A model generated the notes under the pieces. The model had not been told where the DNA came from. It saw only the letters and a program-made list of their open reading frames with translations, and made no database searches. Shown here one piece after another: positions 1-41,543 of a stretch of DNA of 41,543 nt. Position numbers and translations under genes: made by a program. Position 1 is the first letter of the stretch; every line of letters begins with the position of its first letter. Source of the DNA: a virus; the IMG/VR virus record IMGVR_UViG_3300042430_000129, positions 1 through 41,543 of that record; one strand, written 5' to 3'.

Positions 1-645
1 GACCACAAGTATCGTGAGGGCAACCGCACTAGTGTTATCGCAGTCAGTAACAAGCGCATACGTGATTCTATGCAGCGATCAAACTACATAACTACTACGG
101 ATGATAAGAAAGCCCTAGCCCTAGTGAAGAAATGGTTTTACCCTGAGTCAACGGTAGAGAGAATATCACAGGCTAAAGAGGCAGCACAGCAAGTTGTGTA
201 TGACGTGGTGCGTGAGAAGAAGCGAGAGCAGAGCCAACACGACATACATATACGAGAAGCGGTGAAGGAGTTTATCAATACACCCGAGGGTTCCGCTGCG
301 TTTACAGAATATGTAATTCGAGTCAATGACCCTGATGTGGTATTGGCTATGCAAGAGAACGGAAGGCTGATGGAGGAGAGTGCCACTATCGAAGACATCC
401 GAAGTCGTCTAATGGACGGGAATGGAGAGACAGCGTTGATTATTGTAGATCAGGGTAAGTACTTAGTAAAAATTCTTGAAGATGTACAACTTTACGACGA
501 TACTACGCTCCCTTTCGACATGCGTGGAAAGCTAGGTATGTTGAAGTTAGTGCAGCCACGACAGTTTGTATCTAGCGTAGGTTGCCGAGTGAACAACGAA
601 GTGTTTGTTATTGTTATAAATAAAGAAGGAGAAACAAATGAGTGA
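1..645 (+). CDS. Hypothetical phage protein, 5' end cut by window edge
   Basis: The reading frame is open from the first base with no stop until 643-645, so the gene begins outside the window. An internal ATG at 70 exists, but the 23 codons before it read as ordinary coding sequence and no clear ribosome site precedes it. At least 214 residues are visible. The middle (residues about 60-100 of the visible part) is charged and helical; the C-terminal third is richer in beta-type residues (VGCRVNNEVFVIVI). No family was recognised. It is the first visible member of the + strand early block and overlaps the next gene by 8 bases. Confidence 0.75.
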   Translation, partial: DHKYREGNRTSVIAVSNKRIRDSMQRSNYITTTDDKKALALVKKWFYPESTVERISQAKEAAQQVVYDVVREKKREQSQHDIHIREAVKEFINTPEGSAAFTEYVIRVNDPDVVLAMQENGRLMEESATIEDIRSRLMDGNGETALIIVDQGKYLVKILEDVQLYDDTTLPFDMRGKLGMLKLVQPRQFVSSVGCRVNNEVFVIVINKEGETNE

Positions 646-877
646 AGCTAATGGGATTGAATTTCCCGGTATGGACACCAAGGAAGAAGCTAAAGCTGTA
701 CAGGCTAAGGTAGAGTTAGTGATGAGCATGTGTGGTAGAGACCCCGGCATGAAGCTGGCGGTGCTTAGCTATGCGTTAGTGTTCACCTCGCTTGAGGCCG
801 AAGTTACATTCGCTAGCTTGATAAAGAACCTTGCAGACATATATGACGTGCAGTACCAACAAGGAGAAGAGGAATGA
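638..877 (+). CDS. Small hypothetical phage protein (79 aa)
   Basis: The ATG at 638 follows a good ribosome site (AAGGAGA about 6 bases upstream), and the gene overlaps both neighbours, as expected in this operon. The product is acidic and mostly helical, with no cysteine cluster, membrane segment or recognised motif. A core around residues 38-68 (AVLSYALVFTSLEAEVTF) looks like an amphipathic helical bundle. Function is unknown. Position among the first transcribed genes fits a host-takeover or regulatory role, but that is only inference. Confidence 0.75.
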   Translation: MSEANGIEFPGMDTKEEAKAVQAKVELVMSMCGRDPGMKLAVLSYALVFTSLEAEVTFASLIKNLADIYDVQYQQGEEE

Positions 878-1107
878 ACAACGAACAGATTGAAAAAAGA
901 GTCCAAGAAAAAATTGACGACATGATTGAATACGAAACGCCAAGCGTGTTCGACAGACTGTGGGACGGCTTCATAGAGATTATGACGATGCTGGGCATGG
1001 TAGCTACCGTTGCTTTCATTGCAGGGTATGTCATCTACAAGCAGCCATCGAGCGTAGTGCAGTGCCAGCCTACCAAGGTAGTACTAGCGAAAGGAATTTT
1101 CAAATGA
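874..1107 (+). CDS. Small single-pass membrane protein (77 aa)
   Basis: It starts at an ATG inside an ATGA overlap with the preceding stop, with an AAGGAGAAGAGG ribosome site. The N-terminal half is charged and helical (residues 1-32). A hydrophobic stretch at about residues 34-54 (IMTMLGMVATVAFIAGYVIY) is long enough for one membrane-spanning helix, followed by a short tail with one cysteine. No family was recognised. A small inner-membrane protein in an early phage operon could affect superinfection or host membrane functions; the sequence alone does not show which. Confidence 0.75.
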   Translation: MNNEQIEKRVQEKIDDMIEYETPSVFDRLWDGFIEIMTMLGMVATVAFIAGYVIYKQPSSVVQCQPTKVVLAKGIFK

Positions 1108-1310
1108 ACGATATACCAGCATTCCCACATACATGGCTTGACCCGCAACTAAGATCAAGCGTTGTTGCAAAAGGCATGACCCTGCGTGATTACTTTGCAG
1201 CCAAGGCTATGCAGGGATTTTTAACTGGAGACTACGACTTGTACGCACATGAAGTGGTACAAAGAGCTTACGAAATGGCAGACGCAATGATGAAAGCGAG
1301 GGAGACATGA
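1104..1310 (+). CDS. Conserved small phage protein (68 aa)
   Basis: The ATG at 1104 is chosen over an upstream in-frame ATG at 960, because it makes an ATGA overlap with the previous gene and has AAGGAA 7 bases before it. The product carries the phrase GMTLRDYFAAKAMQG at about residues 24-38, which I recognise as frequent in small hypothetical proteins of phages and prophages of proteobacteria; its function is not known. The rest is helical and ends in a charged tail. It overlaps the next gene by 4 bases. Confidence 0.8.
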   Translation: MNDIPAFPHTWLDPQLRSSVVAKGMTLRDYFAAKAMQGFLTGDYDLYAHEVVQRAYEMADAMMKARET

Positions 1311-1519
1311 ACCACTTAAAGAACACATGGGAATGGTTGAAAGACCACTACACGATGCCGACACCTGCGGAACTCGTGGCAGAAGAATTGGTGAATGCAC
1401 AGCGTAGCAAGTTGCGCCATCAAACGGCACAGGAGTACCACGCAGCCATCGTTGCCTACAACGTGGCACGGATTAAACGCCTTGAGGGGTTAACCGCAAA
1501 GCAGGAGGTGGTGGAATGA
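1307..1519 (+). CDS. Small hypothetical phage protein (70 aa)
   Basis: The ATG lies in an ATGA overlap after a GGGAG site. The protein is helical and charged, beginning with a Trp-rich segment (NTWEWLKDHY) followed by TPAELVAEELVNAQR. The pattern of alternating Ala, Glu and Arg suggests a short coiled coil. No catalytic or metal-binding motif is visible and no function is assigned. It is translationally coupled to genes on both sides. Confidence 0.75.
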   Translation: MNHLKNTWEWLKDHYTMPTPAELVAEELVNAQRSKLRHQTAQEYHAAIVAYNVARIKRLEGLTAKQEVVE

Positions 1520-1893
1520 AAGAAGCATTGAAACTTGCGCTTGAGGCGTTGCATGGATTTATTCCATATCTTCCGTTGGCAGACGACGACCAATGCGAAA
1601 AGTATGACAAAGCCATCACCGCCATTGAAGCAGCCTTGACACAGCCAGCACAAGAGCCTGTGGGTGTCTTTTGCGAGGATGATGATATTGGTTATGTTCG
1701 CCTAATTCCTCACCAGCAAATGAAGTTGAAGGCATGGGACAAGCTCTACACCACCCCGCAACAACGCCTTTGGGTGGGGCTGACGCATCAGGAGATATCT
1801 AATGAGGTAATTTCTGACGAGCCAGATTTTGTACAGGGATTCGTTCAAGGCGCACGGTGGGCAGACGCCCTACTCGAGGACAAAAACACATGA
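1516..1893 (+). CDS. Hypothetical phage protein with WVGLT segment (125 aa)
   Basis: It begins at an ATGA overlap with an AGGAGGTGG ribosome site. Residues 1-40 form an amphipathic helical region (ALKLALEALHGF; AITAIEAALTQ). The middle contains EPVGVF and KLYTTPQQR, phrases I recognise from modular hypothetical proteins in phages of beta- and gammaproteobacteria. After this comes WVGLT followed by HQEI, and a C-terminal GFVQGARWADALL. The WVGLT segment is repeated in the next gene, almost identically at the DNA level, suggesting module duplication. Function is unknown. Confidence 0.75.
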   Translation: MKEALKLALEALHGFIPYLPLADDDQCEKYDKAITAIEAALTQPAQEPVGVFCEDDDIGYVRLIPHQQMKLKAWDKLYTTPQQRLWVGLTHQEISNEVISDEPDFVQGFVQGARWADALLEDKNT

Positions 1894-1997
1894 AAGACGA
1901 TAAATTAAAACCGCGCACTGTTCTCACAAGTGCGGGATACATTGCAGACGAAGACGATGACATCCAAGTCTACCAACGCCCTTGGGTGGGGCTGACG
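1762..1997 (+). repeat. 24-bp direct repeat pair encoding RxWVGLT
   Basis: Positions 1762-1785 and 1974-1997 differ at a single base (CAACGCCYTTGGGTGGGGCTG followed by ACG). The copies lie in adjacent genes and encode the same peptide, RLWVGLT in the first and RPWVGLT in the second, in the same frame. The spacing of 212 bases and the shared frame point to duplication or recombination of a protein module between neighbouring small genes. Confidence 0.8.
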
Positions 1998-2096
1998 GAG
2001 GCGCAATTCTTGGAGGCTGTACGGCTTGCCGAGAATGGTAATTATTTAGTTGCATTTGTTCGCATTCAAGAATGGCTAAAGGAGGGAAACGCATGA
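1890..2096 (+). CDS. Small hypothetical phage protein with WVGLT segment (68 aa)
   Basis: The ATG at 1890 gives the usual ATGA overlap; an in-frame ATG at 1857 would intrude 36 bases into the previous gene and is less likely. The N-terminal half is acidic (ADEDDDI). The second half begins with QRPWVGLTEAQF and continues as one amphipathic helix. The WVGLT part is shared with the C-terminal half of the preceding protein. No enzyme motif is present and function is unknown. The AAGGAGGG just before its stop serves as ribosome site for the next gene. Confidence 0.7.
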   Translation: MKDDKLKPRTVLTSAGYIADEDDDIQVYQRPWVGLTEAQFLEAVRLAENGNYLVAFVRIQEWLKEGNA

Positions 2097-2245
2097 ACTG
2101 GGAACTTGAAAAAAAAGAACGTGCGCTGTTTGAAGCCGCCCTTAAAAATGCAATTGCGTGGCAAAACAGGTGCGTTGAATTGTATGAAATTATTGAAATG
2201 CTTTGCTTAGATGCAGAAACCAGACTCAAGGAGAAAAACACATGA
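2093..2245 (+). CDS. Very small hypothetical protein (50 aa)
   Basis: An ATG at 2093 overlaps the previous stop (ATGA) and is preceded by AAAGGAGGG, one of the strongest ribosome sites in this block. The 50-residue product is almost entirely helical and charged (MNWELEKKERALFEAALK at its start), suggesting a short coiled coil. It ends at TGA 2243-2245, which overlaps the next ATG. Gene status rests on the ribosome site, the coupling on both sides and plausible composition. No family was recognised. Confidence 0.65.
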   Translation: MNWELEKKERALFEAALKNAIAWQNRCVELYEIIEMLCLDAETRLKEKNT

Positions 2246-2349
2246 CATGGCCTTTCCCACCAGCCACCGGAGCCGTTCCTTGGACTAAGCAACAAGAGAA
2301 GGCATACCAACAACAGAAGCAAGAACAACGGCCTAGTGCGCCGTTTTGA
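2242..2349 (+). CDS. Very small Pro/Gln-rich hypothetical protein (35 aa)
   Basis: This short frame runs from an ATG at 2242, coupled by ATGA overlap to the preceding gene, to TGA at 2347-2349. An AAGGAG sits 9 bases upstream. The peptide begins MTWPFPPATGAVPW and continues with a Gln/Lys-rich tail. Short proteins with a similar WPFPP opening occur in other phages as far as I can recall, but no role is known. It fills what would otherwise be a gap in a gap-free operon, which supports it being real. Confidence 0.55.
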   Translation: MTWPFPPATGAVPWTKQQEKAYQQQKQEQRPSAPF

Positions 2350-2358
2350 GGAGAACAC

Positions 2359-2571
2359 ATGAAACTAGCAGCAGGAAACCCGAACCTAAAGAATAGGTAC
2401 AAGCATTTTGGTAATGGCCCACTTCTTATTGAGCGTACTGAAGATATGGCAAAGCCGAGAACTTTTAATCACATGAAGGATGGGCAGGTGTATGTGCCTG
2501 AGAATAGCGAACCAGTACGACCCGGTGCTATGGATGCGTTGAAGATTAAAAGCTACGGATACAGCACATAG
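2359..2571 (+). CDS. Small hypothetical phage protein (70 aa)
   Basis: The ATG at 2359 follows GAGGAGAACAC, an optimal ribosome site. The protein is basic at its N-terminus (MKLAAGNPNLKNRYKHFGNG) and ends with KIKSYGYST. No metal-binding, catalytic or membrane feature is visible. It is separated from its neighbours by only 8-9 bases on each side, so it is probably co-transcribed with them. Function is unknown. Confidence 0.7.
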   Translation: MKLAAGNPNLKNRYKHFGNGPLLIERTEDMAKPRTFNHMKDGQVYVPENSEPVRPGAMDALKIKSYGYST

Positions 2572-2579
2572 GAGATAGT

Positions 2580-2831
2580 ATGTTTACACAGCACCATAAG
2601 ACTCAGTTAAAAGATTTAGTTAGACCAAAGATTGGTGACTTCTACCAAGGAACGGTCAACATCCGACTTAATGATTTTATTTCAAGGCTGCAGGAGCAGT
2701 GCCCTGAAAACTTCCATCAAGACACAAACTCCCTGCGGACTCGTGTTTTCTTTGATGAGCCAACCTACACTCATACTCCTATACCTATGGCAGCATTCAT
2801 TAAACCAAGGAAGGGCTGGCGCAGTGAGTAA
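2580..2831 (+). CDS. Small hypothetical phage protein (83 aa)
   Basis: It starts at ATG 2580 after an AGGAGATAGT ribosome site. The sequence has mixed helix and strand character (DFYQGTVNIRLNDFISRLQE; TRVFFDEPTYTHTPIPMAAF), suggesting a small folded domain. No recognised family. It overlaps the following HTH gene by 8 bases, so the two are likely translated together. Confidence 0.7.
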   Translation: MFTQHHKTQLKDLVRPKIGDFYQGTVNIRLNDFISRLQEQCPENFHQDTNSLRTRVFFDEPTYTHTPIPMAAFIKPRKGWRSE

Positions 2832-3069
2832 ATCAAGGCATCCCGATATTCGCAGACTACTGCACCAATACCACGATGGGCTTACCCCTATTGAGATAGC
2901 CGAAAGGCTTGAGCTGAAGCCGGACTCCGTAAGAAATGCGTTGAGAGATATGCCCGACACATACATTGATAGGTGGAAGCCTATCGCCCACGAACCACCG
3001 CATGCCGTATGGTGTGCAGTAGTACCACCCGAAGATTGTCCTAGACCTACCACGAAAGGAAATATATGA
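2824..3069 (+). CDS. HTH DNA-binding protein, GTG start (81 aa)
   Basis: The start is taken as GTG 2824, because AAGGAAGG lies about 10 bases upstream and this gives an 8-base overlap with the previous gene; in-frame ATG codons further upstream lie deep inside that gene. Residues about 9-50 form a helix-turn-helix of the sigma-region-4 or resolvase type, with GLTPIEIAERLELKPDSVRN as the turn and recognition helix. The C-terminal 30 residues are Pro-rich with two cysteines and are not recognised. It may regulate the phage early block or assist DNA transactions. The HTH call is from pattern alone. Confidence 0.7.
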   Translation: MSKSRHPDIRRLLHQYHDGLTPIEIAERLELKPDSVRNALRDMPDTYIDRWKPIAHEPPHAVWCAVVPPEDCPRPTTKGNI

Positions 3070-3236
3070 ACGATGTACCAAACTTTGCCGTATGGGATGC
3101 GGAAGCCTTGATTAAGTTTTCCACAGACGCATATAGGAAGATGCAAGAGCAGCAAGACATACTGATGCAGCTACAAGGCGACTTGAAAACTGCGATGGAG
3201 AACTATCGAAAACTAATGATGGAGGCCAACAAATGA
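3066..3236 (+). CDS. Very small coiled-coil protein (56 aa)
   Basis: An ATG at 3066 overlaps the previous stop by ATGA, with AAAGGAAAT as ribosome site. The peptide begins MNDVPNFAVWDAEAL, then continues as one long helix rich in Met, Gln, Lys and Leu (residues 18-54), typical of a short coiled coil. It ends at TGA 3234-3236, which overlaps the next gene. No family was recognised. Confidence 0.6.
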   Translation: MNDVPNFAVWDAEALIKFSTDAYRKMQEQQDILMQLQGDLKTAMENYRKLMMEANK

Positions 3237-3436
3237 CCACAGGCATAGAGATGCTAAAGGAACCAAAGAAACGTAAAGCACGGGGGCTTGGTAAGAACCC
3301 TGCGTTGTTTTGCACGAGCTTGCGTTTACCGAAGGATGTAATGGAGTACTTCAATACACACTTTGCGTACACAAAGCAAGCCAAGATCAGAGAAATTCTT
3401 ACCGACTACGTTAACACACACAAACTGGAGAAATGA
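3233..3436 (+). CDS. Putative ribbon-helix-helix DNA-binding protein (67 aa)
   Basis: Starts in an ATGA overlap with a GGAGG upstream. After a basic N-terminal arm (residues 9-22, KEPKKRKARGLGKN), the segment FCTSLRLPKDVMEYFN at residues 26-41 has the strand-then-helix pattern of ribbon-helix-helix repressors. A second helix follows (QAKIREILTDYV). BrnA-type antitoxins and phage Arc-like regulators share this layout. No toxin partner is adjacent, so a phage transcriptional regulator is the more likely role. The fold assignment is by pattern only. Confidence 0.6.
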   Translation: MTTGIEMLKEPKKRKARGLGKNPALFCTSLRLPKDVMEYFNTHFAYTKQAKIREILTDYVNTHKLEK

Positions 3437-3978
3437 AGATGAAAGTTAAAGTTAATAAAGTGGCAGCGGTAGCCAACATGATGGTAGCCAATCCCGAGGC
3501 TACAGTCACAGACGTGATGAAGAAGTTTAAGGTAAGCAAGGTGTACGGGTACAACCTTATGTCACAAGCACGGGCAAAGTATCTTAACCGCCGTGAGGAG
3601 GCATTGGCAAAACCCAAACACCGGATGATGGCATCGCAAGATACAGTGACAGGCACGACACCTAAAGCAATGGCAGAACTTGCATACAGCCTAAGCAAAG
3701 GCCGTGACAGAGAGGAAGAGCCGCTGTTTGGTCGTAGAGGTGAGCATCTTGAAACAACCGAACCGCCAGCCGACAACGTGAACCACCCTGCCCATTACAA
3801 GGTAGGCGGTATCGAGACCATTGACTTCATTGAAGCCAAGCTGACAGCGGAAGAGTACCGTGGCTACCTACGGGGGAACGTGCTCAAATATATGTCCCGT
3901 GCCGACCACAAAGGCGACCGCTTGGAGAACCTCAAGAAGGCGCAGTGGTACTTGAACCGAGAGATTGGCAAGGCGTAA
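3433..3978 (+). CDS. HTH-like domain fused to DUF3310 (181 aa)
   Basis: The C-terminal 65 residues (about 116-180) match the DUF3310 family: NHPAHYKVGGIETIDFIEA, then YLRGNVLKYMSRADHKG and LKKAQWYLNREI. This family includes phage T7 gp1.7, a nucleotide kinase, but is often annotated only as a DUF. Residues 8-51 look like a helix-turn-helix (ATVTDVMKKFKVSKVYGYNL), and a polar linker joins the two. The ATG at 3433 makes an ATGA overlap; ATG 3439 is an alternative with better spacing from GGAG. This is the last gene before the promoter at 4008. A role in nucleotide metabolism is plausible but unproven. Confidence 0.8.
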   Translation: MKMKVKVNKVAAVANMMVANPEATVTDVMKKFKVSKVYGYNLMSQARAKYLNRREEALAKPKHRMMASQDTVTGTTPKAMAELAYSLSKGRDREEEPLFGRRGEHLETTEPPADNVNHPAHYKVGGIETIDFIEAKLTAEEYRGYLRGNVLKYMSRADHKGDRLENLKKAQWYLNREIGKA

Positions 3979-3984
3979 TTTTAG

Positions 3985-4007
3985 GGGGGCTAACATTGTT
4001 AGCCCTC
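3985..4007. promoter_or_regulatory. Palindrome upstream of promoter (operator or weak terminator)
   Basis: GGGCTAAC (3987-3994) and GTTAGCCC (3998-4005) are perfect inverted repeats separated by ATT; two more pairs, one a G-T, extend the stem. It sits between the stop of the DUF3310 gene and the -35 box at 4008. No U-run follows it on the + strand, so it is a poor rho-independent terminator. Its position abutting the -35 box suits an operator. The core CTAACATTGTTAG recurs exactly at 8228-8240, inside a gene. Confidence 0.55.
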
Positions 4008-4035
4008 TTGACAAAGTCTAATGGTGTGGTATAGT
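4008..4035 (+). promoter_or_regulatory. Sigma70-like promoter P1
   Basis: A consensus -35 box TTGACA (4008-4013) and -10 box TATAGT (4030-4035) are separated by 16 bases. Transcription should start near 4042, giving a short leader with GGAGG at 4053-4057 before the ATG at 4066. This is the widest non-coding gap on the left side, and a second promoter of nearly the same sequence occurs at 10272. The boxes match the host housekeeping polymerase, fitting the absence of a phage RNA polymerase gene in the window. Confidence 0.8.
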
Positions 4036-4065
4036 GTAAACATAAATAGTTTGGAGGGTTAGAAA

Positions 4066-4413
4066 ATGTCAGTGTTTGGTAAAACATCCGTAAATATATT
4101 AGGTGACGCTTTGCTGTGTCCCAAGTGTGGTGAGAACTATTTACACCATCGCAATACAACAATCTTTCAGCGTTCCGAGGACGACAAGTTAACTACTGTC
4201 ATTGCTCAGTCAGGGCATGAAGTGCAAGCCACGCCATTCCCTTCAGCAGATACATGCAACCCAAGCTCACGTAGAAACGGGATACTCATTGAGTTCTTGT
4301 GCGAGTTCTGCCACTATGACTATGGCGATGATGTTAGCCCTGATGGAGAGATCGATTTGTTTCAGTTAGCCATTATTCAGCACAAGGGCAATACCTTTGT
4401 GGAGTGGTTGTAA
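4066..4413 (+). CDS. Zinc-ribbon phage protein (115 aa)
   Basis: First gene after promoter P1, with GGAGG 8 bases from the ATG. Two CxxC knuckles are visible: CPKCG at residues 18-22 (followed by HH at 27-28) and CEFC at 79-82, which would bind one zinc ion. The region between is variable and polar; the C-terminus (LFQLAIIQHKGNTFVEWL) is well ordered. Phage proteins of this layout are common next to replication genes, but their role is not established. DNA or RNA binding is a reasonable inference. The stop overlaps the nuclease start (TAATG). Confidence 0.75.
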   Translation: MSVFGKTSVNILGDALLCPKCGENYLHHRNTTIFQRSEDDKLTTVIAQSGHEVQATPFPSADTCNPSSRRNGILIEFLCEFCHYDYGDDVSPDGEIDLFQLAIIQHKGNTFVEWL

Positions 4414-4709
4414 TGGCAACGACCCCCGAGTCAAAAGTTAAAGCGAAGATCAAGGCGATCTTCAAAGAACACAACGTGTACTACGCCATGCCCATCGGTA
4501 CAGGGTATGGCAATTCAGGTGTACCGGACTTCCTATGCTGCGTTAACGGACACTTCCTAGCTATCGAAGCTAAGGCTGGCAAAGGCACGACCACTGCGCT
4601 CCAAGAGAAAAACCTACGGGAAATCAAGGAGGCTGGCGGTACGGCAACGGTAATCAACGAGACAACGCTTGACTACCTAGAACAACTAATCAAACTGATG
4701 AGGACATAA
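4413..4709 (+). CDS. VRR-NUC domain endonuclease (98 aa)
   Basis: A stand-alone VRR-NUC domain of the PD-(D/E)XK nuclease superfamily. Visible motifs in order: E6 in the first helix, GVPDF with D39, the IEAK strand with E52 and K54, and the following Q64 and AGG segment. Length is normal for phage single-domain members. These are thought to cleave branched DNA such as Holliday junctions or replication flaps. The ATG at 4413 was preferred to GTG 4404 because GGAG lies 8 bases before it and it overlaps the preceding stop. It lies two genes before DNA polymerase, fitting a replication or recombination role. Confidence 0.85.
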   Translation: MATTPESKVKAKIKAIFKEHNVYYAMPIGTGYGNSGVPDFLCCVNGHFLAIEAKAGKGTTTALQEKNLREIKEAGGTATVINETTLDYLEQLIKLMRT

Positions 4710-4710
4710 C

Positions 4711-5136
4711 ATGGCTGAGTTTTCAACCGGCGTTACTACGCTACTCGCACGTATGGACACAAACCCAAGCGAGTTTTTCGATGGCGCATACAAGTGGTCA
4801 TTCATTAACGCAGAATGGGTTAATAAGGCACTAACAGAAGCCGAGCAGATTGCGATAGACAACAAGCTCACAGAGGTTCGTCGAGTGGCTTTCGACCAAA
4901 TGGTTATGCAAACTTTGTTGGATAGCGAAGCAGAGAGAGAATCAAGGCTAGGGTTAGGGAACAAAGCGAAGATGGCACTACAGGGTAGCTCGTTGGTGAC
5001 TCCCATGACTACATTTGAACAACAACTACAACAACAACAACTACAACAACGAATGCAAAATCAATACGCAAACGCAGCGCAAAGCATGTACCCGAGCGGC
5101 ACCGGCACCGCTACCAGTAGATTCAGCTCTAAATGA
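4711..5136 (+). CDS. Conserved phage protein with Gln-rich tail (141 aa)
   Basis: GAGG precedes the ATG by 7 bases and the stop overlaps the polymerase start (ATGA). Residues 1-75 are helical and probably folded (LLARMDTNPSEFFDGAYKW). Residues about 100-117 are a Gln-rich stretch (QQLQQQQLQQR) encoded by CAA repeats, followed by a Ser/Thr/Gly tail. I recall similar proteins beside PolA genes in other phages, but no function. Translational coupling to the polymerase suggests a replication accessory role; this is inference. Confidence 0.7.
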   Translation: MAEFSTGVTTLLARMDTNPSEFFDGAYKWSFINAEWVNKALTEAEQIAIDNKLTEVRRVAFDQMVMQTLLDSEAERESRLGLGNKAKMALQGSSLVTPMTTFEQQLQQQQLQQRMQNQYANAAQSMYPSGTGTATSRFSSK

Positions 5137-6959
5137 ACATCATTACCCTAGACTTTGAGACCTACTACTCGCAGGAGTTTAGTCTCACCAAGGTTACCAA
5201 CGAGGAGTACGTGCGCTCTGCGGAGTTCGAGGTTATCGGTGTTTCAGTACAGGTAGATAACGGTGAGCCCGAGTGGTTCACTGGGACGATGGAAGACACG
5301 GCTGCGTTCCTAAAGACATACGATTGGGCAAACTCCCTAGCCCTAGCGCACAACGCTGCGTTCGATGCGTCAATCCTGACGTGGGTGTTTGGCATTAAGC
5401 CGAAGGGCTGGCTGGATACTTTGTCGATGGGCAGGGCACTGCACGGTACTGAGGTGGGTGGTAGCTTGGCTGCACTAGCGCAATACTATGGGGTGGGCGT
5501 AAAAGGTACCGAGGTCATCATGGCTAAGGGGCTGCATCGCAAAGACTTCCCCGCCGACCAGCTTGCGAGGTACGGTGAGTACTGCTGTAACGACACGGAA
5601 ATGACGTATGCGATATTCCAAAAGATGAGCGTTGACTTCCCGCCGATTGAGTTGCGCTTGATTGACATAACCATCCGCATGTTCTCCGAGCCGTCACTGT
5701 ACCTAGACACAAGGATACTGAATTCCCACCTACGGGATGTCAAGGAGAAGAAGGCGAACCTGCTTGGCAAGATGATGATCGAGAAAGATCAGTTGATGAG
5801 CAACCCACAGCTAGCCAAGATACTTGAGGACTTGGGCGTTGTTGTGCCTATGAAGGTGAGCCCTGCTAACGGTAAGCAGACGTATGCGTTCTCCAAGACT
5901 GACGAAGGCTTCAAGGCATTGCTTGAGCATGAGAACGTACTTGTACAGGCCATCGTAGCCGCTCGGCTTGGGGTCAAGTCAACCATCGAGGAGACACGGA
6001 CAGAACGCTTTATTGGGATTGCAGCCCGAGGAGCCATGCCAGTTCCCCTCCGTTATTACGCTGCCCACACAGGCCGTTGGGGTGGTGACGACAAACTGAA
6101 CCTACAAAACCTGCCACGCAGTTCACCGCTAAAGTATTCCATCGTTCCCGCCGACGGCTACGTAATCCTAGACTCAGACTCATCGCAGATCGAAGCCCGT
6201 ACTTTGGCGTGGCTAGCGGGGCAAGACGACTTGGTGGATGCGTTTGACCGTGGCGAAGACGTTTACAAAATCATGGCGTCGGCTATCTACGGCAAGGACA
6301 TTGCGGAGATCACCAAGGACGAGCGGTTCGTTGGTAAGACTACCATTCTTGGCGCAGGGTACGGCATGGGCGCAGCAAAGTTTAAGTTGCAGCTAAAGAA
6401 CTTTGGCGTTGAAGTTGAGTTGGACGAGGCCAAGCGAATCATTGATACCTACCGTGCTACATACCCTAAAATTGTTGCGCTATGGGCGGCGGCGAATAAT
6501 GTACTTAAAGCTATGTTGCGTAATGCGCAGACAAGTTTGGGGCGAGACGATCTGCTAAACGTAGACGGGAAAGTTGGAATCCTCTTACCCAATGGCCTAC
6601 GCCTGAAGTATCCAAACCTACGCCTACGTGAGGATGAGGAATCCGGTAAGGTTGAGGTTGTGTACGACACCAAGAAGGGCAGAGCTGTTATCCCCAACCG
6701 TATTTACGGCGGGAAGGTAATCGAGAACGTATGCCAAGCCCTAGCCCGTATCGTAATCGGCGAGCAGATGTTGCAGATTGCCAAGAAGTACAAGGTTGTG
6801 ATGACGGTGCATGATGCTATTGCAGTGGTAGTACCCAAGGCCGAGGCCGACACCGCCAAAGAATTTGTCGAGATGTGCATGCGCATGCGCCCGAAATGGG
6901 CACTCGAGTTACCCCTCAACTGCGAAGCAGGGTATGGAGATAGCTATGGAGCCTGCTAA
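5133..6959 (+). CDS. Family A DNA polymerase (PolA-type)
   Basis: Replicative polymerase with proofreading exonuclease. The 3'-5' exonuclease motifs are DFE at residues 7-9, HNAAFD at 73-78 and YCCND at 150-154. The polymerase part has the TGRW/NLQNLPR segment, motif A DSSQIEAR with catalytic D349, motif B R398-x3-K402-x7-Y410-G411, and motif C VHDA with D561. At 608 residues it lacks the N-terminal 5'-3' exonuclease of bacterial Pol I, like other phage enzymes. The residue aligning with E. coli Phe762 is Leu406, and motif C ends in Ala rather than the usual Glu; both are notable. The start overlaps the previous stop. Confidence 0.96.
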   Translation: MNIITLDFETYYSQEFSLTKVTNEEYVRSAEFEVIGVSVQVDNGEPEWFTGTMEDTAAFLKTYDWANSLALAHNAAFDASILTWVFGIKPKGWLDTLSMGRALHGTEVGGSLAALAQYYGVGVKGTEVIMAKGLHRKDFPADQLARYGEYCCNDTEMTYAIFQKMSVDFPPIELRLIDITIRMFSEPSLYLDTRILNSHLRDVKEKKANLLGKMMIEKDQLMSNPQLAKILEDLGVVVPMKVSPANGKQTYAFSKTDEGFKALLEHENVLVQAIVAARLGVKSTIEETRTERFIGIAARGAMPVPLRYYAAHTGRWGGDDKLNLQNLPRSSPLKYSIVPADGYVILDSDSSQIEARTLAWLAGQDDLVDAFDRGEDVYKIMASAIYGKDIAEITKDERFVGKTTILGAGYGMGAAKFKLQLKNFGVEVELDEAKRIIDTYRATYPKIVALWAAANNVLKAMLRNAQTSLGRDDLLNVDGKVGILLPNGLRLKYPNLRLREDEESGKVEVVYDTKKGRAVIPNRIYGGKVIENVCQALARIVIGEQMLQIAKKYKVVMTVHDAIAVVVPKAEADTAKEFVEMCMRMRPKWALELPLNCEAGYGDSYGAC

Positions 6960-7593
6960 AGTTTGTAGTAAGTGCAAGGTGGAGAAGGCCACCACTGAAT
7001 TTACACGCCGCAAATATGTCTACAAGGATGTGGAGCGGTGGGGCTACAAGGCATGGTGCAAACCGTGCCGCACGTTAGACAGCAAGTTAGCCCGTGAAGC
7101 TAACTTAGAGAAAGCCCGTGCTAGAACAAATGAGTTGCACGCGCAACGTATGGCGCGTATGACGGCGGAAGAAAAAGAAGCGCACAACGCCAAAAATCGG
7201 GGATGGCGTAATGACTGGAGAAAGAAGAATCCCGAGAGAGTAAAGGAACTGAAACGCAAGGATAGGGAAATCCATAGAGAGCGTATAGCCGCAAAAAAAG
7301 CAGCCGATGCAAAAACAGAACATGGACGTGCCTTGGATAAAGCTAGGAGAGAACGGTATTGGGCAGCACACCCGGAGCGGGTACGTGCATTAGCTAGAGC
7401 AAGGAGCGGTAAACGCGCCCCCATAGAAAAGGAGAACGCCAAACAAAAACGAATAAAGTTATCAAAAAGTTATGTAGCGCAATTACTTTGCCTACCTACC
7501 GCTGTAGTACCCCCGGAACTTATTGAGGCTGAGCGCCTTAGAATTTTTATTAAACGCAAACTAAAGGAACTTAAAGATGAACCACATCAGTGA
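6946..7593 (+). CDS. Zinc-motif, Lys/Arg-rich phage protein (215 aa)
   Basis: The ATG at 6946 has GGAG 5 bases before it, so it was chosen over ATGs at 6934 and 6865, which lie deeper within the polymerase gene. The N-terminus has two CxxC pairs (C7, C10, C38, C41), the zinc motif seen at the front of many phage HNH endonucleases. No HNH catalytic core follows. Instead residues 45-165 form a highly basic helical region rich in Arg, Lys, Glu and Ala. The last 45 residues (KSYVAQLLCLP; VVPPELIEAERL) match a C-terminal segment recurrent in phage proteins. A nucleic-acid-binding role is likely. Confidence 0.75.
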   Translation: MEPAKVCSKCKVEKATTEFTRRKYVYKDVERWGYKAWCKPCRTLDSKLAREANLEKARARTNELHAQRMARMTAEEKEAHNAKNRGWRNDWRKKNPERVKELKRKDREIHRERIAAKKAADAKTEHGRALDKARRERYWAAHPERVRALARARSGKRAPIEKENAKQKRIKLSKSYVAQLLCLPTAVVPPELIEAERLRIFIKRKLKELKDEPHQ

Positions 7594-7774
7594 ACTAACA
7601 ACAGAACTTTCTGCACTCTACACAGGGTTAAAAAACGGTACGGTTGACGTAAAGATCGCCACCGAAATGAACAATACTGCTGGTAAGATAATCAACACCC
7701 AACGAGTACAGTTGGAATATGCGGAGTTGTGCAAACAGCAACCTAACATTGTTTTTATGAAGCCCAAAGAATGA
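7577..7774 (+). CDS. Small conserved phage protein (65 aa)
   Basis: Starts at ATG 7577 after AAAGGAAC and overlaps the previous gene by 17 bases. The protein is helical; residues about 20-50 include EMNNTAGKIINTQRVQLEY, a phrase I recognise from small hypothetical phage proteins that sit near DNA-metabolism genes. No catalytic motif. The stop overlaps the Cas4-like nuclease start, so it is probably made together with that enzyme and might be a partner; that is unproven. Confidence 0.75.
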   Translation: MNHISELTTELSALYTGLKNGTVDVKIATEMNNTAGKIINTQRVQLEYAELCKQQPNIVFMKPKE

Positions 7775-8445
7775 ACTCTAATCCGGTGGTTTGGTCGTTC
7801 AGTTCGCTGAAAACATTTCAGCAATGCCCTCGCAAGTACTACTACGCTAAGGTTGCACCGGACAGGATTCGGGAGCCCGACACCACAGCAACGCTTTACG
7901 GCAAAGCTGCGCATACGGTAGCAGAGGATTACATCGGCAACGGAACACCTGTACCACCGCAGTTCGCATACCTGAAACCCCTGCTGGAGCAGCTAAACGC
8001 TATCCCCGGCGAGAAGCTAGTCGAGGTGAGGCTAGGGCTTACTAAAGACTTACAAGCCTGTGACTTTGACGCACCGGATGTTTGGTGGCACGGTATTGCC
8101 GACTTGGTAATCATTAACGAGGAGAAGGGCTTAGCCCATTCCATCGACTACAAGACAAGCAAGAACGCACGGTACGCAGACGTGAAGCAGCTTGACCTAG
8201 TGGCTGCGGGGATTTTTGCTCGCTGGCCTAACATTGTTAGGGTGAAGTCAGGATTGCTGTTCGTGGTCAGCAAGGAGTTTATTAAGGCCGAGCACTACGT
8301 GGATATGAAGGACGTGTACGTAGCTGCACCAGCCAAAGATGTTGCAAGAATTGAGGCGGCGTTGGAAAATGGGGTTTGGAACCCAATCAGCGGCCCACTG
8401 TGTAAGTTTTGTGCAGTCAAAGACTGTGAATTTAACCGGAGCTAA
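7771..8445 (+). CDS. Cas4/RecB-like PD-(D/E)XK nuclease, probable Fe-S protein (224 aa)
   Basis: Nuclease of the RecB/Cas4/AddB group, expected to degrade or resect DNA ends. Seen in order: an N-terminal SSLKTFQQCPRKYYY with C19, GKAAH with H48, GIADLVI with D111, the IDYKTSK motif with D126 and K128, and QLDLVA (Q140). At the C-terminus are three more cysteines, C211, C214 and C219. One cysteine near the N-terminus plus three at the C-terminus is the pattern that binds a 4Fe-4S cluster in Cas4 and AddB. It is coupled by ATGA to the preceding gene and is followed by HNH and SNF2 genes. No CRISPR array or other cas gene is present, so a recombination role is most likely. Confidence 0.87.
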   Translation: MNSNPVVWSFSSLKTFQQCPRKYYYAKVAPDRIREPDTTATLYGKAAHTVAEDYIGNGTPVPPQFAYLKPLLEQLNAIPGEKLVEVRLGLTKDLQACDFDAPDVWWHGIADLVIINEEKGLAHSIDYKTSKNARYADVKQLDLVAAGIFARWPNIVRVKSGLLFVVSKEFIKAEHYVDMKDVYVAAPAKDVARIEAALENGVWNPISGPLCKFCAVKDCEFNRS

Positions 8446-8447
8446 CC

Positions 8448-8729
8448 ATGCCATACGTAAACAAACCTCGCCCCTACAAGAAGGAATACCAGCAGCAAGT
8501 CGAACGAGGCGAAGCTCCCACCCGTGCGGTGCGACAGAAAGCCCGTGACGCTATGGATGCTAAGGGTATCGACCGTACAGGTAAGGACATCGACCACGCT
8601 ATCCCCCTGAGCAAGGGCGGTACTAATGCGCCGAGCAACTTGAAGTTGAAGAGCCCCAGTGCCAACCGTTCATTCAGCCGCAACTCAGACCACACGGTCA
8701 AGGTGAACAAACCCAAGAAGAAAAAATGA
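8448..8729 (+). CDS. Small HNH-like endonuclease (93 aa)
   Basis: GGAG lies 7 bases before the ATG. After a basic N-terminal arm, residues 47-79 contain the HNH core: KDIDHAIPLSKGG with D49 and H50, then N64 in SNLKL and N73 in ANRSF. Length suits a single HNH domain without extra zinc knuckles. Phage HNH proteins can be packaging cofactors, homing nucleases or replication-associated nickases. Here the operon context between a Cas4-like nuclease and an SNF2 helicase argues for DNA processing, not packaging. It ends in a Lys-rich tail. Confidence 0.78.
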   Translation: MPYVNKPRPYKKEYQQQVERGEAPTRAVRQKARDAMDAKGIDRTGKDIDHAIPLSKGGTNAPSNLKLKSPSANRSFSRNSDHTVKVNKPKKKK

Positions 8730-8890
8730 CAGACGAAGGCATTTGGCTTTTGCTTTTTGGTAGAGAGTGGGTAGCACTAGAATCTTTAGAGATAGAAGAA
8801 CAAGACCCCCTCTTTACCCGCCTTGCCCAAGCTAAAAAGCTAGAAGTCAATGAAAATTTTGAGTGCGTTAGATTTAAGGAAAAAGAATGA
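8726..8890 (+). CDS. Very small acidic protein (54 aa)
   Basis: Runs from ATG 8726, within an ATGA overlap with the HNH gene, to TGA 8888-8890, which overlaps the helicase start. The peptide begins TDEGIWLLLFGREWVALE and is acidic overall with a basic tail. Gene status rests on precise coupling at both ends and the absence of any gap otherwise. No family was recognised. Confidence 0.6.
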   Translation: MTDEGIWLLLFGREWVALESLEIEEQDPLFTRLAQAKKLEVNENFECVRFKEKE

Positions 8891-10275
8891 GCCTAGCAGA
8901 ATACGGATGGCCTCGCCCACATGGGTTCACACCATTCGACCATCAGAAGATCACAGCAGAATTTCTTACAACGAACCGCAAGGCGTTTTGCTTTAACGAA
9001 CAAGGTACTGGAAAGACTGCATCAGTTATTTGGGCAGTCGATTATTTGATGCAACGAGGGCTGCTAAAGCGAGTACTAGTCGTTTGCCCCTTGTCGATTA
9101 TGAAGTCAGCTTGGCAGCAAGACCTGTTTAAGTTTGCTATACACCGTACAGTCTCCGTGGCCTACGGTAGCGCAGCTAAGCGCAAGCAGATCATCGCCGG
9201 TGATGCCGAGTTTGTCGTCATAAACTTTGACGGGTTGTCTATTGTTAAGAACGAAGTCTTAGCGGGTGGGTTTGATTTGATCGTAGTCGATGAAGCCTCT
9301 GCGTATAAGAACGCACAGACAGACCGTTGGAAAGTATTGCGTGACCTGAACAAAGTAATCAAGGGCTTGTGGATGCTGACGGGCACACCTGCTGCTCAGT
9401 CCCCTGCGGATGCCTACGGTTTGGCTAAGCTGGTTAATCCAACTGCGGTGTCTCCGTTCTTCGGGCAGTTCAAAGATACCGTGATGAACAAGGTAAGCCT
9501 GTACCGCTGGATACCAAAGCCTGACGCACAGAAAACCGTGCACCGTATTCTTCAACCTGCCATAAGGTTTGAGAAAGCCCAGTGCCTAGACTTACCTCCT
9601 GTTACGCACGTAGACCGTGAAGCCCCGCTGACGCCCCAACAAAACAAGTTCTATCAAGTGCTTAAGAAGCAGATGCTAATGGAAGCTGCAGGTGAAGAAG
9701 TCTCTGCGGTAAATGCTGCGGTGCAACTGAGCAAGCTGCTGCAAATTGCTGGCGGTGCTGTCTATACAGATACCAAGGAAGTCATTGAGTTTGACGTATC
9801 CAACCGACTAAATGTGGTGCAGGAAGTCATCGACGAATCTAGTCATAAGGTACTCGTTTTTGTACCCTTTACCCATACCATAGAGCTGCTAAAGAAGCAC
9901 CTCGAAAAGAACAACATAACGTGTGCTGTTATCAACGGTTCCGTCAGTGTAAACGCTCGGTCTAACATTGTTAAGGACTTCCAAACCACCGACATGGTTA
10001 AGGTTCTAATCATCCAGCCGAAGGCCGCATCCCACGGGTTAACACTTACTGCCGCCGACACAATCATCTGGTACGCTCCGTGTACAAGTGTTGAAACTTA
10101 CCTGCAAGCCAACGCTCGTATTGATCGACCGGGACAACTAAACAACATGACCATCGTGCACATTTCAGGTTGCCCTGTGGAGACAAAGGTCTACTCGCTG
10201 CTGCGTAGCAACATCGGTAACCACCAAAAAATAATTGATTTGTACAAACAAGAAATTTCTTCCGAAAGCCCTTGA
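8887..10275 (+). CDS. SNF2-type DEAD/H helicase (462 aa)
   Basis: Superfamily 2 ATPase of the SNF2 group, which moves on duplex DNA or remodels protein-DNA complexes and branched DNA. Motifs in order: Q-motif-like region near residue 20, Walker A NEQGTGKT (37-44), motif II DEAS (135-138), motif III TGTP (165-168), and in lobe 2 QPKAASHGLTLTAADTIIW then motif VI QANARIDRPGQ with R411 and R414. At 462 residues it is a minimal two-lobe helicase with no extra domain, a form frequent in phages. Its stop codon lies inside the -35 box of promoter P2. It closes the operon started at P1. Confidence 0.92.
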   Translation: MSLAEYGWPRPHGFTPFDHQKITAEFLTTNRKAFCFNEQGTGKTASVIWAVDYLMQRGLLKRVLVVCPLSIMKSAWQQDLFKFAIHRTVSVAYGSAAKRKQIIAGDAEFVVINFDGLSIVKNEVLAGGFDLIVVDEASAYKNAQTDRWKVLRDLNKVIKGLWMLTGTPAAQSPADAYGLAKLVNPTAVSPFFGQFKDTVMNKVSLYRWIPKPDAQKTVHRILQPAIRFEKAQCLDLPPVTHVDREAPLTPQQNKFYQVLKKQMLMEAAGEEVSAVNAAVQLSKLLQIAGGAVYTDTKEVIEFDVSNRLNVVQEVIDESSHKVLVFVPFTHTIELLKKHLEKNNITCAVINGSVSVNARSNIVKDFQTTDMVKVLIIQPKAASHGLTLTAADTIIWYAPCTSVETYLQANARIDRPGQLNNMTIVHISGCPVETKVYSLLRSNIGNHQKIIDLYKQEISSESP

Positions 10276-10299
10276 CAATGTACAATGTTGTGCTAGACT
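10272..10299 (+). promoter_or_regulatory. Sigma70-like promoter P2
   Basis: TTGACA (10272-10277) and TAGACT (10294-10299) are spaced by 16 bases, with an upstream TG at 10291-10292 forming an extended -10. The -35 contains the helicase stop codon. The sequence is very similar to P1 across about 39 bases, including the downstream AACATAAA. Transcription should begin near 10306, with AGGAG at 10316-10320 before the ATG at 10329. Confidence 0.78.
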
Positions 10300-10328
10300 A
10301 AGAACATAAACAACTAGGAGTGAGAAAC

Positions 10329-10751
10329 ATGGACAACGAAGTTCAGGGGGAAAAGACCCCTCCAAACCTTGCGCAGCTTACTGAAATCTACATCAAGATA
10401 CGTGATGCAAGAGCAGAGTTAAAGGGCAAGTTTGAATCAGAGGACTTGGGCCTCAAAGAACAAATGGGTCTGCTAGAGACCTCCATGCTTGACGCATGCA
10501 AAGACATGAACGCCGACAGCGTTCGTACCCCACACGGCACGATCATTCGCTCAGTTAAGTCACGGTACTGGACGAACGATTGGGATTCAATGTACGACTT
10601 CATAGAGAAGCATGGTGCATTTGGCCTGTTAGAGAAACGACTTCATCAAACCAACATGAAAGACTTTCTCGCTGAGAATCCTGACGTTCTGCCTATGGGC
10701 TTGAATGTTGACAGTGAATATACCGTGGTAGTTAGACGTTCTAAATCTTGA
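10329..10751 (+). CDS. Conserved phage protein, coiled coil plus compact C-terminal domain (140 aa)
   Basis: First gene after P2. ATG 10329 has AGGAG 8 bases upstream; the in-frame GTG at 10320 overlaps that site and is rejected. Residues 8-55 are an acidic coiled coil (ELKGKFESEDLGLKEQMGLL). The rest carries SVRTPHGTIIRSVKSRYW and DFIEKHGAFGLLEKR, phrases I recognise from conserved phage proteins next to ssDNA-binding and recombination genes. No catalytic residues stand out. A role as a replication or recombination accessory is inferred from its neighbours. Confidence 0.75.
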   Translation: MDNEVQGEKTPPNLAQLTEIYIKIRDARAELKGKFESEDLGLKEQMGLLETSMLDACKDMNADSVRTPHGTIIRSVKSRYWTNDWDSMYDFIEKHGAFGLLEKRLHQTNMKDFLAENPDVLPMGLNVDSEYTVVVRRSKS

Positions 10752-10761
10752 AAGAAACCAA

Positions 10762-11658
10762 ATGAGCAACCTTACAGTACTCGACCAAGCCGTCCCCGAC
10801 TTCCTGCAAGCCAGCGGAGTTAGCGACCTCACAAAATCCCTGATGGGCAACACAGGCACCAAGCGTATCGTTCCTAAGAACGGTATCTTCCGCAAGGAAA
10901 TTGGTGGCAAAGAGATGGGCAAGGTGAAGGGTGACCTCAACGTCATCATCGTCAACTCATCTCCCAAAGTCGGGCGTATCTTCTACGCAAAGACATGGAC
11001 ACCTGATGCCGAGCCAACTGCACCTGACTGCTTCTCCAATGACGGTCAAGCTCCTGATGCTAAAGCGGGTAACCCACAAGCTGCTCGCTGCGACAACTGC
11101 GAGCGCAACATTAAAGGTTCAGGCCAAGGTAACTCCAAAGCTTGCCGCTACTCTCGCCGTATTGCTGTTGTGCTTGAAGATGATTTTGGCACTGCGCTTG
11201 AAGGTGAAATCTATCAAATGAACTTGGCATCCAAGTCTTTGTTTGGAGAGAGCCCTACCGAGAACACACACATGTTCGAGAGCTACGTTAAGTACTTGGG
11301 CAACAACGGTAAGAGCCTTGACTGGTACATCACCCGTCTGAGCTTCAACGAAGACAATGACAATCAGTCTATCCTGTTCACACCTGTTGAGCATATCAAG
11401 CGTCCGCAATATGACGTGGTTGCTAGGGTAGGTAATACACCTGCGGTACAGAAGCTGATGACCATGACCCCGTATGAGGCGCAAACATCGGGCGCACAGA
11501 AACTTGCTGCACCTGCTGCGAAACCAGTAGCCGAAGCTAAGCCTGTTGAAGACGCGATTGAAGAGCCGAAGAAACGTGAGAGCAAGAAGGCAGATGTCGC
11601 CCCCTCACCTAAGAGAGACCTTGATTCCGTGCTTAAAGCATGGGGCGATGAGGAGTAA
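10762..11658 (+). CDS. Candidate phage ssDNA-binding protein with Cys cluster (298 aa)
   Basis: No enzyme motif. Residues 1-80 contain beta-rich segments (LNVIIVNSSPKVGRIFYAK). A cysteine group follows: C90, C110, C113 and C128, within AARCDNCERNIKG and NSKACRYSRR, probably binding zinc. After a further folded region to residue about 240 comes an Ala/Pro/Lys/Glu linker and an acidic end (SVLKAWGDEE). A folded core plus flexible linker and acidic tip is the layout of many SSBs, where the tip recruits partners. The location between a replication accessory gene and the primase-helicase supports this. Function is inferred, not shown. Confidence 0.6.
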   Translation: MSNLTVLDQAVPDFLQASGVSDLTKSLMGNTGTKRIVPKNGIFRKEIGGKEMGKVKGDLNVIIVNSSPKVGRIFYAKTWTPDAEPTAPDCFSNDGQAPDAKAGNPQAARCDNCERNIKGSGQGNSKACRYSRRIAVVLEDDFGTALEGEIYQMNLASKSLFGESPTENTHMFESYVKYLGNNGKSLDWYITRLSFNEDNDNQSILFTPVEHIKRPQYDVVARVGNTPAVQKLMTMTPYEAQTSGAQKLAAPAAKPVAEAKPVEDAIEEPKKRESKKADVAPSPKRDLDSVLKAWGDEE

Positions 11659-11661
11659 CGC

Positions 11662-11907
11662 ATGAGCTACGGATACAGCCAGCGATTAGTGGATGCCAAT
11701 AATAAGGCTGATGCTAATTCGTGCGGCGTGTATTTGGGTAGGCGTTGTATCAAACTTGGCGTTCCTGTTAGCAACGTAGCACACGAGCTCGGCGTAAGTC
11801 GGGCAACTGTCTACAACTGGTTTTGGGGGCTAGTAGCACCCAGTCCTACTCATGCTGACAAGATCGCCGAGTTTATACGCACTCTCAGAAACAACAAATA
11901 TGTCTAA
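11662..11907 (+). CDS. HTH DNA-binding protein (81 aa)
   Basis: Starts at ATG 11662, three bases after the previous stop, with GAGGAG upstream. Residues 28-57 form a clear helix-turn-helix: GVPVSNVAHELGVSRATVYN, with VSRATVYNW as the recognition helix. The C-terminal 25 residues add one more helix. This could be an excisionase-like or Cro/CI-like regulator, or a DNA-binding adaptor for the primase-helicase, whose gene overlaps its end by 8 bases. Confidence 0.78.
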   Translation: MSYGYSQRLVDANNKADANSCGVYLGRRCIKLGVPVSNVAHELGVSRATVYNWFWGLVAPSPTHADKIAEFIRTLRNNKYV

Positions 11908-14749
11908 TTTCAATCTACTTGACGCAGTGCTTCCCACTGAGGGGCGTTACTGTGTACTAGGGGTTGGGCGGTATGTAGATCAGCAGTTTGTCGATACTCG
12001 AGAAGAGCTAGACGAGATTGCAGCGGACTTTGTAAGCAGGAATGTAGATGCGTATTTTGGGTGTGCCAAGTTCGGCCCCCTGAATAAGCGGGTGCATGAA
12101 AACGCTACTTATTTCAGAGCGGTGTGGATGGACATTGACTGCGGCCCTACAAAGGCTGTGCCCGATAAACGGGGTATCGTCAATGGGTACATAGACCAAG
12201 CCACAGGGCTAGCTGAATTTAAGAAGTTCTGTATTGCAGTCGGCCTACCGCAACCAATCTTGGTGAGCTCAGGGTATGGCATCCATGCCTACTGGCTGCT
12301 CGAGGAGACTATATCTCGTCGGGAATGGGAACCGTTAGCCGAGCGGCTGCGGGAGCTGTGCGTAGAGCAAGGCTTCATAGTTGACCCATCTGTGTTTGAG
12401 GCTTCTCGTGTGCTGCGCATCCCGGGCACATTTAACTTCAAGCAGGAAGAACCGAAGCTCGTCGAAGTACTTAACGAGAACAGTGCTCGCATCCCGTATG
12501 CGCAACTGAAAGAATTGTTAGGTGCAGCCGAGCCCAAACCTGATCGCCCTGACTTCATACCTCAGTCGATGAGCCCCATGATGGAAGCGTTGTTGGGCAA
12601 CAAGGTAAAGCGGTTCAAGACAATTATGATGCGCTCGGCTAACGGCACAGGCTGTAACCAGCTACTCAACTGCTACGAGAACCAAGCGACCATTGAAGAA
12701 CCGTTGTGGCGTTCTGCGTTATCCATTGCTACGTTTTGTATCGACCGAGATACCGCCGTACATAAGATTTCTAAAGAGCACCCGGGTTATGACCGATACG
12801 AGGTAGAGCTAAAAGTAGAGAACCTGTTAAAGAACGGTGGGCCACATCACTGCGCTACGTTTGAGAAGTTAAACCCAACAGGGTGCGATGACTGCCCCCA
12901 CAAAGGGAAGATCAAGTCACCAATTGTTTTGGGTATTGAGATAGAAGAAGCAGACGCAGAAGACAACGAAGTAGAAATAGTTACCGAGGAAAGCACCGAG
13001 ATAGTAAGCATCCCTGAGTATCCGTTCCCGTTTTTTCGGGGTAAGAACGGTGGTATTTACCGCAGGGCAGAAGATGATGAGGGAGACCCAGCACTAGTTT
13101 ACGAACACGATTTGTACGTGGTGAAGCGGATGAGAGACCCGTCAGCGGGTGAGATGGCGCTATTCAAATTGCACCTGCCGCACGATGGGGTTAAAGAATT
13201 TGCCATATCCACGGCAGTTATATCCGCGAAGGATGAATTACGAAGGGTGCTAGCACAGAACGGAGTGGTTGCACATCAAAAGCAATACGAGAACTTAGCC
13301 AGCTTTGTGGTTACGTTTATTAAAAATTTACAGTACGTTAGGAGAGCAGACATTATGAGAACACAATTTGGATGGATAGATAAGGACAGTAAGTTCATCA
13401 TGGGTGACAGAGAGATTACTAAGGACGGTGTGTTTTACAGCCCACCGACTAAAGCAACAGAATTTTTTACCCCTAACATTCACCCCAAGGGCGACTTTGA
13501 CAAATGGAAAGAAGTCTTTAATCTGTACGCACTACCGGGCATGGAGCCACATGCGTTTGCAGCACTCACAGCATTCGGTGCGCCGCTTATGCCGTTTACT
13601 GGTTTGGACGGGGCTATTCTTAACGTGATTTACGAAGAGGCGGGTTCAGGCAAGTCCACCATCTTGCGTATGTGCAACAGTGTGTATGGCGAGCCTAAGA
13701 AGATGATGGCGATTGAGAAGGACACAATCAACGCAAAGATGCAGCAGTTAGGTGTTATGAACAACCTACCAAACACCATCGACGAGATTACCAACATGCG
13801 CCCCAAAGACTTCTCAGACTTGGCTTACGGCATTAGTCATGGCAGGGGTAAGAACCGTATGGTCGGGTCAGAAAACGCAATGCGCCTCAACAACACTACA
13901 TGGAAGAACATGACGCTGGCATCGGCTAACGCTAGCTTTCACGAGAAGCTAGCTGTGTTTAAGGATACACCGGACGGCGAGTCTGTGCGTTTGATGGAAT
14001 ACAAGATTGAGCCCAACAATGTCATCGGCGTAGCCCGTGGTAAGGAAATGTTTGACCACCAATTGCAGGATAACTACGGTCACGCAGGTGAGGTTTACAT
14101 TAGCTGGCTGGTAAATAACTTAGAGGAAGCTAAAGGATTGCTTAAAAAGGTTCAGGCCCGCATCGACAAAGAAGTTCAGTTTACAAGCCGAGAGCGTTAT
14201 TGGTCAGCACAAGCAGCATGCAACATCACTGGGGGTTTGATTGCCCGTAGCCTTGCACTGCACGACTATGACATGGGCAGGGTCTACGCTTGGATGAAGA
14301 CCATGTTGGCTGAAATGCGCTTTGATGTAAAACCACCCAAGGCAAACCCAGTCACCGCACTCGGCGAGTTCATCAATACCTATATCTCCAACGCCCTCGT
14401 GGTCAACGGTGAAGTTGATGCCCGAAGCAACCTGCCGACTATGCCGATACTGGAACCCCGTGGAGAGTTACTGATACGCTACGAGCCAGATACCAAAGAA
14501 CTGTACGTGGCAGCAAAACAGTTCAAAGAATTCTGCGTTAAGCAGCAGACCAACTACCGCAATACCATAGCGGAGCTTACAGCTATGGGTGTATTTATTG
14601 AGTCCACGAATAAGCGGATGTCAAAAGGTATGCGGGTTGTGTCCCCTCCAGTGCGTGTACTACGGTTTAACGCATCTACATCCGAGTTCTTACAAATGGA
14701 TACGCTGATAAAGCAAGATGAAAATAGAGACAGTCTCGTATCAGATTAA
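11900..14749 (+). CDS. Bifunctional primase-helicase (AEP-like primase plus DUF927-type ATPase, 949 aa)
   Basis: ATG 11900 is chosen over the in-frame ATG 11852, which would overlap the HTH gene by 56 bases. N-terminal primase-polymerase domain of the archaeo-eukaryotic type: MDIDC with D78 and D80, SGYGIHAYW with H129, VDPSVF with D162, then RVLRIPGTFNF. A cysteine group (C318, C329, C332, with H334) probably binds zinc. The C-terminal half is an ATPase with Walker A EEAGSGKST (K585) and Walker B TIDEI (D628, E629), resembling DUF927 helicases. Phages with this fusion use it to prime and unwind at the fork. No strong ribosome site is seen, so translation probably depends on coupling. Confidence 0.88.
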   Translation: MSNFNLLDAVLPTEGRYCVLGVGRYVDQQFVDTREELDEIAADFVSRNVDAYFGCAKFGPLNKRVHENATYFRAVWMDIDCGPTKAVPDKRGIVNGYIDQATGLAEFKKFCIAVGLPQPILVSSGYGIHAYWLLEETISRREWEPLAERLRELCVEQGFIVDPSVFEASRVLRIPGTFNFKQEEPKLVEVLNENSARIPYAQLKELLGAAEPKPDRPDFIPQSMSPMMEALLGNKVKRFKTIMMRSANGTGCNQLLNCYENQATIEEPLWRSALSIATFCIDRDTAVHKISKEHPGYDRYEVELKVENLLKNGGPHHCATFEKLNPTGCDDCPHKGKIKSPIVLGIEIEEADAEDNEVEIVTEESTEIVSIPEYPFPFFRGKNGGIYRRAEDDEGDPALVYEHDLYVVKRMRDPSAGEMALFKLHLPHDGVKEFAISTAVISAKDELRRVLAQNGVVAHQKQYENLASFVVTFIKNLQYVRRADIMRTQFGWIDKDSKFIMGDREITKDGVFYSPPTKATEFFTPNIHPKGDFDKWKEVFNLYALPGMEPHAFAALTAFGAPLMPFTGLDGAILNVIYEEAGSGKSTILRMCNSVYGEPKKMMAIEKDTINAKMQQLGVMNNLPNTIDEITNMRPKDFSDLAYGISHGRGKNRMVGSENAMRLNNTTWKNMTLASANASFHEKLAVFKDTPDGESVRLMEYKIEPNNVIGVARGKEMFDHQLQDNYGHAGEVYISWLVNNLEEAKGLLKKVQARIDKEVQFTSRERYWSAQAACNITGGLIARSLALHDYDMGRVYAWMKTMLAEMRFDVKPPKANPVTALGEFINTYISNALVVNGEVDARSNLPTMPILEPRGELLIRYEPDTKELYVAAKQFKEFCVKQQTNYRNTIAELTAMGVFIESTNKRMSKGMRVVSPPVRVLRFNASTSEFLQMDTLIKQDENRDSLVSD

Positions 14750-14912
14750 CTGGGCACGGTTTAGGCCGGGGTACTCTTTCTTTGTACCCTGCGTAGATCA
14801 TCGCGCAGCCCGAGAGTCTATTGGTACCACAGCTCGCCGACTAAAGATGAAGGTAGTCACGAAAGTAGTACTTGTAGAGGGTATCAAAGGCTTGCGAGTT
14901 TGGCGCGTTTGA
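14718..14912 (+). CDS. Small conserved basic phage protein (64 aa)
   Basis: Overlaps the end of the primase-helicase by 32 bases. The product is basic, with SYQINWARFRPGYSFFVPCV near the start and a KGLRVWRV end. I recognise near relatives as small hypothetical proteins in phages, where the phrase F-R-P-G-x-S-F-F-V-P-C is conserved. It is last in the + strand block, 64 bases before the terminator stem. Function is unknown; a nucleic-acid-binding role would suit the charge. Confidence 0.72.
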   Translation: MKIETVSYQINWARFRPGYSFFVPCVDHRAARESIGTTARRLKMKVVTKVVLVEGIKGLRVWRV

Positions 14913-14976
14913 GTTAAAGTAAATCCACTGACGCAGTTGTCGGTGTTTCTCCTCCTCGGTGGCGACCCCACCTTTA

Positions 14977-15003
14977 CCCCCGGCTAATCCCCGGGGGTTT
15001 TTT
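14977..15003 (+). terminator. Rho-independent terminator of the + strand block
   Basis: CCCCCGG (14977-14983) and CCGGGGG (14991-14997) form a perfect 7-bp GC stem with a 7-base loop, followed by six T (14998-15003). The orientation serves + strand transcription. On the opposite strand no U-run follows the stem, so late transcripts are not obviously terminated here. The late block's last stop codon overlaps the T-run. Confidence 0.9.
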
Positions 15004-18000
15004 ATTCCCCGCGCCCTTTGCGCTCGGCTTCGTCAGCAGCTAGTCGTGACGGCAGTAAAGCATCAGCCACTAATGCGGCATTCTTTTCGTTAAGCGTGAA
15101 CCCGCGCCAAGATTCTCCCCGCTGCTTCGCCCGTTTTTCCATAGAATCCACAAGGTTGTCTACAGTAATCTCAGCAAAGGGATACTTCTTGTTGAACTCA
15201 TTACGCTTGTCTAAAATCTTTACGTAGGCATCAGCATTGTCATTCCTGTACTCCCTGTCGAGGTTGTTCAGGATTTGGTTTCTTTCATTCTTTATTTTTT
15301 GCTCTAGGCCGAGTACCTTAAAGGTAGCGTACTGTGTGTTAGCCAACAAGTCGGGCCGGAAGCCTATTGATTGGGCAATTAACTGCCCAGTGCTAAACGC
15401 ATCCTCAGATAAGATTTGCGCACCCTTATTATCCTGTGCGCCCTTACTAGCGAGCTCGTGGGCAGTGACGAAGTTACGGAACCCAGCAGGAGCCCACTTC
15501 TTAACCGCCTTAGCGTAGTCACCCTGCATTGCTGCGTCTGCACCATCCGCATAAGACAAGATCATGTTCGCCGAGGGGCCCATCTTCTCTAGCGCCATAG
15601 CGGTTGCGCTTTCCCGTAGGGTCGCGCTTTCCTTGGAGTCTCGGAACCACATGTTGTTTGCGCCAGTACGACCAGCTACATCCAACCCAGTCGCAGCATT
15701 TACGAACCCACGGTCAACTATGTCAGATAGTTTTTTACCAAAGATAGTTATTCCACCTAGCTGCTCATCCAAAAACTTAGTGCGGAAGAAAAGTTCAAAG
15801 TCCATAGACTTGAGGTCTTCGGGCAGGTCATCCCGTATTTCATCCCATGCAGCGCCGAGTAGCCCCATAACGGTGCTAAACATAGGTAGGCCAGAAGCGC
15901 CAGCAAGTACGAACGTAGTGCCTAGAGTACCAAAGAACCTTTGCGCAGCCTCACCACGAGTGCGCTTGTCCATCGGCTTAATCATCTCCCGGAAGTTCTT
16001 AATCAAAAATGTTGTTATGTGCAGGGGGTACATCATGAACTGCGTAAGCAACTTGCCGCTTAGTCCGTTCATAAAAGCAGGGCGGGCATACTCGTCGTAG
16101 TTACCTAGTGCCGCATTGGTATCTAGTACCGCTTGCTCAACCGCACGGCTAAAATTCTTGTGCTCTTTCATGTTCAGGTTAAACGAAGCCATGAACATCA
16201 TCTCTCGGGATATACGCTCCGAGGCATTCATAAGCCCGCCGAATACAAGCGCGTCCAAAGCGCTGTTAGCCAGCTTTACTTTTGGAGACTTTAACTCGTC
16301 GGTAGGGGTAGCCTTGTACTCGAATACTGATCCTGCTTGCGTAGCTGTAAACAAGTTCATAGCCGCCGCTGCGTTATATGCTCGGCGTTCTTCGGGAGAT
16401 AGTTTTGAATGTTCCATAGACGGCGCAACCCAAGACTTAGTTCCGTCGTTGTTAGTTTTGTGCATACCAAGTTGGTTCCACACCTTGAGCATTTTGCCCA
16501 TTTCCTTAGTAGCGTTGAACGCGCCATAGCGAGCTAGCACAGGCAGTCCAGTCTGGAAAACACTTAGCGGCTGCAGCAAGGCGGAGGACGCGCCGCTCAA
16601 ATAGTAAATGAACGATGCTTTATTCAACCCACCAACTATCCTAGATGCAGTAGATTGCGCTTTAGGTGCTATTGCAGCATCCACACGCTCCTTCATGTCA
16701 TTTACGAAAGGCTCAAACTCAACCCGACCCTTAATGGAGTCTTCTGCTGCCGACAGTGAAGTGCGGAGCAGTGGGGAATATTTGATACGTGCAAGTTGAG
16801 TAGCCATACGCGCAGACGCATGGGCTGTATTACGGAGTACATCAGGACGGAAACCAGCAACACCCTTACGGTGGATGAACTGTTTACGGAAACTTTGGTC
16901 GGGCATTGTTTCTAGGAAAGCCTGATAGATAGCATCCTTCAAAGAGTCGTTAGCCTCGGGGCTACCCAAGTCGGTTTTATCAATTGCGTCAAATACTTCG
17001 GAAAGCATGTTGCCTTCGCCCTGAGAGTACGCTTTCTTGCGCAGTGCTCGGATGTCATTGCCGCGCTCAAAAGCTCCATCGGAATATAGCTCAGCCAACT
17101 TATCGTCTATACGTTTTTCCCACACAGAATCTTTTTCACCATCTTTGCGCTTTAGTTGCTCTGCAGCAAATTCCCGCGCTACGTTATCGCGCTCGGTCTC
17201 AGTTTCCGCCATAAAGAACTGACGAGTTTTACCCTCACCCATTGACAACCAGAAATCACCATCACGCACCAAAGCAAAGTACGGGTTAATCTTACCGCCA
17301 CGTTCAAAGGTAGACCTAATCTTCTTCATCAAGTTTGCTTTATCCAGCGCACTCAGCTTCGAGTTGTTGACTTGGTCATCCAGCAGCTTAGACAGATACT
17401 TAGACAAGTCACCAAAATGATTCCGAATTTGCTTATACACACGTTGACCTTCAGGGCCAAGGTCTTTCCACAGCTTGTCCAACGCAGGGCTACGGTCAGA
17501 AGTGTCTATAGTTGCTGGGTCTATCTCAGCTAGAGTAGCTATAGAAGTAATTTTGTTGAGCTTCGCTGGCAACTCAGGGTCTGCTCTGTAAGCACGTTCT
17601 ACATCGTTGGAGAGCTCACTAGCACCACGCAATAGCTGGTTAGTCATGCCTGCCATTTTCTGCATGAGCGTGTACGTATTTTGTAGCTCAGGTACGTCGT
17701 TACCAACCCAGTCAACTAAAACTTGAGTCGGAAGTACTTTTACCAACGCATTGCGCTTAGCAGAATTAGTTCTTTTCCATAGGGCTTTCAGGGCGGGTAT
17801 AACCTTTTTGGGGTCCTGCATCATTTGAATAGCCGATACACCCTTAGCAGCCTCAGCCGCTTTCTTTGAAGTTTCAAACTTGAAGCTTGCTTTAGCAACC
17901 GCTTTATCAAGGTCTTTTTGGCTACGTGCGCCAGCCTCAATTTTTGCGGGTTCTTCGTCTTCTTCTATTTTGGTTGACTGCAAGACTTTGCCTTCGTTCT

Positions 18001-21000
18001 CCAGCTTAGCCTGCAACTGCATGTTGCGGGAACCTTTTGCCGATAGCAATCTGTCTGAGGCCACGATTAAGTCCATCAACGCGTTTTCTTGCTGCACAGC
18101 CATGCCGAAGAACTTAGCAATAGTGTGTACAAACTTGCTGAACGCACTTGAGTCCTCTCCAAACCCCTTAGTATTCATAAGGAACTTTTGGAATGTCTCA
18201 TCGCTCATACCATAAGCAAGGAACTCGTCTACGTCAGTAAACACACCTGACTTTTCTAGACTTGCAATGTACGCAGGTAACTTACCCGAAGCCTTGAGTT
18301 CGTTAAAACGCTGTTGAGCGTTCCCCATAATCATTATGAGGTCCATAGTGGAGGCTACTACGTCGTTAGTTTTACTAACTCCTTGGCGTATAGCAATTTT
18401 ACCGAGCCGTATCTTCTGACTAGTGGCTGCGTGCAGTAGCTCATGGAGCACAACGATATTGTTGACACCTTGCATGTCGCCGAAACTTGCGCCACGAACA
18501 TAGACTGTACGGTCGCCCGGTACATACGCACCGAAAGCAGTACTCCATTTAGCGGCCTCTTCCTTTTGGAGGGCAGTAGGGGTAGGGTCACCCTTCTCTA
18601 AGACTACGAACTTGATACCACCTAAAGCTCCGCGCAAACGCTTGGCAAGGAATTTCTGAAACACATTGCCTGTCTTCATGATGTGCGAAGCAGCCTGCAC
18701 ACCGTTGGTAAACCCAGTGAACTTAGTATCAACCTTGCTTTGACCAACTTTAGAAGCAGTTAATACCCGTGCCCCTACTCGGTAATCCTTGGGGTCAACT
18801 TCGCTATCCAGCAATTGCTGAGCATAGGCTCTAGCAGCTTTAGGCTTTTCTGCATCGTTAGCAGTTTTGTATATTTGCTGCGCCGAGTTCTTTGCACTGT
18901 TTTCGTCTGAGTTATTGTTGTAGTTGCTGAGCAGGTCGTCTAGGAGCTCAACTTCTTCCCGTGATTCTGGGTCAAGCGCTTCCCGATCAATAACAGGTGC
19001 TTCAGTAGATGTCTCGGTAGTTGTTTTAGCAGGTGCTGATTTGGCTTTTAAGGCTCTGTACAGCGCACTCAGAGCTTCAGCCCGTACTCCTTTAGGGCTA
19101 CGTTCTTTAGGCATCCGCCCATCCTTAGACCGCAAAGAGTTGAATTCAGCATCAACCTTTAGCATTAGCTGTTTAATTTCAGCCGGGTCGGTTACCTCAG
19201 ACGCAGCATCAATATCTATCCCCGTTACATTTGTGGTTGCGGGTGCTTTTTGTCTTTTCGTTTTTGTTTTGACGGTTTCAGGGGCTTTAGTGCCATCGGT
19301 TGTGGTTCCTTGTTTTGCTTTGTGTTCTGCAACTAAACGGGTAAATTCGCGGTCAGCGGTATCGAGAAGGTAGCCAAACTCTGGGTCTTCCTTAAACCCT
19401 TCCTCGCTCAACGTGTCGTATGTATTTTGCTTATACGAGTCAAACGCGGCATCAATATCCCCACCATACTCAGGATCATTTGCTTGGTCTAGAGCGGCGT
19501 TAAAGTTAGTCTTTGCTATGTTGCGGACTTCTTCACGCTTAGCGTCTTTCTCCGCTTGCTGACGGTCTATCTCATCTGCTTCTGCAAGTAGTTCTTCGTC
19601 TGTTTTTAATGCACCGGATTGTTGTCCCTGCTGTGCTTGTTCATCATTAGCTAGTTTTAATCTAAACCATGCGTCTGTTTTATTTGGAATTTCTTTGTTT
19701 AGCGCTTCCCACCTAGCGCGTTTTGGTGACTTAACATTTGGTACGCGTCCGTTTACTGACACCAACGATCTTTGTTCTTCCTCAAGTTTTTTAATTTCTT
19801 GGAGGAGCTCTTTTTCTTTTAGGCGGGTATCCGTTGGTGTTAATGCACCGGATTGTTGTCCCGCTCCCACTGCAGCCCCATCAGTAGCTGGTCCAGTAGA
19901 AACCACTGTGTCGGGCTGAGACTCTTCAATTCCTTCGGCTGGCGGTGCTGTTTCGGGTTGCTCAGCCACACTAACGCCTGCTCGATCTGCTCCACCGATA
20001 GGCTCTCCAAGTGCATCGCTTCCTTCTGTAACGGGTTCAACTCCGGGGGCTGCTGCTGGTTTTGCTGCTCGCTTCCCAGTTTTTTTGCCTGTGGGTCCGG
20101 TAACATCTAAGGCTCCTTGTTCCGCATTGAGTGCGTCGTTCTCGAGCTCAGCCTGTACTTGCTGCATAGCAGTGGCGTAAGCAGTAGCTGGGTCTACACC
20201 AGCATCAATTAGTTCTACAGCGCGTGTCTTTACTTGCGTAGGGGTAGGTACAGCTTTGCCTGCCACTGCGTCCCGCACATTAGTTGTGTTGAGCGCCGAC
20301 AAGTCTTTTATTCTCTGCTCTTCCGCAGCCACGTCGTCCTCAGCTAGGCGGATTGCGTCGTCTGGAGCTATGCCAGTTCTCTCGAGTTCCTGTGTACGCT
20401 GCGCAACTTTTTGCTCCCGGTCTTGCGAACCTGCTGGAGCCGCAGGGGGAGCTTCAGTTGCGGGTGGGGGAGCTTTGCCTTCCATCTGCGCTTTTTGCTC
20501 AGGTGTAAGCTGGGTGTCAGTCGAAATAGTGGTTGTATTGTCACCAGTCTTCTTCGTGATGTCTGTTCTCTCTGGTCCTTTGCCCAGTGCGACGTCTGTA
20601 ACACCCGTAATAACACCGCCGCCAACACCGCCTTTAAGCGTAGCGTCTAGGATTCGGCTAAAGTTTTTCTTGTTAAAGAAGTCTGCATTCTTGGCTACAA
20701 AGTTTTCAGCCGCGATGGTGGTCGTTTCTTGGGCTCCCTCTGTAAGACCCTCGATAGCAGCACCCTGAGCTGCGCCTTTACCCAAGCGTTTGTACCAAGC
20801 TGCCGCGAGTTCTTCGGGGCCAATACCTGCTTTAGATGCCTTACTCAGCAAGTTGATAGGCATGATTGCATCTAACGCACCCATGAATAGGCCCGCTGGA
20901 ATGGCGACACCTAAGTCTTGTTGGCCTGTTTTCTCGTAAATACTCTGGTACACGCTAGGTACGTTTTGCGCAGAAGAGCCAGCGACTGCACCGACCGCCT

Positions 21001-21652
21001 GTTGTTTTAAGGCTATTCTTTGCGCTGCTTTTGTACCCGCTTCCATAGCAGCGGTTTTAATCTGAGCTTCGGTTGCGCCTTTAGCCACCTGTGCCAGCAC
21101 TGCTTTTTCTGCTGCTACTTTACCCGCAGCTACCGCACCACGACCTAATACCGTGGCAGCGCCACCAGTAAACAAACTTGGGAGTAAGGATGGGATAGCC
21201 TCTCCGACAGCTTCAACTACGTAGGTACCAAAATCGCCTAAGCCTTTGATGTTCTCGTATGAACCAACTGCAGCGGGGTAGAGCTTTTCAGTCTCTTTGT
21301 TGTAGGCCACGGCATCTTTCATCCGTTTTTCAGCAGCAGCTTCGTTGCCGAGAGCATTCTGTGCCATAGCCATACCGATATTCGGTAGTGATGCAAGCCC
21401 ACGACCACCACGCATAAGGGACGGCAAAGCTGCGGAAAAACCTGTAGCCCCTTGTGTTTCTGCTGGAGCTGGTGCTGCTGTAGGCGTGGCTGTAGGTGCG
21501 GCGGTTTTTCTACCGCCATCAAGTGCAGTTACGCTCTTGCCAAATTCTTTCTCAGCCCGTGCTTGAATATCACTGGGGGTAATATCATCAGGAGCATTTT
21601 GATAGATGTGCGACGACCCATCGCCGAATGTAACGGTTACATCGCGTGCCAT
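15002..21652 (-). CDS. Giant polyvalent internal/ejection virion protein with HELLH metallopeptidase motif (2216 aa)
   Basis: Last gene of the late block, with AAGGGGT before its ATG. Features in order: an N-terminal small domain (about 1-45); hydrophobic Gly/Ala-rich segments at about 130-350 including EGLTEGAQETTT, a phrase seen in phage polyvalent proteins; a Pro/Ala/Thr-rich disordered region (about 370-620); two copies of a 23-residue unit; the zinc-peptidase motif HELLH at residues 1070-1074; long helical stretches; and hydrophobic segments near 1690 and 1890. Size, mosaic layout and position after the other internal proteins suggest a DNA-ejection protein, like T7 gp16 in role. The peptidase could open the cell envelope or process virion proteins. 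The function is inferred. Confidence 0.8.
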   Translation of the reverse strand: MARDVTVTFGDGSSHIYQNAPDDITPSDIQARAEKEFGKSVTALDGGRKTAAPTATPTAAPAPAETQGATGFSAALPSLMRGGRGLASLPNIGMAMAQNALGNEAAAEKRMKDAVAYNKETEKLYPAAVGSYENIKGLGDFGTYVVEAVGEAIPSLLPSLFTGGAATVLGRGAVAAGKVAAEKAVLAQVAKGATEAQIKTAAMEAGTKAAQRIALKQQAVGAVAGSSAQNVPSVYQSIYEKTGQQDLGVAIPAGLFMGALDAIMPINLLSKASKAGIGPEELAAAWYKRLGKGAAQGAAIEGLTEGAQETTTIAAENFVAKNADFFNKKNFSRILDATLKGGVGGGVITGVTDVALGKGPERTDITKKTGDNTTTISTDTQLTPEQKAQMEGKAPPPATEAPPAAPAGSQDREQKVAQRTQELERTGIAPDDAIRLAEDDVAAEEQRIKDLSALNTTNVRDAVAGKAVPTPTQVKTRAVELIDAGVDPATAYATAMQQVQAELENDALNAEQGALDVTGPTGKKTGKRAAKPAAAPGVEPVTEGSDALGEPIGGADRAGVSVAEQPETAPPAEGIEESQPDTVVSTGPATDGAAVGAGQQSGALTPTDTRLKEKELLQEIKKLEEEQRSLVSVNGRVPNVKSPKRARWEALNKEIPNKTDAWFRLKLANDEQAQQGQQSGALKTDEELLAEADEIDRQQAEKDAKREEVRNIAKTNFNAALDQANDPEYGGDIDAAFDSYKQNTYDTLSEEGFKEDPEFGYLLDTADREFTRLVAEHKAKQGTTTDGTKAPETVKTKTKRQKAPATTNVTGIDIDAASEVTDPAEIKQLMLKVDAEFNSLRSKDGRMPKERSPKGVRAEALSALYRALKAKSAPAKTTTETSTEAPVIDREALDPESREEVELLDDLLSNYNNNSDENSAKNSAQQIYKTANDAEKPKAARAYAQQLLDSEVDPKDYRVGARVLTASKVGQSKVDTKFTGFTNGVQAASHIMKTGNVFQKFLAKRLRGALGGIKFVVLEKGDPTPTALQKEEAAKWSTAFGAYVPGDRTVYVRGASFGDMQGVNNIVVLHELLHAATSQKIRLGKIAIRQGVSKTNDVVASTMDLIMIMGNAQQRFNELKASGKLPAYIASLEKSGVFTDVDEFLAYGMSDETFQKFLMNTKGFGEDSSAFSKFVHTIAKFFGMAVQQENALMDLIVASDRLLSAKGSRNMQLQAKLENEGKVLQSTKIEEDEEPAKIEAGARSQKDLDKAVAKASFKFETSKKAAEAAKGVSAIQMMQDPKKVIPALKALWKRTNSAKRNALVKVLPTQVLVDWVGNDVPELQNTYTLMQKMAGMTNQLLRGASELSNDVERAYRADPELPAKLNKITSIATLAEIDPATIDTSDRSPALDKLWKDLGPEGQRVYKQIRNHFGDLSKYLSKLLDDQVNNSKLSALDKANLMKKIRSTFERGGKINPYFALVRDGDFWLSMGEGKTRQFFMAETETERDNVAREFAAEQLKRKDGEKDSVWEKRIDDKLAELYSDGAFERGNDIRALRKKAYSQGEGNMLSEVFDAIDKTDLGSPEANDSLKDAIYQAFLETMPDQSFRKQFIHRKGVAGFRPDVLRNTAHASARMATQLARIKYSPLLRTSLSAAEDSIKGRVEFEPFVNDMKERVDAAIAPKAQSTASRIVGGLNKASFIYYLSGASSALLQPLSVFQTGLPVLARYGAFNATKEMGKMLKVWNQLGMHKTNNDGTKSWVAPSMEHSKLSPEERRAYNAAAAMNLFTATQAGSVFEYKATPTDELKSPKVKLANSALDALVFGGLMNASERISREMMFMASFNLNMKEHKNFSRAVEQAVLDTNAALGNYDEYARPAFMNGLSGKLLTQFMMYPLHITTFLIKNFREMIKPMDKRTRGEAAQRFFGTLGTTFVLAGASGLPMFSTVMGLLGAAWDEIRDDLPEDLKSMDFELFFRTKFLDEQLGGITIFGKKLSDIVDRGFVNAATGLDVAGRTGANNMWFRDSKESATLRESATAMALEKMGPSANMILSYADGADAAMQGDYAKAVKKWAPAGFRNFVTAHELASKGAQDNKGAQILSEDAFSTGQLIAQSIGFRPDLLANTQYATFKVLGLEQKIKNERNQILNNLDREYRNDNADAYVKILDKRNEFNKKYPFAEITVDNLVDSMEKRAKQRGESWRGFTLNEKNAALVADALLPSRLAADEAERKGRGE
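19606..19862 (-). repeat. 23-bp direct repeat pair inside the polyvalent gene
   Basis: TTAATGCACCGGATTGTTGT followed by CCC occurs at 19606-19628 and again at 19840-19862. On the coding strand both give GQQSGAL in the same frame. They border the first copy of a repeated protein unit, so they may mark a duplication or recombination junction. Confidence 0.8.
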
Positions 21653-21661
21653 TCTTACCCC

Positions 21662-23899
21662 TTAGTTCCAGTTGCTTACTGTCGGACCACCTGTAGCTTG
21701 GGCTGGCTCACTCCCACTGCGTTGATTTCGTGCAAAGTTTCTTCGTACCTCTGCTTCTTTATCTTCCATAGCTTTGTCCTGCGCACCGGGAATTTTCGCT
21801 AGCTTTAAAAAGTTCTTGTCGTACTTTAGCTTATCTTTTGCGTTTGCAACCGCTTCGTTAACTTTTGTGCTTCTAGCGAGTTCAGCCGTGTCTTCCCTTA
21901 CAGCAAGTGCGCCGGGGCCCATTTCTTTTAGAGCGGCTGCAGAACGTCTTGCTGCCTCTACTACTATTCTGTTTGCCGTTGTTGGGTTTTGCGCATACGC
22001 AAGTTCCGCTTTGTTGATTACGTCGAAAGGCTTAGGTGCGCCACCACCAGACTTGGTTACCTTGTTAGCTTTAGCTATGCCCGTTTCAAGTTGTATAAGT
22101 TTAAACAACCTGTCAGCTTCTGCCGTGTTACCTTCTTTAATCGCTCTGTCGAGTGCATCTGAGTTCGCCTGCGCGTCTTTAAGGTAAGCAAGTTTCTCTC
22201 TGCGTTTTGAGTCCGCAATGTCAAAAAGCCCTTTAGTGTTAGCGCGTTTGTTAGCTCTAGCAGCTTTAGTCCCTTCGCCGTATGACTTAGAGAAAGCCCC
22301 AAACGCATTACCCGCTGCCGTAGTAAAGTCGTTACCCTTTAATATTTCTGGAATTGCAGCAAACGCAGCCATTGCTCTGTTCTGTTTAAGGTCATCTTCG
22401 TAGGACGCCTTATCCGCTTTCAGTTCGTTTTCGTAGTCGGCATAGATGTCTGGCCCGCTCATCTCTTTCATTTTTTCGTAGTAGCGGGTTACGTCATCGT
22501 CACGTTGTTTTGTGGTTCTTGATGGCGTTGGCTTGAGGCCGTACAACTGCGCCAGTAACTGATTCGCTTTGCTCATAGAATTCTTGAACGCCACTGGGTC
22601 ACCGGGAGAATAAACCCCAGCACCAACCAAACTTCCGTCTTCTTCATCCCCGTTAAAAGCAACAATACCACCGCGAGCCATGCTTTCCTCAGTCGGCATC
22701 ATCTTGCTCATATCCACAGGCATAGAACCCAGACCACGAACCATAGAAGCACGTTCAGCCCGCTCGTTGTTCACTACTTTTAACTGCTCTACGTCACCGC
22801 GAGCCTGAGCTGCTTTCGCTGCTTGGTCTAACTGCTCATTGCTTAGAGTCTTCACAATAGACGCAATGTTGTCTTCACTATCAACGCTACCGCCGTCGGC
22901 GAAAAATTTGCTCAACCCGAACGAAGGCATTTGGCTCAGACCATACGCACCCATGCCGAGAGCGCCCAATGTTTGTAGCCCAGATGGACTACCGGGAGTG
23001 CCTGTAGTTGTGCCTGTGCTGGTAGAGCCAAGTGGCAATCCGTTAATCATGTTCGCCATGTAACCCAACTGCTGTTGTGGGTAGTTTCTTTGATTTTGGA
23101 AATCTTGGTAGGCTAGGTCAAGACCCTGCTGTTTCATGCCTTGTTCCTGCGCACCGTAAGCACCTTGCAACTTGTTGATGTCCATACCCTGCTGGAACTG
23201 TTGACCACCGAGCTGACCGAGAGTGTTGGCTGCTTGACCCGCTACTTGTAGCCCTTGGAGGCCACGGTTTTGATCGGCATTAAACTGCTGTTGGGCGTTT
23301 GTGTACGCCATTTGATTACCCTGCGCCTGAATGTCACCCATCTGGGTTCCTAAATTGCGCTCACGCTCAGCACGCATGATTGCGTCACGGCTACCACCGA
23401 AGGCTCCGGCTTGGGCGGCTTGTGATTGTTGCTGGGCTCCTTGGATACCAGACTGGCGTTGGGCTTCACGTTTACCAATATCGACTACATTTTGAATGTA
23501 GGGGCTCATGTATTGCTGAGCTTGCTGGCTACCAAAGTTTTGAGTATTCAAGCCGCCAAGACCCGCCATACCAGCCAGACCAATACCCGCGCCTGTAGCT
23601 CCGCTTGTCTCCATACCTGCAGCGGTGTTCTTAGCCTGCTCTTGCAACGGGCTAAACCCAGCAATACGTTCGGCACCGTATGCCTCGTATGGGCGATCTG
23701 ACAGCGCTTGTTGCTTAGCCAGTGTGTCTTTCGCATAGGGGAGTGCCCAAGAAGGCAAGCCTGTAGTTTTGGTTTCTGTTTGGGTTGGGGATGAACCACC
23801 GCCTTGAGGGATAATCCCACCGCCAGCTTTGCGGATAAAGGCACGGGGAGGCAAGTCTGGGATGCCCAGCAAAGCCATTGAACGGTCATTAAATTTCAT
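21662..23899 (-). CDS. Gln/Ala-rich internal virion protein (745 aa)
   Basis: Couples by ATGA to the preceding GNAT-like gene. The first 60 residues include KAGGGIIPQGGG. Residues about 80-290 are dominated by Gln, Ala and Gly (AQQYMSPYIQNVVD; NAQQQFNADQNR) and look like long helices. A Gly/Thr linker leads to FFADGGSVD and MARGGIVAF, then a helical C-terminal half rich in Lys, Ala and Glu. There is no catalytic motif. Its length is close to T7 gp15 (747 residues) and it sits just before the giant protein, as gp15 precedes gp16, so an internal core or ejection role is likely. The analogy rests on order and size only. Confidence 0.72.
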   Translation of the reverse strand: MKFNDRSMALLGIPDLPPRAFIRKAGGGIIPQGGGSSPTQTETKTTGLPSWALPYAKDTLAKQQALSDRPYEAYGAERIAGFSPLQEQAKNTAAGMETSGATGAGIGLAGMAGLGGLNTQNFGSQQAQQYMSPYIQNVVDIGKREAQRQSGIQGAQQQSQAAQAGAFGGSRDAIMRAERERNLGTQMGDIQAQGNQMAYTNAQQQFNADQNRGLQGLQVAGQAANTLGQLGGQQFQQGMDINKLQGAYGAQEQGMKQQGLDLAYQDFQNQRNYPQQQLGYMANMINGLPLGSTSTGTTTGTPGSPSGLQTLGALGMGAYGLSQMPSFGLSKFFADGGSVDSEDNIASIVKTLSNEQLDQAAKAAQARGDVEQLKVVNNERAERASMVRGLGSMPVDMSKMMPTEESMARGGIVAFNGDEEDGSLVGAGVYSPGDPVAFKNSMSKANQLLAQLYGLKPTPSRTTKQRDDDVTRYYEKMKEMSGPDIYADYENELKADKASYEDDLKQNRAMAAFAAIPEILKGNDFTTAAGNAFGAFSKSYGEGTKAARANKRANTKGLFDIADSKRREKLAYLKDAQANSDALDRAIKEGNTAEADRLFKLIQLETGIAKANKVTKSGGGAPKPFDVINKAELAYAQNPTTANRIVVEAARRSAAALKEMGPGALAVREDTAELARSTKVNEAVANAKDKLKYDKNFLKLAKIPGAQDKAMEDKEAEVRRNFARNQRSGSEPAQATGGPTVSNWN

Positions 23900-24303
23900 A
23901 GTTTTACCCCAACAATACGGTATTTTTCTTCAAAGCCATAACGCTTCCAAAGCCTAGCAATTGACTCTCTAGCAGCCCCTTCGATAGCTGTAGCACCCAT
24001 AGACCTTGCGTAGGTTTTTAGTTGCTCGAACGTATCGACATTACTGACTAGTTTGCCGCCAATAGCGGTAATAAATGCAACCCGATCATCAGGGCGATTA
24101 AAAAACTCAACTGTCGCTGCGCCGTGTAACTCATTGTCGTCGCCTACACCAACTAGTAGCAGCCATTTTCCTTGGGTAACAAATACCTTAGCCTGCTCTA
24201 CTGTGTAGTCTCCGTTAGAGTGCGCAAGTGCGTCGGCAATATACCCTTCAACCTTACCCCAAGTATAGTTCACCCACTCAGGGGAGACATACTGAATTTT
24301 CAT
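23896..24303 (-). CDS. GNAT-like acetyltransferase fold virion-region protein (135 aa)
   Basis: Overlaps both neighbours by ATGA. The sequence follows the GNAT pattern: an N-terminal strand and helix, central strands (KWLLLVGVGDD; HGAATVEFF; RVAFITAIGG), and a C-terminal ESIARLWKRYGFEEKYRIV typical of the last helix and strand. The usual acetyl-CoA loop Q/RxxGxG/A is not obvious, so catalysis is uncertain. The gene lies exactly where T7 places its small internal virion protein gp13 (138 residues), before the large core proteins. It may be structural, with a reused GNAT fold, or may modify a virion or host protein. Confidence 0.65.
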   Translation of the reverse strand: MKIQYVSPEWVNYTWGKVEGYIADALAHSNGDYTVEQAKVFVTQGKWLLLVGVGDDNELHGAATVEFFNRPDDRVAFITAIGGKLVSNVDTFEQLKTYARSMGATAIEGAARESIARLWKRYGFEEKYRIVGVKL

Positions 24304-25628
24304 GCTGGCAGGTTCTTATCTGCACGGCTATTTACTGCGACTTTCTTTTTGCCAATAGACTTCTTACGTCCGGCTTGAATACGGTCAAGCATCGCATATA
24401 GCTTACGGGCACCAGCATCGGTAGAGCCATTGCCCAACTCCGAAACAATACGGGCGGGCACTACGAATTCACCGTCGGCTAACCGAGCAGGGCGCTTGCC
24501 GCCAATACTTGCAGGGATGGAATCAGATACGCCGTCTCCGGGGCCACGCAGTAAGCGTCCGCCGTCAGAGTAACCGCCGAGATCACCGAGGCCACCTTTA
24601 GCAAATGCAGCCAGACCTCCATTAGCCATGTATCCGCCTGCCGCTCCGTCGGCTGCTGCTGCTGCGCCTAAACCACCAACATCAGAAAACCCGCCACCAC
24701 GCTGTGATGGATCAGAACTATGTGGGCTAGAAATCATGCCGCCACCTGTATCTGATGCTGGAGAGCTAGTAAATCCGCCGTAGCCCGGACCTTCGCTTAG
24801 TCCCCCGGAAAATCTTCCACTAGGGCTAACTGTTGATCCGTTGTACCCGCTTGTACTGCCCATGTTTTCTGCAACCACACCTTGATACGCGGTTGCGGGG
24901 TTATAACCACTGGGGAGACCCTCCATACCTACTGACCTTAACCCCTGCCCTTCAAGATTTGCTAGGCCAACTGCACTCATACGCCCGCGAGGTCCACTAT
25001 CGTAGCCGGGACCCGTACTAAAAAAGTCACCTATACCTCTACCAATTTTTGCCCCAAAACCCTGATTTGATGTATCCCGTGGATCCATAAACCCTTTGTA
25101 GGCATCAGATAAAGACGTAATCAAACCAACTCCCGGTATCAAGCCAGCGAGTGAACCCAAGTCGTTTTTGATTCGTTGACCCTGTGTAAATTTATCGGGT
25201 ACGGGAGCATATTTATCGCCGTATTCAGCATTTTCATAGGTTCGTAAAGCCTGATCTTTTGCAGTTTCCGAATCCATGAAGGCATCAATACGAGCTTTTT
25301 CCGCTGGGTCTACTTCCCGTCCACCACCACGTTCTTGATTTTGCGCTGCGGATAAACCCGCAGTTGCTGGTGCTGTAGTCCCTGCTGGAACCCAAATGTA
25401 TTCGCCTGTTGAGGAGTTATAGATGTACTTTCCGTTAGCTGGGGTTCTGTCGGCGCTAATAGAAGCAGCAGAAGCGTTATTTGCAGCAGCCATAGTTTCT
25501 AGGTCAGCAACTGCTGATACAGGTCCTCGCTTAGCGTAATTTACTTCGCGCCCATAGTCTTTGTTCATTGCGTTGTAATCTGGTACATCGGGTAGTGGGA
25601 ACCCATTAGCGTCATAGCGTTGTATCAT
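24300..25628 (-). CDS. Gly/Ser-rich virion protein with DGEFVVPA C-terminal motif (442 aa)
   Basis: ATGA overlaps on both sides. Residues 1-140 are polar and helical. A Gly-rich hydrophobic patch at 153-168 (GSLAGLIPGVGLITSL) could touch membrane. Residues 195-330 are disordered, rich in Gly and Ser. The C-terminal 110 residues contain MANGGLAAFAKGG, then GPGDGVSDSIPA, ADGEFVVPARIVS and GARKLYAMLDRIQ. I recognise this ending from many uncultured phage virion proteins, sometimes labelled tape-measure-like or internal. Its position after the nozzle and before the other core proteins suggests a role similar to T7 gp14. The exact function is unproven. Confidence 0.72.
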   Translation of the reverse strand: MIQRYDANGFPLPDVPDYNAMNKDYGREVNYAKRGPVSAVADLETMAAANNASAASISADRTPANGKYIYNSSTGEYIWVPAGTTAPATAGLSAAQNQERGGGREVDPAEKARIDAFMDSETAKDQALRTYENAEYGDKYAPVPDKFTQGQRIKNDLGSLAGLIPGVGLITSLSDAYKGFMDPRDTSNQGFGAKIGRGIGDFFSTGPGYDSGPRGRMSAVGLANLEGQGLRSVGMEGLPSGYNPATAYQGVVAENMGSTSGYNGSTVSPSGRFSGGLSEGPGYGGFTSSPASDTGGGMISSPHSSDPSQRGGGFSDVGGLGAAAAADGAAGGYMANGGLAAFAKGGLGDLGGYSDGGRLLRGPGDGVSDSIPASIGGKRPARLADGEFVVPARIVSELGNGSTDAGARKLYAMLDRIQAGRKKSIGKKKVAVNSRADKNLPA

Positions 25629-25924
25629 GTTTTTACTTTCAGTACATTACTGGCGGTTGTATCGTAGTAGACGTCGCCTACTCGAAGGTTAGCTAAATCT
25701 GCTTGAGTTGGCAAGCTCGGCAGGGCTGTCCCGGGCGTCGGGGGAACGCTCAATGCCGCAATTATATTGGCTCCGTTACGTTGTGTGGAGATATTGATTG
25801 GGCTGTTATTGTCCAATTGGTTGAAATACAACCGCAGCAGGTTGGTTAGTTGGTCTTGGTAAACCCGGTCGTATTGGTCTGGTGCACTGGGCAATCTAGG
25901 AGCAATTACGTTTTTCTGTGCCAT
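25625..25924 (-). CDS. Conserved small phage structural-region protein (99 aa)
   Basis: Its ATG overlaps the stop of the nozzle-like gene (TAATG) and its stop overlaps the next start. The front has QYDRVYQDQLTNLLRLYFNQ, a helical phrase I recognise in phage proteins of this region; the C-terminal part contains LRVGDVYYDTTASNVLKVKT, a short beta-rich segment also seen at the ends of phage fibres. Probably a small virion or assembly protein. Confidence 0.7.
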   Translation of the reverse strand: MAQKNVIAPRLPSAPDQYDRVYQDQLTNLLRLYFNQLDNNSPINISTQRNGANIIAALSVPPTPGTALPSLPTQADLANLRVGDVYYDTTASNVLKVKT

Positions 25925-28281
25925 TAACCACCCCTGCGACCGTCAGGCCGTACATCAATACGTGGCGCACCTAACTGCCACTGGGTACCTAGCGTATTTG
26001 AAGTAATCCGCATAGACATCTGCCGACCACGAACCCGGATATTGACTTGCCCAGTAAAGGTGTCTAGGTCAATTGGGTATGTTTGCGTAGCTGTTACCGG
26101 CAATGAGGCTGTAGAGCTTGTACCACCGATTGACAGAGGGTTGTTATACCCAGAACCCGAGTTCTGCAACGGTAAAAGCTGCATAGTCAGGCTAGGTGTT
26201 GTTCCATCTGTAGAGCCACGGAAGGTTAAGTCAGGCAGCATACGCCATACAAACGCCATGTTGTGCCCGTCACCAATGTCAAACTGAGATGTTGTGATAC
26301 TAGTAACAATAGGTACAAGAGTAGCTAAAGTGCCGTCGTCTACACCACTCTCGTGATAGACCAAATTATTTACATAAGTAGCCGCAACAGGGTAATTCCG
26401 CAAAGACGAATCTAACCACGCAGTACGAGCCATACTACCGTAGTACCAAATATCTTCGCCATAGTTGTAAACCACATAGCGGTCAATCGTTGTGCTATTT
26501 TCCGTGCAATAGAACCACCAGACTTCATTGAAGCCTTCATTGGTACTGGAAAATATTTGAGAGAACTGTGTACGGTTAATGTCGTCGTATACAAAGCGCA
26601 ATAAGTCGCAGCGCAGTGTTTGCACCCGACCGTCATACTTGTAGAACTTATCTTGCCCCATCCAATACGCAGTGCCGTTGGTGTACGTTGCGGCGTTAAG
26701 GCCCACAATAGAGATGTTATCGCTGAGCAGTTGTGAGCCCCATACGTATGGAGGTCCTAGGTATTGCAGAGAATAGATAGCCGCGTCAGTAAACACCAAA
26801 ATCTCTTGGCGGGCTTGTAACGCGGTTTGAATAGCTGAGCCATGCGACAGGCGTAAGCTACCCGACTGGTTTGTAATCGCAGGTGTCCAGTTTGTAACGC
26901 TTTCTTGGTCCGACCAGCGAATCAGCATGGGGTCGTACACTGTGCTAAGGTAGTCGGTAGCACCAAAACAGAATGTAAACCGGCTGGCATCTGACACCAA
27001 AATTGAGTTTTGGAAGTCTGGAACGTCGCTAGCCCCAGCCAAAGATGACACAAGTACAGCACGGGGGGAAAGCGTTTGAACCCCCGACCCAGCGGAAGTG
27101 GTGTTTATAAAAGTCCCCGCCACATAATTTGCATACGTAGTGGACAGCTTGTAAGTAGTATCTGTAACGTATGTAACGTAATACACAGTAAACGGCACAA
27201 GGGGTAACGGCAACGCCCCTGTGGTCTCAAACATTATCACGGTACCACTTGGTAGGGGTGTAGTTGTATTGCTAGTTAAAGTAACAACCGCAGGGATTGC
27301 ATTAGAGATTGTTACCGTGGTGGGAAACAATACAGTCGGCGCTGTAGTAGCGTTCCAGTAGTACAAATGCCCCAGTTTTGGGCCAAGTATGAGGTTTTCA
27401 CCAAAGTTATATTGGCTCCATACATTAAGGGTAGCCCGTGCATCGTATCCTAATCCGCCCCAGTTTCCACTACTCCATGAATTAGCGCTCCAACCAGCAG
27501 CGCTGGTAGAAATAGCCGAGCCGATGTGCAGTATGTACGCTGCATAGACTACAGAACCACCCCCTGAACCAGAGGCGTTTGCCACGGTGGTAGCAGTTAC
27601 TTGGTATGAGCTTGCTACTGGAGTAGCTGTAATAGTGGTAGAGGCGACAGTTTGTGAGGCGCTAACTGTGTAAGTACCAGTTCCTCCGGTTCCTGTACCA
27701 AAGGCAGTAATCTTAGTGCCTCCAGTAACACCCGAACCAGTAAGCACATGCCCAACAGCTAAAGCACCACCAGAAAACGCCGTAACAGTGAGGGTAAACC
27801 CGGAGATACTTCCCGTGGTAGTTACAGTTGACAGCACTGTGGCTTCGTATTCTCCGTTAAGAGTTACGTTATTAACTGCTGTAGCCCCTGAAAAAATAAC
27901 AAAATCGCCTGTTAGGGGTATGTAAGAAGCAGATACTACCGTAACCGAAGACGACCCGTTAATCGTTGTAAACGGGCTAGGTGAAAGTAGGTAGGTGCCT
28001 GATATTGGTGTAATGTCGGCGTATTGACCTGTCTGCTCAATGTAGAACTTTTTATCTGTGCCTACGCCTACAAGGTTTGCACCGGTTGTAGTAACCCAAT
28101 TCCACAAAGATCGGCAGAGACCTATAAACGTATTAGCTGAAAGACGAGTCCACCCACCAATTTTCTCCGGTGTGCCCTGACGAAAACGAACCATCTCAGA
28201 TTCATAATAGCCACCTTCGTTGGTGTAACGAGTGTTCTCGCGGTTAACACCGGGCTTTAGGACAACTTTTTGTAAGGGCAT
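25924..28281 (-). CDS. Probable tail nozzle / tail tubular protein B-like (785 aa)
   Basis: The N-terminus ([20 protein letters not shown] then [12 protein letters not shown]) is the conserved opening of large podovirus tail-tube proteins, and the length is close to T7 gp12 (794 residues). The rest is beta-rich with many Trp, Tyr and Thr, fitting a propeller-like tail nozzle. Residues 158-220 hold a Gly/Thr-rich inserted module also found in a fibre gene of this phage. The C-terminal part contains [11 protein letters not shown]. It precedes the internal virion protein genes, as in T7. Annotation elsewhere as a packaged-DNA stabilisation protein is an alternative. Confidence 0.75.
27622..27810 (-). 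repeat. Copy 1 of a shared 62-residue Gly/Thr-rich module (in nozzle-like protein)
   Basis: Residues 158-220 of the nozzle-like protein align without gaps to residues 244-308 of the 411-residue fibre protein; by hand about 43 of 62 residues agree. The centre reads [17 protein letters not shown] in both. DNA identity is much lower, so the duplication is old or the two copies came separately from a common pool. Confidence 0.85.
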
Positions 28282-28299
28282 AGCTCATTTTCCCATGAA

Positions 28300-28728
28300 T
28301 CAGGCAAAAGGTCGAGTGCCCGCTTTGTCGATGATAAGCGCATTGCCTCTTGGTTCTGCATCTTCAGTATTTGGGATACTGATGTGTGTCCAACGATCAA
28401 ACTCACGGATGATTTGGTCAAAGGGTAAACCCGCAGCAATAACGGCACGGACTACTTCGTCTGGAGTTACCCCGGGTACTCGGAGGTCAGCCGCGCACCC
28501 CTTACGATGCTGAGACTTGTCAGAGCTTCCAACTGCATCATTGACCTGCTTACTGCGGAAGGCAGAGTTAATCATTACAGGCTTGCCGCCAAGAGTTTCT
28601 TTGACCTGCTCCAACAGTTGCGCCAGCCGTTGCAAGTTGCTGATTTCCTCTTGGGTTGGCGAGTTGTCAAACTCCCTGTGATCGGTGACGGTTAACTCGG
28701 CAAGGGTAAAGTGGGGTGAGAGGTTCAT
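28300..28728 (-). CDS. M15-family peptidase endolysin (142 aa)
   Basis: Peptidoglycan hydrolase of the VanY/M15 type, cutting peptide cross-links in the host wall. The pattern is complete: INSAFRSKQVN (S55, R58), the zinc site SQHRKGCAADLRV with H74 and D81, and WTHISI with H115. No signal peptide is present, so export should depend on the holin encoded just upstream, whose stop overlaps this start (ATGA). Length is typical of single-domain phage M15 lysins. As the only wall-hydrolase domain recognised in the window, it is the likely endolysin, though such domains can also sit in virions. Confidence 0.88.
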   Translation of the reverse strand: MNLSPHFTLAELTVTDHREFDNSPTQEEISNLQRLAQLLEQVKETLGGKPVMINSAFRSKQVNDAVGSSDKSQHRKGCAADLRVPGVTPDEVVRAVIAAGLPFDQIIREFDRWTHISIPNTEDAEPRGNALIIDKAGTRPFA

Positions 28729-29141
28729 TTTTTACCCTTCATGTCGGCTAATTTCTCAAGCGTTCTGCCACCAAAATACGCACCCATTACAAGCATCCCC
28801 CACTGCCCAAGCAGCGTAACGTAAGACTCGGAAATCTTAAAGCCGAAGCCGTCCAGAATAGCCAGTGTGAGGTAAGCGGTCAGGATATACACCAAAGTCA
28901 TTGGGCGAACATTTTTAGACAGCCACGAATCCGAAGCCATGTCAGCAGTCCAGCGGTCTGTGGTGTTTTGCTGCTCGGCTTTAAACATCTCGGTCTCGTT
29001 TGCCATCTTCGCCAGTTCACCGTTTTGCTGCATCTGAAACAGTTCAGCTTTGGCCTTTTCAGCAGCAATTGGGTCAGGCAAAAAACGGTCAATGAGTTTG
29101 CCGCCAATAGCGGCAAGTGGGTTCAGGTCACTCAAGGTCAT
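28725..29141 (-). CDS. Holin, GTA/3-TM type (138 aa)
   Basis: Residues 13-70 are an amphipathic charged helix (AAEKAKAELFQMQQNGELAK). Then come NVRPMTLVYILTAYLTLAIL (77-96) and a second hydrophobic stretch LLGQWGMLVMGAYFGG (110-125). The RPM-x-L-x-Y phrase and the GGRTLEK end are characteristic of the 3-TM holin family known from gene transfer agents. It controls the timing of lysis by making holes in the inner membrane. It is coupled by ATGA overlap to the M15 lysin downstream and to a membrane protein upstream, forming a compact lysis cassette. Confidence 0.87.
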   Translation of the reverse strand: MTLSDLNPLAAIGGKLIDRFLPDPIAAEKAKAELFQMQQNGELAKMANETEMFKAEQQNTTDRWTADMASDSWLSKNVRPMTLVYILTAYLTLAILDGFGFKISESYVTLLGQWGMLVMGAYFGGRTLEKLADMKGKK

Positions 29142-29755
29142 TGTTTACTCCTAGATAACATGGTTGCGGCAATACTCAGCATGGTTCGTGCTGATTCTAA
29201 GTTTTCGGGTTCGGTTTCCCATCCCACGGTTATCTGCCCCACGAACCGCCCCGGCTCTGGTGGAACACTGATTCTGCAAGTATAGGTAACGCCCTTGTTG
29301 ATGTACCAAATACCCATCTCAGACTGCGCTGTGCGGTACTCACCGCAAGGGATTTCGTTTGCCATCAGCTTCACAACGTCGGCGTTATTGGCTGCGTTGT
29401 TTGTAAACAGTCCGACATCCAGCCCGTCATTGGTTTTGTCTCTGCCGTCCTTGGCGTAGGCTCGGTACAGTATGCGAGTCCCGAACATTGGGTTGACTTT
29501 AAACACCGCAACGATAGTGGCGTTGGTGGTTTTGAACAGGTGGGCGGAGGCATCCTCAACACGGTCCTCGGCAATGCTGGGTATCTTCTTGGACTCTTTG
29601 TAAGCACCAATAAGCAGGTCTTGGTTTGTGTACACAAAGTAGCCAGCGAAAGCAACTACGCCCATGATAAGGATGGCAGCAAGTTTAAATGGCGAATCCA
29701 CATACCCCAGAACTTTGTCAAGGGTTGAATTGGCGTTTAAATTTTCTTCGCTCAC
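29138..29755 (-). CDS. Membrane-anchored protein of the lysis cassette, GTG start (205 aa)
   Basis: GTG at 29755 is chosen because it makes a 4-base GTGA overlap with the preceding stop and has AAGGGAAG upstream; the in-frame ATG at 29824 lies deep in the neighbouring gene. One membrane helix is visible at residues about 23-42 (FKLAAILIMGVVAFAGYFVY). The remaining 160 residues form a mixed alpha/beta domain with two cysteines (IPCGEYR and YTCRISV) that could form a disulphide if outside the cytoplasm. No family was recognised. Candidate roles are a lysis regulator (antiholin-like) or a spanin-like partner. Confidence 0.7.
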   Translation of the reverse strand: MSEENLNANSTLDKVLGYVDSPFKLAAILIMGVVAFAGYFVYTNQDLLIGAYKESKKIPSIAEDRVEDASAHLFKTTNATIVAVFKVNPMFGTRILYRAYAKDGRDKTNDGLDVGLFTNNAANNADVVKLMANEIPCGEYRTAQSEMGIWYINKGVTYTCRISVPPEPGRFVGQITVGWETEPENLESARTMLSIAATMLSRSKQ

Positions 29756-30225
29756 AACTTCCCTTTCATTGCAATAATCCCCCACGCCACCAAGAAAAAT
29801 ATGGCAGCGGCTACCAGTATGCAAAGCCCCATCGTAATGGCTTCGTCTATCTCTTGCTTGCGGTTCTTTGCCGCCCTAGCGTCTAGTATCTCCTGCGTCC
29901 GTCTGCGCTGCACAATGCTGTTGCGCTCAAGCAGAATCTGGCTCCAAAGCTGGCTGTGGCCTTGGTTGATAAAGTGCCACTTCAGTTCTTCCTCGGCTTT
30001 ATTAAGTTCATGCAGTTGCATCACTGTGCTCATGGCCTGACTAGTGTCAGAGGAGTACTTTTTCTTTGGGTCTTTTACCGCTTCCTTGGCAACCTTTTCC
30101 TTTGCGTCGAAGAACTTCATCACGTCATTCGTGATGCCCTGCACATCTTTGCCCATTTTGATTGCGGCTTGGATTCCTTTTATAGCACCCTGTGCTATGG
30201 CGAATGCGCTAATTGGGTCGATCAT
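29752..30225 (-). CDS. Coiled-coil protein with C-terminal membrane helix (157 aa)
   Basis: ATG 30225 follows GGAGG by 6 bases; the upstream ATG at 30240 lies ahead of that site and is rejected. The N-terminus is a small Ala/Ile-rich helical segment (FAIAQGAIKGIQAAIKMGKD). The middle is a long charged coiled coil, and a hydrophobic helix at about 132-152 (AITMGLCILVAAAIFFLVAW) ends the protein. The layout is a tail-anchored membrane protein. It heads the lysis cassette with ATGA-type coupling. A role in membrane disruption or envelope bridging is possible; no spanin signature is obvious. Confidence 0.7.
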   Translation of the reverse strand: MIDPISAFAIAQGAIKGIQAAIKMGKDVQGITNDVMKFFDAKEKVAKEAVKDPKKKYSSDTSQAMSTVMQLHELNKAEEELKWHFINQGHSQLWSQILLERNSIVQRRRTQEILDARAAKNRKQEIDEAITMGLCILVAAAIFFLVAWGIIAMKGKL

Positions 30226-30379
30226 TCTTGACCTCCACAACCCAGCGGCACACCCTCCCGTCCTTGTCTAAAAACTCATTGGCTCCATACTTCTCGCTCG
30301 GCAGTACGACGCGGCACACCAACACGATTTTTGTCTCGGTATTGGGCCACGGTACTTGAGCAGAAGCAAGGTCAATCAC
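30209..30379 (-). CDS. Possible small hypothetical protein, GTG start (56 aa)
   Basis: A GTG-started frame on the - strand fills most of the gap between the tail-fibre-assembly gene and the coiled-coil membrane protein. It begins with IDLASAQVPWPNTETKIVL and ends KNDRPN, overlapping the next gene by 17 bases. Composition is protein-like, with a plausible beta-rich core and two cysteines. The ribosome site (GGGT) is weak. The start could be wrong and the frame could be spurious, so confidence is moderate. Confidence 0.5.
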   Translation of the reverse strand: MIDLASAQVPWPNTETKIVLVCRVVLPSEKYGANEFLDKDGRVCRWVVEVKNDRPN

Positions 30380-30388
30380 GTTACCCTA

Positions 30389-30658
30389 TTAACTCTTTGG
30401 TATCTGAGCTTTAACCGCTAAACATGCGTCAATGTACGCCTGAACCTGTGCTGCATCTCCTTTAACAATGCCATCTAGGTAGTCGTTTACAGATGGATAC
30501 GCTATTGCACGTTTCTGAGCATATGTAAGTTCCGCTGGTTTAGGGCGTAACTCCTCTGCTTCTGCGTCTGTAATTTGTACAGAGCCAGCGGGTAGTCGGT
30601 GCTCATAGTCAGTAGACTCAAGGAAATGGATGGAACTGTCTGGTGCTTTGTAGTGCAT
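30389..30658 (-). CDS. Tail fibre assembly / XkdW-like protein (89 aa)
   Basis: The N-terminal half resembles the short front of fibre assembly proteins (IHFLESTDYEHRLPAGSVQI then DAEAEELRPKP). The C-terminal half contains LTYAQKRAIAYPSVNDYLD and a helix ending in ACLAVKAQIP, matching the XkdW and tail-fibre-chaperone type C-terminal domain. It follows the 411-residue fibre gene by 9 bases, as such chaperones usually do. Expected to help fold or attach the fibre. Confidence 0.75.
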   Translation of the reverse strand: MHYKAPDSSIHFLESTDYEHRLPAGSVQITDAEAEELRPKPAELTYAQKRAIAYPSVNDYLDGIVKGDAAQVQAYIDACLAVKAQIPKS

Positions 30659-30667
30659 TTTGTTTCC

Positions 30668-31903
30668 TTAACGAAGTTCGTAAGCGGCGCTGTATGACTG
30701 TACGCTAAATGCGTAACTTGCTCCTAGCGGGATAATTACTGTTCCACCCCAAATATAAACACCGCCATTCCCCTGTACGCCGCCGCCATAAGGAAAATAT
30801 GCACCGCCATCTATAGATATAGACATAGCAGTATTGGCTTGGTTTGAGGCTGCTGATGTAGCCAGCATGATTGGTTTACCTGTGGTGTTGTAGTACGTTA
30901 CACCGTTTGACCGGGATACACTTTGCCAAGTTTGACCAACTCCAATTCCTTGGTTAGCCGCAGACTGCCATACCTGTACCGTGCCTGTTATGGTTGTGCT
31001 AGATACCGTCTGTGACGCGCTTACCGTGTATGTGCCTGTGCCGCCTGTGCCTGTACCTAGGGCAGTGATGGTTGTACCCCCAGTAACTCCTGTGCCAGAG
31101 ATGGTCTGACCAATGGAGAGGGTTCCAGAGGTAACCGCAGATACAGTCATTGTTGTGGTACTAATAGTCGCAGTAACCACCGCTACGGACGCAGTAGAAG
31201 TAAGTAAGTTTCCGTCAGTTCCGGGAGCTACTAAGGTTACATTTTCTGTATCCTTGCCAATAACAACGCTGTTGCGTGTAAGTGTTGCTAGCCCTGTACC
31301 GCCGTTGGCTACGGGTAAAGTTCCGGTTATGCCAGTAGTTAGTGGTAGCCCAGTAGCATTAGTTAACACGCCAGAAGCGGGTGTGCCAAGTGCAGGAGTT
31401 ACTAAGGTGGGGCTAGTAGACAGGACTACATTACCTGAACCTGTAGAAGTAGCGACTCCCGTTCCTCCGTTAATTACAGGGACAATACCCGTTAAAGATG
31501 TAAGCGACGTGGCTTCAAAATCAGAACCATTCCAAACAGCTATGCACTTGTACCCCGCTGGAATGGTAATTCCTGTAGTTGGCCCAACACCGACAAGTTT
31601 GATGCTCTGTGTGCTGGATGTCTTGTTAATAACGACGTAGGTCTTAGACTGCGCCGGGGCTGTGATTGTCCGAGTAACTGTGCCGCCTGCAGTCCACAAA
31701 ATGATTGCCTGACGCGCTTGGTTTGCTACCTGAACGGTGGTAGAAAGAGTTACATCCGCATCAGAGCTAAGGGTAGTGGTTCCTGAAACTGCATCGTCAA
31801 GCAAGGATGTAATTGCATTATTGACGGTGTCGCCCCATACACCAGACAATTCGCCTGTAACGGGGAGGGCTAAACCTAAAAGCGGTGTTGATGCAGTAGT
31901 CAT
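30668..31903 (-). CDS. Tail fibre / receptor-binding protein with GGTG repeats (411 aa)
   Basis: The N-terminus ([20 protein letters not shown]) is the standard opening of a phage fibre or structural protein in many environmental phages. Residues 140-205 have VINGGTG and VANGGTG units separated by Thr/Gly-rich stretches, typical of trimeric fibre shafts. Residues 244-308 are the module shared with the nozzle-like protein. The C-terminal 90 residues ([24 protein letters not shown]) look like a globular tip. A small assembly protein gene follows. Receptor specificity cannot be read from the sequence. Confidence 0.8.
30980..31174 (-). repeat. Copy 2 of the shared 62-residue Gly/Thr-rich module (in fibre protein)
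   Basis: Residues 244-308 of the 411-residue fibre, aligning without gaps with residues 158-220 of the nozzle-like protein. It begins with alternating Thr/Val strands and has the core [17 protein letters not shown]. This segment is common in environmental phage and bacterial surface proteins, so it is best seen as a mobile beta-rich domain. Confidence 0.85.
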
Positions 31904-31912
31904 AAGGTTCCT

Positions 31913-32881
31913 TTACTGTAAGTTGTCTATTGGTGTCCAGCCTGCGGACTCTGTTGTATCCACTGCCGTCCAGCCTGCTGTTTCAGGGTTATTGATTACT
32001 GCCCAGTTTTCAGTTTGAGCACTGTTTACCAGAGACCAGCCTGCTGTTTCTGGGTTGTTAATAAGCGCCCAGTTTGCCGTCTGGTCGTCGATAATTTTAA
32101 TCCAGCCCGCTACCTCTGTATTGTCCAACAAATTGATGTTTTCGGCAATAACGGCTTGGAACGCAGCTTGAACGGCTGGCACGTCCACAATACTGATATT
32201 TTCAATGACCGTGAAGTAAACCTCAAGGATAGCGGTCTGGGTTGCATCTACACCAAAATTCTCTGTAATATCCAAGAAGAATATCGAAATGATGGTGATG
32301 GCTTCGGTAACCGTGATGTCTTCGGTGATGCTGGCTAAAAACTGTGCAGCAATGGCTTCAGCTTCCTCTAGCGTAATGGCTTCGGAAATAGCTACGGCAA
32401 ACTGCGCCGTCATAGCCCGTATGTCGTCTACAGTGATTGGCTCTGTAATGCTCTGTAGGAACGCAGACTGCTGGGTGTTGTTGTCTTCTACGGTAAACGG
32501 TTCTGCACGGTCATTTAGCATAGCTGTGTAAACGGCTTGGCTGTCTTCGAGGACGATGTTTTCTGTCTGGGCTACGGCAAAGTCGGCAAATACTGCTTGG
32601 CTGTCCGAAAGGATTATGTCTTCTGCTATGGATTGCAGGAATGTAGATGCCTGTGTGCTGAAGTCGTCCAGCGTGATTGTCTCTGTAACGCTGCCAAAGT
32701 AATTAGTCCCTGCGTCGTTGTCAACGTCGTCTACCCCGATTGGCTCGGTGACGGATTGCAGGAAGGCAGATGCTTGGGCGCTAAAGTCGGTTAAGGCAAT
32801 GTCTTCGGAAATGGATAGAACGAATGCCGTCCCGCCAAGCGAGGCAAAGGACGATTGGGCAAACGCTGCTATTCCGAACAT
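31913..32881 (-). CDS. All-repeat fibre-region protein: 20-residue then 11-residue repeats (322 aa)
   Basis: After 24 residues the protein is built only of repeats. Residues 25-257 hold eleven full units and a partial twelfth, nearly all exactly 20 residues long, of the form (T/S/A)E-x-I-x-V-x-D followed by AxF-type residues. Residues 258-322 hold six units of 11 residues of the form AGW-x-x-I/V-N/D-N with an ET pair. No globular domain is present at either end. A 20-residue period suits a beta-solenoid or triple-stranded fibre shaft. It lies among tail fibre genes, so a shaft or decoration role is likely. TAATG coupling links it to the upstream gene. Confidence 0.75.
   Translation of the reverse strand: MFGIAAFAQSSFASLGGTAFVLSISEDIALTDFSAQASAFLQSVTEPIGVDDVDNDAGTNYFGSVTETITLDDFSTQASTFLQSIAEDIILSDSQAVFADFAVAQTENIVLEDSQAVYTAMLNDRAEPFTVEDNNTQQSAFLQSITEPITVDDIRAMTAQFAVAISEAITLEEAEAIAAQFLASITEDITVTEAITIISIFFLDITENFGVDATQTAILEVYFTVIENISIVDVPAVQAAFQAVIAENINLLDNTEVAGWIKIIDDQTANWALINNPETAGWSLVNSAQTENWAVINNPETAGWTAVDTTESAGWTPIDNLQ
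31916..32110 (-). repeat. Six tandem 11-residue (33-bp) WxxIN-type repeats
   Basis: Residues 258-322 divide exactly into five units of 11 and one of 10. Each begins AGW, ANW or ENW, and the second and fourth both read NPET near the end. Two units (ANWALINNPET and ENWAVINNPET) are almost the same, pointing to recent duplication. Confidence 0.85.
32111..32809 (-). repeat. Tandem 20-residue (60-bp) SITExITV-type repeats, about 11.5 units
   Basis: Residues 25-257. All full units are 20 residues except the second, which is 21. Typical units are SITEPITVDD, SITEDITVTE and SVTETITLDD, followed by ten more variable residues with a Phe or Leu core. The units have drifted apart, so the array is old. 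Confidence 0.85.
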
Positions 32882-33456
32882 TATTCGTACAGTATGTTAA
32901 TTGAGCCAGCATCGAAGGTATCTGTGCCGTTGACGGTTGTGATGCGAACACGGTCTAGTGTGCCTGCAAGAGTTACAGCGCCAGCTAACATGAAAACACC
33001 ATTTGAAGATGTTCTCATTAAATTTCCTGAACAAGTGTAAATGTTTCCTGATAACAAAGTAATGAAAATACTTCCATTTCTTGTATCTGCGGCAGCAACT
33101 TCATGGCATATAAAGCCAGCAGTAGAATTTGCCCCGCTTACTCCAGCAGTAGTATTGATATATCCTGCTTGAGCGACATATCCTGTTGTTGTTACAGAAC
33201 CTGACCCGATTTGAAAAAGAAAACTAGAAGTTCCGTTTGTACTTACGCCATTAAACATCACAGTAATCCGCTTCACCCACGATGGGATGCTGGTGAAGTT
33301 AATCGAAGTGCCGCTTGTAGACGCAACAGCAGTGCCAGACGTAATCACGCTTGCGCCCATTACTGGAGTCCCGTTAATTGTTGGACTGGAAAGGGTTGGG
33401 CTGGTTATTGTTTGCCCAGAGGCTATCAGTCCACCTGCTACTTGTGTTAAAGCCAT
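32881..33456 (-). CDS. Fibre-region paralog A with conserved C-terminal module (191 aa)
   Basis: One of three paralogs. The N-terminal 40 residues (LIASGQTITSPTLSSPTING) resemble a fibre attachment segment. From residue about 40 it shares with the other two SGTAVASTSGTSINFT, IPSWVKRITVMF and GVSTNGTS, and it ends RVRITTVNGTDTFDAGSINI followed by LYE. The middle part (residues 85-160) differs greatly. A conserved frame around a variable centre suggests a receptor-binding tip or virion decoration domain under diversifying selection. A TGTGGTG-type module is absent here. Function is inferred from context. Confidence 0.78.
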   Translation of the reverse strand: MALTQVAGGLIASGQTITSPTLSSPTINGTPVMGASVITSGTAVASTSGTSINFTSIPSWVKRITVMFNGVSTNGTSSFLFQIGSGSVTTTGYVAQAGYINTTAGVSGANSTAGFICHEVAAADTRNGSIFITLLSGNIYTCSGNLMRTSSNGVFMLAGAVTLAGTLDRVRITTVNGTDTFDAGSINILYE

Positions 33457-33465
33457 GTCTACCCC

Positions 33466-33990
33466 TTATTCGTACAAGATGTTTATGGAGCCAGCATCGA
33501 AGGTGTCTGTACCGTTTACAGTGGTGACGCGTACTCGGTCTAAAGTTCCACCAAGAGCAATAGAACCACCAGTATGCGATGCCCTTGCTTCGTTAGAACA
33601 CCCGACAACACCAGAACAAACCCAAGTATTTGACCCAAGAAAACTTAGTGTTAACGCACCATGTTGAATTCTAACCGCAGCATTTTCCTTACCAACACCA
33701 AATCCGGTCGTGTAATTTGCAGCCCCAGTTACAGTATCTAATATGGCTGAACTTGCTCCTAGATACCCAGAAGTTGTTACTGATCCAGCGCCAATTTGTA
33801 GTAAAAGAACGCTTGTTCCATTAGTGGAAACGCCTTGAAACACCACAGTAATTCGTTTAACCCAAGACGGGATGTCAGTGAAGTTAATAGCTGTACCTGA
33901 TGTGGAAGCTACGGCTGTGCCCGATTGAAGCAATGTTCCTGTAGCTGTTGCGTTAGAGCCGACTGTGGCTAGGTTTACTGCGAATGTCAT
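33466..33990 (-). CDS. Fibre-region paralog B with conserved C-terminal module (174 aa)
   Basis: Shares with its paralogs the front INFTDIPSWVKRITVVFQGV and the ending TVNGTDTFDAGSINILYE. Its own N-terminus is short (TFAVNLATVGSNATATGTL), and its central region (AILDTVTGAANYTTGFGVG; WVCSGVVGCSNEA) differs from those of the others. Its ATG overlaps the stop of the 457-residue fibre gene (ATGA), so it may be made in step with that fibre and could cap it. Confidence 0.78.
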   Translation of the reverse strand: MTFAVNLATVGSNATATGTLLQSGTAVASTSGTAINFTDIPSWVKRITVVFQGVSTNGTSVLLLQIGAGSVTTSGYLGASSAILDTVTGAANYTTGFGVGKENAAVRIQHGALTLSFLGSNTWVCSGVVGCSNEARASHTGGSIALGGTLDRVRVTTVNGTDTFDAGSINILYE

Positions 33991-35360
33991 GCTGTATAAC
34001 TCCCCGAAGAAGCAAAACGCAAAATAGTATTACTACCTGATGTTGTTACTGTTGGTGAGCCTGTAGTTACACCTGTGTATAGCGTGGTTTTTATGGATAG
34101 GTACACAACACCACCAACACCTGCACCAGTAGCTTGTCCACCGCCACCATAGCCTGTAGAACCCGCTCCTCCAGCAGCAGTTGCACCGCCGTAAGTAGCC
34201 CCTCCGCCTCCGCCAGCTAAAGTAACCGAACTTCCTGTAATTGTTGTGGTATACCCCGCACCGCCGGGTCTTCCCCCAGTATTATTAACAGCATCACCAC
34301 CCGCCGCAGTAGCTCCACCGCCACCGCCACCGCCAGCACCGCCGCCTCCGTTGTTATATCCTGTACCGCCCCTAAACCCTTGTCCAGATGTCCCAACACC
34401 TCCAGTTGAAGTGCCAACTCCGCCGGGGTAGTTAGCGCCCCCTCCAGAACCCCCTGCTGTCCCTGCTGTTCCGCCGCCTATAGCAGTAAGGCTAAGAGCA
34501 GTAGTATTTGTTCCGCTTGTAGCAGCGCCACCTGCACCACCAACAACAAACGAATAGTTAACGCCGGGAGTTAAATTTGTTGTGCCGTAAAGTACGCCAC
34601 CCGCTCCCCCGCCTCCAGCGCCAGAACCACTTCCTCCTCCGCCACCACCTGCAACAATAAGATATTCTGCTGAATAAGGAACAATAACAGCGCCCCACGC
34701 AGAATTTTGATAGACCTCTACAAGTCCAGTTGTGGTGTTATACCTAATTTGCCCTGCTGTTGTAGCGGATGGTCTTTGCGCGGTTGTGCCTGATGGAAGC
34801 ACCATTGACCCTGTACCGTTTTGATTTCCTGAGTCTAGGTATGTTGTATTTACAGCCCCGCCCGTAGCAGGGATGGCATTCAGCACCGAACTGACCAAGA
34901 AGCTCTCTGTGACCACTGCATCGCCTACTGTGCAGGCGTTGTTCAAGACTACCGTTGTGCCTGTGGTGGCTACAAAGTCTGTAGATACAAGCCGTACCCC
35001 GTTCCTGTAAACGTCGATGTAGCCAACGGTGTAGGAAGGCACACTGAATGATGTCTGGCCCGCTGTTGCCGTGAAGTTAGTTACGGTTCTGTAGGCTGTA
35101 GTCGTTACGCCGCTAGCTGGGATGCCAAGGTATCTGACGCTGATGTTGCTTGTACCGCTTGGTGGGGCGGCTGAGAAGGTCAGGGTTGTGCCTGATACAG
35201 AGTATGTACTTGGGTCTTGGAGTACACCCGTTACAGCAACAATGATTGAAGACGTGTTGGCAGGGGCCACCGTCATGGTGTAGCCTACAGTTGTTCCATC
35301 CCCGCTGAACGTATCCGTCAGAAATGCAATTGAAGTTGGGGTGTTGCCGATGTATGACAT
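33987..35360 (-). CDS. Glycine-rich tail fibre, polyglycine adhesin type (457 aa)
   Basis: The N-terminal 80 residues (SYIGNTPTSIAFLTDTFSG; YSVSGTTLTFSAAPP) are a fibre domain also present in the 427-residue fibre. A related beta-domain follows at about 90-160 (SYTVGYIDVYRNGVRL). After a linker with AQRPSATTAGQIRYNTTT comes AEYLIVAGGGGGG, and then about 200 residues with many runs of Gly. The end is SNTILRFASSGSYTA. Adhesins of phages such as S16 pack Gly-rich strands into a polyglycine sandwich with variable loops; the resemblance is in composition only. Confidence 0.8.
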   Translation of the reverse strand: MSYIGNTPTSIAFLTDTFSGDGTTVGYTMTVAPANTSSIIVAVTGVLQDPSTYSVSGTTLTFSAAPPSGTSNISVRYLGIPASGVTTTAYRTVTNFTATAGQTSFSVPSYTVGYIDVYRNGVRLVSTDFVATTGTTVVLNNACTVGDAVVTESFLVSSVLNAIPATGGAVNTTYLDSGNQNGTGSMVLPSGTTAQRPSATTAGQIRYNTTTGLVEVYQNSAWGAVIVPYSAEYLIVAGGGGGGSGSGAGGGGAGGVLYGTTNLTPGVNYSFVVGGAGGAATSGTNTTALSLTAIGGGTAGTAGGSGGGANYPGGVGTSTGGVGTSGQGFRGGTGYNNGGGGAGGGGGGGATAAGGDAVNNTGGRPGGAGYTTTITGSSVTLAGGGGGATYGGATAAGGAGSTGYGGGGQATGAGVGGVVYLSIKTTLYTGVTTGSPTVTTSGSNTILRFASSGSYTA

Positions 35361-35363
35361 AGG

Positions 35364-35921
35364 TTACTCGTAAAGAATATTGACGCTGCCAGCATCGAAG
35401 GTGTCTGTGCCGTTGACTGTAGTGATGCGTACCATATTAAGAACACCACCAAGGGACACAGTACCGCCTAAAGAAATAGACATTGCAGTAGAAGCAGAAC
35501 TAGAAACAGTACCTGAACCTACCCAAGTATTTCCTGATAAGTTTGCAAAAGTTAAAATACCTTGGCTTACAAATGCTGCATTGTCCCAACCAATAATAAA
35601 ACCTGCTGTACTAGTTTGTGTAGAAGTTCCTGTGTAAACTCGACCAGCCGCACTTACATAACCCGTAGTTGCTGGAGTGCCTCCAGTTCCTAATTGAATT
35701 AAATAATTTGACGCACCATTAGTAGAAACTCCACTAAACATCACGGTAATCCGCTTAACCCAAGACGGGATGTCGGTAAAGTTAATGCTAGTACCCGATG
35801 TGGAAGCTACGGCTGTGCCAGATGTAAGAACACCCACACCTGTTGGTGTGCCAGATGTCACAGGGCTGGTTAAAGTTATCGGTGCGTTTAAACCCGCCTG
35901 ACTTATTGTGCTGATTGGCAT
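35364..35921 (-). CDS. Fibre-region paralog C with conserved C-terminal module (185 aa)
   Basis: The N-terminus (ISQAGLNAPITLTSPVTSGT) resembles that of paralog A. It then has SGTAVASTSGTSINFTDIPS and VKRITVMFSGVSTNG, a variable centre (residues 85-155), and the shared VNGTDTFDAGSVNILYE ending. It lies between the oxygenase gene and the 457-residue fibre gene. Like the others it has no enzyme motif and is Thr/Ser/Gly-rich. Confidence 0.78.
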   Translation of the reverse strand: MPISTISQAGLNAPITLTSPVTSGTPTGVGVLTSGTAVASTSGTSINFTDIPSWVKRITVMFSGVSTNGASNYLIQLGTGGTPATTGYVSAAGRVYTGTSTQTSTAGFIIGWDNAAFVSQGILTFANLSGNTWVGSGTVSSSASTAMSISLGGTVSLGGVLNMVRITTVNGTDTFDAGSVNILYE

Positions 35922-35930
35922 AGGTGTTCC

Positions 35931-36431
35931 TTATGTTGCACTTATTTTAGGTGCTAGCTTGCCGTATGCAGATTCTGCAATGTGTTTTTCAATCAAAGAT
36001 GCCATAGATACGACAACACGGTCTCCATTTTTTATAGGTGTAGACGAATGCTCCTCAATACTGGAAAAGCATATCCAAACATCCCCCTCTTTCACGTCAA
36101 GTTCTACTCCATCCAACACAGGTTTTCCGCCGAACTTAGGCATTTCTATGGCTACGTTGCACCGAACATGGTGAAACCCTACTGGCGCTGGGTCGGTATG
36201 CACATGCACATGCGCCCCCATTAAGTAGTTATTCCCAATAAAATGCCCCAACTCAGGCTCTTCCATTTCCCAAACAAGACCAAAACGGGAAAACAACTCA
36301 TCAACAATGCTTTGGTCTATTTTTAACTTTGACGCAAAACGTCTCCCATATCCATTCGGGCGCATTAAGTTACCCGTTGCCAACGACCCCAACTGTTTGG
36401 CTATATCAGGGGCGTGTATAACCCGTTGCAT
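35931..36431 (-). CDS. Putative 2OG-Fe(II) oxygenase-like protein (166 aa)
   Basis: The central region fits a double-stranded beta-helix dioxygenase. The likely iron site is HTD (H78, D80) with a distal H128 in EEHSSTPIKNGDRVVVS, ten residues before R138, which would bind 2-oxoglutarate. The strand GDVWICFSSIEEH precedes the distal histidine as expected. Phages, especially aquatic ones, often carry such enzymes near tail genes; known roles include protein hydroxylation and nucleic acid repair. It follows the cupin gene by 2 bases on the - strand, within the fibre genes. Whether it is active is not shown. Confidence 0.65.
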   Translation of the reverse strand: MQRVIHAPDIAKQLGSLATGNLMRPNGYGRRFASKLKIDQSIVDELFSRFGLVWEMEEPELGHFIGNNYLMGAHVHVHTDPAPVGFHHVRCNVAIEMPKFGGKPVLDGVELDVKEGDVWICFSSIEEHSSTPIKNGDRVVVSMASLIEKHIAESAYGKLAPKISAT

Positions 36432-36433
36432 TT

Positions 36434-36796
36434 TTACGCACTAACGGTAGGTTTAGCAAAGGACAGCGGGTTCACGCCTTTTGGGATGGTGTCTGGGTCA
36501 ATGATGTCTTCAACTTTATCCCCAAAACGTAGCGCATGTATGCAATAGGCTACGGTGTCTGGTTCCAACGCCACCAGCTTATGTTCCTTTTCCGCCTTAA
36601 TGTAGATCATGTGCGGGGCTGAAAACTGCGTAACTACGCCATCTACCTCAAGTTCCACAGAGCCGGAAGCCAAAAGCGTCAGATGGTCAAATGGGTGTGT
36701 ATGCCCAAGCTCAATGTCCCCTGCAGCTTTGAAGTGCATCATCCGGCAAAACAAGTTTGCTACGCAGCTTATTGCTATATGTGGGGGTAAGTTCAT
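36434..36796 (-). CDS. Cupin-domain protein (120 aa)
   Basis: A single small cupin barrel. Motif 1 is GHTHPFDHLTLLASG with metal-binding candidates H32, H34 and H38. Motif 2 is APHMIYIKAEKEHKLVAL with H72. These four histidines fit a mononuclear metal site, with His replacing the usual Glu of motif 1. The N-terminus (CVANLFCRMMHFK) and the 30-residue C-terminal tail lie outside the barrel. It couples by ATGA overlap to the upstream 108-residue gene and precedes the oxygenase-like gene. Possible roles are sugar isomerisation or a structural tail domain. Confidence 0.78.
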   Translation of the reverse strand: MNLPPHIAISCVANLFCRMMHFKAAGDIELGHTHPFDHLTLLASGSVELEVDGVVTQFSAPHMIYIKAEKEHKLVALEPDTVAYCIHALRFGDKVEDIIDPDTIPKGVNPLSFAKPTVSA

Positions 36797-37119
36797 TGGT
36801 TGCCATCCATAAATAAAGTACTTGGTATTTCATTCCAAAACCACGTCCACGTTGTTGGGTCTAGCGTAGCTTCTGGGTGGGGCTTTACACCATAAAAAAC
36901 GTCGTTTTGAGGGTCGTAAGTATACCCAACACCTGCATAATTCCCTCGTAGCGCTAGTCCACCATCTGGTTGACCATCAGCGCCGTAATGCAAATTACCG
37001 CGTGTGTTGTATGAAGTCTGCACCCATAAATCTTTATCTGGTAGGGTATCAATAAAATCTTGCTCGGCAACGATAACCGAGTCCACTACGCCGTCAACAA
37101 CCCGTGCAAAATGGCTCAT
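36793..37119 (-). CDS. Conserved small fibre-region phage protein (108 aa)
   Basis: The beginning (HFARVVDGVVDSVIVAEQ) and the centre (WVQTSYNTRGNLHYGADG; LRGNYAGVGYTYD) match a protein widespread in aquatic phages near tail fibre genes, where the end usually reads like WTWFWNEIP. It is probably a virion or fibre-associated protein; no function is established. It overlaps the 427-residue fibre gene by ATGA and the cupin gene likewise, tying the cupin and oxygenase to fibre expression. Confidence 0.75.
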   Translation of the reverse strand: MSHFARVVDGVVDSVIVAEQDFIDTLPDKDLWVQTSYNTRGNLHYGADGQPDGGLALRGNYAGVGYTYDPQNDVFYGVKPHPEATLDPTTWTWFWNEIPSTLFMDGNQ

Positions 37120-38399
37120 GCTGTGTATGTCCCAGAAGTTAAGAAGGTGTGGTACGAGTACCCGCCCGAAGATGAGTAAGTTCCGCCAGTTCCTCTTTGT
37201 GCACCAGCGTACCGGATTATGATAATACCTGACCCACCCGGAGAACCTGCGGATGCAGCGTATGCAGAACGCCCTGCACCACCCGCGCCACCACCTGTAT
37301 TGGTAACTCCAATTCCACCACCACCCGAAGTTGCCCCTGCGCCGCCGCCGCCTAGACCCGCTGCTCCGGGAGTAGCATTGTATGCTCCACCGCCTCCGCC
37401 CCCGCCATAGTAAGTGCTATTAGCAGCCCAAAGATAGCCCGTGCCACCCGTGCCGCCAGTACCTTTATATCCTACTGCAGCCGATCCATTTGCAGCAGCA
37501 CCGCCCGCACCTCCGTAAACCCATGTGTTATCGCCTCCAGTTACAAAGCCGTTTCCACTAACACCTGCAGTAGTACCACCAGTAGCGCTTGCTACGGTAA
37601 CAATAGTTGAGGTAACCCCGGTTGCATTTTGCGCCCCCCCGCCTCCAACAGTAACTGTATACACTGTAGAAGTAGCTAGTGTAGTAGTGGCAGTTGCAGT
37701 TCCACCCCCGCCACCTGCTCTGTTAATGAAACTAGCAAAACTAGAACCGCCCCCGCCAGCAACAATAAGATATTCCGCTGAGTAGCCAAAAACTGTAGCT
37801 GTGGTAAAAGAAGTTGGGGAAGACCAGTCTGACCAAACATCAGTAACAACATTCCTATACCGTACTCTCCAATAGTACAAAGTGCTAGTGCTTAGGCCAC
37901 CAAACGGTTTAGTAAAAGTAATTACTGCGCCTTGTGTACCGCTATCGTAAGCCGTTGTAGCAAAAATGGGGCTTGTAGATATTTGCCACTGACTGCTATT
38001 TTGTGGGTAGCCATATAGCGCATAGTACGCTGTTCCAGTCATAGCTATAGGGTCTTGTACAGCAGTCGCCCCTTGAGCAGGTGTTACATTGGTTGGGGTA
38101 GCTACTGTCGGTAAGGTAGTCCCACCGGTTGTTGCGATGACTTGAGTTATAGGACTTGTGTAGTACACATAGATATTATTAGTCCCGGTCAACGGAGCAG
38201 AAGTAAATGTAATGGTGTTGCCGCTGACTGAATACGCCGAACTAGGGTTCTGGGCTACGTTATCAACCGTGACCTGTATCTGTGCTACAGACGCAACTTG
38301 TCGAGACAGTGTAAACGCCGTAGTAGAAGCGTTACCATTGAAATAATCAATGGCTGGTGTAAACGCCTGTGTAATATTGGTGTTGCCTATAAAAGCCAT
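37116..38399 (-). CDS. Glycine-rich tail fibre with fibronectin-III-like domain (427 aa)
   Basis: The N-terminal 80 residues (AFIGNTNITQAF; YSVSGNTITFTSAPL) are homologous to the front of the 457-residue fibre. Residues about 100-200 contain SQWQISTSPIF and YYWRVRYRNVVTDVWSDWSS, a fibronectin type III pattern. Then AEYLIVAGGGG leads into about 200 Gly-rich residues and an ending TFLTSGTYTA. The two Gly-rich fibres thus share front and tip type but differ in the middle. A receptor-binding adhesin is likely. Confidence 0.8.
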   Translation of the reverse strand: MAFIGNTNITQAFTPAIDYFNGNASTTAFTLSRQVASVAQIQVTVDNVAQNPSSAYSVSGNTITFTSAPLTGTNNIYVYYTSPITQVIATTGGTTLPTVATPTNVTPAQGATAVQDPIAMTGTAYYALYGYPQNSSQWQISTSPIFATTAYDSGTQGAVITFTKPFGGLSTSTLYYWRVRYRNVVTDVWSDWSSPTSFTTATVFGYSAEYLIVAGGGGSSFASFINRAGGGGGTATATTTLATSTVYTVTVGGGGAQNATGVTSTIVTVASATGGTTAGVSGNGFVTGGDNTWVYGGAGGAAANGSAAVGYKGTGGTGGTGYLWAANSTYYGGGGGGGAYNATPGAAGLGGGGAGATSGGGGIGVTNTGGGAGGAGRSAYAASAGSPGGSGIIIIRYAGAQRGTGGTYSSSGGYSYHTFLTSGTYTA

Positions 38400-38723
38400 T
38401 TAGACCACCGTCAATCCTGATACCCAAGCGTCTGCTGATGTTGCTGCGCTTGAGACTACCACCAAAACATCTGAAGCCTGCAAAATAATCCTATTGCCTT
38501 GGATTACCTCTAACGACCCGCCAACTGGGACGGTTGCCGTCTCTACCAAATAGTAGTTGACCGCCGAACGGGTGATGTAAACGTCACAGGTAATTGGAGA
38601 AACGGAAGTGTTGGACACCACAAGGCTGGCTACAGCCAATGTGCCAGAAGAAACTGTTGTGACGGTTGAACCGCTGGTGCTTATGTTCTTAACCCCATAC
38701 GATACGTTGGTGTAGGTTGCCAT
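38400..38723 (-). CDS. Small virion-region protein (107 aa)
   Basis: Beta-rich protein (TCDVYITRSAVNYYLVET; LEVIQGNRIILQASDVLVV). The pattern of a jelly-roll-like sandwich is typical of small phage proteins beside fibre genes. It ends exactly where the next fibre gene starts (TAAATG) and begins three bases after the previous gene. Probably a structural connector or decoration protein; not identified further. Confidence 0.7.
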   Translation of the reverse strand: MATYTNVSYGVKNISTSGSTVTTVSSGTLAVASLVVSNTSVSPITCDVYITRSAVNYYLVETATVPVGGSLEVIQGNRIILQASDVLVVVSSAATSADAWVSGLTVV

Positions 38724-38726
38724 TTC

Positions 38727-39770
38727 TTATCCCATCATAAAAGCTAAATAGTACGCATCATCTAGCGAGGCTGCGGAGCTTGCAACCCATGTCGGGCCTG
38801 TACCATTTGAAGTCAAAATAGTCCCGTTTGCCCCAATTGGCAATTTAGACAGAGCAGTGCCAGAAACATAGTAAGAAATGTCACCAACAGCATAGCTTGT
38901 TAGTCCTGTACCGCCGTAATTACTAGCAATAGTTCCGCCCTGCCATGTACCGCCTGTGATGACCGTAGAGTTCATGTTAAGGGCGTTAGTACCCCAAGTC
39001 ACATTCTCTGGGAGATACCCGTGGTAGTCCCATGTACCCGCAACAGTGGCGTTAGATACCAATACAAGTTCAATCGCGCCACCAGAGGTAATCGTTCCAA
39101 TCGAGCCAGTGGCATAGTCTTGGAGTGTCAGTGTTCCAGTTGCGTTATTGTTAAACCCAAACGCTACGCCTGTACTCAGGGTAGTCGCATCAGGCATTGT
39201 GTAAGTCTGATTGCCTGTGCCAGTAAGGGTCTGAGAGTAACTAGATGCCGCAGTTAGCGCCGTTGTGCCACCTGCCGCTGCGATAGAGGTATTGGACTGG
39301 TTTAAACGGTTAATAGATACGTTCTGGTTAGCATCACGAATCATTACCGAGTTAGCGCCAGAGGAAGAAGTTACGCCTGTGCCACCATAAGCCACGCCTA
39401 TGGTTGTACCCTGCCAAGTACCGGAGGCAATTGTGCCCAACGGACTGACGTTACCAGATGCGTCTAAATTAACAGACTTGCTAGATGGATAGGTTACAAA
39501 GACATTGACCGTACCGCTAAACGTAACCGCTGAACCAGAGTTGCTGGACGACAGAATGGTTGTGCGTGTAAGCGTAGGCCCGGTAGTTGAGTACGTGCCA
39601 ATTCCTACCTCAAAGTTGCCCGTAGCGTCAAAGGAAGAGTAGTAGGTGGTATTGCCGTCGCCCACCACGGCAAAAGATTGGAAGCCCGCGACAGAGCCAG
39701 TAAGCGTAAAACTTACTGTGGTGTTGGCTGTGCCAGTCTGTTGTACCCGGTCATTTAGGGCTAGAGCCAT
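38727..39770 (-). CDS. Tail fibre / virion structural protein (347 aa)
   Basis: The opening (ALALNDRVQQTGTANTTVSF; then FEVGIGTYSTTGPTLTRTTI) is strongly conserved in phage structural proteins near fibres, where it serves as a virion-binding domain. Further on it has GVAYGGTGV, ASNYGGTGLTSYAVGD and SGTALSKLPIGANG, repeats typical of fibre shafts. The C-terminus (DDAYYLAFMMG) is short. Likely a trimeric fibre or a baseplate-proximal piece of one. Confidence 0.78.
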   Translation of the reverse strand: MALALNDRVQQTGTANTTVSFTLTGSVAGFQSFAVVGDGNTTYYSSFDATGNFEVGIGTYSTTGPTLTRTTILSSSNSGSAVTFSGTVNVFVTYPSSKSVNLDASGNVSPLGTIASGTWQGTTIGVAYGGTGVTSSSGANSVMIRDANQNVSINRLNQSNTSIAAAGGTTALTAASSYSQTLTGTGNQTYTMPDATTLSTGVAFGFNNNATGTLTLQDYATGSIGTITSGGAIELVLVSNATVAGTWDYHGYLPENVTWGTNALNMNSTVITGGTWQGGTIASNYGGTGLTSYAVGDISYYVSGTALSKLPIGANGTILTSNGTGPTWVASSAASLDDAYYLAFMMG

Positions 39771-39780
39771 TTAAGACCCC

Positions 39781-40380
39781 TTATGAAGTCGCAGTAGTCG
39801 AGTACGTAACAGTTACGGTGTCGCCAGAAGTAACAGTCTTGGCAGTGCTGAAGTTTCCTTCGGAGTACAAAGTACCCGCAGTGCTGGAGATTGTGCTGAC
39901 CGCGCCAGTACCTGTTACCAAGAAACAACCATACACAGTAGCGGAACCTGTCATTGTGTAGGTAATTGCTGTGGCTGTAGACGTAGTCACGTTTGATGGA
40001 GTTAAGCCAGACGAACTAGCCACCGCAAATACTGCTGTACCGCGAACCGCTGAACCGCCCACGGTGTAGGTGGTCAACTCAGTCCATGTCTTAGAAGCCA
40101 TAGTGTCTGCGGCTGCAAACGTGGTGCTGTTGTTAATCAGGCCAAGGAACGGCCCAACTGTGGTGTATGTTCCAGAGGTACGGAGCAGGGTGTCCAGCAA
40201 CAACTGCTTACCAACAGCCACAACCAAGTTAGGGAACGCTTCGTCCCACTTGAGGTTGCCTTGTGCGTCACGGCACTCGACTTTGTAATAGCCTTCGATG
40301 CCCATACCTTCTGGGATAGACGCATTAGCTTGCAGGGTGGCTACAGCGTTGTCTCCAAAACCTGATTGTTCTTTGTGCAT
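39781..40380 (-). CDS. Virion structural protein (199 aa)
   Basis: The N-terminal 75 residues (GIEGYYKVECRDAQGNLKW; NLVVAVGKQLLLDTLL) and the following FLGLINN match a protein found in many environmental phages between adaptor and fibre genes. The rest is rich in Thr, Ser and Ala with beta character (ASSSGLTPSNVTTSTATAIT). Probably a tail or head-surface protein. GGAG precedes the ATG. No enzymatic motif. Confidence 0.72.
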   Translation of the reverse strand: MHKEQSGFGDNAVATLQANASIPEGMGIEGYYKVECRDAQGNLKWDEAFPNLVVAVGKQLLLDTLLRTSGTYTTVGPFLGLINNSTTFAAADTMASKTWTELTTYTVGGSAVRGTAVFAVASSSGLTPSNVTTSTATAITYTMTGSATVYGCFLVTGTGAVSTISSTAGTLYSEGNFSTAKTVTSGDTVTVTYSTTATS

Positions 40381-40388
40381 GGTGGCTC

Positions 40389-40802
40389 CTAATTAGAACT
40401 GCGAATTAACGCAGAAGTGGCTGTATTGGCTGGCATTGTGATGGTGAACGTACCGGTAGATGTCTTATCTGACCCAAAATCCAACACCGCAATGGACTTA
40501 TTTCCTTGGCTGGCATTGTAAATCAAGGCACACCGTGCCGTCACTGATGTTGACCATGAAACATTTGCAAAATTAACGTACACCGTATAGCCAGAAGAGT
40601 TAAGCGTTACCCCTGTCATAACGGCTCCACCCGCTGTGTAACCTGACGCTACAACCTCATTTGAGGTGCTATACACCGTGGTATCTTCATCAAGACTAGC
40701 ATCTGCCGTGTACAGGGCGATCTTGATTGTGTCCGTCAGCAGGTTATGCACCGCTTGGTACACCTCTGCTTTAAATGAAGTAGTCTGTGTTTGGACGATC
40801 AT
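40389..40802 (-). CDS. Virion structural protein (137 aa)
   Basis: Beta-rich protein with FKAEVYQAVHNLL, DTIKIALYTADASLDEDT and ASGYTAGGAVMTG, an arrangement I recognise in small phage structural proteins just downstream of the adaptor gene. Its ATG overlaps the adaptor stop (TAATG). A role in the head-tail region or virion surface is likely but not assigned. Confidence 0.72.
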   Translation of the reverse strand: MIVQTQTTSFKAEVYQAVHNLLTDTIKIALYTADASLDEDTTVYSTSNEVVASGYTAGGAVMTGVTLNSSGYTVYVNFANVSWSTSVTARCALIYNASQGNKSIAVLDFGSDKTSTGTFTITMPANTATSALIRSSN

Positions 40803-41482
40803 TACATGACCCCATTATTCTGGGGTAAAGGCGCAGCGCGGTACTGACCACTACGATACGCATCGCTACGCTCAAGGCCATCACCCAGACGTTTAGCGAG
40901 CATTAACGCTTCCTTGTACTTGCCATCGTACAGTGCAACCATGTCGGCTTCGCCCTTCATGTAGGTATACGCCTCTACCAACGCGCCGTAAAGCAGCACA
41001 GAGTCAAAGTTGTCACCTAACCAAGTGGTTAACGCAGTGGTAATGGACTCTGGGTAGTAGTAATAGTGAAGCTCTGCAGAATACGTAGCATCCGGCGTTG
41101 GGCCAAGAATGAACGAAAGCTCATTACTTATTGTGGAGCTAGTAACTGTTGGGCCAAACAAGGCGTAGTACTTAGGGGTAGCTGTGTCAGTTGGCTGTGG
41201 ATACGCTTCACGAATGAAGTTGACGTCCTTGTTAAGTAAAAACGTGTACACCCCAGCCGCATCAATTACCGCTAGAGAATAAGACGAAAGGTAGTCGTTG
41301 GGGCACGACAGGTACTTATTGTTAACTGTAACTGACCCCGTCACGTTTTTCCGCAACGAGGGGAACTGAACGGTGTTGTAAACGCGCTGCTCTGCCTGCT
41401 GAATGAACGTATTCATGTCAGTAGTGCTGAACGTGTTCTCCGTGTAATCGGAGATTGCAGTGACTAGAGCAGCGTAGTTCAT
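40802..41482 (-). CDS. Head-tail adaptor protein, T7 gp11 / phage adaptor type (226 aa)
   Basis: Largely helical, with an N-terminal ALVTAISDYTENTFSTTDM and FIQQAEQRVYNTVQFPSLRK that fit the conserved start of phage adaptor proteins (gp11- or gp4-like). A central beta-insertion is followed by YYYYPESITTALTTWLGDNF and a C-terminal helical ALVEAYTYMKGEADMVALY. These proteins form a ring between portal and tail nozzle. Its position as the first complete gene of the visible late block supports this, since portal and capsid genes normally lie just upstream, here beyond the window. Confidence 0.82.
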   Translation of the reverse strand: MNYAALVTAISDYTENTFSTTDMNTFIQQAEQRVYNTVQFPSLRKNVTGSVTVNNKYLSCPNDYLSSYSLAVIDAAGVYTFLLNKDVNFIREAYPQPTDTATPKYYALFGPTVTSSTISNELSFILGPTPDATYSAELHYYYYPESITTALTTWLGDNFDSVLLYGALVEAYTYMKGEADMVALYDGKYKEALMLAKRLGDGLERSDAYRSGQYRAAPLPQNNGVM

Positions 41483-41485
41483 ACT

Positions 41486-41543
41486 TTATGCCATTGGGCC
41501 TCGAGCCATCACACCTTTGGTAGCACAACCAGTTCCACGAATT
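41486..41543 (-). CDS. 3' end of an upstream late gene (partial)
   Basis: On the - strand the frame from 41542 reads IRGTGCATKGVMARGPMA and stops at TAA 41486-41488, just before the adaptor ATG. A Gly/Arg-rich end like this (RG-x-G then a basic tail) is common at the C-termini of small phage structural proteins next to the capsid or adaptor genes. Only 18 residues are visible, so identity cannot be given. Confidence 0.6.
   Translation of the reverse strand, partial: IRGTGCATKGVMARGPMA

Follow-up and report, generated by a model that had tools for sequence, protein, structure and literature searches.

A three-part repeat protein with exchangeable cores in the tail-fibre block of environmental short-tailed phages

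What does a phage gain from a protein made almost entirely of short repeats? The gene raising this question lies on the minus strand at 31913-32881 of a freshwater-type phage record analysed here (IMGVR_UViG_3300042430_000129, 41,543 nucleotides; hereafter the window). A sequence-only reading had described its product as a two-part array of 20-residue and then 11-residue repeats and proposed a solenoid or fibre shaft. We compared the protein, its relatives and their gene neighbourhoods, and set the outcome against known tail systems.

Three modules in one repeat protein

The gene and its parts are as follows.

31913-32881, minus strand: MFG-family repeat protein, 322 residues, formed by an N-terminal peptide, 12 Glu-centred 20-residue units and six Trp units of 11 residues
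32831-32881, minus strand: conserved N-terminal peptide MFGIAAFAQSSFASLGG, codons 1-17, a proposed virion anchor; M1, F2, G3, F7 and F12 are invariant among 81 aligned relatives
32111-32830, minus strand: twelve 20-residue units (one of 21), residues 18-257, consensus xAxFxxS(I/V)TEN(I)T(L)AD
31916-32110, minus strand: six 11-residue Trp units, residues 258-322, consensus WxxI(N/D)DxQTxG

The open reading frame is real and its two repeat classes are confirmed. Residues 1-257 match themselves at a lag of 20 with 27% identity (z = 10.7; 2,000 shuffles reach at most 17.5% at any lag), and the Trp tail does so at a lag of 22 with 48% identity (z = 10.8 against shuffles). The Glu that defines each unit occupies positions 26, 46, 67, 87, 107, 127, 147, 167, 187, 207, 227 and 247, spaced by 20 throughout with a single exception of 21. 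The 20-residue period first read from the sequence therefore stands, with its count amended from eleven full units and one partial from residue 25 to twelve units (one 21 long) from approximately residue 18. The changeover was correctly placed at an AGW (residue 258), where the Trp units start, with Trp at 260, 271, 282, 293, 304 and 315 and every gap 11. Six 11-residue units over 258-322 are likewise retained; the two-part description gives way to a three-part architecture, with the N-terminal peptide as a conserved module in its own right. The remark that there is no globular start beyond 24 residues overlooks that conservation across the family is highest in the first 17, which proteins with very different interiors have in common.

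Units of the window copy share a mean identity of 30% in protein and 45% in DNA, and comparing them at the DNA level found no recent duplication. Against four close relatives, dN/dS is approximately 0.2 for the gene including its repeat region, and the first 24 residues carry zero amino-acid changes; the gene is under purifying selection. Low identity between units together with this dN/dS indicates that the array is old and maintained by selection.

Across relatives, the 17-residue N-terminal peptide is nearly fixed as MFGI(A/S)AFA(Q/E)xPFASLAG, and the 20-residue unit follows the consensus xAxFxxSITENITLADxxTI. Among 81 diverse relatives the unit Glu is invariant at 9 of 12 unit positions and at least 90% conserved at the other three, and the first Trp is invariant. 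An Asp lies six residues past the Glu in 82% of 1,145 units. Proline falls mainly at two sites, directly after the Glu (10.7%) and two residues past the Asp (12.0%), a pattern that suggests two turns per unit. Neighbouring Trp residues of the C-terminal array are exactly 11 apart in 386 of 405 pairs.

Between the same N-terminal peptide and Trp array, 156 proteins carry 20-residue Glu units, 58 carry LTGVxAxGxVGTV repeats, and rarer types also occur; because the ends are kept while the core differs, the core is exchangeable. A minimal form of 69 residues (locus L236) retains the peptide, about one unit and the Trp array. Elsewhere (L208:1398-2540) the MFG peptide precedes TSTSTATLIK-type repeats of approximately 18 residues and a different C terminus without the Trp array. 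Four loci (L192, L226, L228 and L256) encode coiled-coil-like proteins of approximately 120 residues with the MFG peptide, and in L226, L228 and L256 these genes are located between portal-side and scaffold/capsid genes. As it occurs on coiled-coil proteins too, the peptide is a module found on at least two unrelated bodies.

Structure prediction was less informative. AlphaFold2 monomer runs gave a pLDDT of 41.5 with weak helices (29 aligned relatives) and of 44.0 with coil (81 aligned relatives, all of the 12-unit class), and these values mean that no predicted fold backs a rod. The hydrophobic moment of the repeat is similar at 100 and at 160-180 degrees, which leaves helix and strand unseparated, and Chou-Fasman averages favour neither. 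Taken literally, this outcome counts against the regular solenoid of the sequence-only reading, which whole-unit length changes and the location of the gene (below) support in part. The failure of a monomer prediction says little if the protein is an obligate oligomer.

Length changes in whole units

We grouped relatives into clusters at 60% identity of the protein ends and used the position of the first Trp as a measure of core length. These positions gather at 99, 140, 180, 200, 239, 260, 280, 319, 340 and 362, and for 75 of 78 clusters (28 of 29 outside the 12-unit class) the offset from a multiple of 20 is at most two residues. Comparing unit counts across relatives thus bears out the earlier suggestion that unit number sets length. 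Counts span 4 to 17, with 12 dominant and 4, 6, 8, 9, 11, 13, 15, 16 and 17 also found. Two recent expansions are visible as duplicated DNA blocks, one of exactly two units (L072, 85% over 120 bp) and one of exactly four (L132, 80% over 240 bp). A superperiod of four units (80 residues), drawn from the first 80 proteins (8, 12 and 16 units), was dropped on finding 6, 9, 11, 13, 15 and 17 in the larger set.

The family and its distribution

Scanning IMG/VR with the window protein gives 60 loci, and a profile scan finds at least 303 stretches that encode relatives; not all of these loci were chosen by the N-terminal peptide. Four IMG/VR pattern scans with the peptide bring the total set to 232 distinct complete proteins bearing it, peptide conservation in the pattern-selected subset being partly by construction. 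No relative turned up in either of two scans across 84,980 species genomes of bacteria and archaea, and direct tblastn of the window protein and a relative (L033) against 50,697 phage records gave no match. These absences indicate that the family is known from uncultivated viruses only, save for remote relatives in a small number of records of named phages (DSL-LC04 and Roseobacter phages CRP-345 and CRP-901); DSL-LC04 was itself assembled from a metagenome (PMC10611076).

The window protein stays short of curated cut-offs (best Pfam E = 0.34, best PHROG E = 0.067), is matched by nothing in NCBIfam or PADLOC, and has no match beyond chance among PDB chains by phmmer and profile search. Chance hits from PDB, Pfam and PHROG (SSE1, SlrP, MukB hinge, pentapeptide and others) are low-complexity matches and were discarded. 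None of these resources describes the family, in line with the earlier statement that no function had been assigned, and a search of open-licence papers found no publication on it. The MFG family is abundant in environmental short-tailed phages and undescribed.

Genomic position and the downstream partner

Three neighbouring genes place the repeat protein within the tail region.

40802-41482, minus strand: tail adaptor protein, SU10 type (PF24175 SU10_adaptor, E = 1.6e-21)
30668-31903, minus strand: fibre-like protein, 411 residues, the next gene downstream, with an N-terminal WG(D/S)TxN domain; usual neighbour of the 20-residue class
25924-28281, minus strand: tail nozzle protein (phrog_3287, E = 1.2e-60; PDB nozzle gp16 8zkk, E = 2.6e-4; 9nwi_Y, E = 5.4e-12)

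Detected adaptor homologues lie upstream of the repeat gene in 106 of 106 loci and nozzle homologues downstream in 58 of 58, all on the same strand, and most loci without either are too short to extend that far. Most commonly, one or two small genes separate the adaptor from the repeat gene, after which come a fibre-like gene, the lysis genes and the nozzle. Beyond the nozzle gene the window has a small separate gene (25625-25924), as do 20 related loci. A fibre-like gene family follows the repeat gene immediately in 208 of 253 loci.

That downstream gene is of either the WGxT or the DRVK fibre family, and the choice tracks the core: WGxT to DRVK counts are 125:7 beside 20-residue cores and 3:47 beside LTGV cores. 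Taking one locus per cluster, which reduces relatedness without removing it, the counts are 66:5 versus 1:23 (p ~3e-16). The WG(D/S)TxN domain of the window's fibre-like protein matches the gene adjoining the DSL-LC04 relative, and in that phage the layout recurs independently, with two genes between the adaptor and a protein with LTGV repeats and a Trp array, followed by a WGxT fibre. Its LTGV core beside a WGxT fibre means that core class alone does not set the partner. Planktothrix phage Pag-Yong1 also encodes a WGxT fibre, there with an S74 chaperone (PF13884); its gene comes immediately after the SU10_adaptor gene, with no MFG-type gene between them. The downstream partner is therefore very likely a real fibre, but one able to dock without the MFG protein; the idea that the latter is an obligatory connector for WGxT fibres is weakened. 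The Pag-Yong1 adaptor itself (OL906435.1, UMO75991.1; L362:4341-4997) is annotated as 'lysozyme' and is of SU10 type (PF24175, E = 1.3e-19).

Other features of the window concern the same region. Three paralogues on the minus strand (32881-33456, 33466-33990 and 35364-35921) have a common C-terminal domain (TSGTAVASTSGTSINFTDIPSWVKRITV...VNGTDTFDAGSINILYE), a local expansion within the fibre block. A phrog_21413 domain is inserted in both the nozzle protein (residues 151-245) and the fibre protein (residues 237-307). Two minus-strand genes inside the block (35931-36431 and 36434-36796) encode a cupin and a protein that is possibly hydroxylase-like, and DSL-LC04 has a 2OG-Fe(II) oxygenase at a comparable place. 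Farther along, 15002-21652 (minus strand) encodes a 2,216-residue protein with an LPD39 domain, probably a large ejected or polyvalent protein.

Discussion

Our preferred reading, held with moderate confidence, is that the MFG repeat protein is a structural part of the virion, a rod in the tail-fibre apparatus of a phage with a short tail of the SU10/T7-like adaptor-nozzle type, anchored by its N terminus. We infer its virion presence, oligomerization, fold and the partners of both ends; gene order alone is no proof that it is assembled there. The 17-residue peptide would most likely anchor the protein to the virion, with the adaptor collar as the probable site, although the four coiled-coil proteins bearing it near portal and capsid genes mean that it may dock elsewhere than at the adaptor. 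The 20-residue units may stack into a rod, likely trimeric by analogy with other fibres, in which the count of whole units fixes the length. At its C-terminal end the conserved Trp array would act as a cap or as a joint, possibly with the fibre that the following gene encodes. More tentatively, as a possibility rated somewhat short of even, these proteins may represent a new modular phage fibre, in which one anchor peptide and one Trp-array joint hold interchangeable cores with undescribed folds, each matched to its own downstream fibre class and tuned in length by whole units.

The coiled-coil proteins also give substance to a different placement, as a decoration of head or neck or another peripheral, non-fibre virion protein, in that other viruses encode the peptide between portal and capsid genes. 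Repeat-bearing members with a detectable adaptor or nozzle homologue, however, sit between these genes and adjoin fibre genes, and we consider this placement unlikely. A protein outside the virion, such as an assembly chaperone, or a disordered low-complexity linker with little structure, would account for the lack of a confident AlphaFold2 model. Disordered linkers, however, normally fail to hold such strict repeat register, and here the periods of 20 and 11 are strict, the repeat region shares the low dN/dS, and the Glu and first-Trp conservation across 81 relatives runs through the array; such a role is equally improbable. A role like that of P22 gp26, as a tail needle or plug whose peptide closes the tail channel and whose variable rod projects on the tail axis, has the general needle plan of a short conserved N-terminal peptide and a variable-length shaft in its favour, but is very unlikely, since the SU10 needle gene gp18 comes after the nozzle gene gp17 (PMC9509320), the MFG gene precedes the nozzle in 58 of 58 loci, and another small gene lies after the nozzle in the window and 20 related loci.

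The family counts hundreds of loci in IMG/VR and almost none among named phage records. With anything from 4 to 17 units set between constant ends, its members make up a natural ruler series in which the effect of shaft length on adsorption can be tested, and its core swaps form a second natural series that would separate the roles of anchor, shaft and cap. The N-terminal peptide and 11-residue Trp array can serve as sequence tags for annotating fibre blocks in phage metagenomes.

Among known systems, SU10 (Kuravirus) has the same layout: its genes for fibre gp12/gp13 and short fibre gp16 come after adaptor gp11 and ahead of nozzle gp17, and the fibres attach to the adaptor through their N termini (PMC9509320). 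The MFG protein resembles the proximal and distal long tail fibre proteins gp12/gp13 in being encoded between adaptor and nozzle, and in the proposed use of an N-terminal segment that in SU10 binds the virion (PMC9509320). It differs from gp12, which has 786 residues and is coiled-coil past its N terminus, and phmmer and profile searches of PDB chains found no homology of the window protein to gp12/gp13. Hypothetical protein WJZ48131.1 of DSL-LC04 combines LTGV repeats with a Trp array at its C terminus, and the gene after it encodes a WGxT fibre; the protein carries a GWGxGxWG motif and lacks the MFG peptide and 20-residue Glu units. Roseobacter phage CRP-901 has an LTGV-like protein gene directly after its tail adaptor gene, although CRP-345 and CRP-901 lack both the MFG peptide and the Glu units and match weakly (E 2e-4 to 0.1). 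Fibre shafts of adenovirus type (triple beta-spiral), like other shafts in viruses, vary in length by whole repeats, and so does the MFG protein as a proposed rod; the adenovirus repeat has approximately 15 residues, whereas that of MFG has 20, with an invariant Glu and near-invariant Asp. Claiming no membership of these groups, we propose by analogy that the MFG protein works like known tail fibre shafts.
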